A program made the position numbers and the translations under genes. A stretch of DNA of 64,000 bases from Diabrotica undecimpunctata. Taxonomy: Eukaryota; Arthropoda; Insecta; Coleoptera; Chrysomelidae. Of the stretch, positions 1 through 64,000 are shown piece after piece. Positions within the stretch are counted from its first letter, which is position 1, and each line of letters opens with the position of its first letter. A model generated the notes under the pieces. It saw only the letters and a list, made by a program, of their open reading frames with translations. It did not search any database and had not been told where the DNA came from. The stretch covers positions 2,914,001 to 2,978,000 of the forward strand of contig NC_092807.1 in NCBI RefSeq assembly GCF_040954645.1, in the 5' to 3' direction.

Positions 1-2
1 GA

Positions 3-1352
3 ATGCACGAACAAGTCCCTCTGGACGAAACTCCTGTAAGTCCCGAATTAGCTTCTCTCGATGTTGATCTAAATAGAATCGAGCCCTGGTATGATAACTT
101 ACGGTCAAAAATTATCGCTAATCCAGATAACTTCCCCCAATGGAAAGTAGAAAATGAATATGTTTATAAGTATGTACCTACCTGTCTACCTTTTAAATCT
201 AACGAAATAGAATGGAAAATTTTAGTACCTTCTCCCCAGAAACACGACGTTCTCAAATCCTGTCATGAACCTCCTACTTGTAGCCATTTAGGCTATTTTA
301 AAACTTTATCCCGGGTCAAAGAGAGATTTTACTGGCCGAAGATGAGGAGAGACGTCCTCAAATACGTTCGTTCTTGCCAAGTCTGTGGAGCACAGAAAGC
401 TCCAAATGTTCCTCAAATGGGTTTAATGGGAAATCAGAAGAAAGCCGAGTTCCCGTGGCAAATAATTGCTATTGATTTTATCGGTCCCCTCACGCGCAGT
501 AAAAAAGGTTTCTCTTGGTTACTCGTCGTGACTGACTGGTTCTCTAAATATACGTTAATACAACCCCTACGCAAAGCTACCGCTCAGAATGTCGCTAACT
601 TCCTAGAAAATAATGTTTTCTTAACTTTCGGTGTTCCCCAACACATCATATGCGACAATGCCTCTAATTTTAATAGCAAAATTCTTAAGAATCTTTGTCA
701 TGAATACAGAGTTCAAAAAATCTGGTTCACTGCCGTTTATTCCCCCCAATGCAACTTCGTAGAAAGAAGTAATCGTACCATTTGTACCGCTATTCGCAGC
801 TATATTACCGAACATTCCGAATGGGATAGAGAAATTTTTAAAATTCAACAAGCTATTAATACCGCCCGCCATGAAGTTACTCAACACTCCCCAGCTTTTC
901 TGAATTTTGCCCGCAACGTTCCCTTATTAGGAGATTATTATAATCGTCCCTATGACCAGCTCCAAAATATCGAATTCTCTCCCGGTAACAGAGACGAATA
1001 TGCCTCTGAAATAACTGGATTGTCAACTGTCTTCAAGGAAGTCCAAACCCACCTATCTAAAGCCTATGAAAGAAATGCCAAATACTATAATCTCCGCAAA
1101 CGAGATGTTCAATTTTCTGTTGGTGATACCGTGTGGCGCAAAAATATTGTTCTTAGTAGTGCTCCAAAACGTTTCATGTCTAAGCTTGCTCCCAAGTATG
1201 TCAAGGGTACAATATCTAAAAAATTCTCTCGTCTGGTGTATCAAATAAAAAACGAAGATGGTACTAATGCTGGACGCTGGCATATAAAAGATTTAAAGCC
1301 GTGTTATAGTGACTCTTTTGATTCCGAAGTCTCAGAAAATGAGCAAGAATAA
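3..1352 (+). CDS. Ty3/Gypsy retrotransposon integrase (C-terminal part of pol)
   Basis: This 449-residue open frame is the integrase end of a Gypsy-class pol polyprotein; protease, reverse transcriptase and RNase H would lie left of the window. In order I see an HHCC zinc-binding module (residues about 88-130, ending in C-Q-V-C), the catalytic core with Asp near 158 (A-I-D-F-I-G-P), Asp near 218 (C-D-N) and Glu near 254 (V-E-R-S-N), giving DD35E spacing, and a C-terminal GPY/F-like region (V-G-D-T-V-W-R near 375 onward). Integrase joins element cDNA to chromosomal DNA. The frame has no stops or frameshifts, so this copy is younger than its neighbours. The ATG at 3 is simply the first in the window and is probably internal to pol. 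No env-like frame follows. Confidence 0.93.
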   Translation: MHEQVPLDETPVSPELASLDVDLNRIEPWYDNLRSKIIANPDNFPQWKVENEYVYKYVPTCLPFKSNEIEWKILVPSPQKHDVLKSCHEPPTCSHLGYFKTLSRVKERFYWPKMRRDVLKYVRSCQVCGAQKAPNVPQMGLMGNQKKAEFPWQIIAIDFIGPLTRSKKGFSWLLVVTDWFSKYTLIQPLRKATAQNVANFLENNVFLTFGVPQHIICDNASNFNSKILKNLCHEYRVQKIWFTAVYSPQCNFVERSNRTICTAIRSYITEHSEWDREIFKIQQAINTARHEVTQHSPAFLNFARNVPLLGDYYNRPYDQLQNIEFSPGNRDEYASEITGLSTVFKEVQTHLSKAYERNAKYYNLRKRDVQFSVGDTVWRKNIVLSSAPKRFMSKLAPKYVKGTISKKFSRLVYQIKNEDGTNAGRWHIKDLKPCYSDSFDSEVSENEQE

Positions 1353-3461
1353 CTATTTACCATGCTAGAAATATATATATTATACCTTTTGTAACTGTCG
1401 TCTAACGCCCACATCTAACTTTATTGACTAGGAACTTTTACCTCCCATATCTATATATGTTATAATACGTCTGTAGTAAAAACGGTTATTTTACTATTTC
1501 CTACTATTTCTTATCTGCCACTCATACATACATTGTTGTAACAAGATTCGTGAAAACACCTCTCATGTCTTTCTACCGATGTATCTTACCTGTCCATGTA
1601 AATTGATGTTTGTTGAGACCCCTATAATTCATGGTTAGTCTTAATTGCTTTGATTTCTACTTATCTATGTCTTTATTTTTACTTTCGACGTCATGCGATT
1701 TACCTTAAATTTTTCGTCCTATCTTATAACACACCTTACCTCATTGCGTTGATAAAATAATCGTTATATAGGCTGTGCTGTAGTCCTTACAAGCGAAGAA
1801 ATCTTATCGTGTTACCTTTATTTAAAAATTTTTTACCTTATCTTCAAATAAAAATGTAAGGATATCTTACCTGTTGGAAATATACCTTACCTTCCAACGA
1901 AAAATTTACCTTACCTTCAAATGAAAATTGAAGGGTACCTTATCTGTTGAAAATATACCTTATCTTCCAACAAAAATTGGAAAAGATTTACCTTACCTTC
2001 AAATGAAAATTGAAGGGTACCTTATCTGTTAGAAACACACCTTACCTTCCAAAGAAAATTGGAAACATATCGTATCTTGAATAAAACTACCTTGACTCCA
2101 AATGGAATAATTAAGGACTACCTTATTTAAGAAAACCTAAGATTTTCTTGCCTTTACCTTCTAAAAAGTACAATTGCCTTATACCTTATCTTTACTGATA
2201 CAGTGTTTCTAACAAGACTTCCCCTAAATCCCTAAACACACTGTCCGGCTGTGACATCTCTGTCGTGTTTAGAATTCCCAAATCGTGTAGTACTCTCTTT
2301 CCTACTTGGTTTAACTTTTGATGTGAGACCCAACATAGAAATAACATCTTCTCTACCCCTTTTCGTCATAGAGATCAGCATCTGCCAGAGATACTAGGCA
2401 CTGAGGAAGGCTAGGACTGATGTTAGCGGACGTTCGCCAGTTGACTCGCCGAAAATAGTATCTGGATCCTAGTTTCTATTGACCATCTGTGGTAAGAATT
2501 CAGTCGTTCTTCAACCGGAATGAGGCCAATTAAATGACTCTCTTAGTGTTAATTTTGGTGCCTAAGAGGTTAGTCCCATCAATACCAGAATAAATACCCT
2601 ATGTGCACCTGAAAAATTATGTACCATATGTACCCCCTGCTCCTAAACCTCGGGTTTTTGCAACCACATTACTGAAATATAATTTTTAACTCTATTAAAT
2701 CTCAATCTCTTGTTAATACTGCATAGACTTTTGATAATCATTAAGAGATACTAAGTACGCAAATCCTCATTACAATTCTCCTTGTTAGTTACAAACTCCC
2801 TACCTACCTAACCAAAACTTAACATTAGTCTTATTACCTTTATGCCGGGTTACGAAAAACGTTGGCATATTAATCGTCTATTATTACCGCTTATATTTCA
2901 ATAAGTACCGTTATATGGATTTTTAGCTATCTTCTTACACCACTGAAACTAGGTTAAGTCTATCTTTCTAGTGATGATATCTAAGCAAAATACTCGGACT
3001 ATCTATTGATACAGTGTTATTTAAACCAAGGTGCCTCACGTTAACAATCTCGCGACGAACTCACTCTCTCGCTCATTGTTTAACGATCTCCATATTGCCT
3101 TGTTTGCCTTACGTGTCCTATTTTGCTGTAACAATATCGAGCGGATACCCTCTTATACCTTTTGACACATAAGTGTATATATTAACATAGTTGTATAAAA
3201 ATATTATATAGGTTAAATAAATTCATTAAGCTTGTACTTTCATACCTTTTGTAAAAATTATAATTATTAAGCATATACCTTTATAACTTTTGTAAAACTT
3301 GTAGAATTACTTTTATGTTTTGTCTATTGTGTTAGATAGATACTATTTAGTGTATCGTTTATGTTATGTTATAATGTTACTTGGTCATATTGTACGTATG
3401 TGTTATCGTAGTAACGTAAACTTTCCTTGTTTTTCTCAACTTGTCTTTACGATAGTTCTCC
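1353..3461. other. Noncoding region downstream of the Gypsy integrase
   Basis: No convincing coding frame is present. The stretch should contain the 3' untranslated region and possibly a long LTR of the Gypsy element, but I cannot place LTR ends because no second LTR is in view. It holds an 82-bp-period minisatellite, listed separately. Confidence 0.5.
1831..2150 (+). repeat. Degenerate minisatellite, period about 73-82 bp
   Basis: The motif TTACCTTACCTTCAAATGAA, followed by an A-rich stretch and GGGTACCTTATCTGTT, starts at about 1831, 1904 and 1986, with a weaker fourth copy near 2070. Within each unit an ACCTTA(C/T)CTTCCAA half-unit resembles the other half. The 1904 and 1986 copies are almost identical over 45 bp. 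It follows the integrase gene and may belong to the element's 3' region. Confidence 0.75.
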
Positions 3462-3537
3462 CATGCTTCCTTGTTTCACAGTTCCGATGCAAACTCAGTA
3501 CACTCAGTTTACATCGTGGAAAGGGCTGTGAAGCATG
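3462..3537. other. Long imperfect stem-loop (precursor-microRNA-like)
   Basis: The arms pair in blocks: CATGCTTC with GAAGCATG, CACAG with CTGTG, TTCC with GGAA, GATG with CATC, and AAACT with AGTTT, around a loop of about 10 nt. A 7-nt bulge lies on the 5' arm. The size of about 76 nt and the largely paired stem resemble a microRNA precursor, but no expression evidence exists here. It could equally be a structured part of an LTR. Confidence 0.35.
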
Positions 3538-5359
3538 TTCATAATTTCTTTAAATTATTCCCTTTAATAAACTATTTTCACGCCGCCCATGCCTGCATAC
3601 CTTCGTTTTGTTACGCCTTTTTTTAACAAAGAAATAACTTCGCCAAATGTTTCTTCTTCTTTTTATCTTGTTTTGCTACATAAAAATCTTTCCTAATAAC
3701 AAAGGAAAAAGGACCTATTGTGAAATCTCCGAGCTACCTTCTCAGAAAATCAGAAGAGTTGTTTTTCGTAGAAACTTTACTTTCTATTGGTAAACGCTAC
3801 GAAAATGAACCCCAATATCCCGGTTATTTAATGTCAATTTCGCGTGGCATCCTTCAGCCAATATCCCTTCCCTATTTTCAACCTTCGCTTGTCTAAGCCC
3901 TTCTAAATTCACAATCCGATATTCATTTCCAAGTTGGTTCCTGTGGCAAGCGGTCTTATCTTCGACAATCGGCGGTAAGTGGATTTTCAATTCACCCTTA
4001 TTTATCTTTACACAGTGAGTCCTATATTAAATATTTTCTCTTTTGTCCAACAGACGTGTTCCACTTCGAAGGAACGAGGTCACTTCTGTTTGCCGATTAA
4101 CCATTAGCCATTAACGATTAGCCATTAGCCATTGGCCATTATTTAATATTCACCATTCATTGTGCATTATTCATCATTCATCTCTACTACCGATTATTAC
4201 CTGTGCTATTCCTGTTTGGCTGTTTATCTTCTCGTCTGCCGAAATCAAACCGTAATTCGTTGCTGTAGCTACCTGTTGCCGAGGACCAAGTGTCAAGTGA
4301 CTTTATTGAAGGCCTAACGCCACTATCTGTATCCACCTGTGGCATATTAATTGTGAGTAGTAAATTTTATTGACTAAAGCTCAACTTTGATACCTAAACC
4401 GTAAGAATTTGATTTATAACGTTTAGTTTAGTGACCTTGCTGTTTATGGTTAAACGGAACGAACTATTATGAGTTTGAACCTACGATATAATATATGTAT
4501 AAATTACGGACCATTTCTTTTATATTAATGTAGGGTATATTTATGTTAAATTTCATATATAGATTTGAGGTGATCACATTCAATAAAAAAATTTTTTGGT
4601 AAACGTTTAAGTGTTCTCAAGGCATAATAATAATTTGTTTGACGAATATTGACTATTATAATGTCCCTTGCTTTCTTCTATTCTTGAGAATACTACGTTA
4701 TGCAGAATTACTTTCCCAAAAAAAATATTTTTTGTTTTTATTCGATTATAAATTAATCAATCACTTATCTCGTGTCATCTAACTGTGCCGTAAAGATTGT
4801 TATAGTGTATTTTTTTTATATACCTCAATATAATTTTGTTGACGAACCTTTTGCTTTTTATTTTTATTGTTATGATATGAATATATATTATTGTGCATGG
4901 TGTATCTCTTTCAGGCATTTTTACTGATTTATGTTATTTGTTTTATCGTATAATTAGTGTATCTGTGTCGAAATATTGAGTGTGTACCGCACGATCAAGA
5001 TACCTTTTCTCTCACGGTTTATTTTATTCTCGCGTATCTTAACTGTATCTTACCTTTCTCATTATCGTATTCTCTATGCCTTAAGGTTTCCCTGTTCCTC
5101 TAAAAATAGGGTGGTGCCCAAATAACTTTTCTTCTCTTATCTCTTATCTTCTCTTCTAACTTCTTGTCTTTGTGTCGTAAGTACTTCCTTAATTGATCCG
5201 TGATATTTGAGCTGTAACAAGAACCCCGACCAAGATACCTCTACCAGACTGAAGCCCGAGCCTAGTACCGTTCTTTGTGTAACCTTCAATCGATCATCAA
5301 GAGGGTACAAATACTGGAATATTGTTGCGTTGGTCTCTGGAGGATGAAGAAAGAATATA
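3538..5359. other. Noncoding region, no gene recognised
   Basis: AT-rich DNA without a recognisable coding frame. It has a purine tract near 3700-3712 and a TGGTGCCCA primer-binding-site-like string near 5112, either of which could mark Gypsy LTR borders. Neither is supported by a matching LTR pair. Confidence 0.4.
4084..4143 (+). repeat. Short tandem repeat of AGCCATT-like heptamers
   Basis: Repeated ATTAGCCATT and ATTAACCATT words run back to back here, then fade into related CATTCAT words to about 4180. A short local slippage repeat. Confidence 0.6.
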
Positions 5360-5664
5360 ACAGTCAATTTTCATTTTGGATTTGGGTACTGGATGGAGTT
5401 TGGTTTATTTTGAGTTTTTGGTTTTTTCCCCTGGATTCTGGAGTTACTGTTTAGTTTTTGGTGCTAGGAGAGTGAGACTTCTAACTTTCACCCGGACGAG
5501 TCCCAGCGGCGTTAAGGCTTTCGGAAGAAGAACCTTCTCGGCTTGAGAGTAGTCAGGTTTTTAATCGTTCTCATACTATTTTAAAAATAAGTCACCTAAA
5601 TTTTGTTTAAACTTTTAGTGAACTGAACGAACCAACCTTAAGAATAATTACAGTCAATTTTCAT
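5360..5664. repeat. 275-bp segment flanked by 15-bp direct repeats
   Basis: The 15-mer ACAGTCAATTTTCAT occurs at 5360-5374 and again at 5650-5664. The 275 bp between is less AT-rich than its surroundings and has no coding frame. Repeats of this length are typical target duplications of target-primed retroposition, so a SINE or truncated retroposon is possible. I see no clear RNA polymerase III boxes and no tail. Confidence 0.4.
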
Positions 5665-7214
5665 AATCAATATTTGCATTTCATTATCTATATAACATTC
5701 AATTTTTCTTCATATAATTTGTTTATTTTTGTCATTAAATATTTTAAATATATATGTATTGGTTATAACAGGACAGGGGTGTATTGTAATACAATTTTTG
5801 TAAGGTCATTTGTGCACAAAGGTCCATTTGGTATTTTTACAGCCCTACTGGTAACATCATTGGTTAATCTTGGATCTGTTCCTTTCCGAACAGACCAATT
5901 TAAGTACATTTACAGGTTATCTGATTTGAATAAAATCAGAAATTGTCAAACTGATACATTGGGTTAAATATAGGGAAGGGTTATAGTTGTTTGGATATAT
6001 AAATATTTTGGTTGTCAGTAAATTTTGTTCTAATTAGTGAATAAAACTTTAATAAGAAGTTCATACTTTTCTAGTACATTAGGGAATGTAAAATATATTG
6101 CATATAAAAAAACAAGGGTTAATAGGATTTTCATATTATAAGGGTATTTAAATTAAATTATATATGTAACATTGTTAAGGGGATTTTCATGTAGGGTATT
6201 TAAGTTAAATTGTACATTACGTTGTTTACAGGGTTTATACTTTATTATTATTAAATTGGGTTGTAAGTGATAATCTGTTTTATTAAACCACCTTCTTTTA
6301 TATATAAGTGTATATCTAGTTACAGAAAATCATAGTTATCGGCAGCAATAAAGTCACTAGGTGAAGTGTTTATTAGACAAAGAGTCCAGTAAACATCTTC
6401 CCGGGCGCACTAATCATCCTTCTTTCGTACATTCCTGTTGTCAGTACTTACTCTTAGTTCGTTTTATTTATTCTTATATTTTCTTAGTTAATATCTATAT
6501 TTACTATTCTTTACTGTTTTCTCAGGGCATGCAAATAGGCCTAACCCTACCTTGAGTATCAACTGGCCAGTCTCAAGCATACCCAGCTAGCTGAACTGCA
6601 TTCAGTTTCAACCTCTACTTTTAACTTAGTTTGAAACTTATCTTCACTACATACTACTCTAAAGATCTTAATCACATCAGGAACCTTGTCCCAAGTTATC
6701 TATATACATATTATTACAATCTGGGTCCTAATACGCGACTGTTCGTGACGTTCCAAGGAGTATTTACCATGTTTCTTAGGACTTTATTCTATAAAGTAAT
6801 GAAAAAGCTACAATTCGTCGTTTTACAGTCTTTTATAGATGTAGCTTCATTGTATCATTCTGGACAAACGTTAATTCACATAATACAAAGTGGTCCTCAT
6901 CCGAAAACTCCAATTTTTTGTTGATGATCCATTACATAGAAAAGTTGGTGGTTGGTTTGAAATATGTTAAAAATGCGTGAATCGTTCCTTTGCGTTCCTT
7001 TTTGGCACACATACTGCTGCAATATATAGCTATCAGATTTGATCTGCTAAGGAATTATAAAATAGGTATTTTCAACATTCTGCAATAAAATCGCGTCAAA
7101 CTAAAGAAACAATTGAATATTTTAAAACAATTTGACGATAAATAATAAGTTATCTACGTCAAAGTAAAGTTATACAGAATATCATTAAAAATATATAATT
7201 ACATTGTGTTTTAA
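5665..7214. other. AT-rich region, no gene recognised
   Basis: The short frames here show no known motif and are probably chance. A 57-bp-period direct duplication (start points about 6124 and 6181, sharing GGATTTTCAT and GGGTATTTAA) is the only structure I see. Confidence 0.4.
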
Positions 7215-7580
7215 TTGATATTATAACGTCCAGTTCATAACCTTGCCAGCCTTCCAGTTCCCAGTCTCCATTCACGTCTATCGGCCCAGTTTGCTGGTCG
7301 TGGATCTCTCTCTGACATTGACTTTTGGACTGCATCAAGCCATGTTGATTTTAGTCTTCCTCATTTTTTTTTGCTTAGGTGGTTGCCAGTCCAATATTAA
7401 TTTCGGTAGATGATGGTCTGTCATTCTCTGTACATTTCCGTACCAAATAAGCTGTTTTTGCTGAATTTCTTTTATGATGGTGGTTGTTCTGTCCATGATT
7501 TGTCTTATTCTTCCATTTGTTACGTGCATCATTCTGGATATACCTGCTGATCTGCGCCAAAAATCTATATCCAGAATAAG
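7215..7580 (-). pseudogene. LINE C-terminal remnant
   Basis: The minus strand encodes the tail of a non-LTR retrotransposon polyprotein. It has a D-F-W-R-R-like start near 7560, then L-I-W-Y-G-N-V-Q-R-M and L-P-K-L-I-L-D-W-Q-P-P, the usual 'W-Y-G-H-V-R-R-M' block that follows the reverse transcriptase. The same block, better kept, occurs at 61438-61774, so the two copies share a family. Frameshifts break the frame at both ends and no RT core is left. RTE-like assignment is an inference. Confidence 0.7.
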
Positions 7581-7654
7581 GAGCTCTTTTTCCGTTCTCT
7601 TAGTGAGTTACCTGTTGTATAGTTGTGTCTTGTTCTGATTAGAGATAGTTTTCT

Positions 7655-7790
7655 TACTCATAAGAACTTGAGTGAATGGTTTGAATGCAGTAGTGCAGAA
7701 CTATTTAGAGCTGCAGTCAACAGGGTCGGCATAGCAATGATGATTTACAACCTTCGATAGAATATGTAACTCAGAGAAGAAGAAGCCTTG
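7655..7790 (+). pseudogene. LINE family A, 3' end fragment
   Basis: Encodes the last residues of family A: W-F-E-C-S-S-A-E-L-F-R-A-A then a stop, followed by a short AGAAGAAG tail. The same end occurs near 63100-63185, 41440-41532, 45580-45640 and 32395-32475. It abuts the oppositely oriented LINE remnant on its left. Confidence 0.75.
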
Positions 7791-9004
7791 CTTTTGTTGT
7801 TTTTTTGGCTGTCTTCGCTTAATAATCTCCGTAAATTATATTTTTCAAAATGAAATTTTTCTGAAAAATTTTACCATTATCTTCGTAAAGAAGGCTCTTC
7901 TTGAATGACTACAGTAAGGAAATGATAAAGTCTTCGCAACATATCTGGAAGGGACCAAATTAATTCGTTATATATTTAAATAATACTCTCACTGTGTCAC
8001 TCTCACAACAAACGCCGATGGAATTCTCAATGCTAAAGTAGTTATTTTCTTATTCTAGCTCATTTAGCAATATTTTCTTATCTGCACAACTGGTGTTTGG
8101 ATAATCGACCACAAAGTAAATAAGGTGAACTTTATATGACCTTGTTCGTAAGTTTTATTATATTCCTGATAAACAACTCGTCCGCATATTATGTTACAAA
8201 AGTCACCAAAAAGGAGTAAATGTGTTTTAGATTATCTTATTTCCTTTACATTAGTATTTTAAAAATCAGAAAATTATATATAAGTTAGGTTATGTTATAT
8301 TTGTTTTATATTCCTTGCATGTGTGAGCAGGAATGCTTACTCCAAAGTCTACTTAATTACGATTTTTTATGCCTCTGTAGATTCAGTCTCTAAAATCATC
8401 AGATATTTTTCTCCAGCGATTTAGAATATAATTCCTTAGTATGCAATGAATAAATTGCAGTGTATCTGGATTTTATTAAAAGACTCGGGCAATCATTTAA
8501 GGTGCGACAATTAAATCGATTCGCGAGTAGTAAGTATTTTATCGATTATTTATTGTTGATTTTCATTGAAGAAGTGAGTGTATGCAATTAGAGATTGTCT
8601 ATCGACTGCAGCAATAATTCGTCGTTAAGGACGGATTCGGCTTCAATCCTTACAAATACGAGAACGATAAGCATCTTCTGAAAAAATACTAGTCAATTAT
8701 TGCAGCCATCTTATACCGATAACCGGGATGGATATGGAGGTCGACGAAGAGCAAGGGATACGACTGTTTTCGGACGTTCCGCCTCAACACATGAGAATGG
8801 TGAAAAATTTTAGTGTTGTATCCAAATATTACTCAAAATAAGTTGTTGGGCGTTTATTTCGTCACTCTTTCTTAATTTTGAGATTTAAATAATGTAAAAA
8901 TAATTAATATTTTATGAAACTCCAACTTTTTCTTCAAATATTCTTCCTTGACCTCTGACAATAATTTGGTAAGTAAATCAGGTCGGTTTTTTCCAGTCCA
9001 TATA
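7791..9004. other. Region without a recognised gene
   Basis: Mostly AT-rich. One small frame of 37 codons (8728-8841, M-D-M-E-V-D-E-E-Q-G...) has a more balanced base composition than its surroundings and a CCGGGATGG start context, but no recognised motif. It could be a small exon or chance. Confidence 0.35.
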
Positions 9005-9509
9005 CAAGGTGGTCCAGAATTATGTACATTAATTTCTAGAGCTCATAGTACGTCCAAAAATAAGGGTACTTCTTTATGTACACTTTTTTATAAAACTGAA
9101 TAATAAGGGAGATACAACCCTTTAAAGGGGTGAATTGAAATTCTTATTTTTTCAAATATCTTCCAAACTGTTTTGAATACGAAGTTCATATTTTGGGAGT
9201 GATTATAAGACATTAGGATAATTAATTTCATGTCACCACCTACCACATCCTATATTAATACAGGGTAGTTTTGGAGGGTAAGTGGGGTTATTGCGTCACA
9301 TGTTTTTTAATTTTTACATATTTTAAAAAAATATTTTAAAAATTGTTTCCTTAGACTTTTCTACGCAAAAAAGGTGCTCTTGTAATATTTCGATAGATAC
9401 CACCGTTTTCGATTTATTTAAACTCGAAGGTATACATATATTTTATTGTAATCGTTACATTTCTTAATATTCATCAAGTATGCTTTGGAATTGACACTTG
9501 TGTTAGCAA
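9005..9509 (+). repeat. Left terminal inverted repeat of the mariner-like element
   Basis: Pairs with 10803-11288 in reverse complement with only scattered differences, including the inner GTGTTAGCAA block at its proximal end. Confidence 0.88.
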
Positions 9510-9655
9510 CAACACTTTAATCTCAAGTAGTCTATGAATTGTCAGAGACGTTTAATAACAATTAAATTATTTTATCTACACTTTTATTGTACTCGACAGT
9601 GAAATTTGTTTAACACGTCTCTTTTGCTATATTTTTAAATTTGTTTGCCCGCAAT

Positions 9656-10737
9656 ATGGCACACTATTCAAATTCTGAGATGACAGACATACTTTTAGTA
9701 TTAGGGGAATGTTCGGGAAATGCTGCTGCCGCTATAAGACGCTACAGAGAAAAGTATCCGAACAGAAATATTCCCAATGCCAGGACTTTTGTAAGTACTG
9801 AACGACGACTGAGAGAAACCGGTTGTCTTCAAAGAAGGAATACAGATGCTGGTCGTCGTAGAGAAGCAAGAAATGTTCGCGTTGAACAGCAAATATTGGA
9901 TGCTGTAATAAATGACCCCACAATAAGTACACGCAGGTTAGGATTAAGAACGAATATTTCCCATCAAAGTGTTTTAAGAGTTCTGCATGAAGAGCAATTG
10001 CATCCTTACCACTATCGACAAGTGCAGGAATTGTTACCTGACGATATGCCACTTAGAGTTGATTTTTGTGAAGTATTGCAAAATAAAGTTCAAACTGCAC
10101 CAAATTTTTAAGCAACATTCTGTTTACAGACGAGGCCACATTTACAAGACAAGGTATGTTCAATTCTAGAAATATGCACTTCTGGGCTGAAGAAAATCCA
10201 AGGGCTACAATGGAAACTCACTTCCAACACACGTTCAAGATAAACGTTTGGGCAGCTACTTTAGGAAATAGTTTCATAGGATACCACATCTTTCCCGGAA
10301 ATTTAAATGGTAACATGTATTTCAATTTTCTAGACAATATTTTACATGATATTTTGGAAGATATTCCATTACAAATACGAAGAAACATGTTTTTCATGCA
10401 TGATGGTGCTACACCACATTACACAAGAATTTGTAGAAGGTGGTTACATGAACATTTCCCTGATAGGTGGATAGGCCGGGGTGCGGATGCACCGATTCAT
10501 TGGCCTGCTCGTAGTTGTGATCTTAATCCAATGGACTTTACAGTATGGAGTTATTTGAAATCAAAAGTGTATAACACTCCAATTAATACAGTAAATGAGT
10601 TAAGAGACAAAATTGAACAAGTATTTACCGATTTACAAAAGGATCCAGTAACATTAAATGGATTAATGCGTTCGCTAAATAAAAGAATTAGATTATGTAT
10701 TCAACAAAATGGAAGACATTGTGAACAGTTGTTGTGA
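9656..10737 (+). pseudogene. Mariner-like transposase (one frameshift)
   Basis: The first frame (ATG 9656 to stop 10111) has an N-terminal helix-turn-helix (Y-S-N-S-E-M-T-D-I-L) of the DUF4817-like insect transposase type, then a second HTH-like region. The second frame, to stop 10737, carries the DDE domain. The first Asp is in T-D-E-A-T-F (codon 10129-10131), the second in M-H-D-G-A-T-P-H, the third in C-D-L-N-P-M-D-F. The last two are 44 positions apart, so DD43D. The frames differ by one base in a T-run near 10106, the only obvious lesion. Start 9656 is chosen because it aligns with the ATG of the relative at 37215. The encoded protein would cut and paste the element. Confidence 0.88.
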
Positions 10738-10802
10738 AATATTATTTTCGCCATTAACTAAATGTTAAGTATTAATTAAGTTTCCCATTAATTTGTAATA
10801 TT

Positions 10803-11288
10803 ATTGCTAACACAAGTTATATATGAATATTAAGAAATGTAACGATTACAATAAAATACATGTATACCTTCGAGTTTAAATAAATCGAAAACGGTGATAT
10901 CTGTCGAAATATTACAAGAGCACCTTTTTTGCGTAGAAAAGTCTAAGGAAACAATTTTTAAAATATTTTTTTAAAATATGTAAAAATTAAAAACATGTGA
11001 CGCAATAACCCCCACTTACCCTCCAAAACTACCCTGTATTAATATAGGATGTGGTAGGTGGTGACATGAAATTAATTATCCTAATGTCTTATAATCACTC
11101 CCAAAATATGAACTCCGTATTCAAAACTGTTTGGAAGATATTTGAAAAAATAAGAATTTCAATTCACCCCTTGTGTTGTATCTCCCTTATTATTCAGTTT
11201 TATAAAAAGGTGTACATAAAGAAGTACCCTTATTTTTGGACGTACTATGAGCTCTAGAAATTAATGTACATAATTCTGGACCACGTTG
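10803..11288 (-). repeat. Right terminal inverted repeat of the mariner-like element
   Basis: Reverse complement of 9005-9509, ending at a TA. Confidence 0.88.
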
Positions 11289-11384
11289 TATATTTCTTCA
11301 AATTATTTCTTTGTAAGGTAATCTTTGTAAGGAAGGGAATCTTAAGAATTTTTTTTGAATTAATGAAATCTTGACGTATACTTC

Positions 11385-11800
11385 TTCTTCCGTCTATCTT
11401 TCCCTCCAAGATTAGTTGTAGCTATTCGTAATCATTGCGGCGCATGATATGACCGAGAGAAAACGTTTTTCTCATCTTATATATATAGTAGTTCAGAATA
11501 GTTGTGGTTAGGTATTTATTTTTCTTAAGACCTCTGCATTGTTCGTTCTACTGGTCCAGCTGATTCTTGGCATACTTCTATAGAGCTACATTTTTAACTC
11601 TTGCAGCTTTCTTAAATAATTCTGCTTTATCTTCCACGTTTGTCATTCATACAGCAGTAAAGACCAAACATAGCACTTTAGTGTCCAAATTTGGGTGGCA
11701 TAGAAATGTTTTCATATTAAGAAACCGTTCCTGATGATTTTAATGCGTTTTACAAATTCTTTTTAGTAGTCTAGCTGATCTTTCAAAGGCATCAACATGG
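11385..11800 (-). pseudogene. LINE family A C-terminal remnant, heavily decayed
   Basis: Reading the minus strand with frameshifts gives, in order, C-Y-V-W-S-L-L-L-Y, M-P-R-I-S-W-T, L-G-H-I-M-R-R and L-Q-L-I-L-E-G-K-I-D-G-R-R. These are the post-RT landmarks of family A as seen intact at 41115-41400. Stops and frameshifts are frequent, so this is old. Confidence 0.65.
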
Positions 11801-12354
11801 TATAATAATCAGAAAAATGTAATCATCATTATATTGGGAATTTTAGAATTATATTGATTAAATAACCAAAAACATTTGTTATTATTAATAATATAAATTT
11901 TATGAAATAACTCTTTAAGTCTAATATTCCACAAAATAATAATTTTATTAAATAGATTAGACAATTGTACGCAACTGATACGGGAATAAGTCAAATTTTT
12001 ATGACAGTTCAGCGTGTGGCATAATTGTATAAAGTGTTGCCGCTTTTTTAGAGTAAGAATTTTGTTTATATTTTGATTTCTTACACAATTTGATCAATAT
12101 ATATTATATATTAAATTTAGATTAATAGCTTTAAAAACTAGTTATTTTTGTGTATTATGATTGTGCTATGCCAAAACAACTAAATAGTCTGTAGAAAGTT
12201 AATAAGCTTTCATATAAGATACATTATTTTGAACAAGAAATAGTGACGGGACGTTTTACTATAAAAGAGGTAAGTTTAAAATTTAGAAGTAGTTTTAATA
12301 GTGTTTTTACTGTTAATATAGGTAACAGTTGACATTTTAAAAATTCCTCACTTA
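11801..12354. other. AT-rich spacer
   Basis: No recognisable coding or structural feature. Confidence 0.4.
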
Positions 12355-14860
12355 CTAACTATTCTGATGTTTTGCAACGCTGTGGGGTTCTGACGTCGTA
12401 AATCTTGAATGACGTGCAATCATTTTTATATGAAAAATTCTATAGCTGTAAACGTTTATGATTTTAGTGTTACCGATAACTATTTTCGCGTTGTTTTTCA
12501 TGTAAATTCCATGGTTCAAATCTAGAGTTTTGGCTCTTGGGGCACTCAATTCCGACAGGATTTTTCTATGCAAATCAAATATCTCGTTATTTCCTTTAAT
12601 GAAATAAGTACTCAGCGTTTGATAGAGTTTTGTTGCTTTCTTGAAAAGCAAGACGCATTTCTACAATAAAAAATTATCAATCCACTGGTACTCTTAAAAT
12701 CGGTTCTATCGCTACTCAAATTTAAGTCTGAATAACGAACCAAATTGTACTAATCTCCCAGTTTTTTTCTTAAAGCAGTATCAAGTATTCAGTTCCTTTT
12801 AAATATCTCAGTATATTTTTCGTTGGACTTGACAGACTAGTAGGTTTATACAGAATCTAAGTTGGGTATGAAACGAATAGGTTATGTCAAGTCTACTCAC
12901 ACTTAAAATATACAGTCGACTCTCTTTAAGTTATCAGTATGATAATTGTGCGATTTCTTCTAAAGTTGTATTTAACTCAAAATTAAGTTTCATGGCGTTT
13001 TTGTTCCAGTAATCTGACATACCAAATTTTTATAATAAGTTGTTAATCATGATTTTTTGTGAAAGTCGTAACAATTCTTCATTTCTTTAAGTTTTCTTTA
13101 AGTTTGGAGTTCTTTCTCATCTCATCTGTTATTGCTCCTTCAAACCTTCTGGTGCATTAATTTATATGTCTAATTTTAGAATATGATTGAAAAATTCAGT
13201 AGATTGTGTAGTTGTCTGAAGTAAATGATATATCATAGATCATCCATTCTGACAGTTGACATTCTTGCAACATGCGTCTTAACATTTTATAAAACTTCTT
13301 AGAAATCTCTTGCTATAAGTGGATCTTCCATCAATCTTTTGTGATCTAGCTTTTTGCATTATATATACTCTTCAAAGTCACAGTTCGTTAGTAGACAATA
13401 TGCCATGTTCATTGTCTCTCTCTGATCTTCTATGTTCACAAACTCTTTTTTCCTTTATGCCATCAAATTGTTTTATCATTTGCTTCTCCGTCCTTTTTCG
13501 CTCATCTTTTTTTCTTGTTTTATATTAAGATGTTATATTTATTCATATATCAATTTCTTAATTGGTTTTTCGTATTCTGTAATTTTTTGCTGCATCTTTA
13601 TTCATGTTTGATTTCCTAAGGTATCAGTAGTTATTCTCATTTGCACAAATTATTATATTTGGCCAACATGGATGAAGTTTTACGTCAAATGTTCGCCATT
13701 TGCGTAATTGATTGGCTTTAGAAAGCGCGCATTTTAAATATCAACGAATCAAACGTAGGTTAGGAATAGACCACTTATGTATGTAACGCTGCAATATTTC
13801 TGTGTTTAATCACGGACCTACTGCTTTTTCCGTCACATTCAACTTAATGCGTTGGATGTGACGAAAAAATGTCGAAAAAATCGATAAACTGTGACCCACT
13901 GAAAGAGGAACTTTAAATTAATAATTTTAATCCTTGTCAACAACTGATCAATTGACCCTACTTCTGTTCAAATGACCCAGTTTCTTGTACCACACATCTT
14001 CATTTGCCAACAAGTTTTGTTATTCAAAGAGAATTTCGATATCTATAAATGTCCCATCATTTCACTTTGAAAATGAACTCCAATCTTTGCTTTTATTTCA
14101 ACTAAATTTTATTTCAAGTTTAACTGATGAAAGATTATGGGTGAGTTATGGTACAATTAATTATTTTAAGATTATACATTTTTATTCGTAATAAAATTTA
14201 AGGAACCTTTGTTTTTTGCCACTATTGCCTCAGCAAGATTGATTAATTTTTTTTTTTGACTGAACTGAATGAACTGTGAATAATTCCAAGTTACTGAATA
14301 CCAGAGGATCAGTTGCTCTTGAGTCTATGATTAAAATATTTCCTGCTCGCTGGATATTACTTTCCTACAAATCGAAAACATTCGACTTCTACAAATGATC
14401 TTTCTCTGAAATCTTCCTGATATTGTTGATTTGAAATTTTTATTCATTTATTATACAATATTTTTATAATGCTGCTTTTTTCTACACATCTATAACAAGT
14501 ACATATAATTAAAAGATAGTTCAACTGGGAAATATATTTTTTTGCGTTATTCACAAATTTAAAATTATCATAAAGTTATCTGGTTTTGACGAAGTCTACG
14601 GTTACATTTGTTGAAACTGTTTTAACGACTGTGATGACATATTTTTCATGTAAAGTCAAAAATAAATGACATACTTGATCACTTTCATCGATTTTCCAAC
14701 CTGATGTCTCTAATTCTCTGACAATAGATTCACATTTAACCATGGACGTATAAATCCATGCATTTAACGAAATGTTCATCAAAAATACATGTAGATATAT
14801 TCTTGAATTTCAGAGACAATAGCTTGGTTTTTAAATAAAGTTTTGAAACAGTCTTTTTGT
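12355..14860 (-). pseudogene. Ty1/copia retrotransposon remnant
   Basis: Copia landmarks appear in the right order on the minus strand. Gag (UBN2-like, 14576-14782) contains R-E-L-E-T-S-G-W-K-I-D-E-S-D. A decayed zinc-knuckle-like segment lies near 14040-14090. The pre-integrase motif W-Y-K-K-L-G-H-L-N-R-S-R lies near 13960-14010. The RT/RNase H junction reads L-R-Y-L-K-G-T near 12800-12830. RNase H has D-R-T-D-F-K-S-T-S-G near 12700, and 12355-12651 carries its C-terminal half (I-Y-M-K-N-N and H-I-K-M-I). Gag to RNase H spans only about 2.4 kb, so protease and much of integrase and RT are deleted. Frames are broken throughout. No LTRs were found. Confidence 0.82.
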
Positions 14861-15029
14861 TTATCTCTTAGGCATTAAATTATAATTAATTTCGCTTTTA
14901 CATATTATTTTTTTATCTGATTCATTTGATTTTCTTCAGCTCTTTTCATTTTTCCCTTTTCTAAATTATTTTCATTTTACTTCCACCACAATATCAATCC
15001 CATTAGCGACATACCCTAACTAAGCGCCT

Positions 15030-15900
15030 ATCTCTAGGTCTTTTTTGACCTTCCTCTTCTATAATTCGAGGAACTTTCAAATCAACAATTCTTCATATTG
15101 GATGATTGAAGCCTCGACTTTGAACATGTCCAAACATTCTTAACGAATGGTTGGACGTTATGCTCTCTATCTTTTGGCATCAATTGGTGCTACCCCTAGA
15201 CATTTTAATTTTATTCTTTTTTTTTTGGCATTCTATTCATGAATCTCAGCATTCTCATTTCTGCTATCAGTTGTTTTTTTTTTCTTTTCAACAATCCAAT
15301 ATTCAGTTCCTTATATCATAGGTGGTTTTATGTCAGTTTTATAGAAGTTTTCTTTTAATTTTATTGTAATCTTTCTCTCACACACTTTCTCTCTCTGTAA
15401 TTTCGATCGTAGATACTTAAAACCATTGCTTTTTGCAATCATTTTACCGTCCAAATATATCATTTTATTTGTATATGCATCTGAACATTCCAAATGCTCT
15501 TTTTTGCCCTACTAAGTTTTAAACATTTTGCTTCCATTGTCAATACAAACTGTTCCAGTTATTGCTCTAAATATCTTTAGTATTTCCTACTAACACAACA
15601 TCAGTATACATTAAGCACCAGGGACTGCTACTCTGTAGTTTCTCTGTTATTTGATCTAACATTAATGAGATTAGAAAAGGACTGAATCACTGAGCCCTGA
15701 TACAATCCAATATTTACATGAAATTAATTAGTATCTCCCATATCCTTTCCATTTGTTTCATTGCTGTTTGTGATGATTTTTCACTAGAATAACATAGTGT
15801 GTGTATATCTTTTAGTATTGTTGTATCTTCGTTCTTCTTTTTCAATTCACTGTTTTCTAATATTTCTCTTCTTTTTATTTACCTCCAGTTCTCTCCCGTT
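15030..15900 (-). pseudogene. RTE-like LINE remnant, RT 3' half
   Basis: The minus strand gives I-G-L-Y-Q-G-S near 15700 (RT 'LHQGS' motif), F-K-Y-L-R-S-K-L and I-K-L-K-E-N-F-Y-K-T in 15311-15493, then R-M-F-G-H-V-Q-S-R-G near 15120. This order is typical of RTE-clade elements (F-K-Y-L-G-S, L-K-G-K-F-Y-R-T, R-W-F-G-H-V). Stops and frameshifts are frequent. Confidence 0.72.
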
Positions 15901-16279
15901 TACTGACATCATATGCGATTGTTATCTTTTCATTCATCTTTTTATTATGTTACTATAATGAAAATAGTAGAAATGTACTATCTCATCAAATAATTGATAT
16001 CAGAATCGTAAACTCAGCTAACATAGGAAGTGATTACTAGTTGCTATTAAACAAAGTTAGAATGATGACCATAACAAAACAGAACAGAAAAAACAGCCAC
16101 GCAGACAAAAATTATAATGTATACTCTTTATGGGATGAGTCAAAAAATCTTGTATCAGAAACTTAAAAACCAATACTGAAATTGCTTATTTGAAAGCACT
16201 CTGAAAACCACCAACAAAAAGACAAGACAAATTCTATTAAAAACCATGGTTCGCGCAGGAAGTGAAACCAAAATATAGA

Positions 16280-16470
16280 GAAGAAAATATCCAATCACAT
16301 GAAGACGTTAAGATTAACATTGAAGAAGTCAGTAAACCACCAACGAAATATGGAGGTGTACCACTAAACGGGGGTGTACCACCAGCTAAAATATGGAGGT
16401 GTGACAATGTTAAAGGAAATTACAAAGTTATTGCAAAAATAATCTTTGAACTTAATAGAGCCTAAAATAG
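16280..16470 (+). pseudogene. Possible LINE RT linker fragment
   Basis: I-N-I-E-E-V-S-K followed by a short local duplication of AATATGGAGGTGT and then residues reminiscent of the region before the first RT motif of insect LINEs. Weak; could be chance. Confidence 0.3.
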
Positions 16471-17029
16471 CTAGAGACTAAGTTTATCGATGTCGATGTT
16501 TAAGAAAGGAGATTATCAAAATCCTTCTAGTTGTAGTAGTAATATTTTTTTATTCTAAAGACAATTCTAACATTGACCACCAAAATAAGAATTGTTTAAG
16601 TAGATTAATAGTGTCGTAACCTTAGCGTAAATAAACCACCGGTTGGATACGACCAATTTGATCAATCCAAGTGTAATATCACATTCCGTTTATATTCTAC
16701 TCTGAAACTTCTCTCTTTCTGTCTTTTTCTCTGCCGTACCCGTCCTATATACCTGTCCAGACTAATTAGGAAATAAATCAACTGCTACCGACCTCACTTT
16801 ACAATCCACCTGGCTTCTTCGTTTTCAGTCGTCTAAGCGCCTTAAGTCACAAACGTAAGTGCGTACCATTTTCCTCTCCTTTAAACACTACTTTTAGGTT
16901 TATGTAAGACAGTAGTACGTTGAAGTACCTGTTTCTTAGAGTTTAATAATTAAAAGAAATTAGAATGGTTTATTATCTACAATGTAATTACAACAAAATA
17001 CACAAGAAAATACTGAAAATTGCTAATAA
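16471..17029. other. Region without a recognised gene
   Basis: Less AT-rich than average with pyrimidine-rich stretches. No coding motif or repeat recognised. Confidence 0.35.
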
Positions 17030-17150
17030 TAAAATCCAGTCACAACCTTCCATCCTTGCCTGTATTAGTGCCTGAAAGTCTGACGCAGTTTGTTCTATGA
17101 TGTTTTTAAGCCATGTCATCTATCGTCTACGAGAGTCTCGTCTGTCAAAA
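17030..17150 (-). pseudogene. LINE C-terminal fragment
   Basis: The minus strand encodes M-T-W-L-K-N-I-I-E-Q-T-A followed by A-L-I-Q-A-R, matching the 'W-L-x-N-I-x-x-W-T' end of insect LINE polyproteins. No RT core is present. Confidence 0.5.
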
Positions 17151-17434
17151 TTTTCCTTTATACGGATCGTTTATTGAGAGTCTTTTTTTCCTTTTTTATG
17201 ATCCCCCAATTCGTATTATCTTCCATTACGGTGGCTGGATCATCTGCAGAAGTAACTGTTGTCATCCCTTTCCCAAGATTTAGTTCTAATTCCTCGTTCT
17301 AGATGATATTCCACAGTATCAGCCCCAAGACCGATACCTGTGGAACTCTCGACGTTGTGTGGTTGAACAGTGAACCAGTTGACCAGTTTTTTACTGGTTA
17401 CTCTTATTTTTCTCTTGAATAGATAATTCAAAGT

Positions 17435-17640
17435 AGAATAAAATAAAATAGAAATATGCTTTATTGTCACCGAAATTTTTACAATTTTATGGACAAAGCT
17501 TACAAAAAGTCAGAAAAATAACAATACCAATTTAACATTTACAGAAATTACATAAATCGTCAATATCACAAAAAAATAGTACAATATACAATCCATTGCA
17601 AAATTTAACTAAATTGCAAATTGGATAAGAAAACCTTACG
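17435..17640 (-). pseudogene. 3' untranslated tail of a jockey-like LINE
   Basis: On the minus strand the segment ends in CAATAAAGCATATTTC followed by TTTTA-type repeats, the common 3' end of insect jockey-group LINEs. The body of that element is not contiguous here; antisense jockey/R1-type RT pieces occur at 18221-18450 and 19039-20288. Confidence 0.5.
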
Positions 17641-17736
17641 AACTAAAGTTTAGTTACTTGTACATAAAGGTACTGTAATTTCTTAGTTATTCGTTAAGAA
17701 ACTCTTCTACAATAATATGGAGAAATAAAAATATCG

Positions 17737-18135
17737 GGAAACGAAATGCAGAATTTACAAAACAGTCATCAGACCAATAATGACATACGCGGCAGAAACA
17801 AGATCTGACACAGAGAGGACAAAAAGGATGTTAGAAACAGCAGAGATGAAAACATTTAGAAAAATTGATGGTAAGACACTACGGGACAGAGCTAGAAGTA
17901 CAGATTTACGACGTAGATGAAAGGTGGAGAACATCAAGAACTGGGTAAGAAATAGAAGAGTAGAATGGAACGATTATATAAACCGAATGACAACAAATAG
18001 AGTAGTAGAGACGGCAAGAGACGGTTCCCCAATAGGAAGACGATCAGTAGGAAGACCACGAAAACGATGGAACGACAACTTACTGGAGGCACATTGAAAA
18101 ACAGACAGTCATATTTATGTAAAAAGAAGAAGAAG
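17737..18135 (+). pseudogene. LINE C-terminal fragment with GAA-repeat tail
   Basis: Encodes C-R-I-Y-K-T-V-I-R-P-I-M-T-Y-A-A-E-T, then after one stop I-K-N-W-V-R-N-R-R-V-E-W-N-D and G-R-P-R-K-R-W-N-D-N-L. These are the thumb and C-terminal landmarks of an insect endonuclease/reverse-transcriptase LINE. The fragment ends in AAGAAGAAGAAGAA, a simple-repeat tail expected after target-primed reverse transcription. The RT core is missing. Confidence 0.75.
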
Positions 18136-18220
18136 AAGAAATTGCAGTATTAAAGGCATTTTTATTAGCAAGCATGCTATAACTACTCATTTTCTGTTGT
18201 TCGCCAACCATTATATTGCA

Positions 18221-18450
18221 CTAATTGCTGATTTTCCCTTTTTGAAATCCAAATTGCTGTTTCGATATATGTCTACCTTCTTCCAACGCATTTTGCAATC
18301 TGTTTTTTTTTACATTTCGTATGTTTGTCCCAGGGTATGGCCTTATATTCGAAACACTCGAAAGCAAACAAATATCGAGAGGATCCAGCAAGCAAATTGT
18401 TCCAAACGAATTGATCTCCTTAATTGATCCTCCCTGCTTCAATAATAGTA
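18221..18450 (-). pseudogene. R1-like LINE RT fragment
   Basis: The minus frame reads I-C-L-L-D-P-L, then L-Q-N-A-L-E-E-G-R-H-I-S-K-Q-Q-F-G-F-Q-K-G-K. This matches the start of R1/jockey-group RT domains (R-P-I-C-L-L-D, then S-x-x-Q-F-G-F-R-K-G). Only RT motifs 1-2 remain. Confidence 0.68.
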
Positions 18451-19038
18451 CCAGGTTAGCTTATTTCAGTATATCTGGAGTTTTTTTTAGAAAATTGTTA
18501 GGAATAAATAATTATGTATTCTTAATAAGAAGTTTAAATGGAGATAAAAGAAATCAGTTCTTACAAGGAATATTCTGATTATCAAGTAAAGCCATTTTTA
18601 AGAAGTCCACTATACAATCCAATTTTTATAATAAATTTCATATTAGAACCAGGTATGCAACATAACTTTTTATATATGGAAGAGAAGGTTTAGGTACTAT
18701 TTTATCCAGTGGAAGTGGCTGTAAGGTTGAAACGATTCAACGGTTCTAATCTACAGCAACATTTTACGAGTATAACCTAGCGAGAGATCAAAATTAGGAC
18801 AATTTAAGAAAAACCTGAGAAGAATCATTAAACATGTATTATTTTTTTATTCGTTAATCAATTTTTCTTTACATAATTTAATTTATTCCTGTCACCACAA
18901 ATTGTATAATTAAAAGAGATATTAAAACATTTTTGTGATTTCTTTGACAATTAATTAAATATTGGTATGTTCCGAAATAAATTTTACATTTATCTTACAG
19001 ATACTTACTTACTTTCCGTGTCCGGAACACCAATAGCT
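18451..19038. other. AT-rich region without a recognised gene
   Basis: No coding motif seen; possibly untranslated remains of the flanking antisense LINEs. Confidence 0.35.
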
Positions 19039-20288
19039 TTAAATTTTGTGTTTCCAATAGTTGGCCATATAGATGGCCTTTTTCATCTCTGTGCATGATA
19101 CTAGATAGTGACTATTTTGAACCGCGCCACAGTCGCAGGTATCGTCCTCCTGGTTTTTCTTCAGGTTACTAGCACAACGTGAAACGCCAGTTCTTAGTCT
19201 GTTTAGCGCTTTCCATGTAGGATACTGCAAATTGTGTCCAGCGGTCATTTCCTCTGAGGGAGCAAAATGTGTTGTAGCTAACGCTTGCCATAGGTGTATT
19301 CGGCGCGTCTTTGGCTCTTCGGGAAGAAATAGTGATTTTTTCAGAAAGCTTTTCCAAATTCTTCATCTACTTGGCTGAACTTGGTGATCATACAAGGGGT
19401 GTCTTCGATCCGTCTCCTTGTTCTTTCGTTCTATCTCTGAGGCTACCTGTCTTCTGATAGCAGGCGGAGCGATTCCAACTATAGGGCAGACCTCTTCGAT
19501 AGGTGTCGGTTTCAGACAACCAGATATTATACGAACTGTTTCATTTAACGAAACATCGACGTTTTTAGTGTGAGCAGAATTTTTCCACACTGGCGCTCCA
19601 AACTCGCGGCAGAAAACCATAATGCTAAGGCAGAAATACGGAGAGTGTGTGGTTGTGCTCCCCATTTTGTGTTTGTTAGTTTGCGGATGATATTATTTCT
19701 GGTGCTTATTTTTTTCTTGATATCTTGACAGTGATATCGATAAGACAGAGTTCTATCCAGACGTACGCCGAGGTATTTTGGCGTCTTATTGTGTTCCAGT
19801 ATCTGACCACGCCATTCCACCTCCAGTGTCCTTCGGGCATGCTTGTTTCTAAGGTAGAAAGCACACACCTGGGTTTTTCTAGGATTGGGTTTCAAATGGT
19901 TTTCGTCATAGTATAGTGCTAAGTCTTCTAGGGCATCTGTCAATTTTACTTCGACTTCATTGAAGGTGCTGTCCTGAGCTGTCACAGCTGTATCATCCGC
20001 GTAAATAAACTGTCTTGTTTGTTGGTTTTTGGGTTGGTCGTTGGTGTAAATATTGTATAGCAATAGCACGAGGACACTTCCCTGTAAGAATCCATTTTTT
20101 TGATCCCTCCACCGACTGTTTTTGGACTGGGGCTTTCTGTAGAAGCTTCTATTCTGGAGAAGACATTTAACTAACCTTGTTAGTCGGAAATCCTTTATAA
20201 TTTCGTAGAGTTTTACCAGAGTCATATACAGATAAATAACCGCAACATAATATGACGTGAAAAGACGGTTACTGTTGCAGTTTCGCAA
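19039..20288 (-). pseudogene. Jockey-like LINE RT and C-terminal domain
   Basis: Reads right to left. 19545-20288 carries a jockey-type RT: L-Q-G-S-V-L-V-L-L-L-Y-N-I-Y-T-N-D, then F-I-Y-A-D-D-T-A-V-T with the catalytic Asp pair intact, and K-Y-L-G-V-R-L-D-R-T-L-S-Y. A frameshift leads into 19363-19665 (F-G-A-P-V-W and R-I-I-S-G-C-L-K-P-T-P). After another, 19039-19248 ends in a CCHC-like C-D-C-G...H-Y-L-V-S-C-T. The endonuclease half is absent. It would have copied its own RNA into nicked DNA; frameshifts make it inactive. Confidence 0.85.
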
Positions 20289-22628
20289 CTATACATAAAC
20301 ATTTATATAACATTAACATACTTTGTGGTAGTTTCGATTCTCCCTGTATTTCAAGATAACAGCTTACAGCCCGTACAAAAATACATCTGTATTAAAAACT
20401 ACATATTACGAGACGGGTCATCTGCAAAATGACACAGATGTGTATTTGAGATAAGAATAGTAAGAGTCGCATTTTATCTTCAAATCACATAGACGTGTGT
20501 ATGTGTGTGTGGGTTAAAGGTACCTAAGACACTTGGTATCGGTCTTGCGGCCGAAAGAGTCGTAAAATGCAGTAAGGGTGGTGCATTATCAACTTTGTGG
20601 TTCCTGTGTATGTCGCTGAAGACGTCGTTTGCGATAGCGGTGGCGCTATCATTTCATGGGGTAAAGTACACCTTATACTATTTGTTGCCAAAATTAAATT
20701 GCTGCATATCGAGTACTGTTTACCGGTATATGCATATTGTTAAGAAATTCATCTTGTGTGCTGAACTAGCTATTTCGCATTTGTGTCGTGATTTGAATTT
20801 TTAAAATAACATTTTACGTATATATAAACATTCATTTTAGCGTGTTTATAGTTTAATTGTATATTTTATTTTACTATTAATTGATATGTATAACTATGCT
20901 TATTACTTATAATATTGTTTGGTTTGTTTACCTTTATATATACACAAAAGTATTCTATTGCATTGACTTTGGTAGTGCCCGTCGTATCGTATTCTAGCAT
21001 ATTCCTGTTTGTGTAATGTATAGATATCCATCATAACATATTTAGTTCCAAACAGCTGTGTTTTTACGTTAATTCGTTCACCTTTCTTAACGCACTTGTC
21101 ACGCGTATTTTAAATTGCAGATATAAGGGAGTTGTTGTAATTAAATGTATATAATATGTTTACTGATTTTACTTATTTTTAAATAGAATTTCATACGATC
21201 GTCTTGCTTATTAAGTCTATGGAGATTTACATACCCAATGCGAAAAGGGGAAACCAGCGAGTTCTGGATTGAACAAAATATCTTCTCTTCTCTTTCTGAT
21301 GACCCCAATTGTTATATTGAGGTCATCGTATGTGCAGAACGCAACAGGTACATATTTTATTTTATAAGTAAATGTCTATCCTTGAGATAACTATCTGTCA
21401 GATAGGACAAATTTATCTATAGGTGAAACGACCGGTCCTTTCATGCAAAAAGTTTATTATTTTAAAAATTTAATTATTTCTTTTGAAAATTTTATTGATC
21501 GTAAAAAATTGGATGCAAATTTGATGATCGGTAAAAAATATACTTTAGGTAAACATTTCAGCGACTCTCCAAAAGTGACTTCTTTGTTACGAAAGTTGCA
21601 CAACAAATTAAAATATTATTCTGTTGTCGCCCTAGCCTTAAATAGGAGGAAGACAGAAAAAATTACACTATGTTAATATTCCTACACATAATATAAAATA
21701 GACATTTTTTTAATTTAGTGAGTACACTTTTCCCATGATGGCTAATATGTTTGCTTTGAAATCCTTTTGGCTTCGTTCCCATCTTCACTCTATATTTATT
21801 TTTCCTTTTTTTTATTTAGTGCCACTCTACCAAAAAGTAAAACAATCCTCTTTTATGGCAATATAGAAAAAATACATAGTATCACTATAAAATTCTTTGT
21901 AAAATAAAAAAACAATTGATAAAATTGAATCGTCCATTTGTACGTTTTTTGTCGTACCCTTATAATTACCCACTGGTCTTATTGATTCGAGGCCATTTCA
22001 TTATAATGGTACAAGAAAAATTCCATGAATTCGAAGCGTTCAATTATATCGAACCAATTATTAGTACTTCCAACAACTTTTTACAACGTTTATATAAGTA
22101 AAATCGGATATTAATTACCAATATAACAGATAATTAGAAAAGAGAGATGTCATTGCGGTGGAATCGAAAAAAATGTTTCATTTTTTCGAGTACGTACACC
22201 AACTCAGAAGTTTCATTAATTTGCCACCGGTTGCTGCAATTAAAAACAACAATATAATTAATTGGTTAACATTAAGACGCACATATCGGCAAAAAGTTGA
22301 TTTATTAGTACGAGATATCATGGCTGGAAGTCCCGTATATAAAGGACACACAACTTTAAAAAGGAAAAATTAAATGTATGAAAGTCTTTTTACTATTTTA
22401 CCAACTTTATTGCATAAAAATATTTTTGGAATCAGAAAAATCATTGAACAAAAATCAGAGTGGAAGGGCTAAATAATATTCCGTATTTATACGGAATAAT
22501 TATGAAGAAAATTTTCGCCCACCATCGGAAAAGAACCTACACGTAGACTCTAATCATAACGGTCTCAGAATCATAAATTTTGCGATGTCTAAGAACATGG
22601 TAATAGCTGGGACACGATTTCCTTATAA
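20289..22628. other. Unassigned region with three short plus-strand frames
   Basis: I recognise no gene. Three same-strand frames of 60-77 codons (21443-21676, 21916-22101, 22158-22373) lie within 930 bp and show no motif I know. Two short hairpins flank them: GATGACC...GGTCATC at about 21298-21328 and ATTCCGTATTTATACGGAAT near 22480. The cluster could be decayed mobile DNA or chance in AT-rich sequence. Confidence 0.3.

Positions 22629-22630
<2 letters not shown>

Positions 22631-22713
<83 letters not shown>
22631..22713. repeat. (AT)n microsatellite
   Basis: An uninterrupted AT dinucleotide run of about 41 units, lying just left of the 5'-truncated end of the next LINE. Confidence 0.97.
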
Positions 22714-22716
<3 letters not shown>

Positions 22717-22813
22717 GAACTTGGAAATCTCCTGATAATGAAACAACCAAATAGATCATATTATAATCATCGATGCAAGATACTGCTCTAACTTATTAGA
22801 TGTTAGGTCTTTT

Positions 22814-24269
22814 AGAGGAGCAAACATCTCTTAATTATTGGATAAAGGTATTGTTAGTAAATATCAGCATCGCTTTCAGGCAGGTAAGTCTACAAATACA
22901 GCAGTTCATTCATTTTATGAGACTTTAACTAACTATATTGATGCAGATGAATGCCCTGTCGGGATTTTTTGTGATCTCAGTAGGGCATTTGACTATGTCG
23001 ATCATACGTTACTCATTAATAAGTTAGAAAATATTGGAATAAAAGATCTCTCTCTAAAATGGATAGAATCCTGCCTATCAGAACGTCGTCAGTATGTCTC
23101 CTTAACAGATGTATCCCAACAATCAGTAAATATTTGCAAATCAGATTACATTTACATTCATATGGGTGTTCCACAAGGTTCTGTAATTGGCCCAATATTA
23201 TTTCTTATTTACTTAAATGATATTGTCTCAATAAATTCTGCTGTACAGTTTACACTTTATGCAGATGATACTTCAATACTTATATCAGATAAATCACATA
23301 TATCTCTTGAAAATAAATGTAACGAACTTTTGTGTGATCTTAGTAATTGGTTTTCCTCGAATTACTTACATCTTAATGCGGATAAAACGCATGCTATTCA
23401 TTTCCACAATAGACAGAAACATCTGTTAGATATCGAACTATCAATATATTCTAAACAAATTAAAAAAGTTCATTGCCTAAAGTTTTTGGGTTTGTATGTT
23501 GATGAATGTCTCAATTGGAAAAGGCAATGTGATGATATTATTTCCAAAATAAACTCATCATGCTACCTACTTCGAAACCTCAAAGATATACTAAGTGCAA
23601 AACAGCTAATTATGCTGTATTATGCTCAGGTGGAGTCTCGTTTGCGGTATGGCATAGTATTTTGGGGTAGGTCTTGTAAATTCGATGAAGTCTTTCTATC
23701 TCAAAAGAGAATAGTCCGTTGTATTGCTGGTATTTCTCGAATCACTAGCTGTAAGAGTTACTTTACTAGATATAAACTTTTAACTGTGCCGTGTTTATAT
23801 ATTTTTGAAGTTTGTGTTTTTATTCATTCAAATCTTGAGACATTTAAAACTAATAGTCAAATTCACAATATAAATACAAGGCAGAATCAAAAATTACATG
23901 TGCCTTTTTCTAAAGGAAATATGCATTTTTACTCAGCTGCAATAATAGGTCAAAGAATATATATAATAAGTTACCCGAGCCAATAAAAAAATGTAAGAAT
24001 ATGAAAATATTTAAATTAACTTTAAAAGATTTTTTATTGCAGAATACGTTTTATTCTGTTGATGAATATTTTAGTAGTTGACATTATTTTAAGTATATGC
24101 TAGTAATTTTACATTTTCTATTTGTGTTTGTCTTGTAATGTTAGCTTTAGCGTAATTTTAGATTTACATTTATATTTACTTATTTTGTTTTCTAAACTGT
24201 GAATGATCCTATACAAATTGTATTTGTCAAAAAGGAAATAAAGTATTATTATTATTATTATTATTATTA
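22814..24269 (+). pseudogene. Jockey/CR1-like LINE, 5'-truncated, RT nearly intact
   Basis: A 382-codon open stretch (22838-23986) covers most of an RT: Y-Q-H-R-F-Q-A-G-K-S-T, I-F-C-D-L-S-R-A-F-D-Y-V-D-H, G-V-P-Q-G-S-V-I-G-P, L-Y-A-D-D-T-S-I (catalytic Asps present), L-N-A-D-K-T, F-L-G-L-Y-V-D, then the thumb. A 2-nt slip in a TATATA run near 23958 breaks the frame; the other frame continues to a TGA at 24079-24081. An ATT-repeat tail (24242-24269) follows AATAAAG. The 5' half (endonuclease and RT motif 0) is missing, and no ATG opens the frame, as expected for a truncated insertion. One of the best-kept LINEs in the window. Confidence 0.9.
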
Positions 24270-24279
24270 ACATAGTGAT

Positions 24280-24625
24280 ATGGATCACTATTTACTTCAA
24301 GCACGATTTAAAGAAAGAATATTCAATTTAAGAAAGTAGATCGGAAAAAGGAGAAAAAAATCGACATTAATAAACTAAAAGATCCCGACATTGCAAATGT
24401 ATACAGACATCAAAAGAAGATCAAATCAGGACAAAAAACTTTAAAAAATAAGAAGAAGACATTAAGCAACCATGGGCAAATATACCAGATATTGGGTTAC
24501 AGAAATCGGTTGAAATATTAGGCAAAACCAAATCAGAAAAAAGAAATTATTGGTTTGATCATGAGTGCGAAATGGCCACAAAGAAAAAGAACACAGCATA
24601 TCAAAAAACTATCGAAGCAGGTTGT
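24280..24625 (+). pseudogene. LINE family C, 5' piece (split by an insertion)
   Basis: Encodes the linker between endonuclease and RT (Y-W-F-D-H-E-C-E-M-A-T-K-K-K-N-T-A-Y). The frame breaks off at the nested antisense LINE and resumes without a shift at 25435. The segment up to 24625 includes the left copy of the 17-bp target duplication (24609-24625). Confidence 0.75.
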
Positions 24626-25417
24626 CATCATCATCATCACTGGCTCGACAACCCTTTTTGGGTCTTGGCCTGTTCCAGGATTCTTCTCCATTCTGATCTG
24701 TTTCGTGCTTTTTTTCTCCAGTTTTTTATTTTTAAGGTTGTTATATCATTTTCTATTTGTTCTAAGTATCTCAGTTTCGGTCTTCCTCTTGTTCTTTTTC
24801 CTACTGGCATCTGTTTGAATATTTTGTTTGGTATTTCGCCTTCTTCCATTCTTTCTACATGTCCTATCCAACGCAGCCGTCCTATTTTAATGAATGTTAT
24901 AATATCCGGATCCTGGTATATTTTGTATAGGTCAGAGTTGTATCTCCTTCGCCATATTCCGTTTTCTTTTGTGCCCTTATATATGTGTCGCAAGATTTTT
25001 CTTTCGAAGGTGGCTAACAACGTTTCCTCTCTTTTAGTGAGTGTCCAGGTTTCTGAGCCGTATGTGAGTACCGGTCTTATTAGGGTTTTATATATTTGGC
25101 ATTTTGTCTTTCTTGCGACGTTATCTGATCTTAGGTGTCTAATTAAGCTATGGTAACATTTATTTGCAATAAATATTCGCCTCTTCACTTCCTCCGTAAC
25201 GTTATTATCAGACGTGACTAGGGATCCCAAGTATATAAAGTTTTTTACCCCCTCTATGTTGTATTCTCCTATTGTTATATTTTGTGGCTGCCTTATTTCT
25301 GCGTTTTTACTTACCTGCATATATTTTGTTTTGGTCTGATTGATTTTAATACCACTATTTTGTGCAGCTCGTTCTATTTGGTTTTATGCCTCTATCATTT
25401 CTGGTTGTCTATTGTCT
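24626..25417 (-). mobile_element. 5'-truncated LINE inserted with a 17-bp target duplication
   Basis: This 792-bp insertion is flanked by CTATCGAAGCAGGTTGT at 24609-24625 and 25418-25434. On its own strand it ends in a TGATGATGATG tail. It encodes the RT 3' end and C-terminal domain (227 open codons, 24637-25320): F-I-Y-L-G-S-L-V-T, Y-G-S-E-T-W-T-L-T, R-L-R-W-I-G-H-V-E-R-M, and N-G-L/K-G-L-S-S at the end. Reading upstream into the thumb region (G-I-K-I-N-Q-T-K-T-K-Y) meets an in-frame stop. Truncated at birth, so never autonomous. A plus-strand relative with the same 3' end lies at 26340-26690. Confidence 0.92.
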
Positions 25418-25434
25418 CTATCGAAGCAGGTTGT

Positions 25435-26690
25435 ACATGGAGAAAAAAAGAAGAATATAGACATATTAGAAGAGAGGAAAAACGTATCCATCGACGTAAG
25501 AAAAGGGAATACGAATAGAATACTCTCAATGAGATACAAAGTTTATTCGATAAAAATGAAACGAGGAAATACTACGAATCCTTAAATAATAGCCGTTGAG
25601 AATTTTAACCACAATTAAAAATTTGTAAATATACTAACGGTGAAATTCTACATGATAAAAACTCAGTTGTTAACATATGGGGACAACATTTCAGAGGTCA
25701 TCTAACTACACAGTGAAGACCAAAGAAGAGAAGAAGTGTCAAATGCCATCCTAAAACTCAAAGACAATAAAGCCCCAGGAATCGATGAAATCTGTTCGGA
25801 ACTTATATGGCAGAATGAATTGGTACCAGAAGAGTGGCTAAAGGGAATAATATGTTCGTTGCATAAAAACTGATCAACTGGAGTGTAAGAACTATAGAGG
25901 CATTACTCTGTTAACATCTACATATAAAATCTTCGGCAATGAATTGTTTGAAAGACTTAAACATTTTACAAAGGATATTGTTGGTCAATATCAATGCGGA
26001 TTTACTGTTGGAAAGTCAATTACACATCAAATTCAAGCACATATTCAGATTCTAGAAAAGTTACTAGAATAAAACATAGATATACTCCTCCTCTTCGTCG
26101 ACTTCAAAGCAGTCTATGACAGTGTGAAATTAACTGCATTATATAATGCAATGATAGACTTTGGGATCTCACCTAACTTAGTTAAGTTGACCCAACTAAC
26201 AATGCAAAAAGGTAAGCTCATGCATTAGAATTAAACGAGAAACTCTACCTTCTTTGACATTAATAATGGTCTAAGACAGGGGGACGCACTGGCTGAAAAT
26301 TCTTAATAAAGATTTTTGGTGCCGTAAATGAAAATGGGCTATGGCGTCGAAGGTACAACTTTGAACTATATCAGTTATATACCGATCCAGATATTGTGAA
26401 ATTCGTTAAAGTGCAGAGACTTAGATGGACTGGACACATTGCTAGGATGTCAGATCACGAATACACGAAGAGATTAACATTTTCAAAACCAAAGGGCACA
26501 AGAAGCAGAAGACGACTACGAAGGAGATGGATTGATGATGTGAAAGAAGACCTACAAGGGTCTCTAGAGTCTCAAGGGTACCCCTAAGGGTCAGAAGATG
26601 AAGGGAAGTTGCCAGGAATCGAAAAGAGTGGCGACTTCTTTGTGAGCAGACCAAAATCCAAAACGGATTGTCGAGCCACTTATGATGATG
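25435..26690 (+). pseudogene. LINE family C, RT and 3' end (split by an insertion)
   Basis: Continues the element that starts at 24280. Landmarks with frameshifts: N-K-A-P-G-I-D-E-I near 25770, Y-R-G-I-T-L-L near 25895, Y-Q-C-G-F near 25990, F-V-D-F-K-A-V-Y-D near 26095, L-R-Q-G-D-A-L near 26275. The Y-x-D-D region is deleted: the sequence jumps near 26300 to the C-terminal block (E-N-G-L-W-R-R-R-Y, then R-L-R-W-T-G-H-I-A-R-M). It ends with ATGATGATGAT near 26680, the same tail type as the nested antisense copy. Confidence 0.78.
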
Positions 26691-27440
26691 ATATGACTTA
26701 TGCAGAAAAGAAATATCAGAGAAGATTACTAAGAATGAAATATTAGAAAATGATAACAAAAAAGCTGAAAAAAACTCAAAAAATAACATAATTACCGCAG
26801 CTCCAGAATCACTTGGAGAGAAGAAACTAACGAACACTAACGTATCAAACAAGACAACCCCATGATTTGGAGAGAAAGTGAAGACAAAATGTGTAACGAA
26901 TGCTTTAGACAAACGACCAAAAAAGGAAACATTGGTAGAGCTTGTAAAAACAGATAGGACACGACTTGGATACAGAACGGTCCCTATTTTCTAAAGGTGA
27001 CGATAATAAACCACCAACACCTGAAGAGACGACACAGGAAGAAATTGACATTAAAGTGGAAGAGGTAAAGGAAGCATTAAGGAAATTAAAAAATACAAAA
27101 TCACCAGAGAACCAGATCTCTCCAAATAAGTATTAAAATTAATCCAAAAATAATACAATAAATCAGAATACCACAAGAATGGAGATTAATCATCCTAATA
27201 CCAAAGCACTATGAAGCTAAGGAAAGTCAAAAAGGACAACTGGTGGAATTGTTGAAGCTTCAGTCTTAGACATTTACAAAGAATTAACAATACCAGCTTT
27301 AAAGAAATAAAAAGTTGATAGCAAATAAAATTCTGGATATAATCGAACAGAGAAGACACTGCAAATATACGGATCAAAGTCGCTACAAATAGTTAAAAGA
27401 ATATCATGCATGTGCAAAGATCCAACGAACAGACTAAATA
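26691..27440 (+). pseudogene. LINE fragment, region before RT
   Basis: Near 27040 the plus strand reads E-I-D-I-K-V-E-E-V-K-E-A-L-R-K-L-K-N-T-K-S-P, the conserved lead-in to RT in insect LINEs. Frames are broken on both sides and no catalytic motif survives. Confidence 0.6.
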
Positions 27441-27813
27441 AATAACATAATGAAATATGTGTGTCTTCTTTCTAAGGCAGTCGCACCTCGGACTATACAG
27501 TCTGATCTGAGAAAGATCCAACGCAACAGAAAGAGACGGAGAGCAAGCAGAGATAACAACCAATTAAAAGACGTGTTGTATATTGAATAATAATTACTTT
27601 TCTGCTACTGCTGCTCGCAGTTTATGGAACGAGATGAGACATACGTATTTTCTTCTTCCGCTGGCTGTAAAGGAAGACAATCGATAAGGCTTTGTCTTTG
27701 CCTCTATGAGATGGAAATGCAGAGTTGGCATTTAAATACTCTATATCTTTATCAGAGTTTATCAGAGTTTTTGCATAAATGTTCGATATCTGTCTTAAGA
27801 ATTAATTGGAAGA
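27441..27813. other. Region without a recognised gene
   Basis: Nothing recognised; leads into the microsatellite. Confidence 0.35.
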
Positions 27814-30689
<2,876 letters not shown>

Positions 30690-32490
30690 ATATGGTATAA
30701 TAAAACAAAGAACAACAAATGCAAAAATCAATACAAGTAAATTAAGGAACCCACACATAAGGCAACGCCTGGCAGATGAGATCAACAACGGATTAACGAA
30801 TGTTAAAGAACAAATTCTACAAAATACTGAGACGGATAAAAAATGGTTGTTATTATTATAGACAGAAATAGACAAAGTCAAAAAGAAATTGTAATACCAA
30901 CCAGATATAAAAAGAAGCAATGGACGGCGGAAGAAATTTTAGTTTTAATGGAAGAAAGACGTCAATATAAAAACAAAGATAATCAGATGTACAAAAAAGT
31001 GGATAAACAAATAAAATACAGAATTAAGAAACCGAAAGAACAATGCGCAGAAATAGAAGAATACCAGAAAAGACATGATAGTTTTTACACACATAAAAAA
31101 ATTAACTCACAGCAATAGAACAAGAAAACCCGGAATACTGAAAGATACAAATGGGAAACTTGTGTTGAATACTTACGACAAATTAAAGAGATGGACAGAA
31201 TACATCAATGAACTGTTCAAAGACAATAGAGCAGAACAAATGGAGATAGAAGTAGAAGAGGATATGGTTTTAAAGATATTAAAAGAGGAAATTAAAATGG
31301 CATTAAAAAACAGCAAAAATGGTAAAGCAGTAGGTCCAGACCAAATCCCTATAGAAACCTTAAAATGTATAAATGATGAAACCTTAGACATTATAGTAGA
31401 CTTATTTAACTCAGTATACAAAACAGGACATATACCGACACAGTGGTTACTCTCTACCTTTTGTGCTATCTCTAAAAATACAAACATTGAATATTGCAGT
31501 GAATATAGAACGATAAACACTAATAAGTCACATTCTCAAATTATTCCTGAAAATAATACATGGTCGTATAAATAAAAAACTGGAAGAAGGAATAGATGAT
31601 AGTCAGTTTGGGTTCAGAAACTGACTAGGAAGCAGAGAAGCGTTATTTGCTTTTAATGTGTTAGCTCAAAGATGCACGGATATGAATCTTGATGTGCATG
31701 TTTGTTACGTTGATTTTGAAAAAGCATTTGACAAAGTAAGACATGAAAAATTAGTCCAAATTCTAAAGACAAAAAACATAGACCATAGGGACTTACGAAT
31801 AATAACAAACCTCTACTGGAATCAAAGAGTACAAATCGTAATAGATAACGAACCTAGTCCAGAAATTGAAATATTTGGGAAATGTACCGATAGAAAGGGT
31901 TAATAAATACAAATACCTAGGAACCTGGATTTCAGACAATAATGATCAAACAACCGAAATAAGCGCCAGGATAGAAATAGCAAGAAATACGTTTGTAAAA
32001 ATTAAAACAATTCTCTGCAACAAAGACCTTAGATTAGAACTGAGAGTAAGAGTACTGAGATGTTACGTGTTTTCGATACTGCAATATGGACTTGAAAGCT
32101 GGACATTAAAGCAAGAACACATAAATAAGTTACAGTCCTTTGAAATGTGGTGTTACATGAGGATGCTTAGAATAGCATGGACATAGAAGAAAACTAACAC
32201 GGAAGTATTGCGAGAAATGGGCAAAGAATGCGAAAAAATAAACACAATAAAAATAAGAAAGTTACAATATCTGGGACACGTAATGAGGGGACAGCGATAT
32301 GAACTGCTAAGGCTGATAATACAGGGAAATATAAGAGGAGGAAGGAGTATAGGAAGAAGGAGAGTGTCACGGTTGAATAATTTAAGGGACTAGTTTAAAT
32401 GCAGTTCTATAGAACTCTTCAGAGCAGCAGTAGATAGAATAAAGATAGTGATGATGATATCCAACCTCCGATAGGGAGACAGCACTTAAA
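30690..32490 (+). pseudogene. LINE family A copy with RT catalytic core deleted
   Basis: Landmarks in order, across several frameshifts: L-M-E-E-R-R-Q-Y-K-N-K (30940), K-N-S-K-N-G-K-A-V-G-P-D-Q-I-P (31310), Q-F-G-F-R-N (31600), C-Y-V-D-F-E-K-A-F-D-K-V (31715), then near 31890 a jump to N-K-Y-K-Y-L-G-T-W-I, L-Q-Y-G-L-E-S-W-T-L-K (32080), L-G-H-V-M-R-G-Q-R-Y-E-L-L (32275) and L-F-R-A-A-V-D-R (32420). The R-Q-G and Y-A-D-D motifs are missing, so RT activity is lost even apart from the frameshifts. A relative at 39300-41560 keeps the full order. Confidence 0.85.
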
Positions 32491-33916
32491 GAAGATGGTA
32501 TTAAAATAAGGTTGTTTTAAAAGAAAGTCGTAAATTGTGTATATCATATTTATTCTCCTTGTCTATCCTAAAGAAAGCCAGCATTCAGAAAATACTAGAA
32601 GCCACGAATTGAAGATAAAATATTTTGTAGTAAAGAACCCTGAGAAATTCAATCTAATTTAATTTCATTCAATTAAATTTAACTTAATTCAAACTTAAAT
32701 GGCGCCCTAATTTTAAATAGTTTAGAGATCTTCTTGTATAGTGTTTGACCAGGACATATCTGTAAGTATTTCTTGATTTCTTTTTCGTAGTTAGTTCTCC
32801 CTTAAAGGAATCCTTATCCAGGACTTTGCTCTCCAACAAAAACGTAAGTAGCCTATCTCCAAGCACTGTAATTGTTCAGTCCCCTTTTTTTGTCCCCTAT
32901 AAGCAAATAATATTATTACAAGTGACGAACGAATACAAGAAGTGGGTACTTATATGTCTACAGATTAATGTTTTCAATTTTATGGATAAATCTAATTCAT
33001 TAGTATTCATTTATTGAATATTAATTCGTTAGATCTTTATCGTATTAAAATCTGCGTAGTCCGGTGCTGAAAAGATCGCGTAAATTAAAGAAGTCCGCAG
33101 CAATTTGTGAAATTATTTCTGGGAATTGATACGTGTGTGTATCGGTATACCTTATTGCTGCAATGCCACGTCGGACTGGTTCCATCTTCTGTCCTTTCTC
33201 AGAAGCGGACGGGTGCCAGAAAAGATGGCGAGATAACGTCGACCTGGCTAGCACAATAGCTGCTAGGCTATTACTACTATGTAGCTGCTGCTTTTCAGCC
33301 ATTGCATTGTTCGATTCCGGTCGGGAGAAATAAAAATGAAGAAAATTGCCTCTTCAGGCGGAATTAATTGTGAGATTTGTGCGACTCTGAGAAATTATAC
33401 ACAGTATCGTTCGTCTAATAGTTTCTTTTTAGCTAATAAGTTTGTACAAGTTTATACAAATAGTAATGCAATTTATTTAAGAAGTGCATAATTTTGATTT
33501 CAGTTAAGTGAATAATTTCATTAAAAAAAAACGACAACCGAGATGACATAACAAGGAAAATAGAAAAAAAGGAAAAGACAAGGAAAAGAGAAAAAAAAGG
33601 AAAAGACAAAGAAAGATACAAGGGAAGAACAGAATAGAAAGAACACAAAAAAATAATAGGAAAATGAAACATCCGTTATTAGAATGGGATATAAGAAGAT
33701 CTTTCAAATAGAGCCCATCGTTGTCAAAAAAGGTTTTTTGTACAAAATATGTAAAAATGTTCATAAGCAAAGATTATGTTATTGGTTATGTCATTTCTAA
33801 TTTAACATGCTTGACTTAGATCTTTAGGCCAACAGCCCATAGTGGCTTCAACACATTTTGAGGGTGGTGTTTTTACCCGAGAAATATCAATTTCTGTTGA
33901 TATTCCTATTATATTA
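32491..33916. other. Region without a recognised gene
   Basis: Contains a purine-rich degenerate repeat (about 33531-33660, AAAAGGAAAAGACAAGG-like) and a GC-richer island at about 33160-33310 with one 66-codon frame of no known type. Otherwise AT-rich and unassigned. Confidence 0.35.
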
Positions 33917-34311
33917 TACACTCAGGTGCAAAAAAAAGCAACAAAGAAAATTTTGGTCAAATTCAAAGTATTTCAATTTTTTTTATTTTTAGCCCTATTT
34001 TGATGATTTTTCTAGCACACTGTGTATAAATTTACAAATTTTAATTTGGTATAGTTAGTTTCTTGATAAAATTTAATATTTGCTTATTGTGCAGGGTTAA
34101 TTAAAACATGGTTTTATTGCCATAACTTTGAAACATCCTGTGGAATAATTCCGCTTGCGAATTTTCGTAAAATTTAATTTTTCTGTAGCAACCATGCCTC
34201 CTTAGCATTGCGTTTTTTGTTTCATGTCAAAATATGCCTTGGTTTATTTTTTAGAGCCAAATCAATTTACCACCCACAATTTAGGACTTTTTAAATTATA
34301 ATTTAATCTAA

Positions 34312-34400
34312 TAACATCTTTATCAACGTCTGTTTTGCCTTGCAATTCTTAGAAGGCACAGATTAAAGCAAAAATCTGAATTTGGTTTCGAAAATTAGTT
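34312..34400 (+). repeat. Diverged piece of the 397-bp hammerhead repeat unit
   Basis: From TAACATCTTTATCAACGTCT through GATTAAAGCAAAAATCTGAA to TTTCGAAA this matches 54768-54855 and its two tandem copies with few differences. Weaker similarity may run to about 34460. The ribozyme half of the unit is not present here. Confidence 0.8.
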
Positions 34401-34515
34401 TACGGATTTTATTTTGGAGTTATTTTGTAAAACGAGGAGGTGGCTTCGGTGACTGTTATTATTATGTCATATTGACACTTACATTGTGTTTAATTATGAT
34501 TGATCATGGTTCTTA

Positions 34516-35415
34516 GTGTCGAAGATTATACAAACTGGAACAAACAAGCGTAAAGCGGGAAGTGGCAGGAAGCGCAAAACTACCGCTGTAGACGATCGTT
34601 TTATACGAGTCAACGCTTTGCGGGTTCGTCATTTAACAGCGGTGCAAACAAGAAATCAGCTTCAAGAGATTCGAGGCAATAATGTAAGTGTATTTACAAT
34701 TCGTCGAATATTACATAATATTGGTTTACAGAGTTGCAGACCAGCAAATGGGCCTAAATTATTTCCACGGCACACAGTGGCTAGACTACAATTTTCCAGG
34801 GAACATTTACTTTGGAATTCAGGACAATGGAGTAATGTTCTTTTTATGGATGAGTCGAGATACTGTCTTTACTCATCAGATGGGAGAAAACAAGTATGGC
34901 GCCAAACTGGAGAGAAATTTGCGGAGTGCGCTTTCAGTCCCTGCGTTAGCCACGGAGGGGGTTCGGTGATGATATGGGCAGGAATATCCTGAGACGCGCA
35001 CACTGAATTGGTATTTATTAAGAGGTTCATTGACTGCACACCGGTATATTGAGGAAATTTTATCGAATCACGCAGTACCCTTTTCTCAATATACCGGCAT
35101 TTTCTATTAATTCAAGATAATGTGCGATCCCACTCTGCAATGTGTGCCATGCAATATTTAGAGGAAGTTGGTATTAATAAAATGAACTGGTCACCTTGTT
35201 CGTTAGATCTAAACCTAATAGAGCATGTTTGGAATATGCTTCGTAGAAATATTAGAGGTCGCGAAGGCGCACCAGCCTCCACTAACGCACTTTGCTTGGC
35301 TCCAGAAGAGGAATAGCAAAACATCCAACAATATGATATTCGCAACCTCATAGACAGCATGAGCCGACGTGTACAGACAGTTATATAGGCTAGAGGAGGC
35401 AATACAAAATATTAA
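34516..35415 (+). pseudogene. Tc1-like transposase, DD34E, inactivated
   Basis: The first open part (to TGA 34990-34992) covers the second DNA-binding helix region (G-S-G-R-K-R-K-T-T, T-I-R-R-I-L-H-N-I-G-L) and the first catalytic Asp (F-M-D-E-S-R-Y). After the stop, with a frameshift out and back, come the second Asp (Q-D-N-V-R-S-H) and the Glu (L-N-L-I-E-H-V-W), 35 positions apart, giving DD34E. A frameshift near 34550 separates the start of the second helix region (C-R-R-L-Y-K-L-E-Q-T), and the first N-terminal helix-turn-helix and start codon are missing. A final frame ends near 35415. The protein cannot be made as is. Confidence 0.85.
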
Positions 35416-35989
35416 CTTATTTTTTAGTGGTATTTAAGTTTTTTTTTATGTTTTGTTATTGTTATTATTGTTTATTAAAACCAAGATCATGTCGTTGCTT
35501 TTAATCATTATTTAAATACAGTACTTCTGAGATGTCGATATGACATTCCTTTGATATTAGTCACCAAAGCCCCCATCGTCGTATTACAAATTAATACAAA
35601 AATTAAAATGGTAATTATAGGAAAAGTCGTAAATTGTGGGTGGCAAAGTCATTTCGCTCCCAAAAATAAACCAATCCATATTTTCACACGAAACAAAAAA
35701 CATAATACTTAAAAAACATGGTTGCAACCGAAAAACGAGGTTTTACGAAAATCCGCTGACGGAATTATTCCACAGGATGTTTTAAAGTTAGAATAAAAAA
35801 ACCACCTTTCGATTAACCCCGTATAGTAAGTCAAATAAAAAATTTTAATAAAAAACTCACTATACTAAATTAAAATTTATAAATTTTTGTGCCCTAAAAA
35901 ATCATCAAAATAGGGCTAAAAATCAAAAAAACTGAAAAACTTTTATTTGACCAAAATTTTCTCCGTTGCATTTTTTGCATCTGAGTGTA

Positions 35990-36650
35990 TATGAAGTTTA
36001 GTTAGCAATATTTTATGTGAAACAGTGTCAAATGCCTCCGATAAATCTACAAATATACAAAGAGCTGGTTTTGTATTATCAAGAGCTTTGTAGATGTTAA
36101 CTGTTAGAGCACAGATTGCATCTTCAGTGGATTTTTCTTCTTGAAATCCATACTGACATTCAGATAGTATATTGAATTTTTTTTTTAAATTTGTAAGTAA
36201 ATTATTTTTTTTTAATATTTTGCCTATGTTGAAGATTAGGTTGATAGGCCTATAATTCTGGCAATATATTTCTTCGCTAGATTTGAATCGTGGTTTAACA
36301 GTTCCAGTTTTTAAAATAGCTGGAAAATGCCTAAATTAAGCTAATGCCTAAATGCATGCATTTATTATGTATGTTAAGGGTTTTGAAATCAGTTTTGTTA
36401 TTTTTTTTTAAATCTGAGTTCTTTTTTTATGAGATTATGTCTGAGATTATTTTTCCAATATATTTTCTAGATATTCAGTTTTCTCAGGAACCATTTCTGC
36501 ATACCGTTTTTCCAAATCGGTATAGTAGTCTACAAATTCATTTGATATGTCTCTTTTATTAGTTAGTATTTCATCATTTTGTGTTTTTATCAGTTTTATG
36601 TTTGTTTTTAAAGCTGTTTTTCCACATATATTATTTATACATCTTCATAA
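35990..36650 (-). pseudogene. Jockey-group LINE RT fragment
   Basis: On the minus strand: N-E-F-V-D-Y-Y-T-D-L near 36520, a pre-RT linker motif, then Q-Y-G-F-Q-E-E-K-S-T-E-D-A-I near 36150, and I-F-V-D-L-S-E-A-F-D-T-V-S-H near 36040 with the first catalytic Asp. It stops abruptly at the TA bordering the Tc1 element, and no continuation is seen left of that element. Confidence 0.75.
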
Positions 36651-36993
36651 CTAACTCTAGGATAGGTAAAAAACTGAAAAATAATTGGGGTTTGTTTAGT
36701 AAAATATTTTTGTAACGCCATCCGTTTTCAAGATACAGGACGTTGAAGAAAAAAAAATTTTACGCATTTTGTACGATTTTGCCGAAACTGCTGGCAACAT
36801 TGTAATGAAATTTTATACGAATATGTTTTGGAAGCTGATACATCCCATAAATTTGTTTTTATATCTGATTCTCATAGAAGGCGCTAGTTACACGGATCGT
36901 ACTAAGTATTAGTCAATATAACTTTTTTAAGAGTATAATTATTAATCAAAATTTCAAGTAAACTTATACATCATTCAATTTTACACGAAAAAG
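36651..36993. other. Region with scattered mariner-type terminal words
   Basis: A string resembling the inner ends of TACAGGGTG-type elements (CGTTTTCAAGATACAGGACG, near 36728) suggests a MITE remnant. No coding motif. Confidence 0.3.
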
Positions 36994-38467
36994 ATACTCT
37001 TGGTAAAACTCGATACTGTGTACCGTTTTCGGAATATTTTGATTTGAAAATTATGAAATAATAATTGATGCTGGTAGTAATGATAAAGTTCTAATAGGTA
37101 TACCTCTATTTTCTGCAAGTGTGCCATGGAAATCTGACATTTATTGATTATTATGACGAAAAACCAACAATAATTAGAGTTTTGAAACCTTGTTATTTGT
37201 AAAATCAAATCAAAATGTACTCAAATGTTGAATACACTGACATGTTATTAACCTTAGGCGAATGTTTAGGATGTTCTAGTGCAGCTGTGACACGTTATGC
37301 AGAAAAGTTTCCTAGAAGAAACTTACCAAGTAAAAAAACATTTAGGGCCGTTGAACGACGTTGTCGAGAAACTGGGAATGTCAGACCAAATAAAATAAAT
37401 TCTGGTAGACCAAGAACAACAAGAACAATTAATAAAGAAAATAATATTTTAAATTTACTGGATCAAGATCCAACAGTTAGCGTAAGGAATATAGCAAGAC
37501 AAACAAATACTTCTTCTTCAAGTACTTGGCGGATACTGAAAGAACAGCAATTACATCCTTATCATTACAGACAAGTCCAAGAGCTCTTGCCAGATGATCT
37601 ACCGGTTAGAGTGGATTTTTGTGAAACATTGCAACAAAGGACAGCCCACAATCCAAATTTTTTAAAATGCATTCTTTTTACGTATAAGGCCACCTTTACG
37701 CGACAAGGTATGTTTAACTCCCATAATGCACACTACTGGTGTGATGAGAATCCATGAGTCAAAAGGGTATCACATTACCAACACTCATTTAAAGTTAATG
37801 TTTGGGCAGCAACTTTAGGTAACAAATTAATAGGTTATCATATTCTACCTGGAAATTTAAATGGTGATATGTATCTTGATTTTTTAAACAATTCGTTATT
37901 TGAGATATTAGAAAATTTAACGCTAAACGAGCGAAGATCTTTATTTTTTATGCACGATGGAGCTCCACCACACTTTGACAGAAGGTGTCGTAATTGGTTG
38001 AGTAATCATTTTCCGAATCGATGGATTGGTAGAGGTGCAGAAGCTCCGATTCATTGGCCTCCTCGGTCATGCGATTTTAATCCTTTGGACTACGCAGTTT
38101 GATCTATGCTACATAGGTAAATTCACGCCAAGAATTGGAAGAAAGAATTCAACGTCAATTTAATGCCATCATAGCTGATCCCCTACCGTTTAGAAGGTTA
38201 ATGGAATCTTTAGAAAAAAGAATAGACTTGTGTATTCGCGAAAACGGAGGGCATTTTGAACACTTACTGTAATTGAATTTTATTTTATGTTCTTAGTCAT
38301 TAATTTAATTTTCTTCTTGTATGTTTTGTTTAATTACTAACTATTTTATACCAGCATCAATTATTACTTCATAATTTTCAAATCAAAATATTCCGAAAAC
38401 GGTACACAGTATCGAGTTTTACCAAGAGTACCCTAGAGACGGGGTTAGCTTTTTTTGAAACACCCTG
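36994..38467 (+). mobile_element. Second mariner-like DD43D element, left end damaged
   Basis: The right end is intact: 38350-38467 ends in CACCCTG followed by TA, the terminal word of many insect mariner-type elements. Its inner 80 bp (about 38350-38436) is the reverse complement of 36994-37075, but the outermost 45 bp of the left repeat are replaced by unrelated sequence. It carries a relative of the 9656-10737 transposase in the same orientation. Confidence 0.82.
37215..38272 (+). pseudogene. Mariner-like transposase, DD43D-type, dead
   Basis: ATG 37215 (Y-S-N-V-E-Y-T-D-M-L) opens the DUF4817-like N-terminal domain. The first catalytic position reads T-Y-K-A-T-F where the relative at 10129 has T-D-E-A-T-F, so the first Asp is Tyr. 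Stops lie at 37755-37757 (position fits a CGA to TGA change) and 38100-38102 (fits TGG to TGA). The second and third Asps (M-H-D-G-A-P-P-H and D-F-N-P-L-D-Y) are present, 44 positions apart. A deletion near 38115 precedes the end G-G-H-F-E-H-L-L. Confidence 0.87.
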
Positions 38468-38469
38468 TA

Positions 38470-39299
38470 TATTCATTAATATTTTAATCATTAATTCATA
38501 TTCTTATAAATAAATAAATAAATAATCAATAAATGCATCCATATTTAGTGAACTGATCTCAATAGTTAAATAAAAATATTAAAATCTATGAAATATTTTT
38601 CAAACAAATATAAAAATATAGTTTTTTTTATGACAACAAAATTTAAGATAAATAATAAAGGTCCATAAGTTAATTACTATCCAACAATTGTGAAAGACTA
38701 TGCAGTAAGACTTGAATATTCTAAGATAGTTGAAATATTTTTATTTATTAGCTTCTGCCCTTTTCTCCGTGTATAATTTCTAGTAGCGTACAAAGATTAA
38801 TTAGTCATTACGAATAGAATAGCGGATGGAGAGACATGTGTCTCCTACGGCATCCCATCTCATGCAAATTCTTGACGTTCTTGTCTACTGAAATCGGATC
38901 CTGGGTCCTCATCACAGTGCAACGTTCTCATACATTCTTGTCAAATACTTCATATGTTTATTGCTAAGACAACGAGACTTGAAGATGATTCTTTTCTTTT
39001 ACGCAGCGAAATGAATTCGTGGAACGCTGGTAGGATTTCCTCTAAATATAATTTTTAGTTCGAAAATAATATTATGATTGATGGTCCAAAGTGGACAAAG
39101 TCATTCTCAAATAGACTATTTTATGACAAGAAAAAAGGATATATTTATGTACGTATAAGGCTAAACCAAAATATCCGTAAGAACCAAAAAAAAGCAAATG
39201 GTGATTATTAAAAAATGAGGAAGAAGAATAAAGAGACCAGGTGAGGATCACACGAAGCGTAAAGAAAAATAAAAGAGAAGAAAGTGCTACATAAAAACT
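38470..39299. other. Region without a recognised gene
   Basis: AT-rich with a short AAAT repeat near 38510. A more GC-balanced stretch at about 38810-38950 shows no motif. Confidence 0.35.
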
Positions 39300-41560
39300 A
39301 GCAAGCAAATAATATTAGTCCATGCAAAGGATGCAGGATTTAAAAACATGATAAAATCGTCAATAACGTACCCAGGTGCCGATGTTCCTACGGACCACAA
39401 TCTGTTGGTATGCAGAATGGTCATGAGAGTAAAACGGCTCGAGAAAAGATCTAATTTAAACACAATTGATATTAAGACACTCACTAACCCAGAAACCGAA
39501 ATAAAAGTACGAGAACAACTAGGAAAGAAAATAAACGACATTAACGAGAACACGTCGGATATAATAGAGAGATGGGATAAATCGAGGGAAGCAATCCAAA
39601 CAACATGCGCGACTCTATTAAAGCGTGACAGACGGAAGAAGAAAGAATGGATGTCTGATGAGATAATGGATACGATGGATGAAAGACGTAAATTCAAGAA
39701 TAAAAATGCAGAAAAATACCAGCAGATCCACAAAATCATAAGAACAAAAATTCGAGACGCCAAAGAAAAATGGTTTTCTAACGAATGCAGGGAAATAGAA
39801 CAATACGAACGAAAATACGACAGTTACAATATGCACAAAAAAAATCAAATCAATGACAAACAAGAGGAAATTCAATAAGTCACCCAACAGCATAAAAGAT
39901 GGCGATGGAAATTTTATCTCGGAGCCATCAACGATCTTAGAAATATGGAAATCATACATAGAAAAATTATCTGCATCTGACAGGACTGATGATCACCTAT
40001 ATGGAGAAGGAGAAACAGGACCTTCAATCCTTAAATCGGAGATAGAAGATGCCATTGCAGCACTAAAAAACAATAAGTCAGCAGGTCCGGACAATGTACC
40101 CTGCGAAATATTAAAGATCCTATGTAAATCAGATAAACAGTTCCTTGATAATCTAGTTGAACTTTTTAACAACATATATAATGGCGGTAAAATCCCGGAG
40201 AACTGGCTGCAGTCAACATTTATTACAATCCCGAAGAAACCAAATGCCCAGATCTGTGATGACTACCGGCTTATAAGTTTGATCAATCATGTAATTAAAG
40301 CGTTCACTAAGATCATTCATAGAAGAATATATGATAAATGTGAGTCAAATATTGATAGATCGCAGTTTGGCTTTCGGAAAGCACTTGGAACTAGAGTAGC
40401 AATTTTCGCTTTCCAGGTGCTTATACAGCGGTGTAGAGACGTTGATAAGGACGTGTATTTGTGCTTTGTGGATTTTAGAAAAGTATTTGACAATGTCAAT
40501 CATGAACAATTGATAGATATTCTGCGAAAGACACGTATTGGCGACAAGGACATTCGAATTGTGGCAAACCTATACTGGGGTCAAACAGCAAAAGTAAAAA
40601 TTGGCAACGAACTCACTGAAAGTGTGCAGATCAAAAGAGGTGTCCGTCAGGGGTGTATATTATCCCCACTCCTATTCAATATTTATTCCGAAGAAATATT
40701 TAACAAATGTATGGAAAATGCAAATGAAGGCATAAAAATAAACGGCGAGTAAACTAACAATATAAGATATGCCCACGACACGGTGATCCTTGCCAGTACG
40801 ATAGACGAATTACAGCAGGTAATGGAAAGAGTTGATTCAGTTAGTGAGGAATACGGACTGAGCCTCAACTTCAAGAAGACAAGGCGGAAGCTGATAAGCA
40901 GGGAGCAACAGCTTGCTCGACAGTTACGGATAAGTAACATACTAATTGACCATGTAGAATCTTATGTGTACCTTGGCACCAACGTAAATGCAAAATGGGA
41001 ACAGGCCACAGAAATTAAGACGAGAATAGAACGACCTAGAGCAGCATTTAGCAATATGAAAAAGCTCCTCATAAGCAGGGATTTGTCTCTTCCCCTAAAA
41101 CTACGTCTAGTTAAATGTTACATTTTTCCGATCTTACTGTATGGTGTGGAGGCCTGGACGCTGACGAAGACGCTCACGAGAAAACTAGAAGCATTCGAAG
41201 TGTGGATGTACCGACGCATTCTTCGTATATCCTGGACCGAACATGTCACCAACATAGAGGCAATCGAAAGAATCGGAAAGGAGAAAGAAATCGTGAATAC
41301 AATTAAACAAAGAAAGCTTGAATATCTAGGCCACATATTGATACAGGATAAGTACCGTCTACTGCAATTGATTGTCCAGGGAAAAATACACAGTAAGCGA
41401 GGGCTACGCAGGAGAAGACACTCGTGGCTCCAAAATCGGAGGAAGTGGTTCGGGCTCACATCGGTCGAACTATTCAGAAGCGCCGCAAACAAGATCAGAA
41501 TTCCCATGTTAATAGCCAACGTTCGCAACTGACAGAGCACTTGAAAAAGAAGAAGAAAGG
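39300..41560 (+). pseudogene. LINE family A, most complete copy (endonuclease end to 3' end)
   Basis: Starts within the endonuclease (Y-P-G-A-D-V-P-T-D-H-N-L-L, with the conserved S/T-D-H). A frameshift in an A-run near 39840 leads to the second frame: K-S-A-G-P-D-N-V-P, Q-F-G-F-R-K-A, F-V-D-F-R-K-V-F-D, R-G-V-R-Q-G-C-I-L-S-P. A TAA at 40750-40752 interrupts it. The third frame has the RT centre as Y-A-H-D (40768-40779) in place of Y-A-D-D, then Y-V-Y-L-G-T-N-V, Y-G-V-E-A-W-T-L-T, L-G-H-I-L-I and L-F-R-S-A-A. A GAAGAAGAAA tail follows. It would encode endonuclease plus RT for retrotransposition but is inactive. Confidence 0.9.
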
Positions 41561-41579
41561 ATGCACAAATTAACAAAAT

Positions 41580-41740
41580 ATGCAGAATTTGACAGAAAAT
41601 CAGTTCAACTGAGTTTCAACTGAGTAAGAGACCAATGATAACAATGATCACTAAACTAATAATCGAGGAAGTTTCTCAAGCATTACAAACTATACAGAAG
41701 ATGTAACAGTTTGACCAGATGATATCCCTGGTAATATATA
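41580..41740 (+). pseudogene. LINE pre-RT fragment
   Basis: E-E-V-S-Q-A-L-Q-T-I-Q-K followed shortly by P-D-D-I-P-G, the usual RT lead-in, with one stop between. Short and degraded. Confidence 0.45.
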
Positions 41741-41979
41741 GACAGTGCCAAGAGAGAGAAACGAGAAAAAAAAGGTTTAATTAAGTAAAACAAAGTTCCC
41801 AAAATGTTCATGTAAAGTTTATGTAAACAAGTAGTATACATTTTAAGTTGAAGTTAGACAGTACTGGAGAATAGATTAAAATAAGAAATGCCCATAAGGC
41901 TAGATACAAGAACATGTTAAATCCAATTAGAATATTAGGAAGAATAAGCGACCTAAGAAGAACTGCTCACTTCAAGAGA

Positions 41980-42414
41980 CGAAACAAAACAAACGAACTC
42001 GAATTAATTCCAAGCGATCTTGGCTCGTCTTCCAACAAAGAGCTAAAATTCTTTGGTTAACGAAACCATCTAGGCAACTCATTATACATCCTAAAGACAT
42101 TTTTAATGCAACCAAGTACAAGATAAAATATATTAAAAAACACAAAGTATACATCAACGATGACACAACAATAAAAGAAAGAGTAGAAAAGAAGAGAATT
42201 AGGGAAATGGCCCAAGAAGAAAAATATAAAGGAAATGAAGATGGTAGTAAAAAAATATGAGCAAATAACGGCAAATGGAAGTGGAACCAAAAAGATGGCA
42301 AAATGGTCAAAACAGCACCCAAAAAAGTTAAATCTTTTAAAAACTGGTAAATATATAAGAGGTAAATACGTAGAAGAAAAAATTAGGATTATAAACTGTG
42401 ACACAGTGACATTG
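41980..42414 (+). pseudogene. LINE ORF1-like nucleic-acid-binding fragment
   Basis: V-Y-I-N-D-D-T-T-I-K-E-R-V near 42150 followed by G-K-W-K-W-N-Q-K-D-G near 42275 matches the pattern of insect LINE first-ORF proteins (I-x-x-D-L-T-x-E-x-R and a W-x-W stretch). Those proteins coat the element RNA. Interrupted on the right by an antisense LINE insertion. Confidence 0.5.
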
Positions 42415-42424
42415 CAGGAGACAA

Positions 42425-43082
42425 ACTTCTTCTTCTTCTTCTTCTTAGCCTTCTGTCGTCCATGTTTGGACATAGGCCTCTCCCAACTCCTTCCATCGGT
42501 CTCTATCCTTAGCAACATATTGCCAATTTGTTCCGGCTATTCTTTTAATATCATCAACCGATCTCATCTGTGGTCTTCCTCTTGGTCGTCTACTTTCGTA
42601 AGGTCTCCAATGTTGTATTGTAGTGTTCCAACGTTGGTCTTTTTGTCTAGCAGTGTGGCCCGCGAAGCTCCATTTAAGTTTGGCAATTTTTGTTGCTATA
42701 TCCTCAACTTTTGTTTTGGATCTTACCCAGTCGTTCCTCTTTTTATCTGACAGTCGTATACCTAACATTGCTCTTTCCATTGTCCTTTCTGTTGTGGCTA
42801 GTTTATTCATATTTGCCTTGGTTAAAGTCCAGGTTTGACATCCATATGTCATGATAGGAAGGATGCATTGGTTGAACACTTTGATCCTCAAGTATTGGGG
42901 TGTTTTGCGGTTCTAAGTTCTCCAAATCCTGCCCATGCTAGTCTTGCTCTTCTAGTAATTTCTGCACTTTGGTTCTTTTTGTCAAGTCTCAGGATTTGGC
43001 CTAGGTAGATATGTTCTTGAATTTGTTCTATCTTACTGCCATGTACAGTTATACGTCTGGGGTCATCTGTGTTTGTCAAGGA
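42425..43082 (-). mobile_element. 5'-truncated LINE with 10-bp target duplication and AAG-repeat tail
   Basis: Flanked by CAGGAGACAA at 42415-42424 and 43083-43092. On the minus strand it runs from a thumb segment (Y-L-G-Q-I-L-R-L-D, 42888-43079), across a frameshift near 42890, into 148 open codons: M-T-Y-G-C-Q-T-W-T-L-T, A-G-H-T-A-R-Q-K, G-R-P-Q-M-R and W-K-E-L-G-E-A-Y. It ends at (AAG)n. The high state of preservation and clean duplication suggest a fairly recent insertion, truncated at birth. Confidence 0.9.
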
Positions 43083-43259
43083 CAGGAGACAACCTAGGTG
43101 CGAAATAATCTGATTCTATAATATAATGATATAATATAAAAAATAGAAGATACAGTATGTTCTACTATATTTTTTCCGTGATGATTGCCAACCTTTTTAG
43201 GGAACATGACACATGAAAAAGAAAAAAAGTAAGAACCTGCGCCATTCGTGAAATTGATT

Positions 43260-43490
43260 TAATAAACACATAATTGTCACATTCCCGAGGACACCACTAA
43301 AATTCACGCCTCTAAAACGTTCTGGTGGAGAAAAATGTTACGAATTCCTTGGACCGACTTGGAATAGCGTTCGAGCAAAGTCTATCTCCAACAATTAAAA
43401 TACTTTGGCCATGTTATGAGATCATTTTGGAAGATCAATTTTGATGGCATTTTGGAAATAAAGAGTGTACTGCAATTTAGACAATCATCA
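43260..43490 (+). pseudogene. LINE C-terminal remnant
   Basis: F-W-W-R-K-M-L-R-I-P-W-T-D then Y-F-G-H-V-M-R-S-F-W, the standard post-RT block of an insect LINE. Several stops; no RT core. Confidence 0.6.
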
Positions 43491-44872
43491 GTTGTGGTAT
43501 CTCGCTGCGATAGATCACTGACTTCCGTAACTTCTTCTCCCTTCCAGTGAGTTAGAATCACTCGAAAAGAAATCTAGACGGAAAAAACTCAGCTGTCCAC
43601 TTGTGCCTCTGTCCACATGTACCTCCCCTTCCCCTACCAAAAAAATACTAAAATTTTGTGACTATGAAAAGTCAAAAAAAGGTCAATTTTTGAACAGTTT
43701 TTTCAAATGTCTGCCATTTTGTTGTTTTTAGAAATTTTTAGTTTTTGTGGTAAACTGTTACGTAAGGGTACTTCTTTTTAAACAACCTTCTCGAATTTTA
43801 TATTTCGGATTTGCCATTCCAGAGATTAACTGTTCGTCATGGAGCAGTAATTTTTAGACGAAAAATTGTTGGCACCATCTTTAAAATATGTATAAGAAAA
43901 ATGTAAAAAAAAATTGTAATTTTCAAAAGCTGTATAATAAAAAAAGTTACCATATACATTACAGATAAGATACAAAAAAAACTGTTGAAAATGTGTCATT
44001 TTTTAGTCTTCTACAAGGTGATAGTCCCAAAGAATATCAAAGACTAACTTGTGAGAAATATTTTGAAATTGTTTATCCGTTTTTGTTTATTCTAATACCA
44101 ATTCTAACCTCAACGATCTTTTTTAATTAATTAAACAAATTATATATGTATAAAATTTTATTTAGAAAGTCCAAGAAAAGTATTTTTTAAAAAACTTTCT
44201 AAAAAAAAAGTAAAAACTACTCATTTTGTGGAATCTAAAGAACTCATTTATTGGTATTTTTTTAACAATATTTAATAAACGATCCCGTAAAATTAAGTCA
44301 AAAGTTTCATGGAAAAATTATTTATTTTCACCTGAACTTGAATCTTGATTTGGAGAAGGTCCCAACTTGAAACCTACGTTTAGCTTTTTTTTAGTTTAGA
44401 CTAGGCTGAAGTAACTGTGTAACTCAAGATTGAAAAACGTATTTCTCGTGTGAACCTTTTTGATGCTGTCTCTTCTTGTCAACACCTAATAACTATATTA
44501 TTAAACCACCATTAAGTTGTATCGAATAAACACTTCCATCATCGTCATTTATGGTTAACATTTCACTAAAACAATCCATTAACTAAAAACATAAATCACC
44601 ACCAAATATTTACTTTAAAAATTTCACATTTATCACCTCGAAAGTGGCAAGATAATCAAATCTCAACCTGTCTGTTTAGGTAAAGCTTTCGCCGCCTTGT
44701 TCAACCCCAATAAAATTTTCTAGATAATAATATTCTGTTTTATTGGCGGCCCTAAAGCTTCTCTAGTTCACACCTAAGCACCAACTATACGAATACGATG
44801 ATAAATACCTATTAAGTAGGGGAGACTGAAAAAATTATTACATGTATACATAAAATTTAAAAATAGTAGATA
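43491..44872. other. AT-rich region without a recognised gene
   Basis: Nothing coding. Some words (AAGGGTACTTCTTTTTAAAC near 43766) recall mariner TIR interiors, so old MITE debris is possible. Confidence 0.35.
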
Positions 44873-45345
44873 CTATTGTGTAAAAGCTGTACTTCGGTAC
44901 TCCGTTGTTGAATAGAAACAATGTTTCAAAAAGTGTGATTTCATTTTAAGCTTAAACGATAATAAGTGAAGACTTTTTATTTCATCTGACAAAAAGTTAT
45001 ACAAACCAACATCAGTCGAATTTTTTATACTCGTAGTCAACCTAAAACGTTGGGCTCTACTAGTAGCATCTCTAGATCTTGTATCGTGATAATGTAAGTT
45101 GGAGTTTATGTTAAACTTACCTTTGTTGGCATGAATTTCAATCACCGACTCATATATGTAGACAGTGAAGGTAGTGGCATAATACCTAAATCCCGAAATA
45201 AAGGTTTACAGCGTCCCTTATGCTTTGCTCTTACCAGTATAGGGGACACTGTAAATTGGGACAAAATTATATCTGCGTGACAAGAATTACCCCAAACAAT
45301 TATTTCGTACTGTAAATACCTATGGAATAGTGCAAAGTAGCACAC
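44873..45345 (-). pseudogene. Host LINE of the nest, C-terminal piece
   Basis: The 3' end of the antisense LINE that hosts the family A fragment and the hAT element. The frames read Y-F-A-L-F-H-R-Y-L-Q-Y and V-W-G-N-S-C (near 45300), C-K-P-L-F-R-D-L-G-I-M, then Y-H-D-T-R-S-R-D (near 45070). This is the C-terminal order of jockey/CR1-like elements with RT at 45656-46640. Confidence 0.82.
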
Positions 45346-45650
45346 TAAAATTCCATGGGTACAAAGATTTACTAATTTTGAGGTACTTCGTCGCATGTGT
45401 AAACAAAAAGAATTACTAAGAATAACCAAAGAAAGGAAAATGCAATACTTGGGTCATGTGTTGAGCTGCGAAAGATACGAATTACTTCAACTTATACTGG
45501 AAGGAAAAGTACAGGGCAAAAGATCAGTAATAAGACGCCAGAACTTGTGGCTGAAAGACCTGAGGCGATGGTTCGATCGCTCATCCGCAGAAATCTTTCG
45601 CGCAGCAGTATCCAAAACTACAATTGCCATTATGAGAAGAAGAAGCACAT
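45346..45650 (+). mobile_element. Family A LINE 3' fragment inserted into an antisense LINE
   Basis: Encodes Y-L-G-H-V-L-S-C-E-R-Y-E-L-L to F-R-A-A-V-S-K and ends in AGAAGAAGAAG. It lies exactly between two adjacent parts of the antisense host LINE. Flanks AGCACACTAAAA (left) and AGCACATTCTAA (right) look like a diverged target duplication of about 12 bp. Confidence 0.82.
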
Positions 45651-45655
45651 TCTAA

Positions 45656-46976
45656 GGGTACTTTTAGGAATCGTATAAACTAAGTTGCGTATTAAAAATA
45701 TACTTGTAGCAAGTCTAGAACTTAAGTAATCTGTATGAGCACTCCAATCCAAATTATCATCTAGAAAGATTCCTAATAGTTTAGCATTATTTCTTAACAT
45801 TTACTTCCAATCGGAACTAAAAATCAAATTCTGATTTTTCTATTCATTTAGCTTTAGCCCATTATGTATAAACCAGTTTTTTTTTCTGGGTATCACTATA
45901 TATTTTAGTTTTTAAATTATGTTAATTAATATCAGTATTAATGAGAGTTGCGTCTGCGAAGCATACACATTCTATAGAAAATGTATAGTGAAATAAATCG
46001 TTCAGATAAATAAAAAAAAAAATAAAGTGGGTCCTAATATCGAACCTTGAGGAACACCATATTCGACAGTGTTAAACTCAGAGTAGCTGTTATTAAGAAA
46101 AACTGCCTGTTTTCTATTTGTTAAGTATGAGCTAAATAGATTAAGAGTGTTTCCCCTAATACCATATTTATGAATTTTTTTCAACAGTAATTCATGCGAA
46201 ACACAGTCAAAAGTTTAGATCAGTCACACAATGTCAAAGACACAAAATGACCTTCCTCCAAGCCATCAACTATATCTCTCACCATTTTCTATTAATCATT
46301 GTTTAGTGCTACACTTTTTTCTAAAGCCATATTGATTACAGTGAAGTATTTTGTGTTTTTCTAGATACTCTATCAAACGAACATTTAGAATACTCTCAAA
46401 AATTTTGTTGAAAATGGGAATGATTTAGATGGGACGATAACTTCCAATTTCATCTAAAGGTCCTGTTTTGAACACTGATACTTTTGTTACTTTTAATGCA
46501 TCTGGGAAAATCCCTTCAGTAAGACAATTAATATAAAGTATAATTAATCTGTCAATAATTATATCGATAGTTTCCACAATTATCTTTTTGTTTAAGAAAT
46601 AAAAATCCTTGCAGTGTGAATTTTTTAATCTATGCAAAACATTCCTGATTTCAGTATCACTTACAAATAATAAAAATAAAGAGTCGCAAGAAGAGTGAAC
46701 ATCTTTCTAAAGATCTATGACTACATTTTCATTTGTGGAATTAAAAGAGCTTCTAATATGTTTAGCTACTGAAGTAAAGTAAGTATTGAAATAGTTTGAT
46801 GTAATCGCGCTTGGACAGACCTTTTTTATTTTAAAATTTATTTCTGTGATAATTTATAACTTTCCAATTGTCACGAGATATATTTTCTAAACTGGAAAAT
46901 GAATTCTCACAATCCAGTTTTTTCTTTAATGATATTGTTGATTTATAGTGCTTTTTAAACTTTTTATACTCACTAT
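45656..46976 (-). pseudogene. Host LINE of the nest, RT piece
   Basis: Right to left: pre-RT linker S-E-Y-K-K-F-K-K-H-Y (46940), I-G-S-Y-R-P-I (46430), N-Q-Y-G-F-R-K (about 46320), V-S-H-E-L-L-L-K-K (46190), G-V-P-Q-G-S-I-L-G-P (46030), then the RT centre as F-A-D-A near 45950, where F-A-D-D is expected, and L-G-I-F-L-D-D-N-L-D-W-S near 45770. The second catalytic Asp is lost and several frames are broken. Confidence 0.82.
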
Positions 46977-47209
46977 TAGACTTCGGCAAATATGCAAATA
47001 AAAATGTAGAAAATATGCGCATAAATATGCACGTGTTTACCCGAAAATATGCAAATATTTTACAAAATATGCATACAAATAAATAAAAAAATCGTAAAAT
47101 AGTAACAATTTTATTAAAAAAAAAAGTGTACATAACTAAATATTTCCTACTATTCATTAAGATTTACATTTATTTTAAGTAACTACATCATTTTTAAGTA
47201 TGAATAAAC

Positions 47210-49297
47210 TTATTTAGAATTATGGTAACAATAAATGACCAAGTGGTGTTCAAAATTTTCTAACAAAAACTTGTGGCTTCTGTCTGAGTACATATATTTA
47301 TATATGGAAAAACTTCGTTCAACATCAACTGATGTAACGGGAGCATTTTTCAAACTAACCAAAACATTTGGTTCTAAATTAATTGTTTCCGAAATATTTC
47401 CAGCTAGAACACTGACTACTTCAGAAAGAATATGGTAACCTTTATTTTTTTCCATAGTAGCTTCAAATTTTTTTAAAATATCTTTTCTAATATTACCTCT
47501 AACGTTCCGACAACATGACGCAAATTCTTTTATTAATGCTGTACTTTCGAACAATGACAGTTTTGGTGATTCCAACTGAGTAATTGTTTTTTGAACAAAA
47601 CTAAAATTTGATTTTATAAATGAAAGTTCTTGTTGAAGCAAGTTACTCTGAAAAGTTTGTTTAGAATCCAAAAGAGATTGGGAACTTTCATCTGTTAACG
47701 TATCAATTATGTTCTTTATTTTAACAAAATGATCTGCATAAAAATTAGCTGCTTCTAACCATGTTCCCCATCGCGTTAAAATAGGTTGTGGTGGAAGAGG
47801 AATGTTAGATAGCATTTCTTTATAAAGTTGAATTCTTATAGGAGATTTAAGAAATACTTTTTTGACACTGGATATCATGGTATTTACAAGAGGAAACTTT
47901 TTTCGTATTTCCTCTGCAACTCTGTTTAATCCATGCGCTACACAAGTAACATGTATTAAATCTGGGAAAAATATTTTTAAATTTTGTCCTGCTTTCACCA
48001 TATAAGGAGCAGCATCCGATAAAATAAGCAGTAATTTATTAGAAGGAATAGTTGTCGGAAGAAAAAAAGTTGCTAATGTTTCTTGTATAAAACGCGAAAT
48101 TGTTAAAGCATTTGTTTTCTCAAGTTGCTGTCATGAAATAAGATGAGATTTTGGTAAGGTATCTTCTTTAACAACACCAATCAATAAATGAGCAATATAC
48201 TTTCCTGAGGAATCAGTGGTTTCGTCTACAGATATGTAAAAATAATTATCTGCAATTTCTTCCTTAATATTAATTAACACCGACGAGTATAGCCCGTTCA
48301 CATTATTTCTTCTTAGAGACCGATCACTTGGAACATTAAGTTTGCAATATTTTTTTAGAAACGAACTAAAATTTACATTTGCTAATTTTGAAAGCGGTAT
48401 GTTTGCAGACACTAATGCGCGACACAAGTCTTCATTAAAAGTTTCTTGCTCATCTAATTTTTTTAAAGTAGATTGGAAACATTTAGCCATTGAAGTTTGA
48501 TGTTTTCCTCCTATTTTTCCTTTTTTTGCAATGTGTGAAGCAGTTCTCACATGTTGGTCTATCTGAAATTTCTTCTCACATGCTATCTATAAATAAAAAT
48601 AAAAACCTTTATTTTAATCCAACCTTTAAAATATAAAAATATACAAGGTGTTTTTGGTTAATCAAATAACTGGTTTGGAAAAAAAACACTCGCTAAGTGT
48701 TTTAAATGCAGTATTAATCCACAAATTAGTTTTTGTTACTAACCATTAGTACATCATATAACTTATTTTAAAATTCAACAAAAGTTTTTTTTTTGTTAAT
48801 TCAATTACAATAAAAATAATTGTGTTTTAGAATAGCTGACTTCATAACAAAAAGTAAAGGTGAAAAATTTTTCTAAATACACACCATTGTATTGTACCAT
48901 GGACAATTTTTTCTCACTAAAGGAAGCTATTTTTCATTTAAAAACAACCTACGAGTACTAAATTTCAAGTAAATACGTTTATTGGTTTTAAAGTTATTGT
49001 TGTTATTAACTAAAAGAATTTAATTTTTTTTAATTTTAACACCCTGTATCTCGAAAAGTAAATAAGTTTGACCCCTCATTAACTATATCGTTTTGTTCAA
49101 TTTTTCGAGAAGTATCTACAGTCAAACGTTGTAAGTGTCATTTGGAAACACCCTGTATGTATGAAATATTAGATATTTAATAGAAAATATTAGATACTTA
49201 CAATTTTGCCACAGACTGAACAGTAGATTTTTCCCATATCCATAGACAGCTCTTTATAAGGTTTAATCCAAGTTGAAGCACTGGTTGTTTTAGGCAT
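47210..49297 (-). pseudogene. hAT transposase, two exons, one in-frame stop
   Basis: Exon 1 (49297-49202, 32 codons) starts at ATG (M-P-K-T-T-S-A-S) and ends with C-S-V-C-G-K-I. A GTAAGT donor follows. The intron (49201-48587) ends in TTTATTTATAG, and exon 2 continues in phase with A-C-E-K-K-F...H-V-R-T-A-S-H, completing a BED/C2H2-like zinc finger across the splice. Then come the RNase-H-like fold with Y-I-S-V-D-E-T-T-D (48230) and L-S-D-A-A-P-Y-M (48010), and the hATC dimerisation motif T-S-V-D-V-E-R-S-F-S (47320) before the stop near 47210. A TGA at 48131-48133 is the only interruption. The protein would excise and reinsert the element. Confidence 0.9.
48644..49155. mobile_element. Mariner-type MITE in the hAT intron
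   Basis: The 512-bp segment has TA on both sides (48642-48643, 49156-49157). Ends are CAAGGTGTTTTTGG and, as reverse complement, CAGGGTGTTTCCAAAT. No coding capacity. It makes up most of the intron, which would be about 100 bp without it. The CAGGGTGTTTC end resembles the right end of the DD43D mariner at 38467. Confidence 0.72.
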
Positions 49298-49879
49298 TAT
49301 AAAATCACAATCTTCCTTTTTGTTACGCACAACGAGTGTTTACGCTTAGAATATCAAAACAAAAATGATTTACAAATCTGAGCATCAAATTAGAAATGTT
49401 TAGGTACCTAATTCAATAAACTGGGAGATTTTGGAAAATCCCTAAATTAGGAACAAAACTATTAGCCGTTTACCTGCTGTTAAGATACAATAAATTGTAG
49501 ATAGATTTGGGGATTAGATCATAAAATGCAAATAAGCGAACCCTTAGCGATTATCCAATAACTGAATGCCTCAGTGACCGAGACTTTCTAAGAATGTTGA
49601 GGGCTACTTAAATTGATCTTCTTTGAAATTGTAAATGTTTTGTACCTGTAGAGATTACGTACTTAGATCATTTCTTGATTAAAATGACTACAAAATTTTA
49701 TACAAGAATTGAAATAAATTGGTATGTTTAAAAATTTTCAAATACAGTATAAAAATCTGAACTTTTATGCACTTTATGCAAACTTTTATACAAATATGCC
49801 AAAATATGAAATATTTGCATAAAATATGCACAATATGCAAAATATGCAATATGCATATTTGCCGAAGTCTACTCACTAT

Positions 49880-50450
49880 ATTCCTTTGTAACATCAGTAA
49901 TTATCTTGACTGTGGAAAGATTTCTTGCATTACTATTAGTTCATCATCAAACCAAAAAATTTGAGCTTTAGTATGAGTTCGTGATTTTTTTATTGCAAAA
50001 TTAAGTAACTGTACATACAATTCGGTAATAAGTTGGTAACTCTAACTCTGTTGCTGTTTTGAGAGAAACAACTGAAACCCATTCAACGTTATTTAATGGC
50101 TGTTTTAACATCAGGATGGCATTATTTGTTATATGTCTTCTGTATATATTAGAACTATGACTTTTTTCAGATTTTGTTTTTAAGTAGAGGAATTGAGCAA
50201 GAAGATTAGAAATAGATGGGTAAACAATTCCACAACCAACTACCTCACTGCTAATGTTTGTTAAGATGTTATCTAAACAAGTTGCTGATCTAGTTGTGAT
50301 TCTAGTAAATTTTCTAGGAAATTGTTTAGTCTATTAGAAGCTTCTTTAAAATCAATCTTGAAAATTCCAATTATAATTATCTCTAAAAAATTAGCAGAGC
50401 AGAACACCAATATCTTTTCAAATAGGTCTAGAAAAATTTTAAAATTCACA
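49880..50450 (-). pseudogene. Host LINE of the nest, endonuclease-to-RT linker
   Basis: The minus strand reads C-L-D-N-I-L-T-N-I near 50270 (endonuclease C-terminal 'I-D-N-I-x-T-N' block), then I-F-W-F-D-D-E-L near 49950, and continues through the hAT insertion point into 46976. Stops interrupt it. Together with the two pieces further left this gives an LINE of about 2.4 kb before insertions. Confidence 0.72.
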
Positions 50451-50900
50451 CTGTTAATAAAATAGTTTTAATATATATAATTCTATAGTGATTATGAATG
50501 ATAATGATGAAATTATGAAACATATTGGAAAGATCTGTGATATCAGTCTTATTATTGATACAATTTTGACTTTTTTTCATGTGAATCATCTCCAATATGC
50601 ATATTTTGTTGTAGTTTTCTTCTTTTTCCCAAATCGGTACATTTTCAAAATCAAAAGAATGGCTATTTTCTGTTTAATATGTTGGTTTACAAACTATGTT
50701 TATGTGTCTAGATAGAAGGGTTGTTGCATTACGTTAAATAAAGTTAAATATTTTTTTGTCTACACGATCGAGGCCAAGTAACTGACCTGTCAATTAACTT
50801 ATAACTTATAATAATTAACTTAAATTAATCTTAATATTGTTCTGAAGCTATTTTCTTGTGGCATGTAAAGTGATTACTATTTAAATAGAAATAAGCCAGA
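50451..50900. other. AT-rich region without a recognised gene
   Basis: No motif recognised. Confidence 0.35.
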
Positions 50901-51062
50901 ATTAAAAGTTAAAGTACGTTTATTGACGTTTCAATTTTCACTTCGGAAATCATTCTCAAAATGTAATATGTAATAAATGTAATATGTAATAAATGTAAAA
51001 TGTAATAGAACGATTTCCGAAGTGGAAATTGAAACGTCAATAAACGTACTTTAACCTTTAAT
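50901..51062. repeat. Palindromic element with 50-bp arms
   Basis: Arms 50901-50950 and 51013-51062 are reverse complements with two mismatches (core GTACGTTTATTGACGTTTCA). The 62-bp centre is a repeat of AATGTAATATGTAAT-like words. A foldback MITE or hairpin repeat. A related half-arm lies at 53831-53866. Confidence 0.88.
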
Positions 51063-51810
51063 TTAACCTTTAATAATCTTTAGAGTGCAAATCGAAACGT
51101 CGCACAACAATTATAAAATGTAATTTTCATTACAATCAATCGTAGCTTAATAATCTCATATACATAATATTTATATTAAATTTTTAAACTAAATTAATGA
51201 CTCTGAAATACGTTTAACGTGTTTTACAGGCTCAGCAAAAATATACCTTACTGTATTTCTCTACTCCATTCTCCCCCAACTTACAATAAATTAAATAAAA
51301 CTCACAGTCTCAGTCAACGAAAACGATTAAAGACTACACAAAATATTATTAGATTGTGATATTTCCCAAAGTGCTTCCAATGAAGCAGAACAAAATACAT
51401 CTCTGGTTAATGTCGGCCTCGTTTAGAGCCCAAAGAGATAAGATTAACCCAGTCGAGTTGTTAATAGAGTTATTTTCGGGTTCCAGAAAGCAATAAAAGA
51501 TTAGGAAGTCACCGAAAATGTTAAAAGTCAAAGAAAAAATGGGTGATTTAAAAGCAGGAAATAGGTATTGGTTTTCGGATAAAACCGTCTCCGTGTAAAA
51601 GTGGTAGCTTCTAGTAATGGCTTCTTGTCACGGATTCGTTAATTGGAGACAGATAGCGGTGTCGACTTATCGTCTTTTTCACTCCTTCAATGATCAGAAT
51701 TAGATGAGTATAAAAGCGTCAAAGAATTTGGTTTAAATGTGGAATAATTCAACGCAGGGATTAGTTGTCGATAAAGTATTTCTAAAAACCATAAGCATTG
51801 CCATATACAC
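51063..51810. other. Region without a recognised gene
   Basis: Base composition is more balanced from about 51300 to 51700, with no coding motif or repeat that I recognise. Possibly unique genomic sequence. Confidence 0.35.
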
Positions 51811-52046
51811 ATATGTCCAAAAGTTTGGAATATTGGAATATTTCATCTTTTTATTGATTTTTATATATAAACTGTTCTGAATAGTTAAACATCATTTTGT
51901 TTTAATTCTCAACAATACTAAATAAATCTCAAAACCAGATAAACGATATGCAAAAAAATTATTTATTCTCTTGGAGTGAAAAACTTACAATGTAGAACTT
52001 ACATTTAAAAATAAATTAGTATAGAAAAATATAATTTTTAATAAAA

Positions 52047-53068
52047 CTAATAATTAGTATTTCCTCCATTGGCCTGTGTGCATGCCTGTAGGCTATTTGG
52101 CATGCTGTCGATTAACTGGTCGAGCTGGGCTTGCGGAATTCTTTCCCATTCTTTACGAGCAGCATCTTTTAGTTCTCGAAGTGTAAAAGGGGGATAATAG
52201 GCTTCTTGATGCGTGTTTTGAGAATGTCCCAAGCATGTTCAATAACATTCATGTCAGGGGAATTCAAGGGGCCACTGTAATGTACATATTCCTTCTTCTT
52301 CCAGAGAATTTTGTGCTGCTGCTGTTCGATAAGGAGGTGCGTTGTCATGCATAAACACAAATTCATCACCTACCGCCCCTCGGAATAGACGTAGGACAGG
52401 ATTTATAACTTCCTCGATGTACACAGCACCAGTGACTCTTCTCTCCAGAACCAGCAGTGGCGTCTGTGTACCACTCATAATACCACCCCAAACCATAATA
52501 CTGCCACCTTCAAATGGGACACGCGGTTGGGCTATTTCTAGTCAAGCTTGTCGTCCTGGGGCTCTCCAAACCAGTGTTTTTCGCGAACCAGATACCAAGC
52601 CAATTTTTGACTCATCAGAGAACATCACGTTATTCTAGTTAGGACCATGATGCACTATTTCTCTAGCCCATTGCAACCTTACTATTTTGTGTTGGTAGGT
52701 TAGTTTGGGAACACGTAGCGGTCTTCTACGATACAAATTTACCGCATTTAGTCTGCGTGTTATTGTTTGCCGTAAAATATTCAGTTCTTGAAGCCTAGAA
52801 ATTTCTCTGGATATGCCACTTGTAGATTCCAGACGATTTCTACGAGCTATCAATGTTATTTGCTGGTCTTGTGCTGTTGTTGTACATCGACTTCTACCAC
52901 TTCTGGGACGATCCTTGACGTCATTTGTATCTTGGAATTTTTTTTAATTTTCGATACACCACTCTGAGTATCATCAACAATATTCGTGATATAACTTTGA
53001 CTAAAGCCTTGTTGTAACAAAGCAATTACTCTTGATCTGTTAAAATGAGATATCACATTTCTAGGCAT
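52047..53068 (-). pseudogene. Tc1-like transposase, DD34E, frameshifted
   Basis: ATG at 53068 (M-P-R-N-V-I-S-H-F) opens the N-terminal helix-turn-helix (G-F-S-Q-S-Y-I). Frameshifts follow near 52900, and a stop near 52640 leads into F-S-D-E-S-K-I-G (first Asp). The frame 52254-52496 has G-G-I-M-S-G-T and M-H-D-N-A-P-P (second Asp). A frameshift near 52260 precedes N-V-I-E-H-A-W-D (Glu), 35 positions on: DD34E. The tail (L-I-D-S-M-P-N-S-L, A-N-G-G-N-T-N-Y) ends at 52047. A mariner-like end word (ATGTCCAAAAGTTTGGAATA, about 51814) marks the left terminus; the right terminus is too diverged to place. Confidence 0.85.
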
Positions 53069-53189
53069 TTTTAAAGGCTCAATTCAAATTTAAACAAAGA
53101 CTGAAATAACTAAGACTCGTTCTGTCTACTTTTGTCATGAGCCTAATATTGATATCTGTATCTAAATATAATGAAAAATATTATTAATT

Positions 53190-53889
53190 ATTATGTATTT
53201 ATACAATAGTTATTGTGTTCTACTTATTTAAAGTGGTAATTTAATTATTCAATTAGCGTTTTGGATTTTTTGAATTGTGTGTGACAAGTTACATTTTCCT
53301 ACTATCCTTTATATATTTTTTACTTTATATGCCATGGGGGGCGGGATTTAACCCCTAAACCCCCCCTGAGTGCGCCACAGGCGAGCAACAAATTCTGACA
53401 TAAATTCACACTATCTTTGAAATTTTTCTGTAGGCGCATTCCTCTGCTATTTCAAAGAAAAAATGTAAAAAATTGTGTACCCAAATAAAAAAAGTTGAAA
53501 ATGTAAAATATAAACAACTACAAATTTTTTTTTTAAATATATTGTGAATTAAACAAAATTGAAGGAATTGATATACTATAATGAATTAAATAATTTTTGA
53601 AATACATATAGCTTCATAAATATCTCAAAATTTTAAATTTTAAACACCGTTGGATAGCAGCTGAAGCTAGCCTTATCCATCCAGTCTAAGAGACTCATAA
53701 GTTTCAAGAAATAGAAGTCTCTATTGTCCCAAAAACAAATCGAAGATCTCTTATATATCTCTCACCAAAAAAAAACACATACTGTATCTTATCGTTCTCA
53801 AAATCAAAATATTCCCAAAATTTTTGAGAGCGATCTTCGAAGTGGAAATCAAAACGTCAAAGTAAACTTGTTTTAAAGTAAATTATTAA
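53190..53889. other. Region without a recognised gene
   Basis: Contains a C-rich imperfect palindrome near 53335-53370 (GGGGGGCGGG ... CCCCCCCT) and, at 53831-53866, a half copy of the 50.9-kb palindrome arm (TTCGAAGTGGAAAT ... ACGTCAA). Otherwise AT-rich. Confidence 0.45.
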
Positions 53890-54240
53890 ATAATAAATAT
53901 CATCGGCATATATTATGTCGCTGATCAGCCTTCCGTTAACTTTAACGCTTTCTTAGATGTTTTACAGTGCCCTTTGGAACACTTCTTCAGAATAAAGGTT
54001 GGAGGGAAGAGGTGACAGAACACATCCCTGTCGTACTCCTCTTGTTATGAGGACCTTACTGGACAGATTTTCGACTGTGTTTAGCTGTGTAACTAGTTAA
54101 CATGTGTTTCATGCAAATAAAAATCTAAGATCGACATTGATAATATTCAGTTTTTGTGGTACTTAATTATTCCTCTGTCTATCAAGTTTTGTAGTGCCTT
54201 GCGCTCTTCTGAGATCTTGCCAAGGATCGAAAGCAGGGTT
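53890..54240 (-). pseudogene. LINE family A RT core fragment
   Basis: The minus strand reads T-R-G-V-R-Q-G-C-V-L-S-P near 54030, then I-I-Y-A-D-D-I-Y near 53900 with both catalytic Asps. Flanking frames contain stops. This is the part missing in the 30690-32490 copy. Confidence 0.7.
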
Positions 54241-54546
54241 AAGCAAATTTTTGAATAATTATAAGCCATTAAAATAAATAGAGAACCTGACTTAGTGTTC
54301 AGTAACTGTCATAAATGAGATCTTAAAATATAGTTAAGAGTTAGGTGCTAAACTCCATTCGCTTAGCTCGGGCATATTTTGACAGATTCATTGTCGGAAA
54401 CCTACAACACAACAATTCCTACTTCTTAGTATTAATAGCTCAAGTATCCTACTATTGCATACTTCTTTCTTTAAAAAAAGAAGAATTATTCTAAATAGTG
54501 GAAGTGTATACTAAACCCGTCAAATTTTGAGTAGTATATATTTAAT
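54241..54546. other. Region without a recognised gene
   Basis: AT-rich; ends at the left 12-bp repeat flanking the hammerhead array. Confidence 0.35.
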
Positions 54547-54604
54547 AAATATATTTTATAAAATAAAAAAGACAGCAAAGATTTGATTTCACGTACAAAG
54601 CGTC

Positions 54605-54662
54605 TATGTATCTGTTGATACGTATTTCGACTTAATAAGTCTCATCAGAACAGTTATTCATA
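54605..54662 (-). ncRNA. Type I hammerhead ribozyme, minus strand copy
   Basis: On the minus strand this is identical over its 58 nt to the plus-strand copies: stem I CTGTT/AACAG plus TATG/CATA, core CTGATGA and GAAA, stem II GACTT/AAGTC. Predicted cleavage after the C at 54617. It lies in the inverted end piece of the array. Confidence 0.88.
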
Positions 54663-54958
54663 GCCGTTCTTAACGTGAAAAATAATCTTCTCTGTCTTTT
54701 AGGAAGCAACAATAACAACAATTGATAGACATGTCGTGGAATGCAAATTTTAGATTCCCCATGTCTCTATTAACATCTTTATCAACGTCTGTTATACCTT
54801 GCATTTATAGAAGGTTCAGATTAAAGCAGAAATCTGAATTTGTTTCGAAACTATCTTACCGATTTTTCTATTAGATGTCGCTATTGCGTCCATAACGAAG
54901 CCATTTTATTGTTGCTTCCTAAAAGACAGAGAAGATTATTTTTCACGTTAAGAAAGGA

Positions 54959-55016
54959 TATGAATAACTGTTCTGATGAGACTTATTAAGTCGAAATACG
55001 TATCAACAGATACATA
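54959..55016 (+). ncRNA. Type I hammerhead ribozyme, unit 1
   Basis: Core CTGATGA (54973-54979) and GAAA (54993-54996) flank stem II (GACTT, loop ATT, AAGTC). Stem I pairs CTGTT (54968-54972) with AACAG (55005-55009), with an internal loop (AATAA opposite ATA) and outer pairs TATG/CATA, as needed for the tertiary contact that speeds type I ribozymes. Stem III is the short palindrome ATACGTAT, which would work best in a dimer, as in other small-stem-III hammerheads. Cleavage is expected after C55004 (AUC). No mismatch in any conserved core position. Confidence 0.92.
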
Positions 55017-55355
55017 GACGCTTTGTACGTGAAATCAAATCTTTGCTGTCTTTTTCATTTTATTCGGATCTACTCTGTATGAGTACAAGAAACAAATTCG
55101 TTAAAGATTTCTGCTTAGGTGATAGACATGTCGTGGAATGCAAATTTTAGATTTCCCATGTCTCTATTAACATCTTTATCAACGTCTGTTATACCTTGCA
55201 TTTATAGAAGGTTCAGATTAAAGCAGAAATCTGAATTTGTTTCGAAACTATCTTACCGATTTTTCTATCAGATGTCGCTATTGCGTCCATAACGAAGCCA
55301 TTTTATTGTTGCTTCCTAAAAGACAGAGAAGATTATTTTTCACGTTAAGAAAGGA

Positions 55356-55413
55356 TATGAATAACTGTTCTGATGAGACTTATTAAGTCGAAATACGTAT
55401 CAACAGATACATA
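55356..55413 (+). ncRNA. Type I hammerhead ribozyme, unit 2
   Basis: Identical to unit 1 and exactly 397 bp downstream. Predicted cleavage after C55401, so the two plus-strand sites delimit a 397-nt monomer. Confidence 0.92.
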
Positions 55414-55867
55414 GACGCTTTGTACGTGAAATCAAATCTTTGATGTCTTTTTCATTTTATTCGGATCTACTCTGTATGAGTACAAGAAACAAATTCGTTA
55501 AAGATTTCTGCTTAGTTGATAGACATGTCGTGGAATGCAAATTTTAGATTCCCCATGTCTCTATTAACATCTTTATCAACGTCTGTTATACCTTGCATTT
55601 ATAGAAGGTTCAGATTAAAGCAAAAATCTGAATTTGTTTCGAAACTATCTTACCGAAATATATTTTAGTTGTTATAATTTAACATAACTATTTATTATAT
55701 GGTGCAGATAATTAAATATTGATTGTCGGTAATTCGCAAAGTTCTATTTTATTTACTATTTAGTTTGTTTACTATTAATATTGGCTATGAGTACGTGTGC
55801 TTGGTTGTATAGTAATTTCCAGCCACTTTTAGTCCGTCAAAAAGTAACTAACTATGCAATAAAATCA

Positions 55868-56408
55868 TCTTATATACTAAAACGCTAAGCCCTTTTCTTG
55901 TCCACCACTTTACTCAAAAACCATACTAGATCATTAAAATATTTTTTCGGAATATTATTAGTATTACGTAAGAGATTGTCAAGATATACTTTTGGTACAA
56001 AAATTCACTTCCGGTTTTGAGATGAACGGAAGTTAAAATTTACTTTAAGTTTAAGACCCCACAATGTATATATGGATCGAAAGGTGTCGTCGAGACGAAT
56101 CTAAATATGCACTTCCGGTTGTGATCCGACACCGGAAGTGACCCGAAACGCGCATAAAACGTCAAGATAAAGCAAATCTGACACCGGATTCGTGATCAGC
56201 ATGCAAAATTAACTGCTAAATGATAACATTGTAACAAAAAACATTGTTTTCGACGAAATATTTCGTAATATTTAATATACTTTTTACTTGCATTATTATT
56301 GATGAATGTTATGTATATTCTTGCTTATATTGTTTGTATTGATCTCTTAATTTTTCTCGCAAAATAAAAATTTCATTTAAAAAACTCGATGTCGAGTTGG
56401 TCCGCTAG
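55868..56408 (+). mobile_element. Non-autonomous Helitron
   Basis: Starts TCTTATATACTAAAACGC after a host A (55867) and ends CTAG before a host T (56409), the expected A/T insertion. A hairpin (AACTCGA, TG, TCGAGTT; 56383-56398) lies 6 nt before the terminal CTAG. No Rep/helicase is encoded, so it depends on an autonomous partner. An internal 10-bp stem (CACTTCCGGT with ACCGGAAGTG, 56110-56140) and a further ACTTCCGG word near 56010 are extra structure. 541 bp. Confidence 0.82.
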
Positions 56409-56984
56409 TAATTACTAAATTCACTAGACAGTTCGGACTGGGAATAGCGAACCGAGTATACAATACAACATAACTAGAAAGTGGAGATTGTTAGACAAAA
56501 CATATATTTGATGAAGATTAATGTTCATATAACACAATAAAAAGAAATTTAATTAGGCAAACCGAACACACAAAGGGATAAAGTCACAGAGAATGATGAA
56601 CGGTTCAATAAAATATTTTCTGCTTTAGCGATTCCAGTACGACGATAGCGGCTACCACGTGCATATCTAAATATAACTACCAGCTATTAAAGAAGAATAG
56701 GTATCGATATAATCGGTCCCCTTATAATAACTAATAAGAGGTGTATCTTCTCCCACATGCTGCTATGTAGATCCATAAACAAATCAATGCCCGGTGTAAT
56801 ATACCTAATCTCGAAAAATCTATTACCTACAAGCGAGTTACCACCGAAGAAGAGTGAGAAGAACAGGTAGTGAAAATATTGCAGGGTCGGTTAAGCCACT
56901 TTTTTATATCATTTAAAGTATGAAATTCCAAAATAAAGATGAAATTAACCAGAGACAAAAACCGGAAGGTAAACAGAAGAACAA
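56409..56984 (+). other. Region with a possible Gypsy integrase scrap
   Basis: At about 56701-56760 the plus strand reads G-I-D-I-I-G-P-L-I-I-T-N, similar to the first-Asp block of Gypsy integrases (compare A-I-D-F-I-G-P near 474). No second Asp or Glu is visible. The rest is unassigned. Confidence 0.35.
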
Positions 56985-58930
56985 GATACAATGTCTTCTT
57001 CTTCCTGTAGTGCCTATCCGTTTCGAATGTTAGCGACCATCATGGCAACCTGTATTTTGCAAACTGCTGCTCTGAAAAGATTTTTGGTTGTTGTATTAAA
57101 CTACGTACGTAGATTTTTCAGCCAAAAACTTCTTCGCCTTCCTGGACCTTGTTTTCCTTCTACTTTTCCTTGAAGAATTAATTTCAGCAACCCATATCTT
57201 TCGCTGTTCCTCATGATGTGACCGAGTTATACAACTTGGCTGTTTTTATTGTGGTTAACAACTTTTTCCTTTTTGCATTCTTAATGAACAGTCCTGGTTA
57301 GTAACGTGGTCGATATAGGATATCTGTCGGATTCTACGATAAAGCCACATTTCGAAAGCCTCAATTTTCTTACAGGTAGCGTCTGTGAGAGTCCACGACT
57401 CAACTCCGTACAATAGTGTAGGAAAGATATAACATCGTAGTAACCCGATTTTTATGGGTACTGATAAATCGTGGCATTTAGCTTAGCCATTTTTCTAAAT
57501 GCAGATCTTGCTTTCTTTATCCTAACTTTTAGTTCTAGGGAATGGTCCCAATTATCATTGACGTTCGTATCAAGGTAGAGTATGTTTTTTCTCTTTCTAT
57601 TGGTCGACCATTTACACTGATTCTTTCAATTTGCTGTTCCTTCTTAGAGATCATCATATAGTTTGTTTTCTTAATGTTCAGTGAAAGTCCAGTTCTCTGA
57701 CTCACTTCTGTGATTCTATTTATTAACTCCTGGAGGGCTTCATAACTGTCAGCGAATACCACCATGTCATCCGCGTATCTGATGTTATTGATATATTCTC
57801 CGTTAATTCGAATTCCGGCTTCAACATCTTCTACTGCTTCTTGAAAGATTTCCTGAGAGTATATGTTAAACAACAAGCGGATAGTATACATCCCTGTCGG
57901 ACCCCACGTTTGATTTTGATATCATCGGATTTTCCTGCCTCTGTACGGATAGACGATGTTTGATTCCAGTAAAGATTGCTAATAATTCTTAGATCACAGG
58001 TGTTTATTCCAATATTTGTTAATATCTCCATCAGCTTGTCGTCTTTTACTGTATCAAATGCTTTATGGTAATTAACGAAGCTTGCATAAATATCGCAATT
58101 TACATCTCTACATCGTTGAAATAGCACTTGTATGCCAAAGAGAGCTTCTCTCGTAGCCACTGCGTTCCAAAAACCAAACTGTGTACGGCTGATTTTATCT
58201 TTGCATAGTCTATATATCCTTTGATGTATGATTTTTAGAAATAACCTTAAAATGTGTCTCATTAAGCTGATGGTCCGGAAATCATTGCAGGATACGGATT
58301 TTGTTTTCTTTGGTAGAACAATAAACGTTGACTTTAGCCATGATCTTGGTATTATTCTGTTTAAATATGTCATTGAATATTTTTGTTAGTCGTTGAGAAC
58401 CGTCGGTGTTAAATAGCTTTATGAGTTCAGCATATGCATTGTCAGGTCCATGAGCTTTGCCATCTTTTAGTTGTAATATTGCTTTTTCCACTTCATCTGA
58501 TGTGATTGATGAGTATTCATTACATATGTAGGATGGAGGTTGTTCGGACCTATTATCATCAAAGAGTTTTTGTATGTATTTAGTCCATATGCATATTTCT
58601 TGATTTTTATCTGTAATGATGTTCCCCTGTTGATCTTGCAGTTTGCTGGCTGTGTTGGATTTTTGAAGACCAGCTGCTTGTTTTACCTTTTTATGCATAT
58701 TAAAGGTATCGTGTTTTTGTTCCAACAACTCTATCTCTTCACACTATATATTATAATTTAACAATTTTCTTTGGCCTTTCGCATTTTGGTTCTTATTTGT
58801 CTCTGAATATGTTTGTACATTTTTTTTGTTATTCTTTGAATTTTCTTCTTTCTTCCATGAGTTGCAGTATATTGTCATTTATCCAAATTTTTCTCTTCTC
58901 TTTATTTTCTATACGATCTGCTTCTCTGAT
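56985..58930 (-). pseudogene. LINE family A copy, antisense, RT core present
   Basis: Right to left: M-E-E-R-R-K-F-K (58860), N-M-H-K-K-V-K (58690), D-G-K-A-H-G-P-D-N (58450), Q-F-G-F-W-N-A (58180), S-F-V-N-Y-H-K-A-F-D (58075), R-G-V-R-Q-G-C-I-L-S (57905), a frameshift, then I-R-Y-A-D-D-M-V-V-F (57780) with the Asp pair intact. The C-terminal part (57000-57540) is in broken frames: L-G-H-I-M-R-N-S-E, L-K-L-I-L-Q-G-K-V-E-G-K and F-R-A-A-V-C-K. The first catalytic position reads F-V-N-Y where F-V-D-F/Y is expected. Confidence 0.88.
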
Positions 58931-59452
58931 CTTGTTAAAGGTTTCACAAGATACAATGTGGACGCTCTTAAACAAGAAAAAACAAGAATCGAATTGACAA
59001 AAGGACTGAAAATAAACCGAACAGCAGTGGATAAAAATGAGGATGCTCGAGAAAACATTAGAATTTAATATTGAAACCCATCACCTATTTGTCGACTTCA
59101 AAGCCGCATACGACAGTGTCAAGAGAACAGTACGGTACCAATCAATGCGTGAGTTTGGTATACCAGAAAAACTTATCCGATTAACGAGAATGACAAGCTC
59201 TAACTTAAAGGCCAGCGTGAGGATACAGGGAGAAAATTCTTGATCCTTTAAGATAAAGGCTAGACTCAGATAAGGAGATGCTCTGGCTTGTCTAATATTT
59301 AACATTGCCTTGGAAAAGGCAGTCCGAGATACGCGAATTAAAGACGACGGTACTATTTACACTACATTGATACAAATCTTAGCATACGCTGATGACACTG
59401 ACATAATAGGGCGTAGCAAGCGCGATGTGAAAAAAACTGAAACAACTAAAAA
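58931..59452 (+). pseudogene. LINE family C RT fragment
   Basis: L-F-V-D-F-K-A-A-Y-D-S-V-K-R (59085), E-F-G-I-P-E-K-L-I-R-L-T, R-x-G-D-A-L-A-C-L-I-F-N-I-A-L-E-K-A (59275) and L-A-Y-A-D-D-T-D-I-I-G-R (59380). RT motifs with the Asp pair kept; one frameshift and one stop between. Same style as the V-D-F-K-A-V-Y-D copy at 26095. It ends abruptly at the next, different LINE. Confidence 0.8.
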
Positions 59453-59720
59453 ATGGCAAACCTACTGGAAGTAACAACCTACCGATAGATTTAATAGAGG
59501 TCGACACAAACAAATCAGTAGAAATGTTACACAAACTCTTTGACAAGATATGGGTCGACGAGGAGCTACCAAAGGAATGGAACGAGGCTGTAATCATTAA
59601 GATACCAAAAAAGAGCGAGCTAAGTAGATGCGAGAATTACCAAGCAATAACACTGCTAAGCGCTACATCCAAAATAATACATAACAAGAACAGATCCTCG
59701 GTGAAAAACTATTCATAGGG
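59453..59720 (+). pseudogene. LINE pre-RT fragment
   Basis: L-F-D-K-I-W-V-D-E-E-L-P-K-E-W-N-E-A then K-I-P-K-K and N-Y-Q-A-I-T-L-L: the segment just before the first catalytic motif in an insect LINE RT. No core follows; the join to 59735 is to a different domain. Confidence 0.7.
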
Positions 59721-59729
59721 ACGACGGTT

Positions 59730-60870
59730 ATATAGTGTCTTCGGTACTAGCAGAGAGAAAAACAACTCCTACTGCATTGTTGGAAGTCCTGCTGAATCTA
59801 CCACCACTTCATATCTTTATACATGGCGAAGCCAGATTAGTGATGCACAGATTAATCCATAGTCAGCGACATATAAGCCAGATGCATGGAGCTGACAATA
59901 GAAAGCTAATCGAGGAGCTAAAAGCCGATATTGTGATGGGGAAACCTATCGATGCAATAGCTACGAGATATAGCTTTAACAATAAGTTCATAATTAAGAT
60001 ACCAGACAGGGAAGACTGGAATAGAGGTGTACCCATACAAGCTGCTGCTACCTGGTACACGGATGGCTCAAAAACATCGGAGGGTGTGGGAGCCGGCATA
60101 GTAGGGACAAATCAAGGGATACATTTCCCTGTAAGTCTATCTAAGGATGTGACAGTTTTCCAGGCGTAAATAACGGCAATCCATCACTGCGTAAAAGAAA
60201 TAGAAAGGTAGGAAAGAACGTTCTCTTAAATTGCTATCTTCACAGATAGACAGGCAGCGCTTAAGGCACTTAATTCTGTAGAGGTCAATTCTAAGCTAAT
60301 ATGGGATTGCGTGTGTGCCCTAAATAAACTAGGAGACCGTAGCAAGATTACGGTAGCCTGGGTACCGGGGCACAAGGCTCCAAACAAGGCTCATCAATGC
60401 CATTCATTGGATCGGAACCCTTCTGCGGCGTTGCAAAGTCAGTAACAAGAACGGCTACAAGGAAGTGAGTAGCTCACAAATCTCTGGAATGGTGGAGGAA
60501 TTCACCAGGACAAAGACAGGCAAAACAGTTCATTACAGAACATTTGCCAAATTTACGGCAGACCTAATAAGCAAAGACAGGAAAACAGTGAAAGCCATAG
60601 TAGGTCTTCTAACAGGGCACTGTAAGCTGAATAGGCACTTGAAGTTGATGGGATTATCAGATGATGACCTGTGCAGATTCTGTCACCTCGAAGAAGAAAC
60701 AGCAGAGCACATTTTATGTCAATGTGACAGTCCGGCAAATGTGCGGTTCTTTGCATTAGGAGAAGAAAATCCACAGACAAATAGCTACATGGAAGGTACA
60801 GTCTCGAAGCTACTAGACTTTATAAAAAGGGTCAAACTAGAGAATGTTATCTAGGACTAGAGGACCACAA
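59730..60870 (+). pseudogene. I/R1-group LINE RNase H and C-terminal domain
   Basis: A post-RT linker (L-E-V-L-L-N-L-P-P-L-H-I-F) leads to an RNase H domain: W-Y-T-D-G-S-K near 60055 (first Asp) and F-T-D-R-Q-A-A-L near 60240 (third acidic residue). The second acidic position, expected in the F-Q-A-E-I-T-A context, is a TAA stop at 60167-60169. Frameshifts lead to 60465-60854, which ends in C-R-F-C...H-I-L-C-Q-C, a zinc-finger-like motif common after RNase H in these LINEs. RNase H degrades the template RNA. RT itself is absent upstream. Confidence 0.85.
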
Positions 60871-60989
60871 CAGATCTGAAAAGGTCGCAGTGAAATAGGC
60901 CAAAAGGCCACCTCTCTAAATGTAATCTATTCTAACAGGGATGAATTCGGAAGCATATTACATCAATTTAGCGTAATTTAGCTATGTAG

Positions 60990-61400
60990 ACATTCAAGCT
61001 CGAATGAATATTAAAATTAGAAAAGCAGGTGGTGCGAATAAGATAAACCTAGAAGTGATGAAATACATAGAAAAGAAAAGTGAAGCATAGCTACTCAAGG
61101 AATTCATTAATGCATAGAGAACGCAAATAACACCTGAAGAAACGTATGCAGAAGAAACTTGGATAAAACAAACAGTAAAGATCTTAAGGAAAATTAATGG
61201 AAAGACAAAACACGACAGAACAAGAAACGAAATACTCAGAGACAACTTACGCCAAGAACCAAGAATAAAAATTATTGATAAAAAAAACAATTAGGATGGT
61301 ATGACCATACAGAGTACCAAGAAAAACTTGGACACAGAGAGAAGAGAGCTAACAGAAAAGAGGAAAATCGAAAAAAAGTGCAACGTTTATCTAGGGACAG
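60990..61400 (+). pseudogene. Chimeric LINE fragment
   Basis: A pre-RT piece (R-K-A-G-G-A-N-K-I-N-L-E) is followed directly by a C-terminal piece (G-K-T-K-H-D-R-T-R-N-E-I-L-R-D-N-L), so the RT between them is deleted. Stops interrupt it. Confidence 0.5.
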
Positions 61401-61437
61401 GAAAAATGTAAGTAATGGAAAAATGGTAGCTTTAACT

Positions 61438-61774
61438 CTATATAACTAGTTTTAACTCTTTCATAGGCTTTCGCCAAGCCTGTCTATTCTGCCAGTCTTC
61501 TTCAGATAGATTTCTTGTTGACATTGCTTTTGAAATTCCTTGCATCCATGTTGTTGGTGGTCGTCCTCGTTTTCTTTTCTCTGGTGGTATCCATTCTAGT
61601 TTTTTTTTTGGTAATCTTTCTTCCCCCATACGTCTAACATGTCCGTACCATGTTAATTGTTGTTTTTCGATGTCTTCTATAATTGATCTTTGTACATTTA
61701 TTTGATTCCTTATGTCCTCATTTCTCATATGTTCTAATCTAGACTTTCCCGCTGCTCTCCTCCAAAAATCCATT
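61438..61774 (-). pseudogene. LINE C-terminal domain (split by an insertion)
   Basis: The minus strand reads M-D-F-W-R-R-A-A-G-K-S-R-L-E, L-T-W-Y-G-H-V-R-R-M-G-E-E-R-L-P and K-R-K-R-G-R-P-P-T-T-W-M, open to a stop at 61438. The upstream part of the same reading lies right of the inserted retroposon at 62501-62640. Related to 7215-7580. Confidence 0.87.
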
Positions 61775-61787
61775 TCAACTGCCAATA

Positions 61788-62487
61788 CACACACACACAT
61801 GAGTTCATCCCAACCCCTATGGAACATGAGTGTACCACTGCTAGACAGTGGGACTTCCATGTCCGAAGATCAAGACCGGTCTCGTTCCAAAAGAGCAAGT
61901 CATTTTGGCTCGGTACCTATCTGACCCCCAGGTTTTTCTACCACCCCTCCTCTACGTCTGACATACGCAGAGGAGGCTTGAACTGTTACGTCGGGCGATT
62001 TGGGAAAAGAAACACCCTCCGTTTTCCATGACTTGTGGTTAGGCCACCTATCTGTAGGGGTAGCTAAGTGTAGCTTTTCTCCCTATTTACTTTACTGAGT
62101 TTACTATGGCTTTACTTTGGGCTCTGTGACCCTAAAAAAATGTGTATCCGATCAGGGGGTCGACAGCAAACTGTCGGCCCCCTGTTCGGTTGTTGTGTGC
62201 TCGGTCACACAGTCGTCAATTTGGCAAAACAAGTTTTGGTCTCCTTGCCGACTGGGCGATCGATAGGCCTGGCCATCGAGCCCGTGCTTGTCGCACACGA
62301 CCTCGATGCTCAGTTTTCGCGAGTTGCCTGTGGCAACTTAGTCCTGAAGGGCTATTCCTGAAGGGCCTTTTTCCTTAGGGGCGTGCCTGAGGGGCCTCAG
62401 CCTTGTGGCTTTACTTATTAGGATTTTGTCCTGTTTATTGATTTTACTTTATTGGCCTATACAGATTTTTGTTAGTGGGTTTTTGGG
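61788..62487 (-). mobile_element. GC-rich 700-bp retroposon with 13-bp target duplication
   Basis: TCAACTGCCAATA flanks it at 61775-61787 and 62488-62500. The left border is a run of CA, so on the minus strand the insertion ends in (TG)n, a simple-repeat 3' tail as left by target-primed reverse transcription. Far more GC-rich than the neighbourhood. It contains a 14-bp hairpin (CAGGGGGTCGACAG/CTGTCGGCCCCCTG, 62153-62184) and a second at about 61946-61976 (CCTCCTCT/AGAGGAGG). No protein motif on either strand. It may be the 3' region of an unseen LINE or a non-autonomous retroposon. Confidence 0.82.
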
Positions 62488-62500
62488 TCAACTGCCAATA

Positions 62501-62640
62501 GGTTACCTTTAAGTTTTTGTGATAACTGCCATACTTCTGAGCCATAGACGATTACTGGTTTCAATATGGTATTATATATTCTTTTTTTCGTTTCCGGTCT
62601 TATATTTTTTTGCCATAGTACTGATTCTGCCATAGTACTC
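62501..62640 (-). pseudogene. LINE thumb piece (continues at 61774)
   Basis: The minus strand reads W-Q-K-N-I-R-P-E-T-K-K-R-I-Y, V-I-V-Y-G-S-E-V-W-Q-L-S, then meets the right copy of the 13-bp duplication; the frame resumes in phase at 61774. An 11-bp word GCCATAGTACT is duplicated at 62613-62640 at the right edge. Confidence 0.8.
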
Positions 62641-63185
62641 AATTACATCCAAAAGATATTTATGATGAAAGAGAAGAGCTATCGTTAGAAACCACAGTGG
62701 ATACCGGACCACCAATATTACGGGAAGAAGTAATCTATGCCATCAAAAACACAAAAGAGGGCAAAGCTCGTATTCGGACCACCGAATACGGTGTCGTATT
62801 TACTACTCTTCTTAATGGCTTGGAAGCATGAACATTAAAACAAGTGCATCTAAATAAGTTGGAAGCCTTTGAATTTTGGTGTTACAGAAGAATCCTACAA
62901 ACATCATCGACTCAAAGAATGTCAAACGCAGTAGTTACTAGAAGAATAGGAAATAAAACTGAAATAATATTGACTATCAAAAGAAGAAAACTTGATTACT
63001 TAGATATTATGCATATTATTGATATTATGCAAGGCAAAATTCGAGGAAAGCGAAATGTGGGAAGACGAAGAATATCGTGGCTTAAGAACTTGAGGGAATG
63101 GTTTGAATGCAGTAGTGTAGAATTATTTAGAGCGGCAGTCAACAGAGTCCGCATAGCCATGATGATTTTCAACCTTCGATAGAAG
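62641..63185 (+). pseudogene. LINE family A with the RT domain deleted
   Basis: Opens with E-E-V-I-Y-A-I-K-N-T-K-E-G-K-A (62730), the RT lead-in, and jumps near 62780 to L-N-G-L-E-A, N-K-L-E-A-F-E-F-W-C-Y-R-R-I-L, S-W-L-K-N-L-R-E-W-F-E-C and L-F-R-A-A-V-N-R-V. The whole RT core is missing. The 112-codon end is open to its natural stop at 63182. Probably a non-autonomous internally deleted copy or a later deletion. Confidence 0.85.
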
Positions 63186-63871
63186 ATGGAACTTAAAGAA
63201 GAGGAAGTTGTTGATTATGCCTTCAAGAAAATTCTACTGGTCATCTATGATATAAATACGATGTATTTTTGATGGCTGGTACAAAATAGAATTAAAACTT
63301 GTGCTTAATGATACAGTAAATATTACAACCTAAGAAAAACAATAATTTAGAGTAAATCAGCTTTTCGTAAGTTCCTTTATTTAGGGTGGGACTCATAAAC
63401 TCATTAGCAAGTATAAGAGGGGCGTTGTTATCATCTGACTAATGTACGTCCAACAGAACCTAACATTCGTTTGATTTGTCTGAATTATTCACTAATTTAC
63501 CTTAAAATCGAGCAATAAGTGATAAGACGGTTGGTTATCTTAATTAGGTCTACTTTTTATAGTAGTTTCGAGATCTTGATTTATTTGTGGGCGTAAACTG
63601 ATGGCAAATGGTTTTATTTGAATTCTAATACTGGCTGTGGAAAACAGGAGTATTTGTTTTCGACATTAACCCATGAAGGACTGGAGTTGCCATATGGCAA
63701 CACTGGTATTGACGTACGAATCTTATTATTTTGAGGTTATGTTAGTTTGTTTTGTTTCCAAGAACGTGCCGGTCTGCAGAAAATAAGTGATTTGAAGATA
63801 TACACCTAACAAAAACTTAATTCGTTGGTGTTTGTGAGATTTTATAGTCACCGTTTTTGATAGTTGTAAAA
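63186..63871. other. Region without a recognised gene, possible host 5' flank
   Basis: No transposon motif recognised. The palindrome TTGCCATATGGCAA (63685-63698) and more balanced composition suggest unique sequence or a promoter region. Confidence 0.3.
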
Positions 63872-63888
63872 ATGGATATAAGATTTGT
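63872..63888 (+). other. Candidate first coding exon of a host gene
   Basis: ATG with a good context (AAAAATGG) is followed after 17 nt by a strong splice-donor word GTAAGT (63889-63894); unspliced, the frame ends at once. Purely a signal-based guess; the rest of the gene would lie right of the window. Confidence 0.25.
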
Positions 63889-64000
63889 GTAAGTAGCTCA
63901 ATTTGTCAATTACTTCTGAATAACTATTACATCTAAGTGGCTAAAGTAACAATTATGCCCTAATAGAAAGGTCATTTTCCCTCTGTGAATATTTGACAAC

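Follow-up and report, generated by a model that had tools for sequence, protein, structure and literature searches.

A 397-bp sequence is present in direct tandem copies in the 64-kb window (the whole stretch of DNA that was analysed), and an inverted part of the same sequence lies head-to-head with them (Table 1). Tandem Repeats Finder gives a period of 397, 2.4 copies, 98% matches and no indels at 54723-55656, which corresponds to 2.35 copies of the 397-bp unit. This repeat had been recognized in a preliminary description made from the letters alone, in which the array was placed at 54724..55657, off by one base. Between units 1 and 2 there are 4 differences in 397 positions, all outside the ribozyme, so that the hammerhead core is unchanged between the units, as had been claimed. 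The inverted piece agrees with unit 1 at 155 of 158 positions and with unit 2 at 154 of 158.

A perfect 12-bp duplication, AAATATATTTTA, encloses the inverted piece together with the array. In a control with site pairs of no more than 20% G+C taken from the window, in which the same 2-base slip was allowed, a match of at least 12 bp was found in 19 of 39,777 random AT-rich pairs. Because the perfect duplication lies at the outer edges of the inverted piece and the array, the whole 1.1-kb structure is best read, on the evidence of its sequence, as one retrotransposed insertion and not as a satellite. The outer ends of the insertion fall at differing unit positions, 341 for the inverted piece and 140 for the array, which are 59 nt and 255 nt past the ribozyme cut, respectively. 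Directly downstream of the insertion, two 22-nt repeats round ACTTCCGG are found 104 bp apart at 55999-56124.

Table 1. Positions in the window of the insertion, its hammerheads and hairpins, and the relic
Feature	Position	Strand	Basis
Diverged relic, unit positions 44-144 only, 5' truncated, 3' end as that of the array	34307..34410	+	
Left copy of the 12-bp target-site duplication AAATATATTTTA; last base overlaps the inverted piece	54547..54558		Exact match to 55656-55667
Inverted partial unit, 158 bp, unit positions 184-341, head-to-head with the array	54558..54715	-	
Core block of the third, inverted hammerhead; minus-strand cleavage predicted after C54617	54625..54648	-	
Junction of inverted piece and direct array, 5-7 unassigned bases	54716..54722		
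Direct unit 1, 397 bp	54723..55119	+	Tandem repeat and unit alignment
134-nt hairpin of unit 1, stem I extended outwards, hammerhead at tip	54921..55054	+	
Type I hammerhead of unit 1; predicted cleavage after C55004	54959..55017	+	
Direct unit 2, 397 bp	55120..55516	+	Tandem repeat and unit alignment
134-nt hairpin of unit 2, hammerhead at tip	55318..55451	+	
Type I hammerhead of unit 2, identical to that of unit 1; predicted cleavage after C55401	55356..55414	+	
Partial unit 3, unit positions 1-140, ending at the presumed start of reverse transcription	55517..55656	+	Relic end alike
Right copy of the 12-bp target-site duplication AAATATATTTTA; first base overlaps the array	55656..55667		

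Hammerhead motifs and predicted RNA folding

Each complete unit contains CTGATGA, stem II (GACTT/AAGTC) with the loop ATT, GAAA, the stem III palindrome ATACGTAT and a two-part stem I (TATG/CATA and CTGTT/AACAG) with the internal loop AATAA/ATA. The core is intact in all three copies, two in the complete units and one in the inverted piece, and the topology is that of type I. The plant LTR retrozyme, which has a type III hammerhead in its LTRs, does not agree with this topology. The core pattern CTGATGAG..CGAAA occurs three times in the window against 0.04 expected, and three or more occurrences were found in none of 100 shuffles. A stricter descriptor, with at least 4 bp in stem I, at least 3 in stems II and III, and UH as the cleavage site, finds three sites when both strands are searched and none in 60 shuffled windows. 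Cleavage had been predicted after C55004 and C55401, and motif alignment and the descriptor agree on both sites. Of the hammerheads, the two direct copies had been noticed earlier, whereas the inverted third copy had been overlooked together with the 12-bp duplication, the relic and the 134-nt hairpin; apart from the hairpin, these are the features from which most of the mechanism is read.

At gathering cut-offs, no Rfam family matches the hammerheads here, and the covariance-model search proposed as a check in the preliminary description gave no significant hit, one of the two results that had been named there as a joint refutation. Below its cut-off of 56.3 bits, RAGATH-1-hammerhead reaches 24.4 bits (E=0.38) with the direct copies and 21.4 bits (E=1.7) with the inverted copy, and the Rfam type I hammerhead family has no match at E up to 10. 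The miss is not taken as a refutation, because the core, the stems and the cleavage site are intact and the motif is absent from shuffles.

The 134-nt hairpin that bears the hammerhead at its tip has a predicted energy of -38.4 kcal/mol in unit 1 (z -5.44), -37.1 kcal/mol in unit 2 (z -4.91) and -41.0 kcal/mol in the inverted copy (z -5.56), and in each case none of 200 shuffles folds as well. The complementary strands of the two hairpins that were tried fold about equally (z -6.44 and -5.28), and therefore the hairpin does not tell the strand. Both direct units carry A at 54955 and at 54958, whereas C stands at the two matching sites of the inverted copy; the C version folds better (-41.0 versus -38.4 kcal/mol for unit 1). 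Because of these two sites and the better fold, the inverted piece may come from another RNA or may keep an older state. For the 397-nt circle as a whole, the predicted energy is -96.9 kcal/mol, with a z of -4.4 and no shuffle out of 100 as stable; 62% of the bases are paired.

Stem III can form either 2 bp with an ACGU loop within one molecule or 8 bp between two. In the direct 76-nt motif, the active fold is estimated at -4.4 kcal/mol without stem III and at -1.2 kcal/mol with a 2-bp stem III, versus a minimum of -10.2 kcal/mol; the corresponding values for the inverted motif are -7.5, -4.3 and -13.4 kcal/mol. As other folds of the short motif are predicted to be more stable than the active one, this modelling counts against efficient cleavage of the monomer. 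Co-folding of two 76-nt motifs gave no double hammerhead, the dimer being joined via the stem II sequences. Dimer action through the palindromic stem III would be reasonable by analogy with axolotl retrozymes, which likewise have a weak palindromic helix III and are described as cutting better as dimers (PMC7229834). In a transcript of the whole locus, the inverted piece and the hammerhead arm of unit 1 are predicted to form a duplex of 155 bp, because of which this locus may be poor at monomer release. Transcription of the unit by Pol III seems unlikely, since the unit has six T-runs of at least 4.

Relic, coding content and neighbouring transposons

The relic at 34.3 kb shows 86% identity to the unit (E 5e-26 in a search within the window). 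With nhmmer (E 1.2e-12) it is the sole match outside the masked array in the 64-kb window, where the unit is represented by one array and one relic. The 3' end of the relic is at about unit position 139-144, and that of the array, at unit position 140, is no more than about 4 bases away; by simple arithmetic, the chance of an agreement within 5 bases is about 11 in 397. The array and the relic have one 3' end but different 5' ends, as in target-primed reverse transcription, suggesting a fixed start of reverse transcription 255 nt past the ribozyme cut. In the array's copy of the relic segment there is a perfect 8-bp hairpin, TTCAGATT/AATCTGAA, of which 6 of 8 pairs are left in the relic. A duplication round the relic has no support, the longest exact match being 4 bp. 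A fragment of a Tc1-type transposase (HTH_Tnp_Tc3_2) at 34516-34992 starts about 100 bp downstream of the relic.

On the 397-nt circle, no ORF is longer than 54 aa; the ORF of this length has no homologue in a search that was blind to full-length proteins, and the frame that opens at the ATG of CTGATGA reaches a stop after 13 codons. The GIY-YIG endonuclease, which is given as the mark of canonical Penelope-like elements (PMC11167929), was found neither at E up to 0.01 in the six frames of 50-64 kb nor in any of the 20 window ORFs of at least 150 aa. The earlier statement that there is no protein is borne out by these searches.

Pieces of reverse transcriptase are found at 57.6-58.4 kb and 59.0-59.4 kb. 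The latter is adjoined by RNase H and zf-RVT matches, both below cut-offs, which suggest that this piece is from a LINE. There are several reverse-transcriptase fragments in the window, LINE-like where this can be judged. For the reverse-transcriptase ORF at 22838-23986, the most similar species-named protein among the best 120 of 4,355 matches is from Diabrotica balteata (86% identity over 55%), and a Callosobruchus chinensis protein among the same 120 (50% over 97%) has a better E-value. For that at 39853-40752, the most similar species-named protein among the best 120 of 372 matches is also from Diabrotica balteata (91% over 57%). Diabrotica being a genus of leaf beetles (Chrysomelidae), these matches point to a beetle near it as the probable source of the window. 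Mariner-like ORFs at 9641-10737 and 37215-37757 both contain DUF4817 and a weak HTH_Tnp_Tc3_2, and DDE_3 is present in ORF 10156-10737, which neighbours a mariner-like ORF. ORF 3-1352, with Integrase_H2C2 and rve domains, is probably part of an LTR-retrotransposon polyprotein. At 1832-2058, three tandem copies of a unit of about 82 bp are found, in which ACCTTACCTTC recurs.

Affinities and proposed mobilization of the insertion

Metazoan non-LTR retrozymes are described as having a type I hammerhead in each tandem unit of 150-450 bp, low G+C, no protein and, when a duplication is present, one of more than 4 bp (PMC7229834). The present unit is like them in these respects: its size falls within this range, its G+C content of 32% is below the retrozyme limit of 45%, and its 12-bp duplication exceeds the 4-bp criterion. 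It differs from them in the inverted partial unit within the same insertion and in an insertion 3' end away from the ribozyme cut, neither of which is mentioned in the excerpted text of PMC7229834, and, set against the same excerpts, in a hammerhead that sits on a 134-nt stem I hairpin. The class is further characterised by tertiary contacts between loops 1 and 2, by the lack of LTRs, primer binding sites and polypurine tracts, by many dispersed genomic copies, and by linear and circular RNA of unit length (PMC7229834); the internal loop of stem I and the stem II loop of the present unit are candidates for such contacts, and the 64-kb window shows one array and one relic. The pDo500 satellite of Dolichopoda cave crickets is similarly an insect hammerhead repeat with a proposed double-hammerhead mode; unlike the array here, it is a satellite of about 500 bp that makes up about 5% of the genome of one cricket, and for its double form a stem III made inside a single copy is proposed (PMC2837043). 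Of the Schistosoma W elements/SMalpha, some families have hammerhead repeats, one element is flanked by duplications and one unit measures 403 bp, in all of which they resemble the present array; they are unlike it in being platyhelminth and in forming satellite-like tandem arrays (PMC8490949).

The 24-nt core block of the unit is found identically in hammerheads of three IMG/VR viral contigs (L001, L002 and L003). L001 and L002 match the Rfam type III hammerhead with E of 7e-7 and 1.3e-5, both below the family cut-off. This identity is tentatively read as convergence. A 23-mer common to the unit and the relic has no match in the genome contigs and viral contigs, a 17-mer round the cleavage site is found in two viral contigs with no hammerhead core adjoining, and a plasmid search gave no match. 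In L003 there are two hammerheads like type III, whose cores at 3642 and 3948 are both preceded by a GGGCAG..CTGCCC stretch. L001 and L002 have further core-like matches, and in these two contigs the 24-nt block identical to that of the unit is followed by a GAGGT stretch and an ATG.

In Penelope, duplications of 8-10 bp enclose direct pLTRs together with head-to-head inverted ones, also where foreign sequence is carried in trans (PMC3846280). A purified Penelope enzyme is reported to cut both strands of AT-rich DNA and to start copying at internal sites of its RNA that have no homology to the target, with the same start sites on both strands in vitro; from the numbers given, the main start is about 85-92 nt past the ribozyme cut and a second one is 30-40 nt away (PMC11167929). 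The insertion here is like Penelope-like elements in that direct copies and a head-to-head inverted partial repeat lie in one short duplication (PMC3846280), and also in its AT-rich target, the presumed internal start of reverse transcription and the type I hammerhead in the repeat (PMC3846280, PMC11167929). Unlike them, it has no GIY-YIG gene found nearby, and helix III, an 8-nt palindrome, is present. Unlike those of the enzyme in vitro, its outer ends use different start positions, of which 59 nt fits the Penelope distances, whereas 255 nt does not (PMC11167929). The start positions and the insertion anatomy are mixed evidence for a Penelope helper. The preliminary description had matched the array to retrozymes or to the terminal repeats of Penelope-like elements; a retrozyme-like, non-autonomous type I family stands as the best reading, while the Penelope part of the match is weakened by the lack of a GIY-YIG match in the frames and ORFs searched and by the presence of helix III.

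With its units, three hammerhead motifs, inverted piece, duplication and a 3' end common with the relic, all of them visible in the DNA, the locus is read here as a non-autonomous, non-LTR retrozyme, probably of a chrysomelid beetle, a reading to which we give about three chances in four together with its cycle, for which we infer cleavage, a circle, dimer action and the identity of a helper. In this cycle, the tandem copies would be transcribed, and the hammerheads would cut out a 397-nt RNA, probably aided by two copies pairing through stem III (ATACGTAT). A host ligase would close this RNA into a circle, and a reverse transcriptase supplied in trans would start inside it at about unit position 140 and run for more than two laps. 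The multimer would be inserted at a nicked AT-rich site, where extension of the second target strand would copy a portion of the RNA in reverse orientation to give the head-to-head inverted piece and the 12-bp duplication. By analogy, the array could equally have been copied from a linear multimer instead of a circle, because hammerhead mutants of Penelope left insertion unaffected and unprocessed RNA was the main substrate (PMC11167929). A Penelope-like helper is somewhat more likely than a LINE-like one. A more specific version, which is tentative and falls short of an even chance, is that Penelope-type machinery inserted the retrozyme RNA, copied for over two laps, from two starts, 59 and 255 nt past the cut, the fixed 3' end then being a helper recognition site apart from the hammerhead.

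A variant of the retrozyme explanation differs in the helper: the retrozyme would have been moved by a LINE, and the inverted piece would be a product of ordinary twin priming. LINE twin priming is the main rival and a fair one, if unlikely; among L1 and trans-mobilised copies, those with 5' inversions are recognised as a class (PMC2912911), and the window holds the LINE-like fragments mentioned above. Against it, no LINE 3' end in the window has the tail of the unit, because the relic is the sole match to the unit outside the array, and the 3' end of the array is without poly-A or a simple repeat. Another origin, which we consider improbable, would make the 397-bp unit the pseudo-LTR of a Penelope-like element and the locus a Penelope insertion whose protein gene was lost or was not copied at all. 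The head-to-head inverted partial copy with direct copies in one short duplication is a typical Penelope layout (PMC3846280), and type I hammerheads are known in Penelope pLTRs (PMC11167929, PMC6155905, PMC7761336), but no GIY-YIG domain was detected at E up to 0.01 in the six frames of 50-64 kb, and the 54-aa ORF has no homologue in the search blind to full-length proteins. Moreover, Penelope hammerheads usually lack helix III and loop contacts (PMC6155905, PMC7761336), whereas the hammerhead here has a helix III, palindromic and 8 nt long, and a stem I in two parts, and the ORF of the Penelope element studied begins at stem II (PMC11167929), whereas the CTGATGA frame here ends after 13 codons.

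Hammerhead tandem repeats of newts, crickets and schistosomes have gone under the name of satellites (PMC7229834, PMC2837043, PMC8490949), and the array might likewise be a plain tandem satellite formed via unequal exchange, with the hammerhead as a passenger and the inversion as a later rearrangement. The perfect 12-bp duplication at the outer edges of the inverted piece and the array, the number of just 2.35 copies, and the truncated, dispersed relic with the array's 3' end make such an origin very improbable. It is also hard to credit that the hammerhead is a chance or dead motif, as the sub-threshold Rfam scores and the more stable inactive fold might indicate; three intact cores against 0.04 expected, the letter-identity of the 24-nt core block to blocks inside the Rfam type III hammerhead matches of L001 and L002, and a stem I that runs on into a significant 134-nt hairpin all argue against it.

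The retrozyme class has already been published, insects included (PMC7229834), and the earlier suggestion of an unreported family holds at most at the level of this sequence. Among the papers listed for Diabrotica and for beetles, no title points to a hammerhead or retrozyme element of this sort, although an earlier report may exist, and among those listed for inverted copies, none shows one inside a metazoan retrozyme insertion by title or abstract opening. For the reinsertion of animal retrozymes, Penelope-like elements are named only as likely candidates (PMC7229834, PMC7761336). If the two-start insertion by Penelope-type machinery is true, it would be direct sequence evidence for the proposed, unproven partnership between Penelope and retrozymes. 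Since this compact insertion has kept its two ends along with the duplication and the inverted copy, it offers precise starts against which a Penelope enzyme can be tried in vitro. For other genomic copies, it predicts a 3' end at the hairpin-bearing region that is kept in the old relic, and not at the ribozyme cut.
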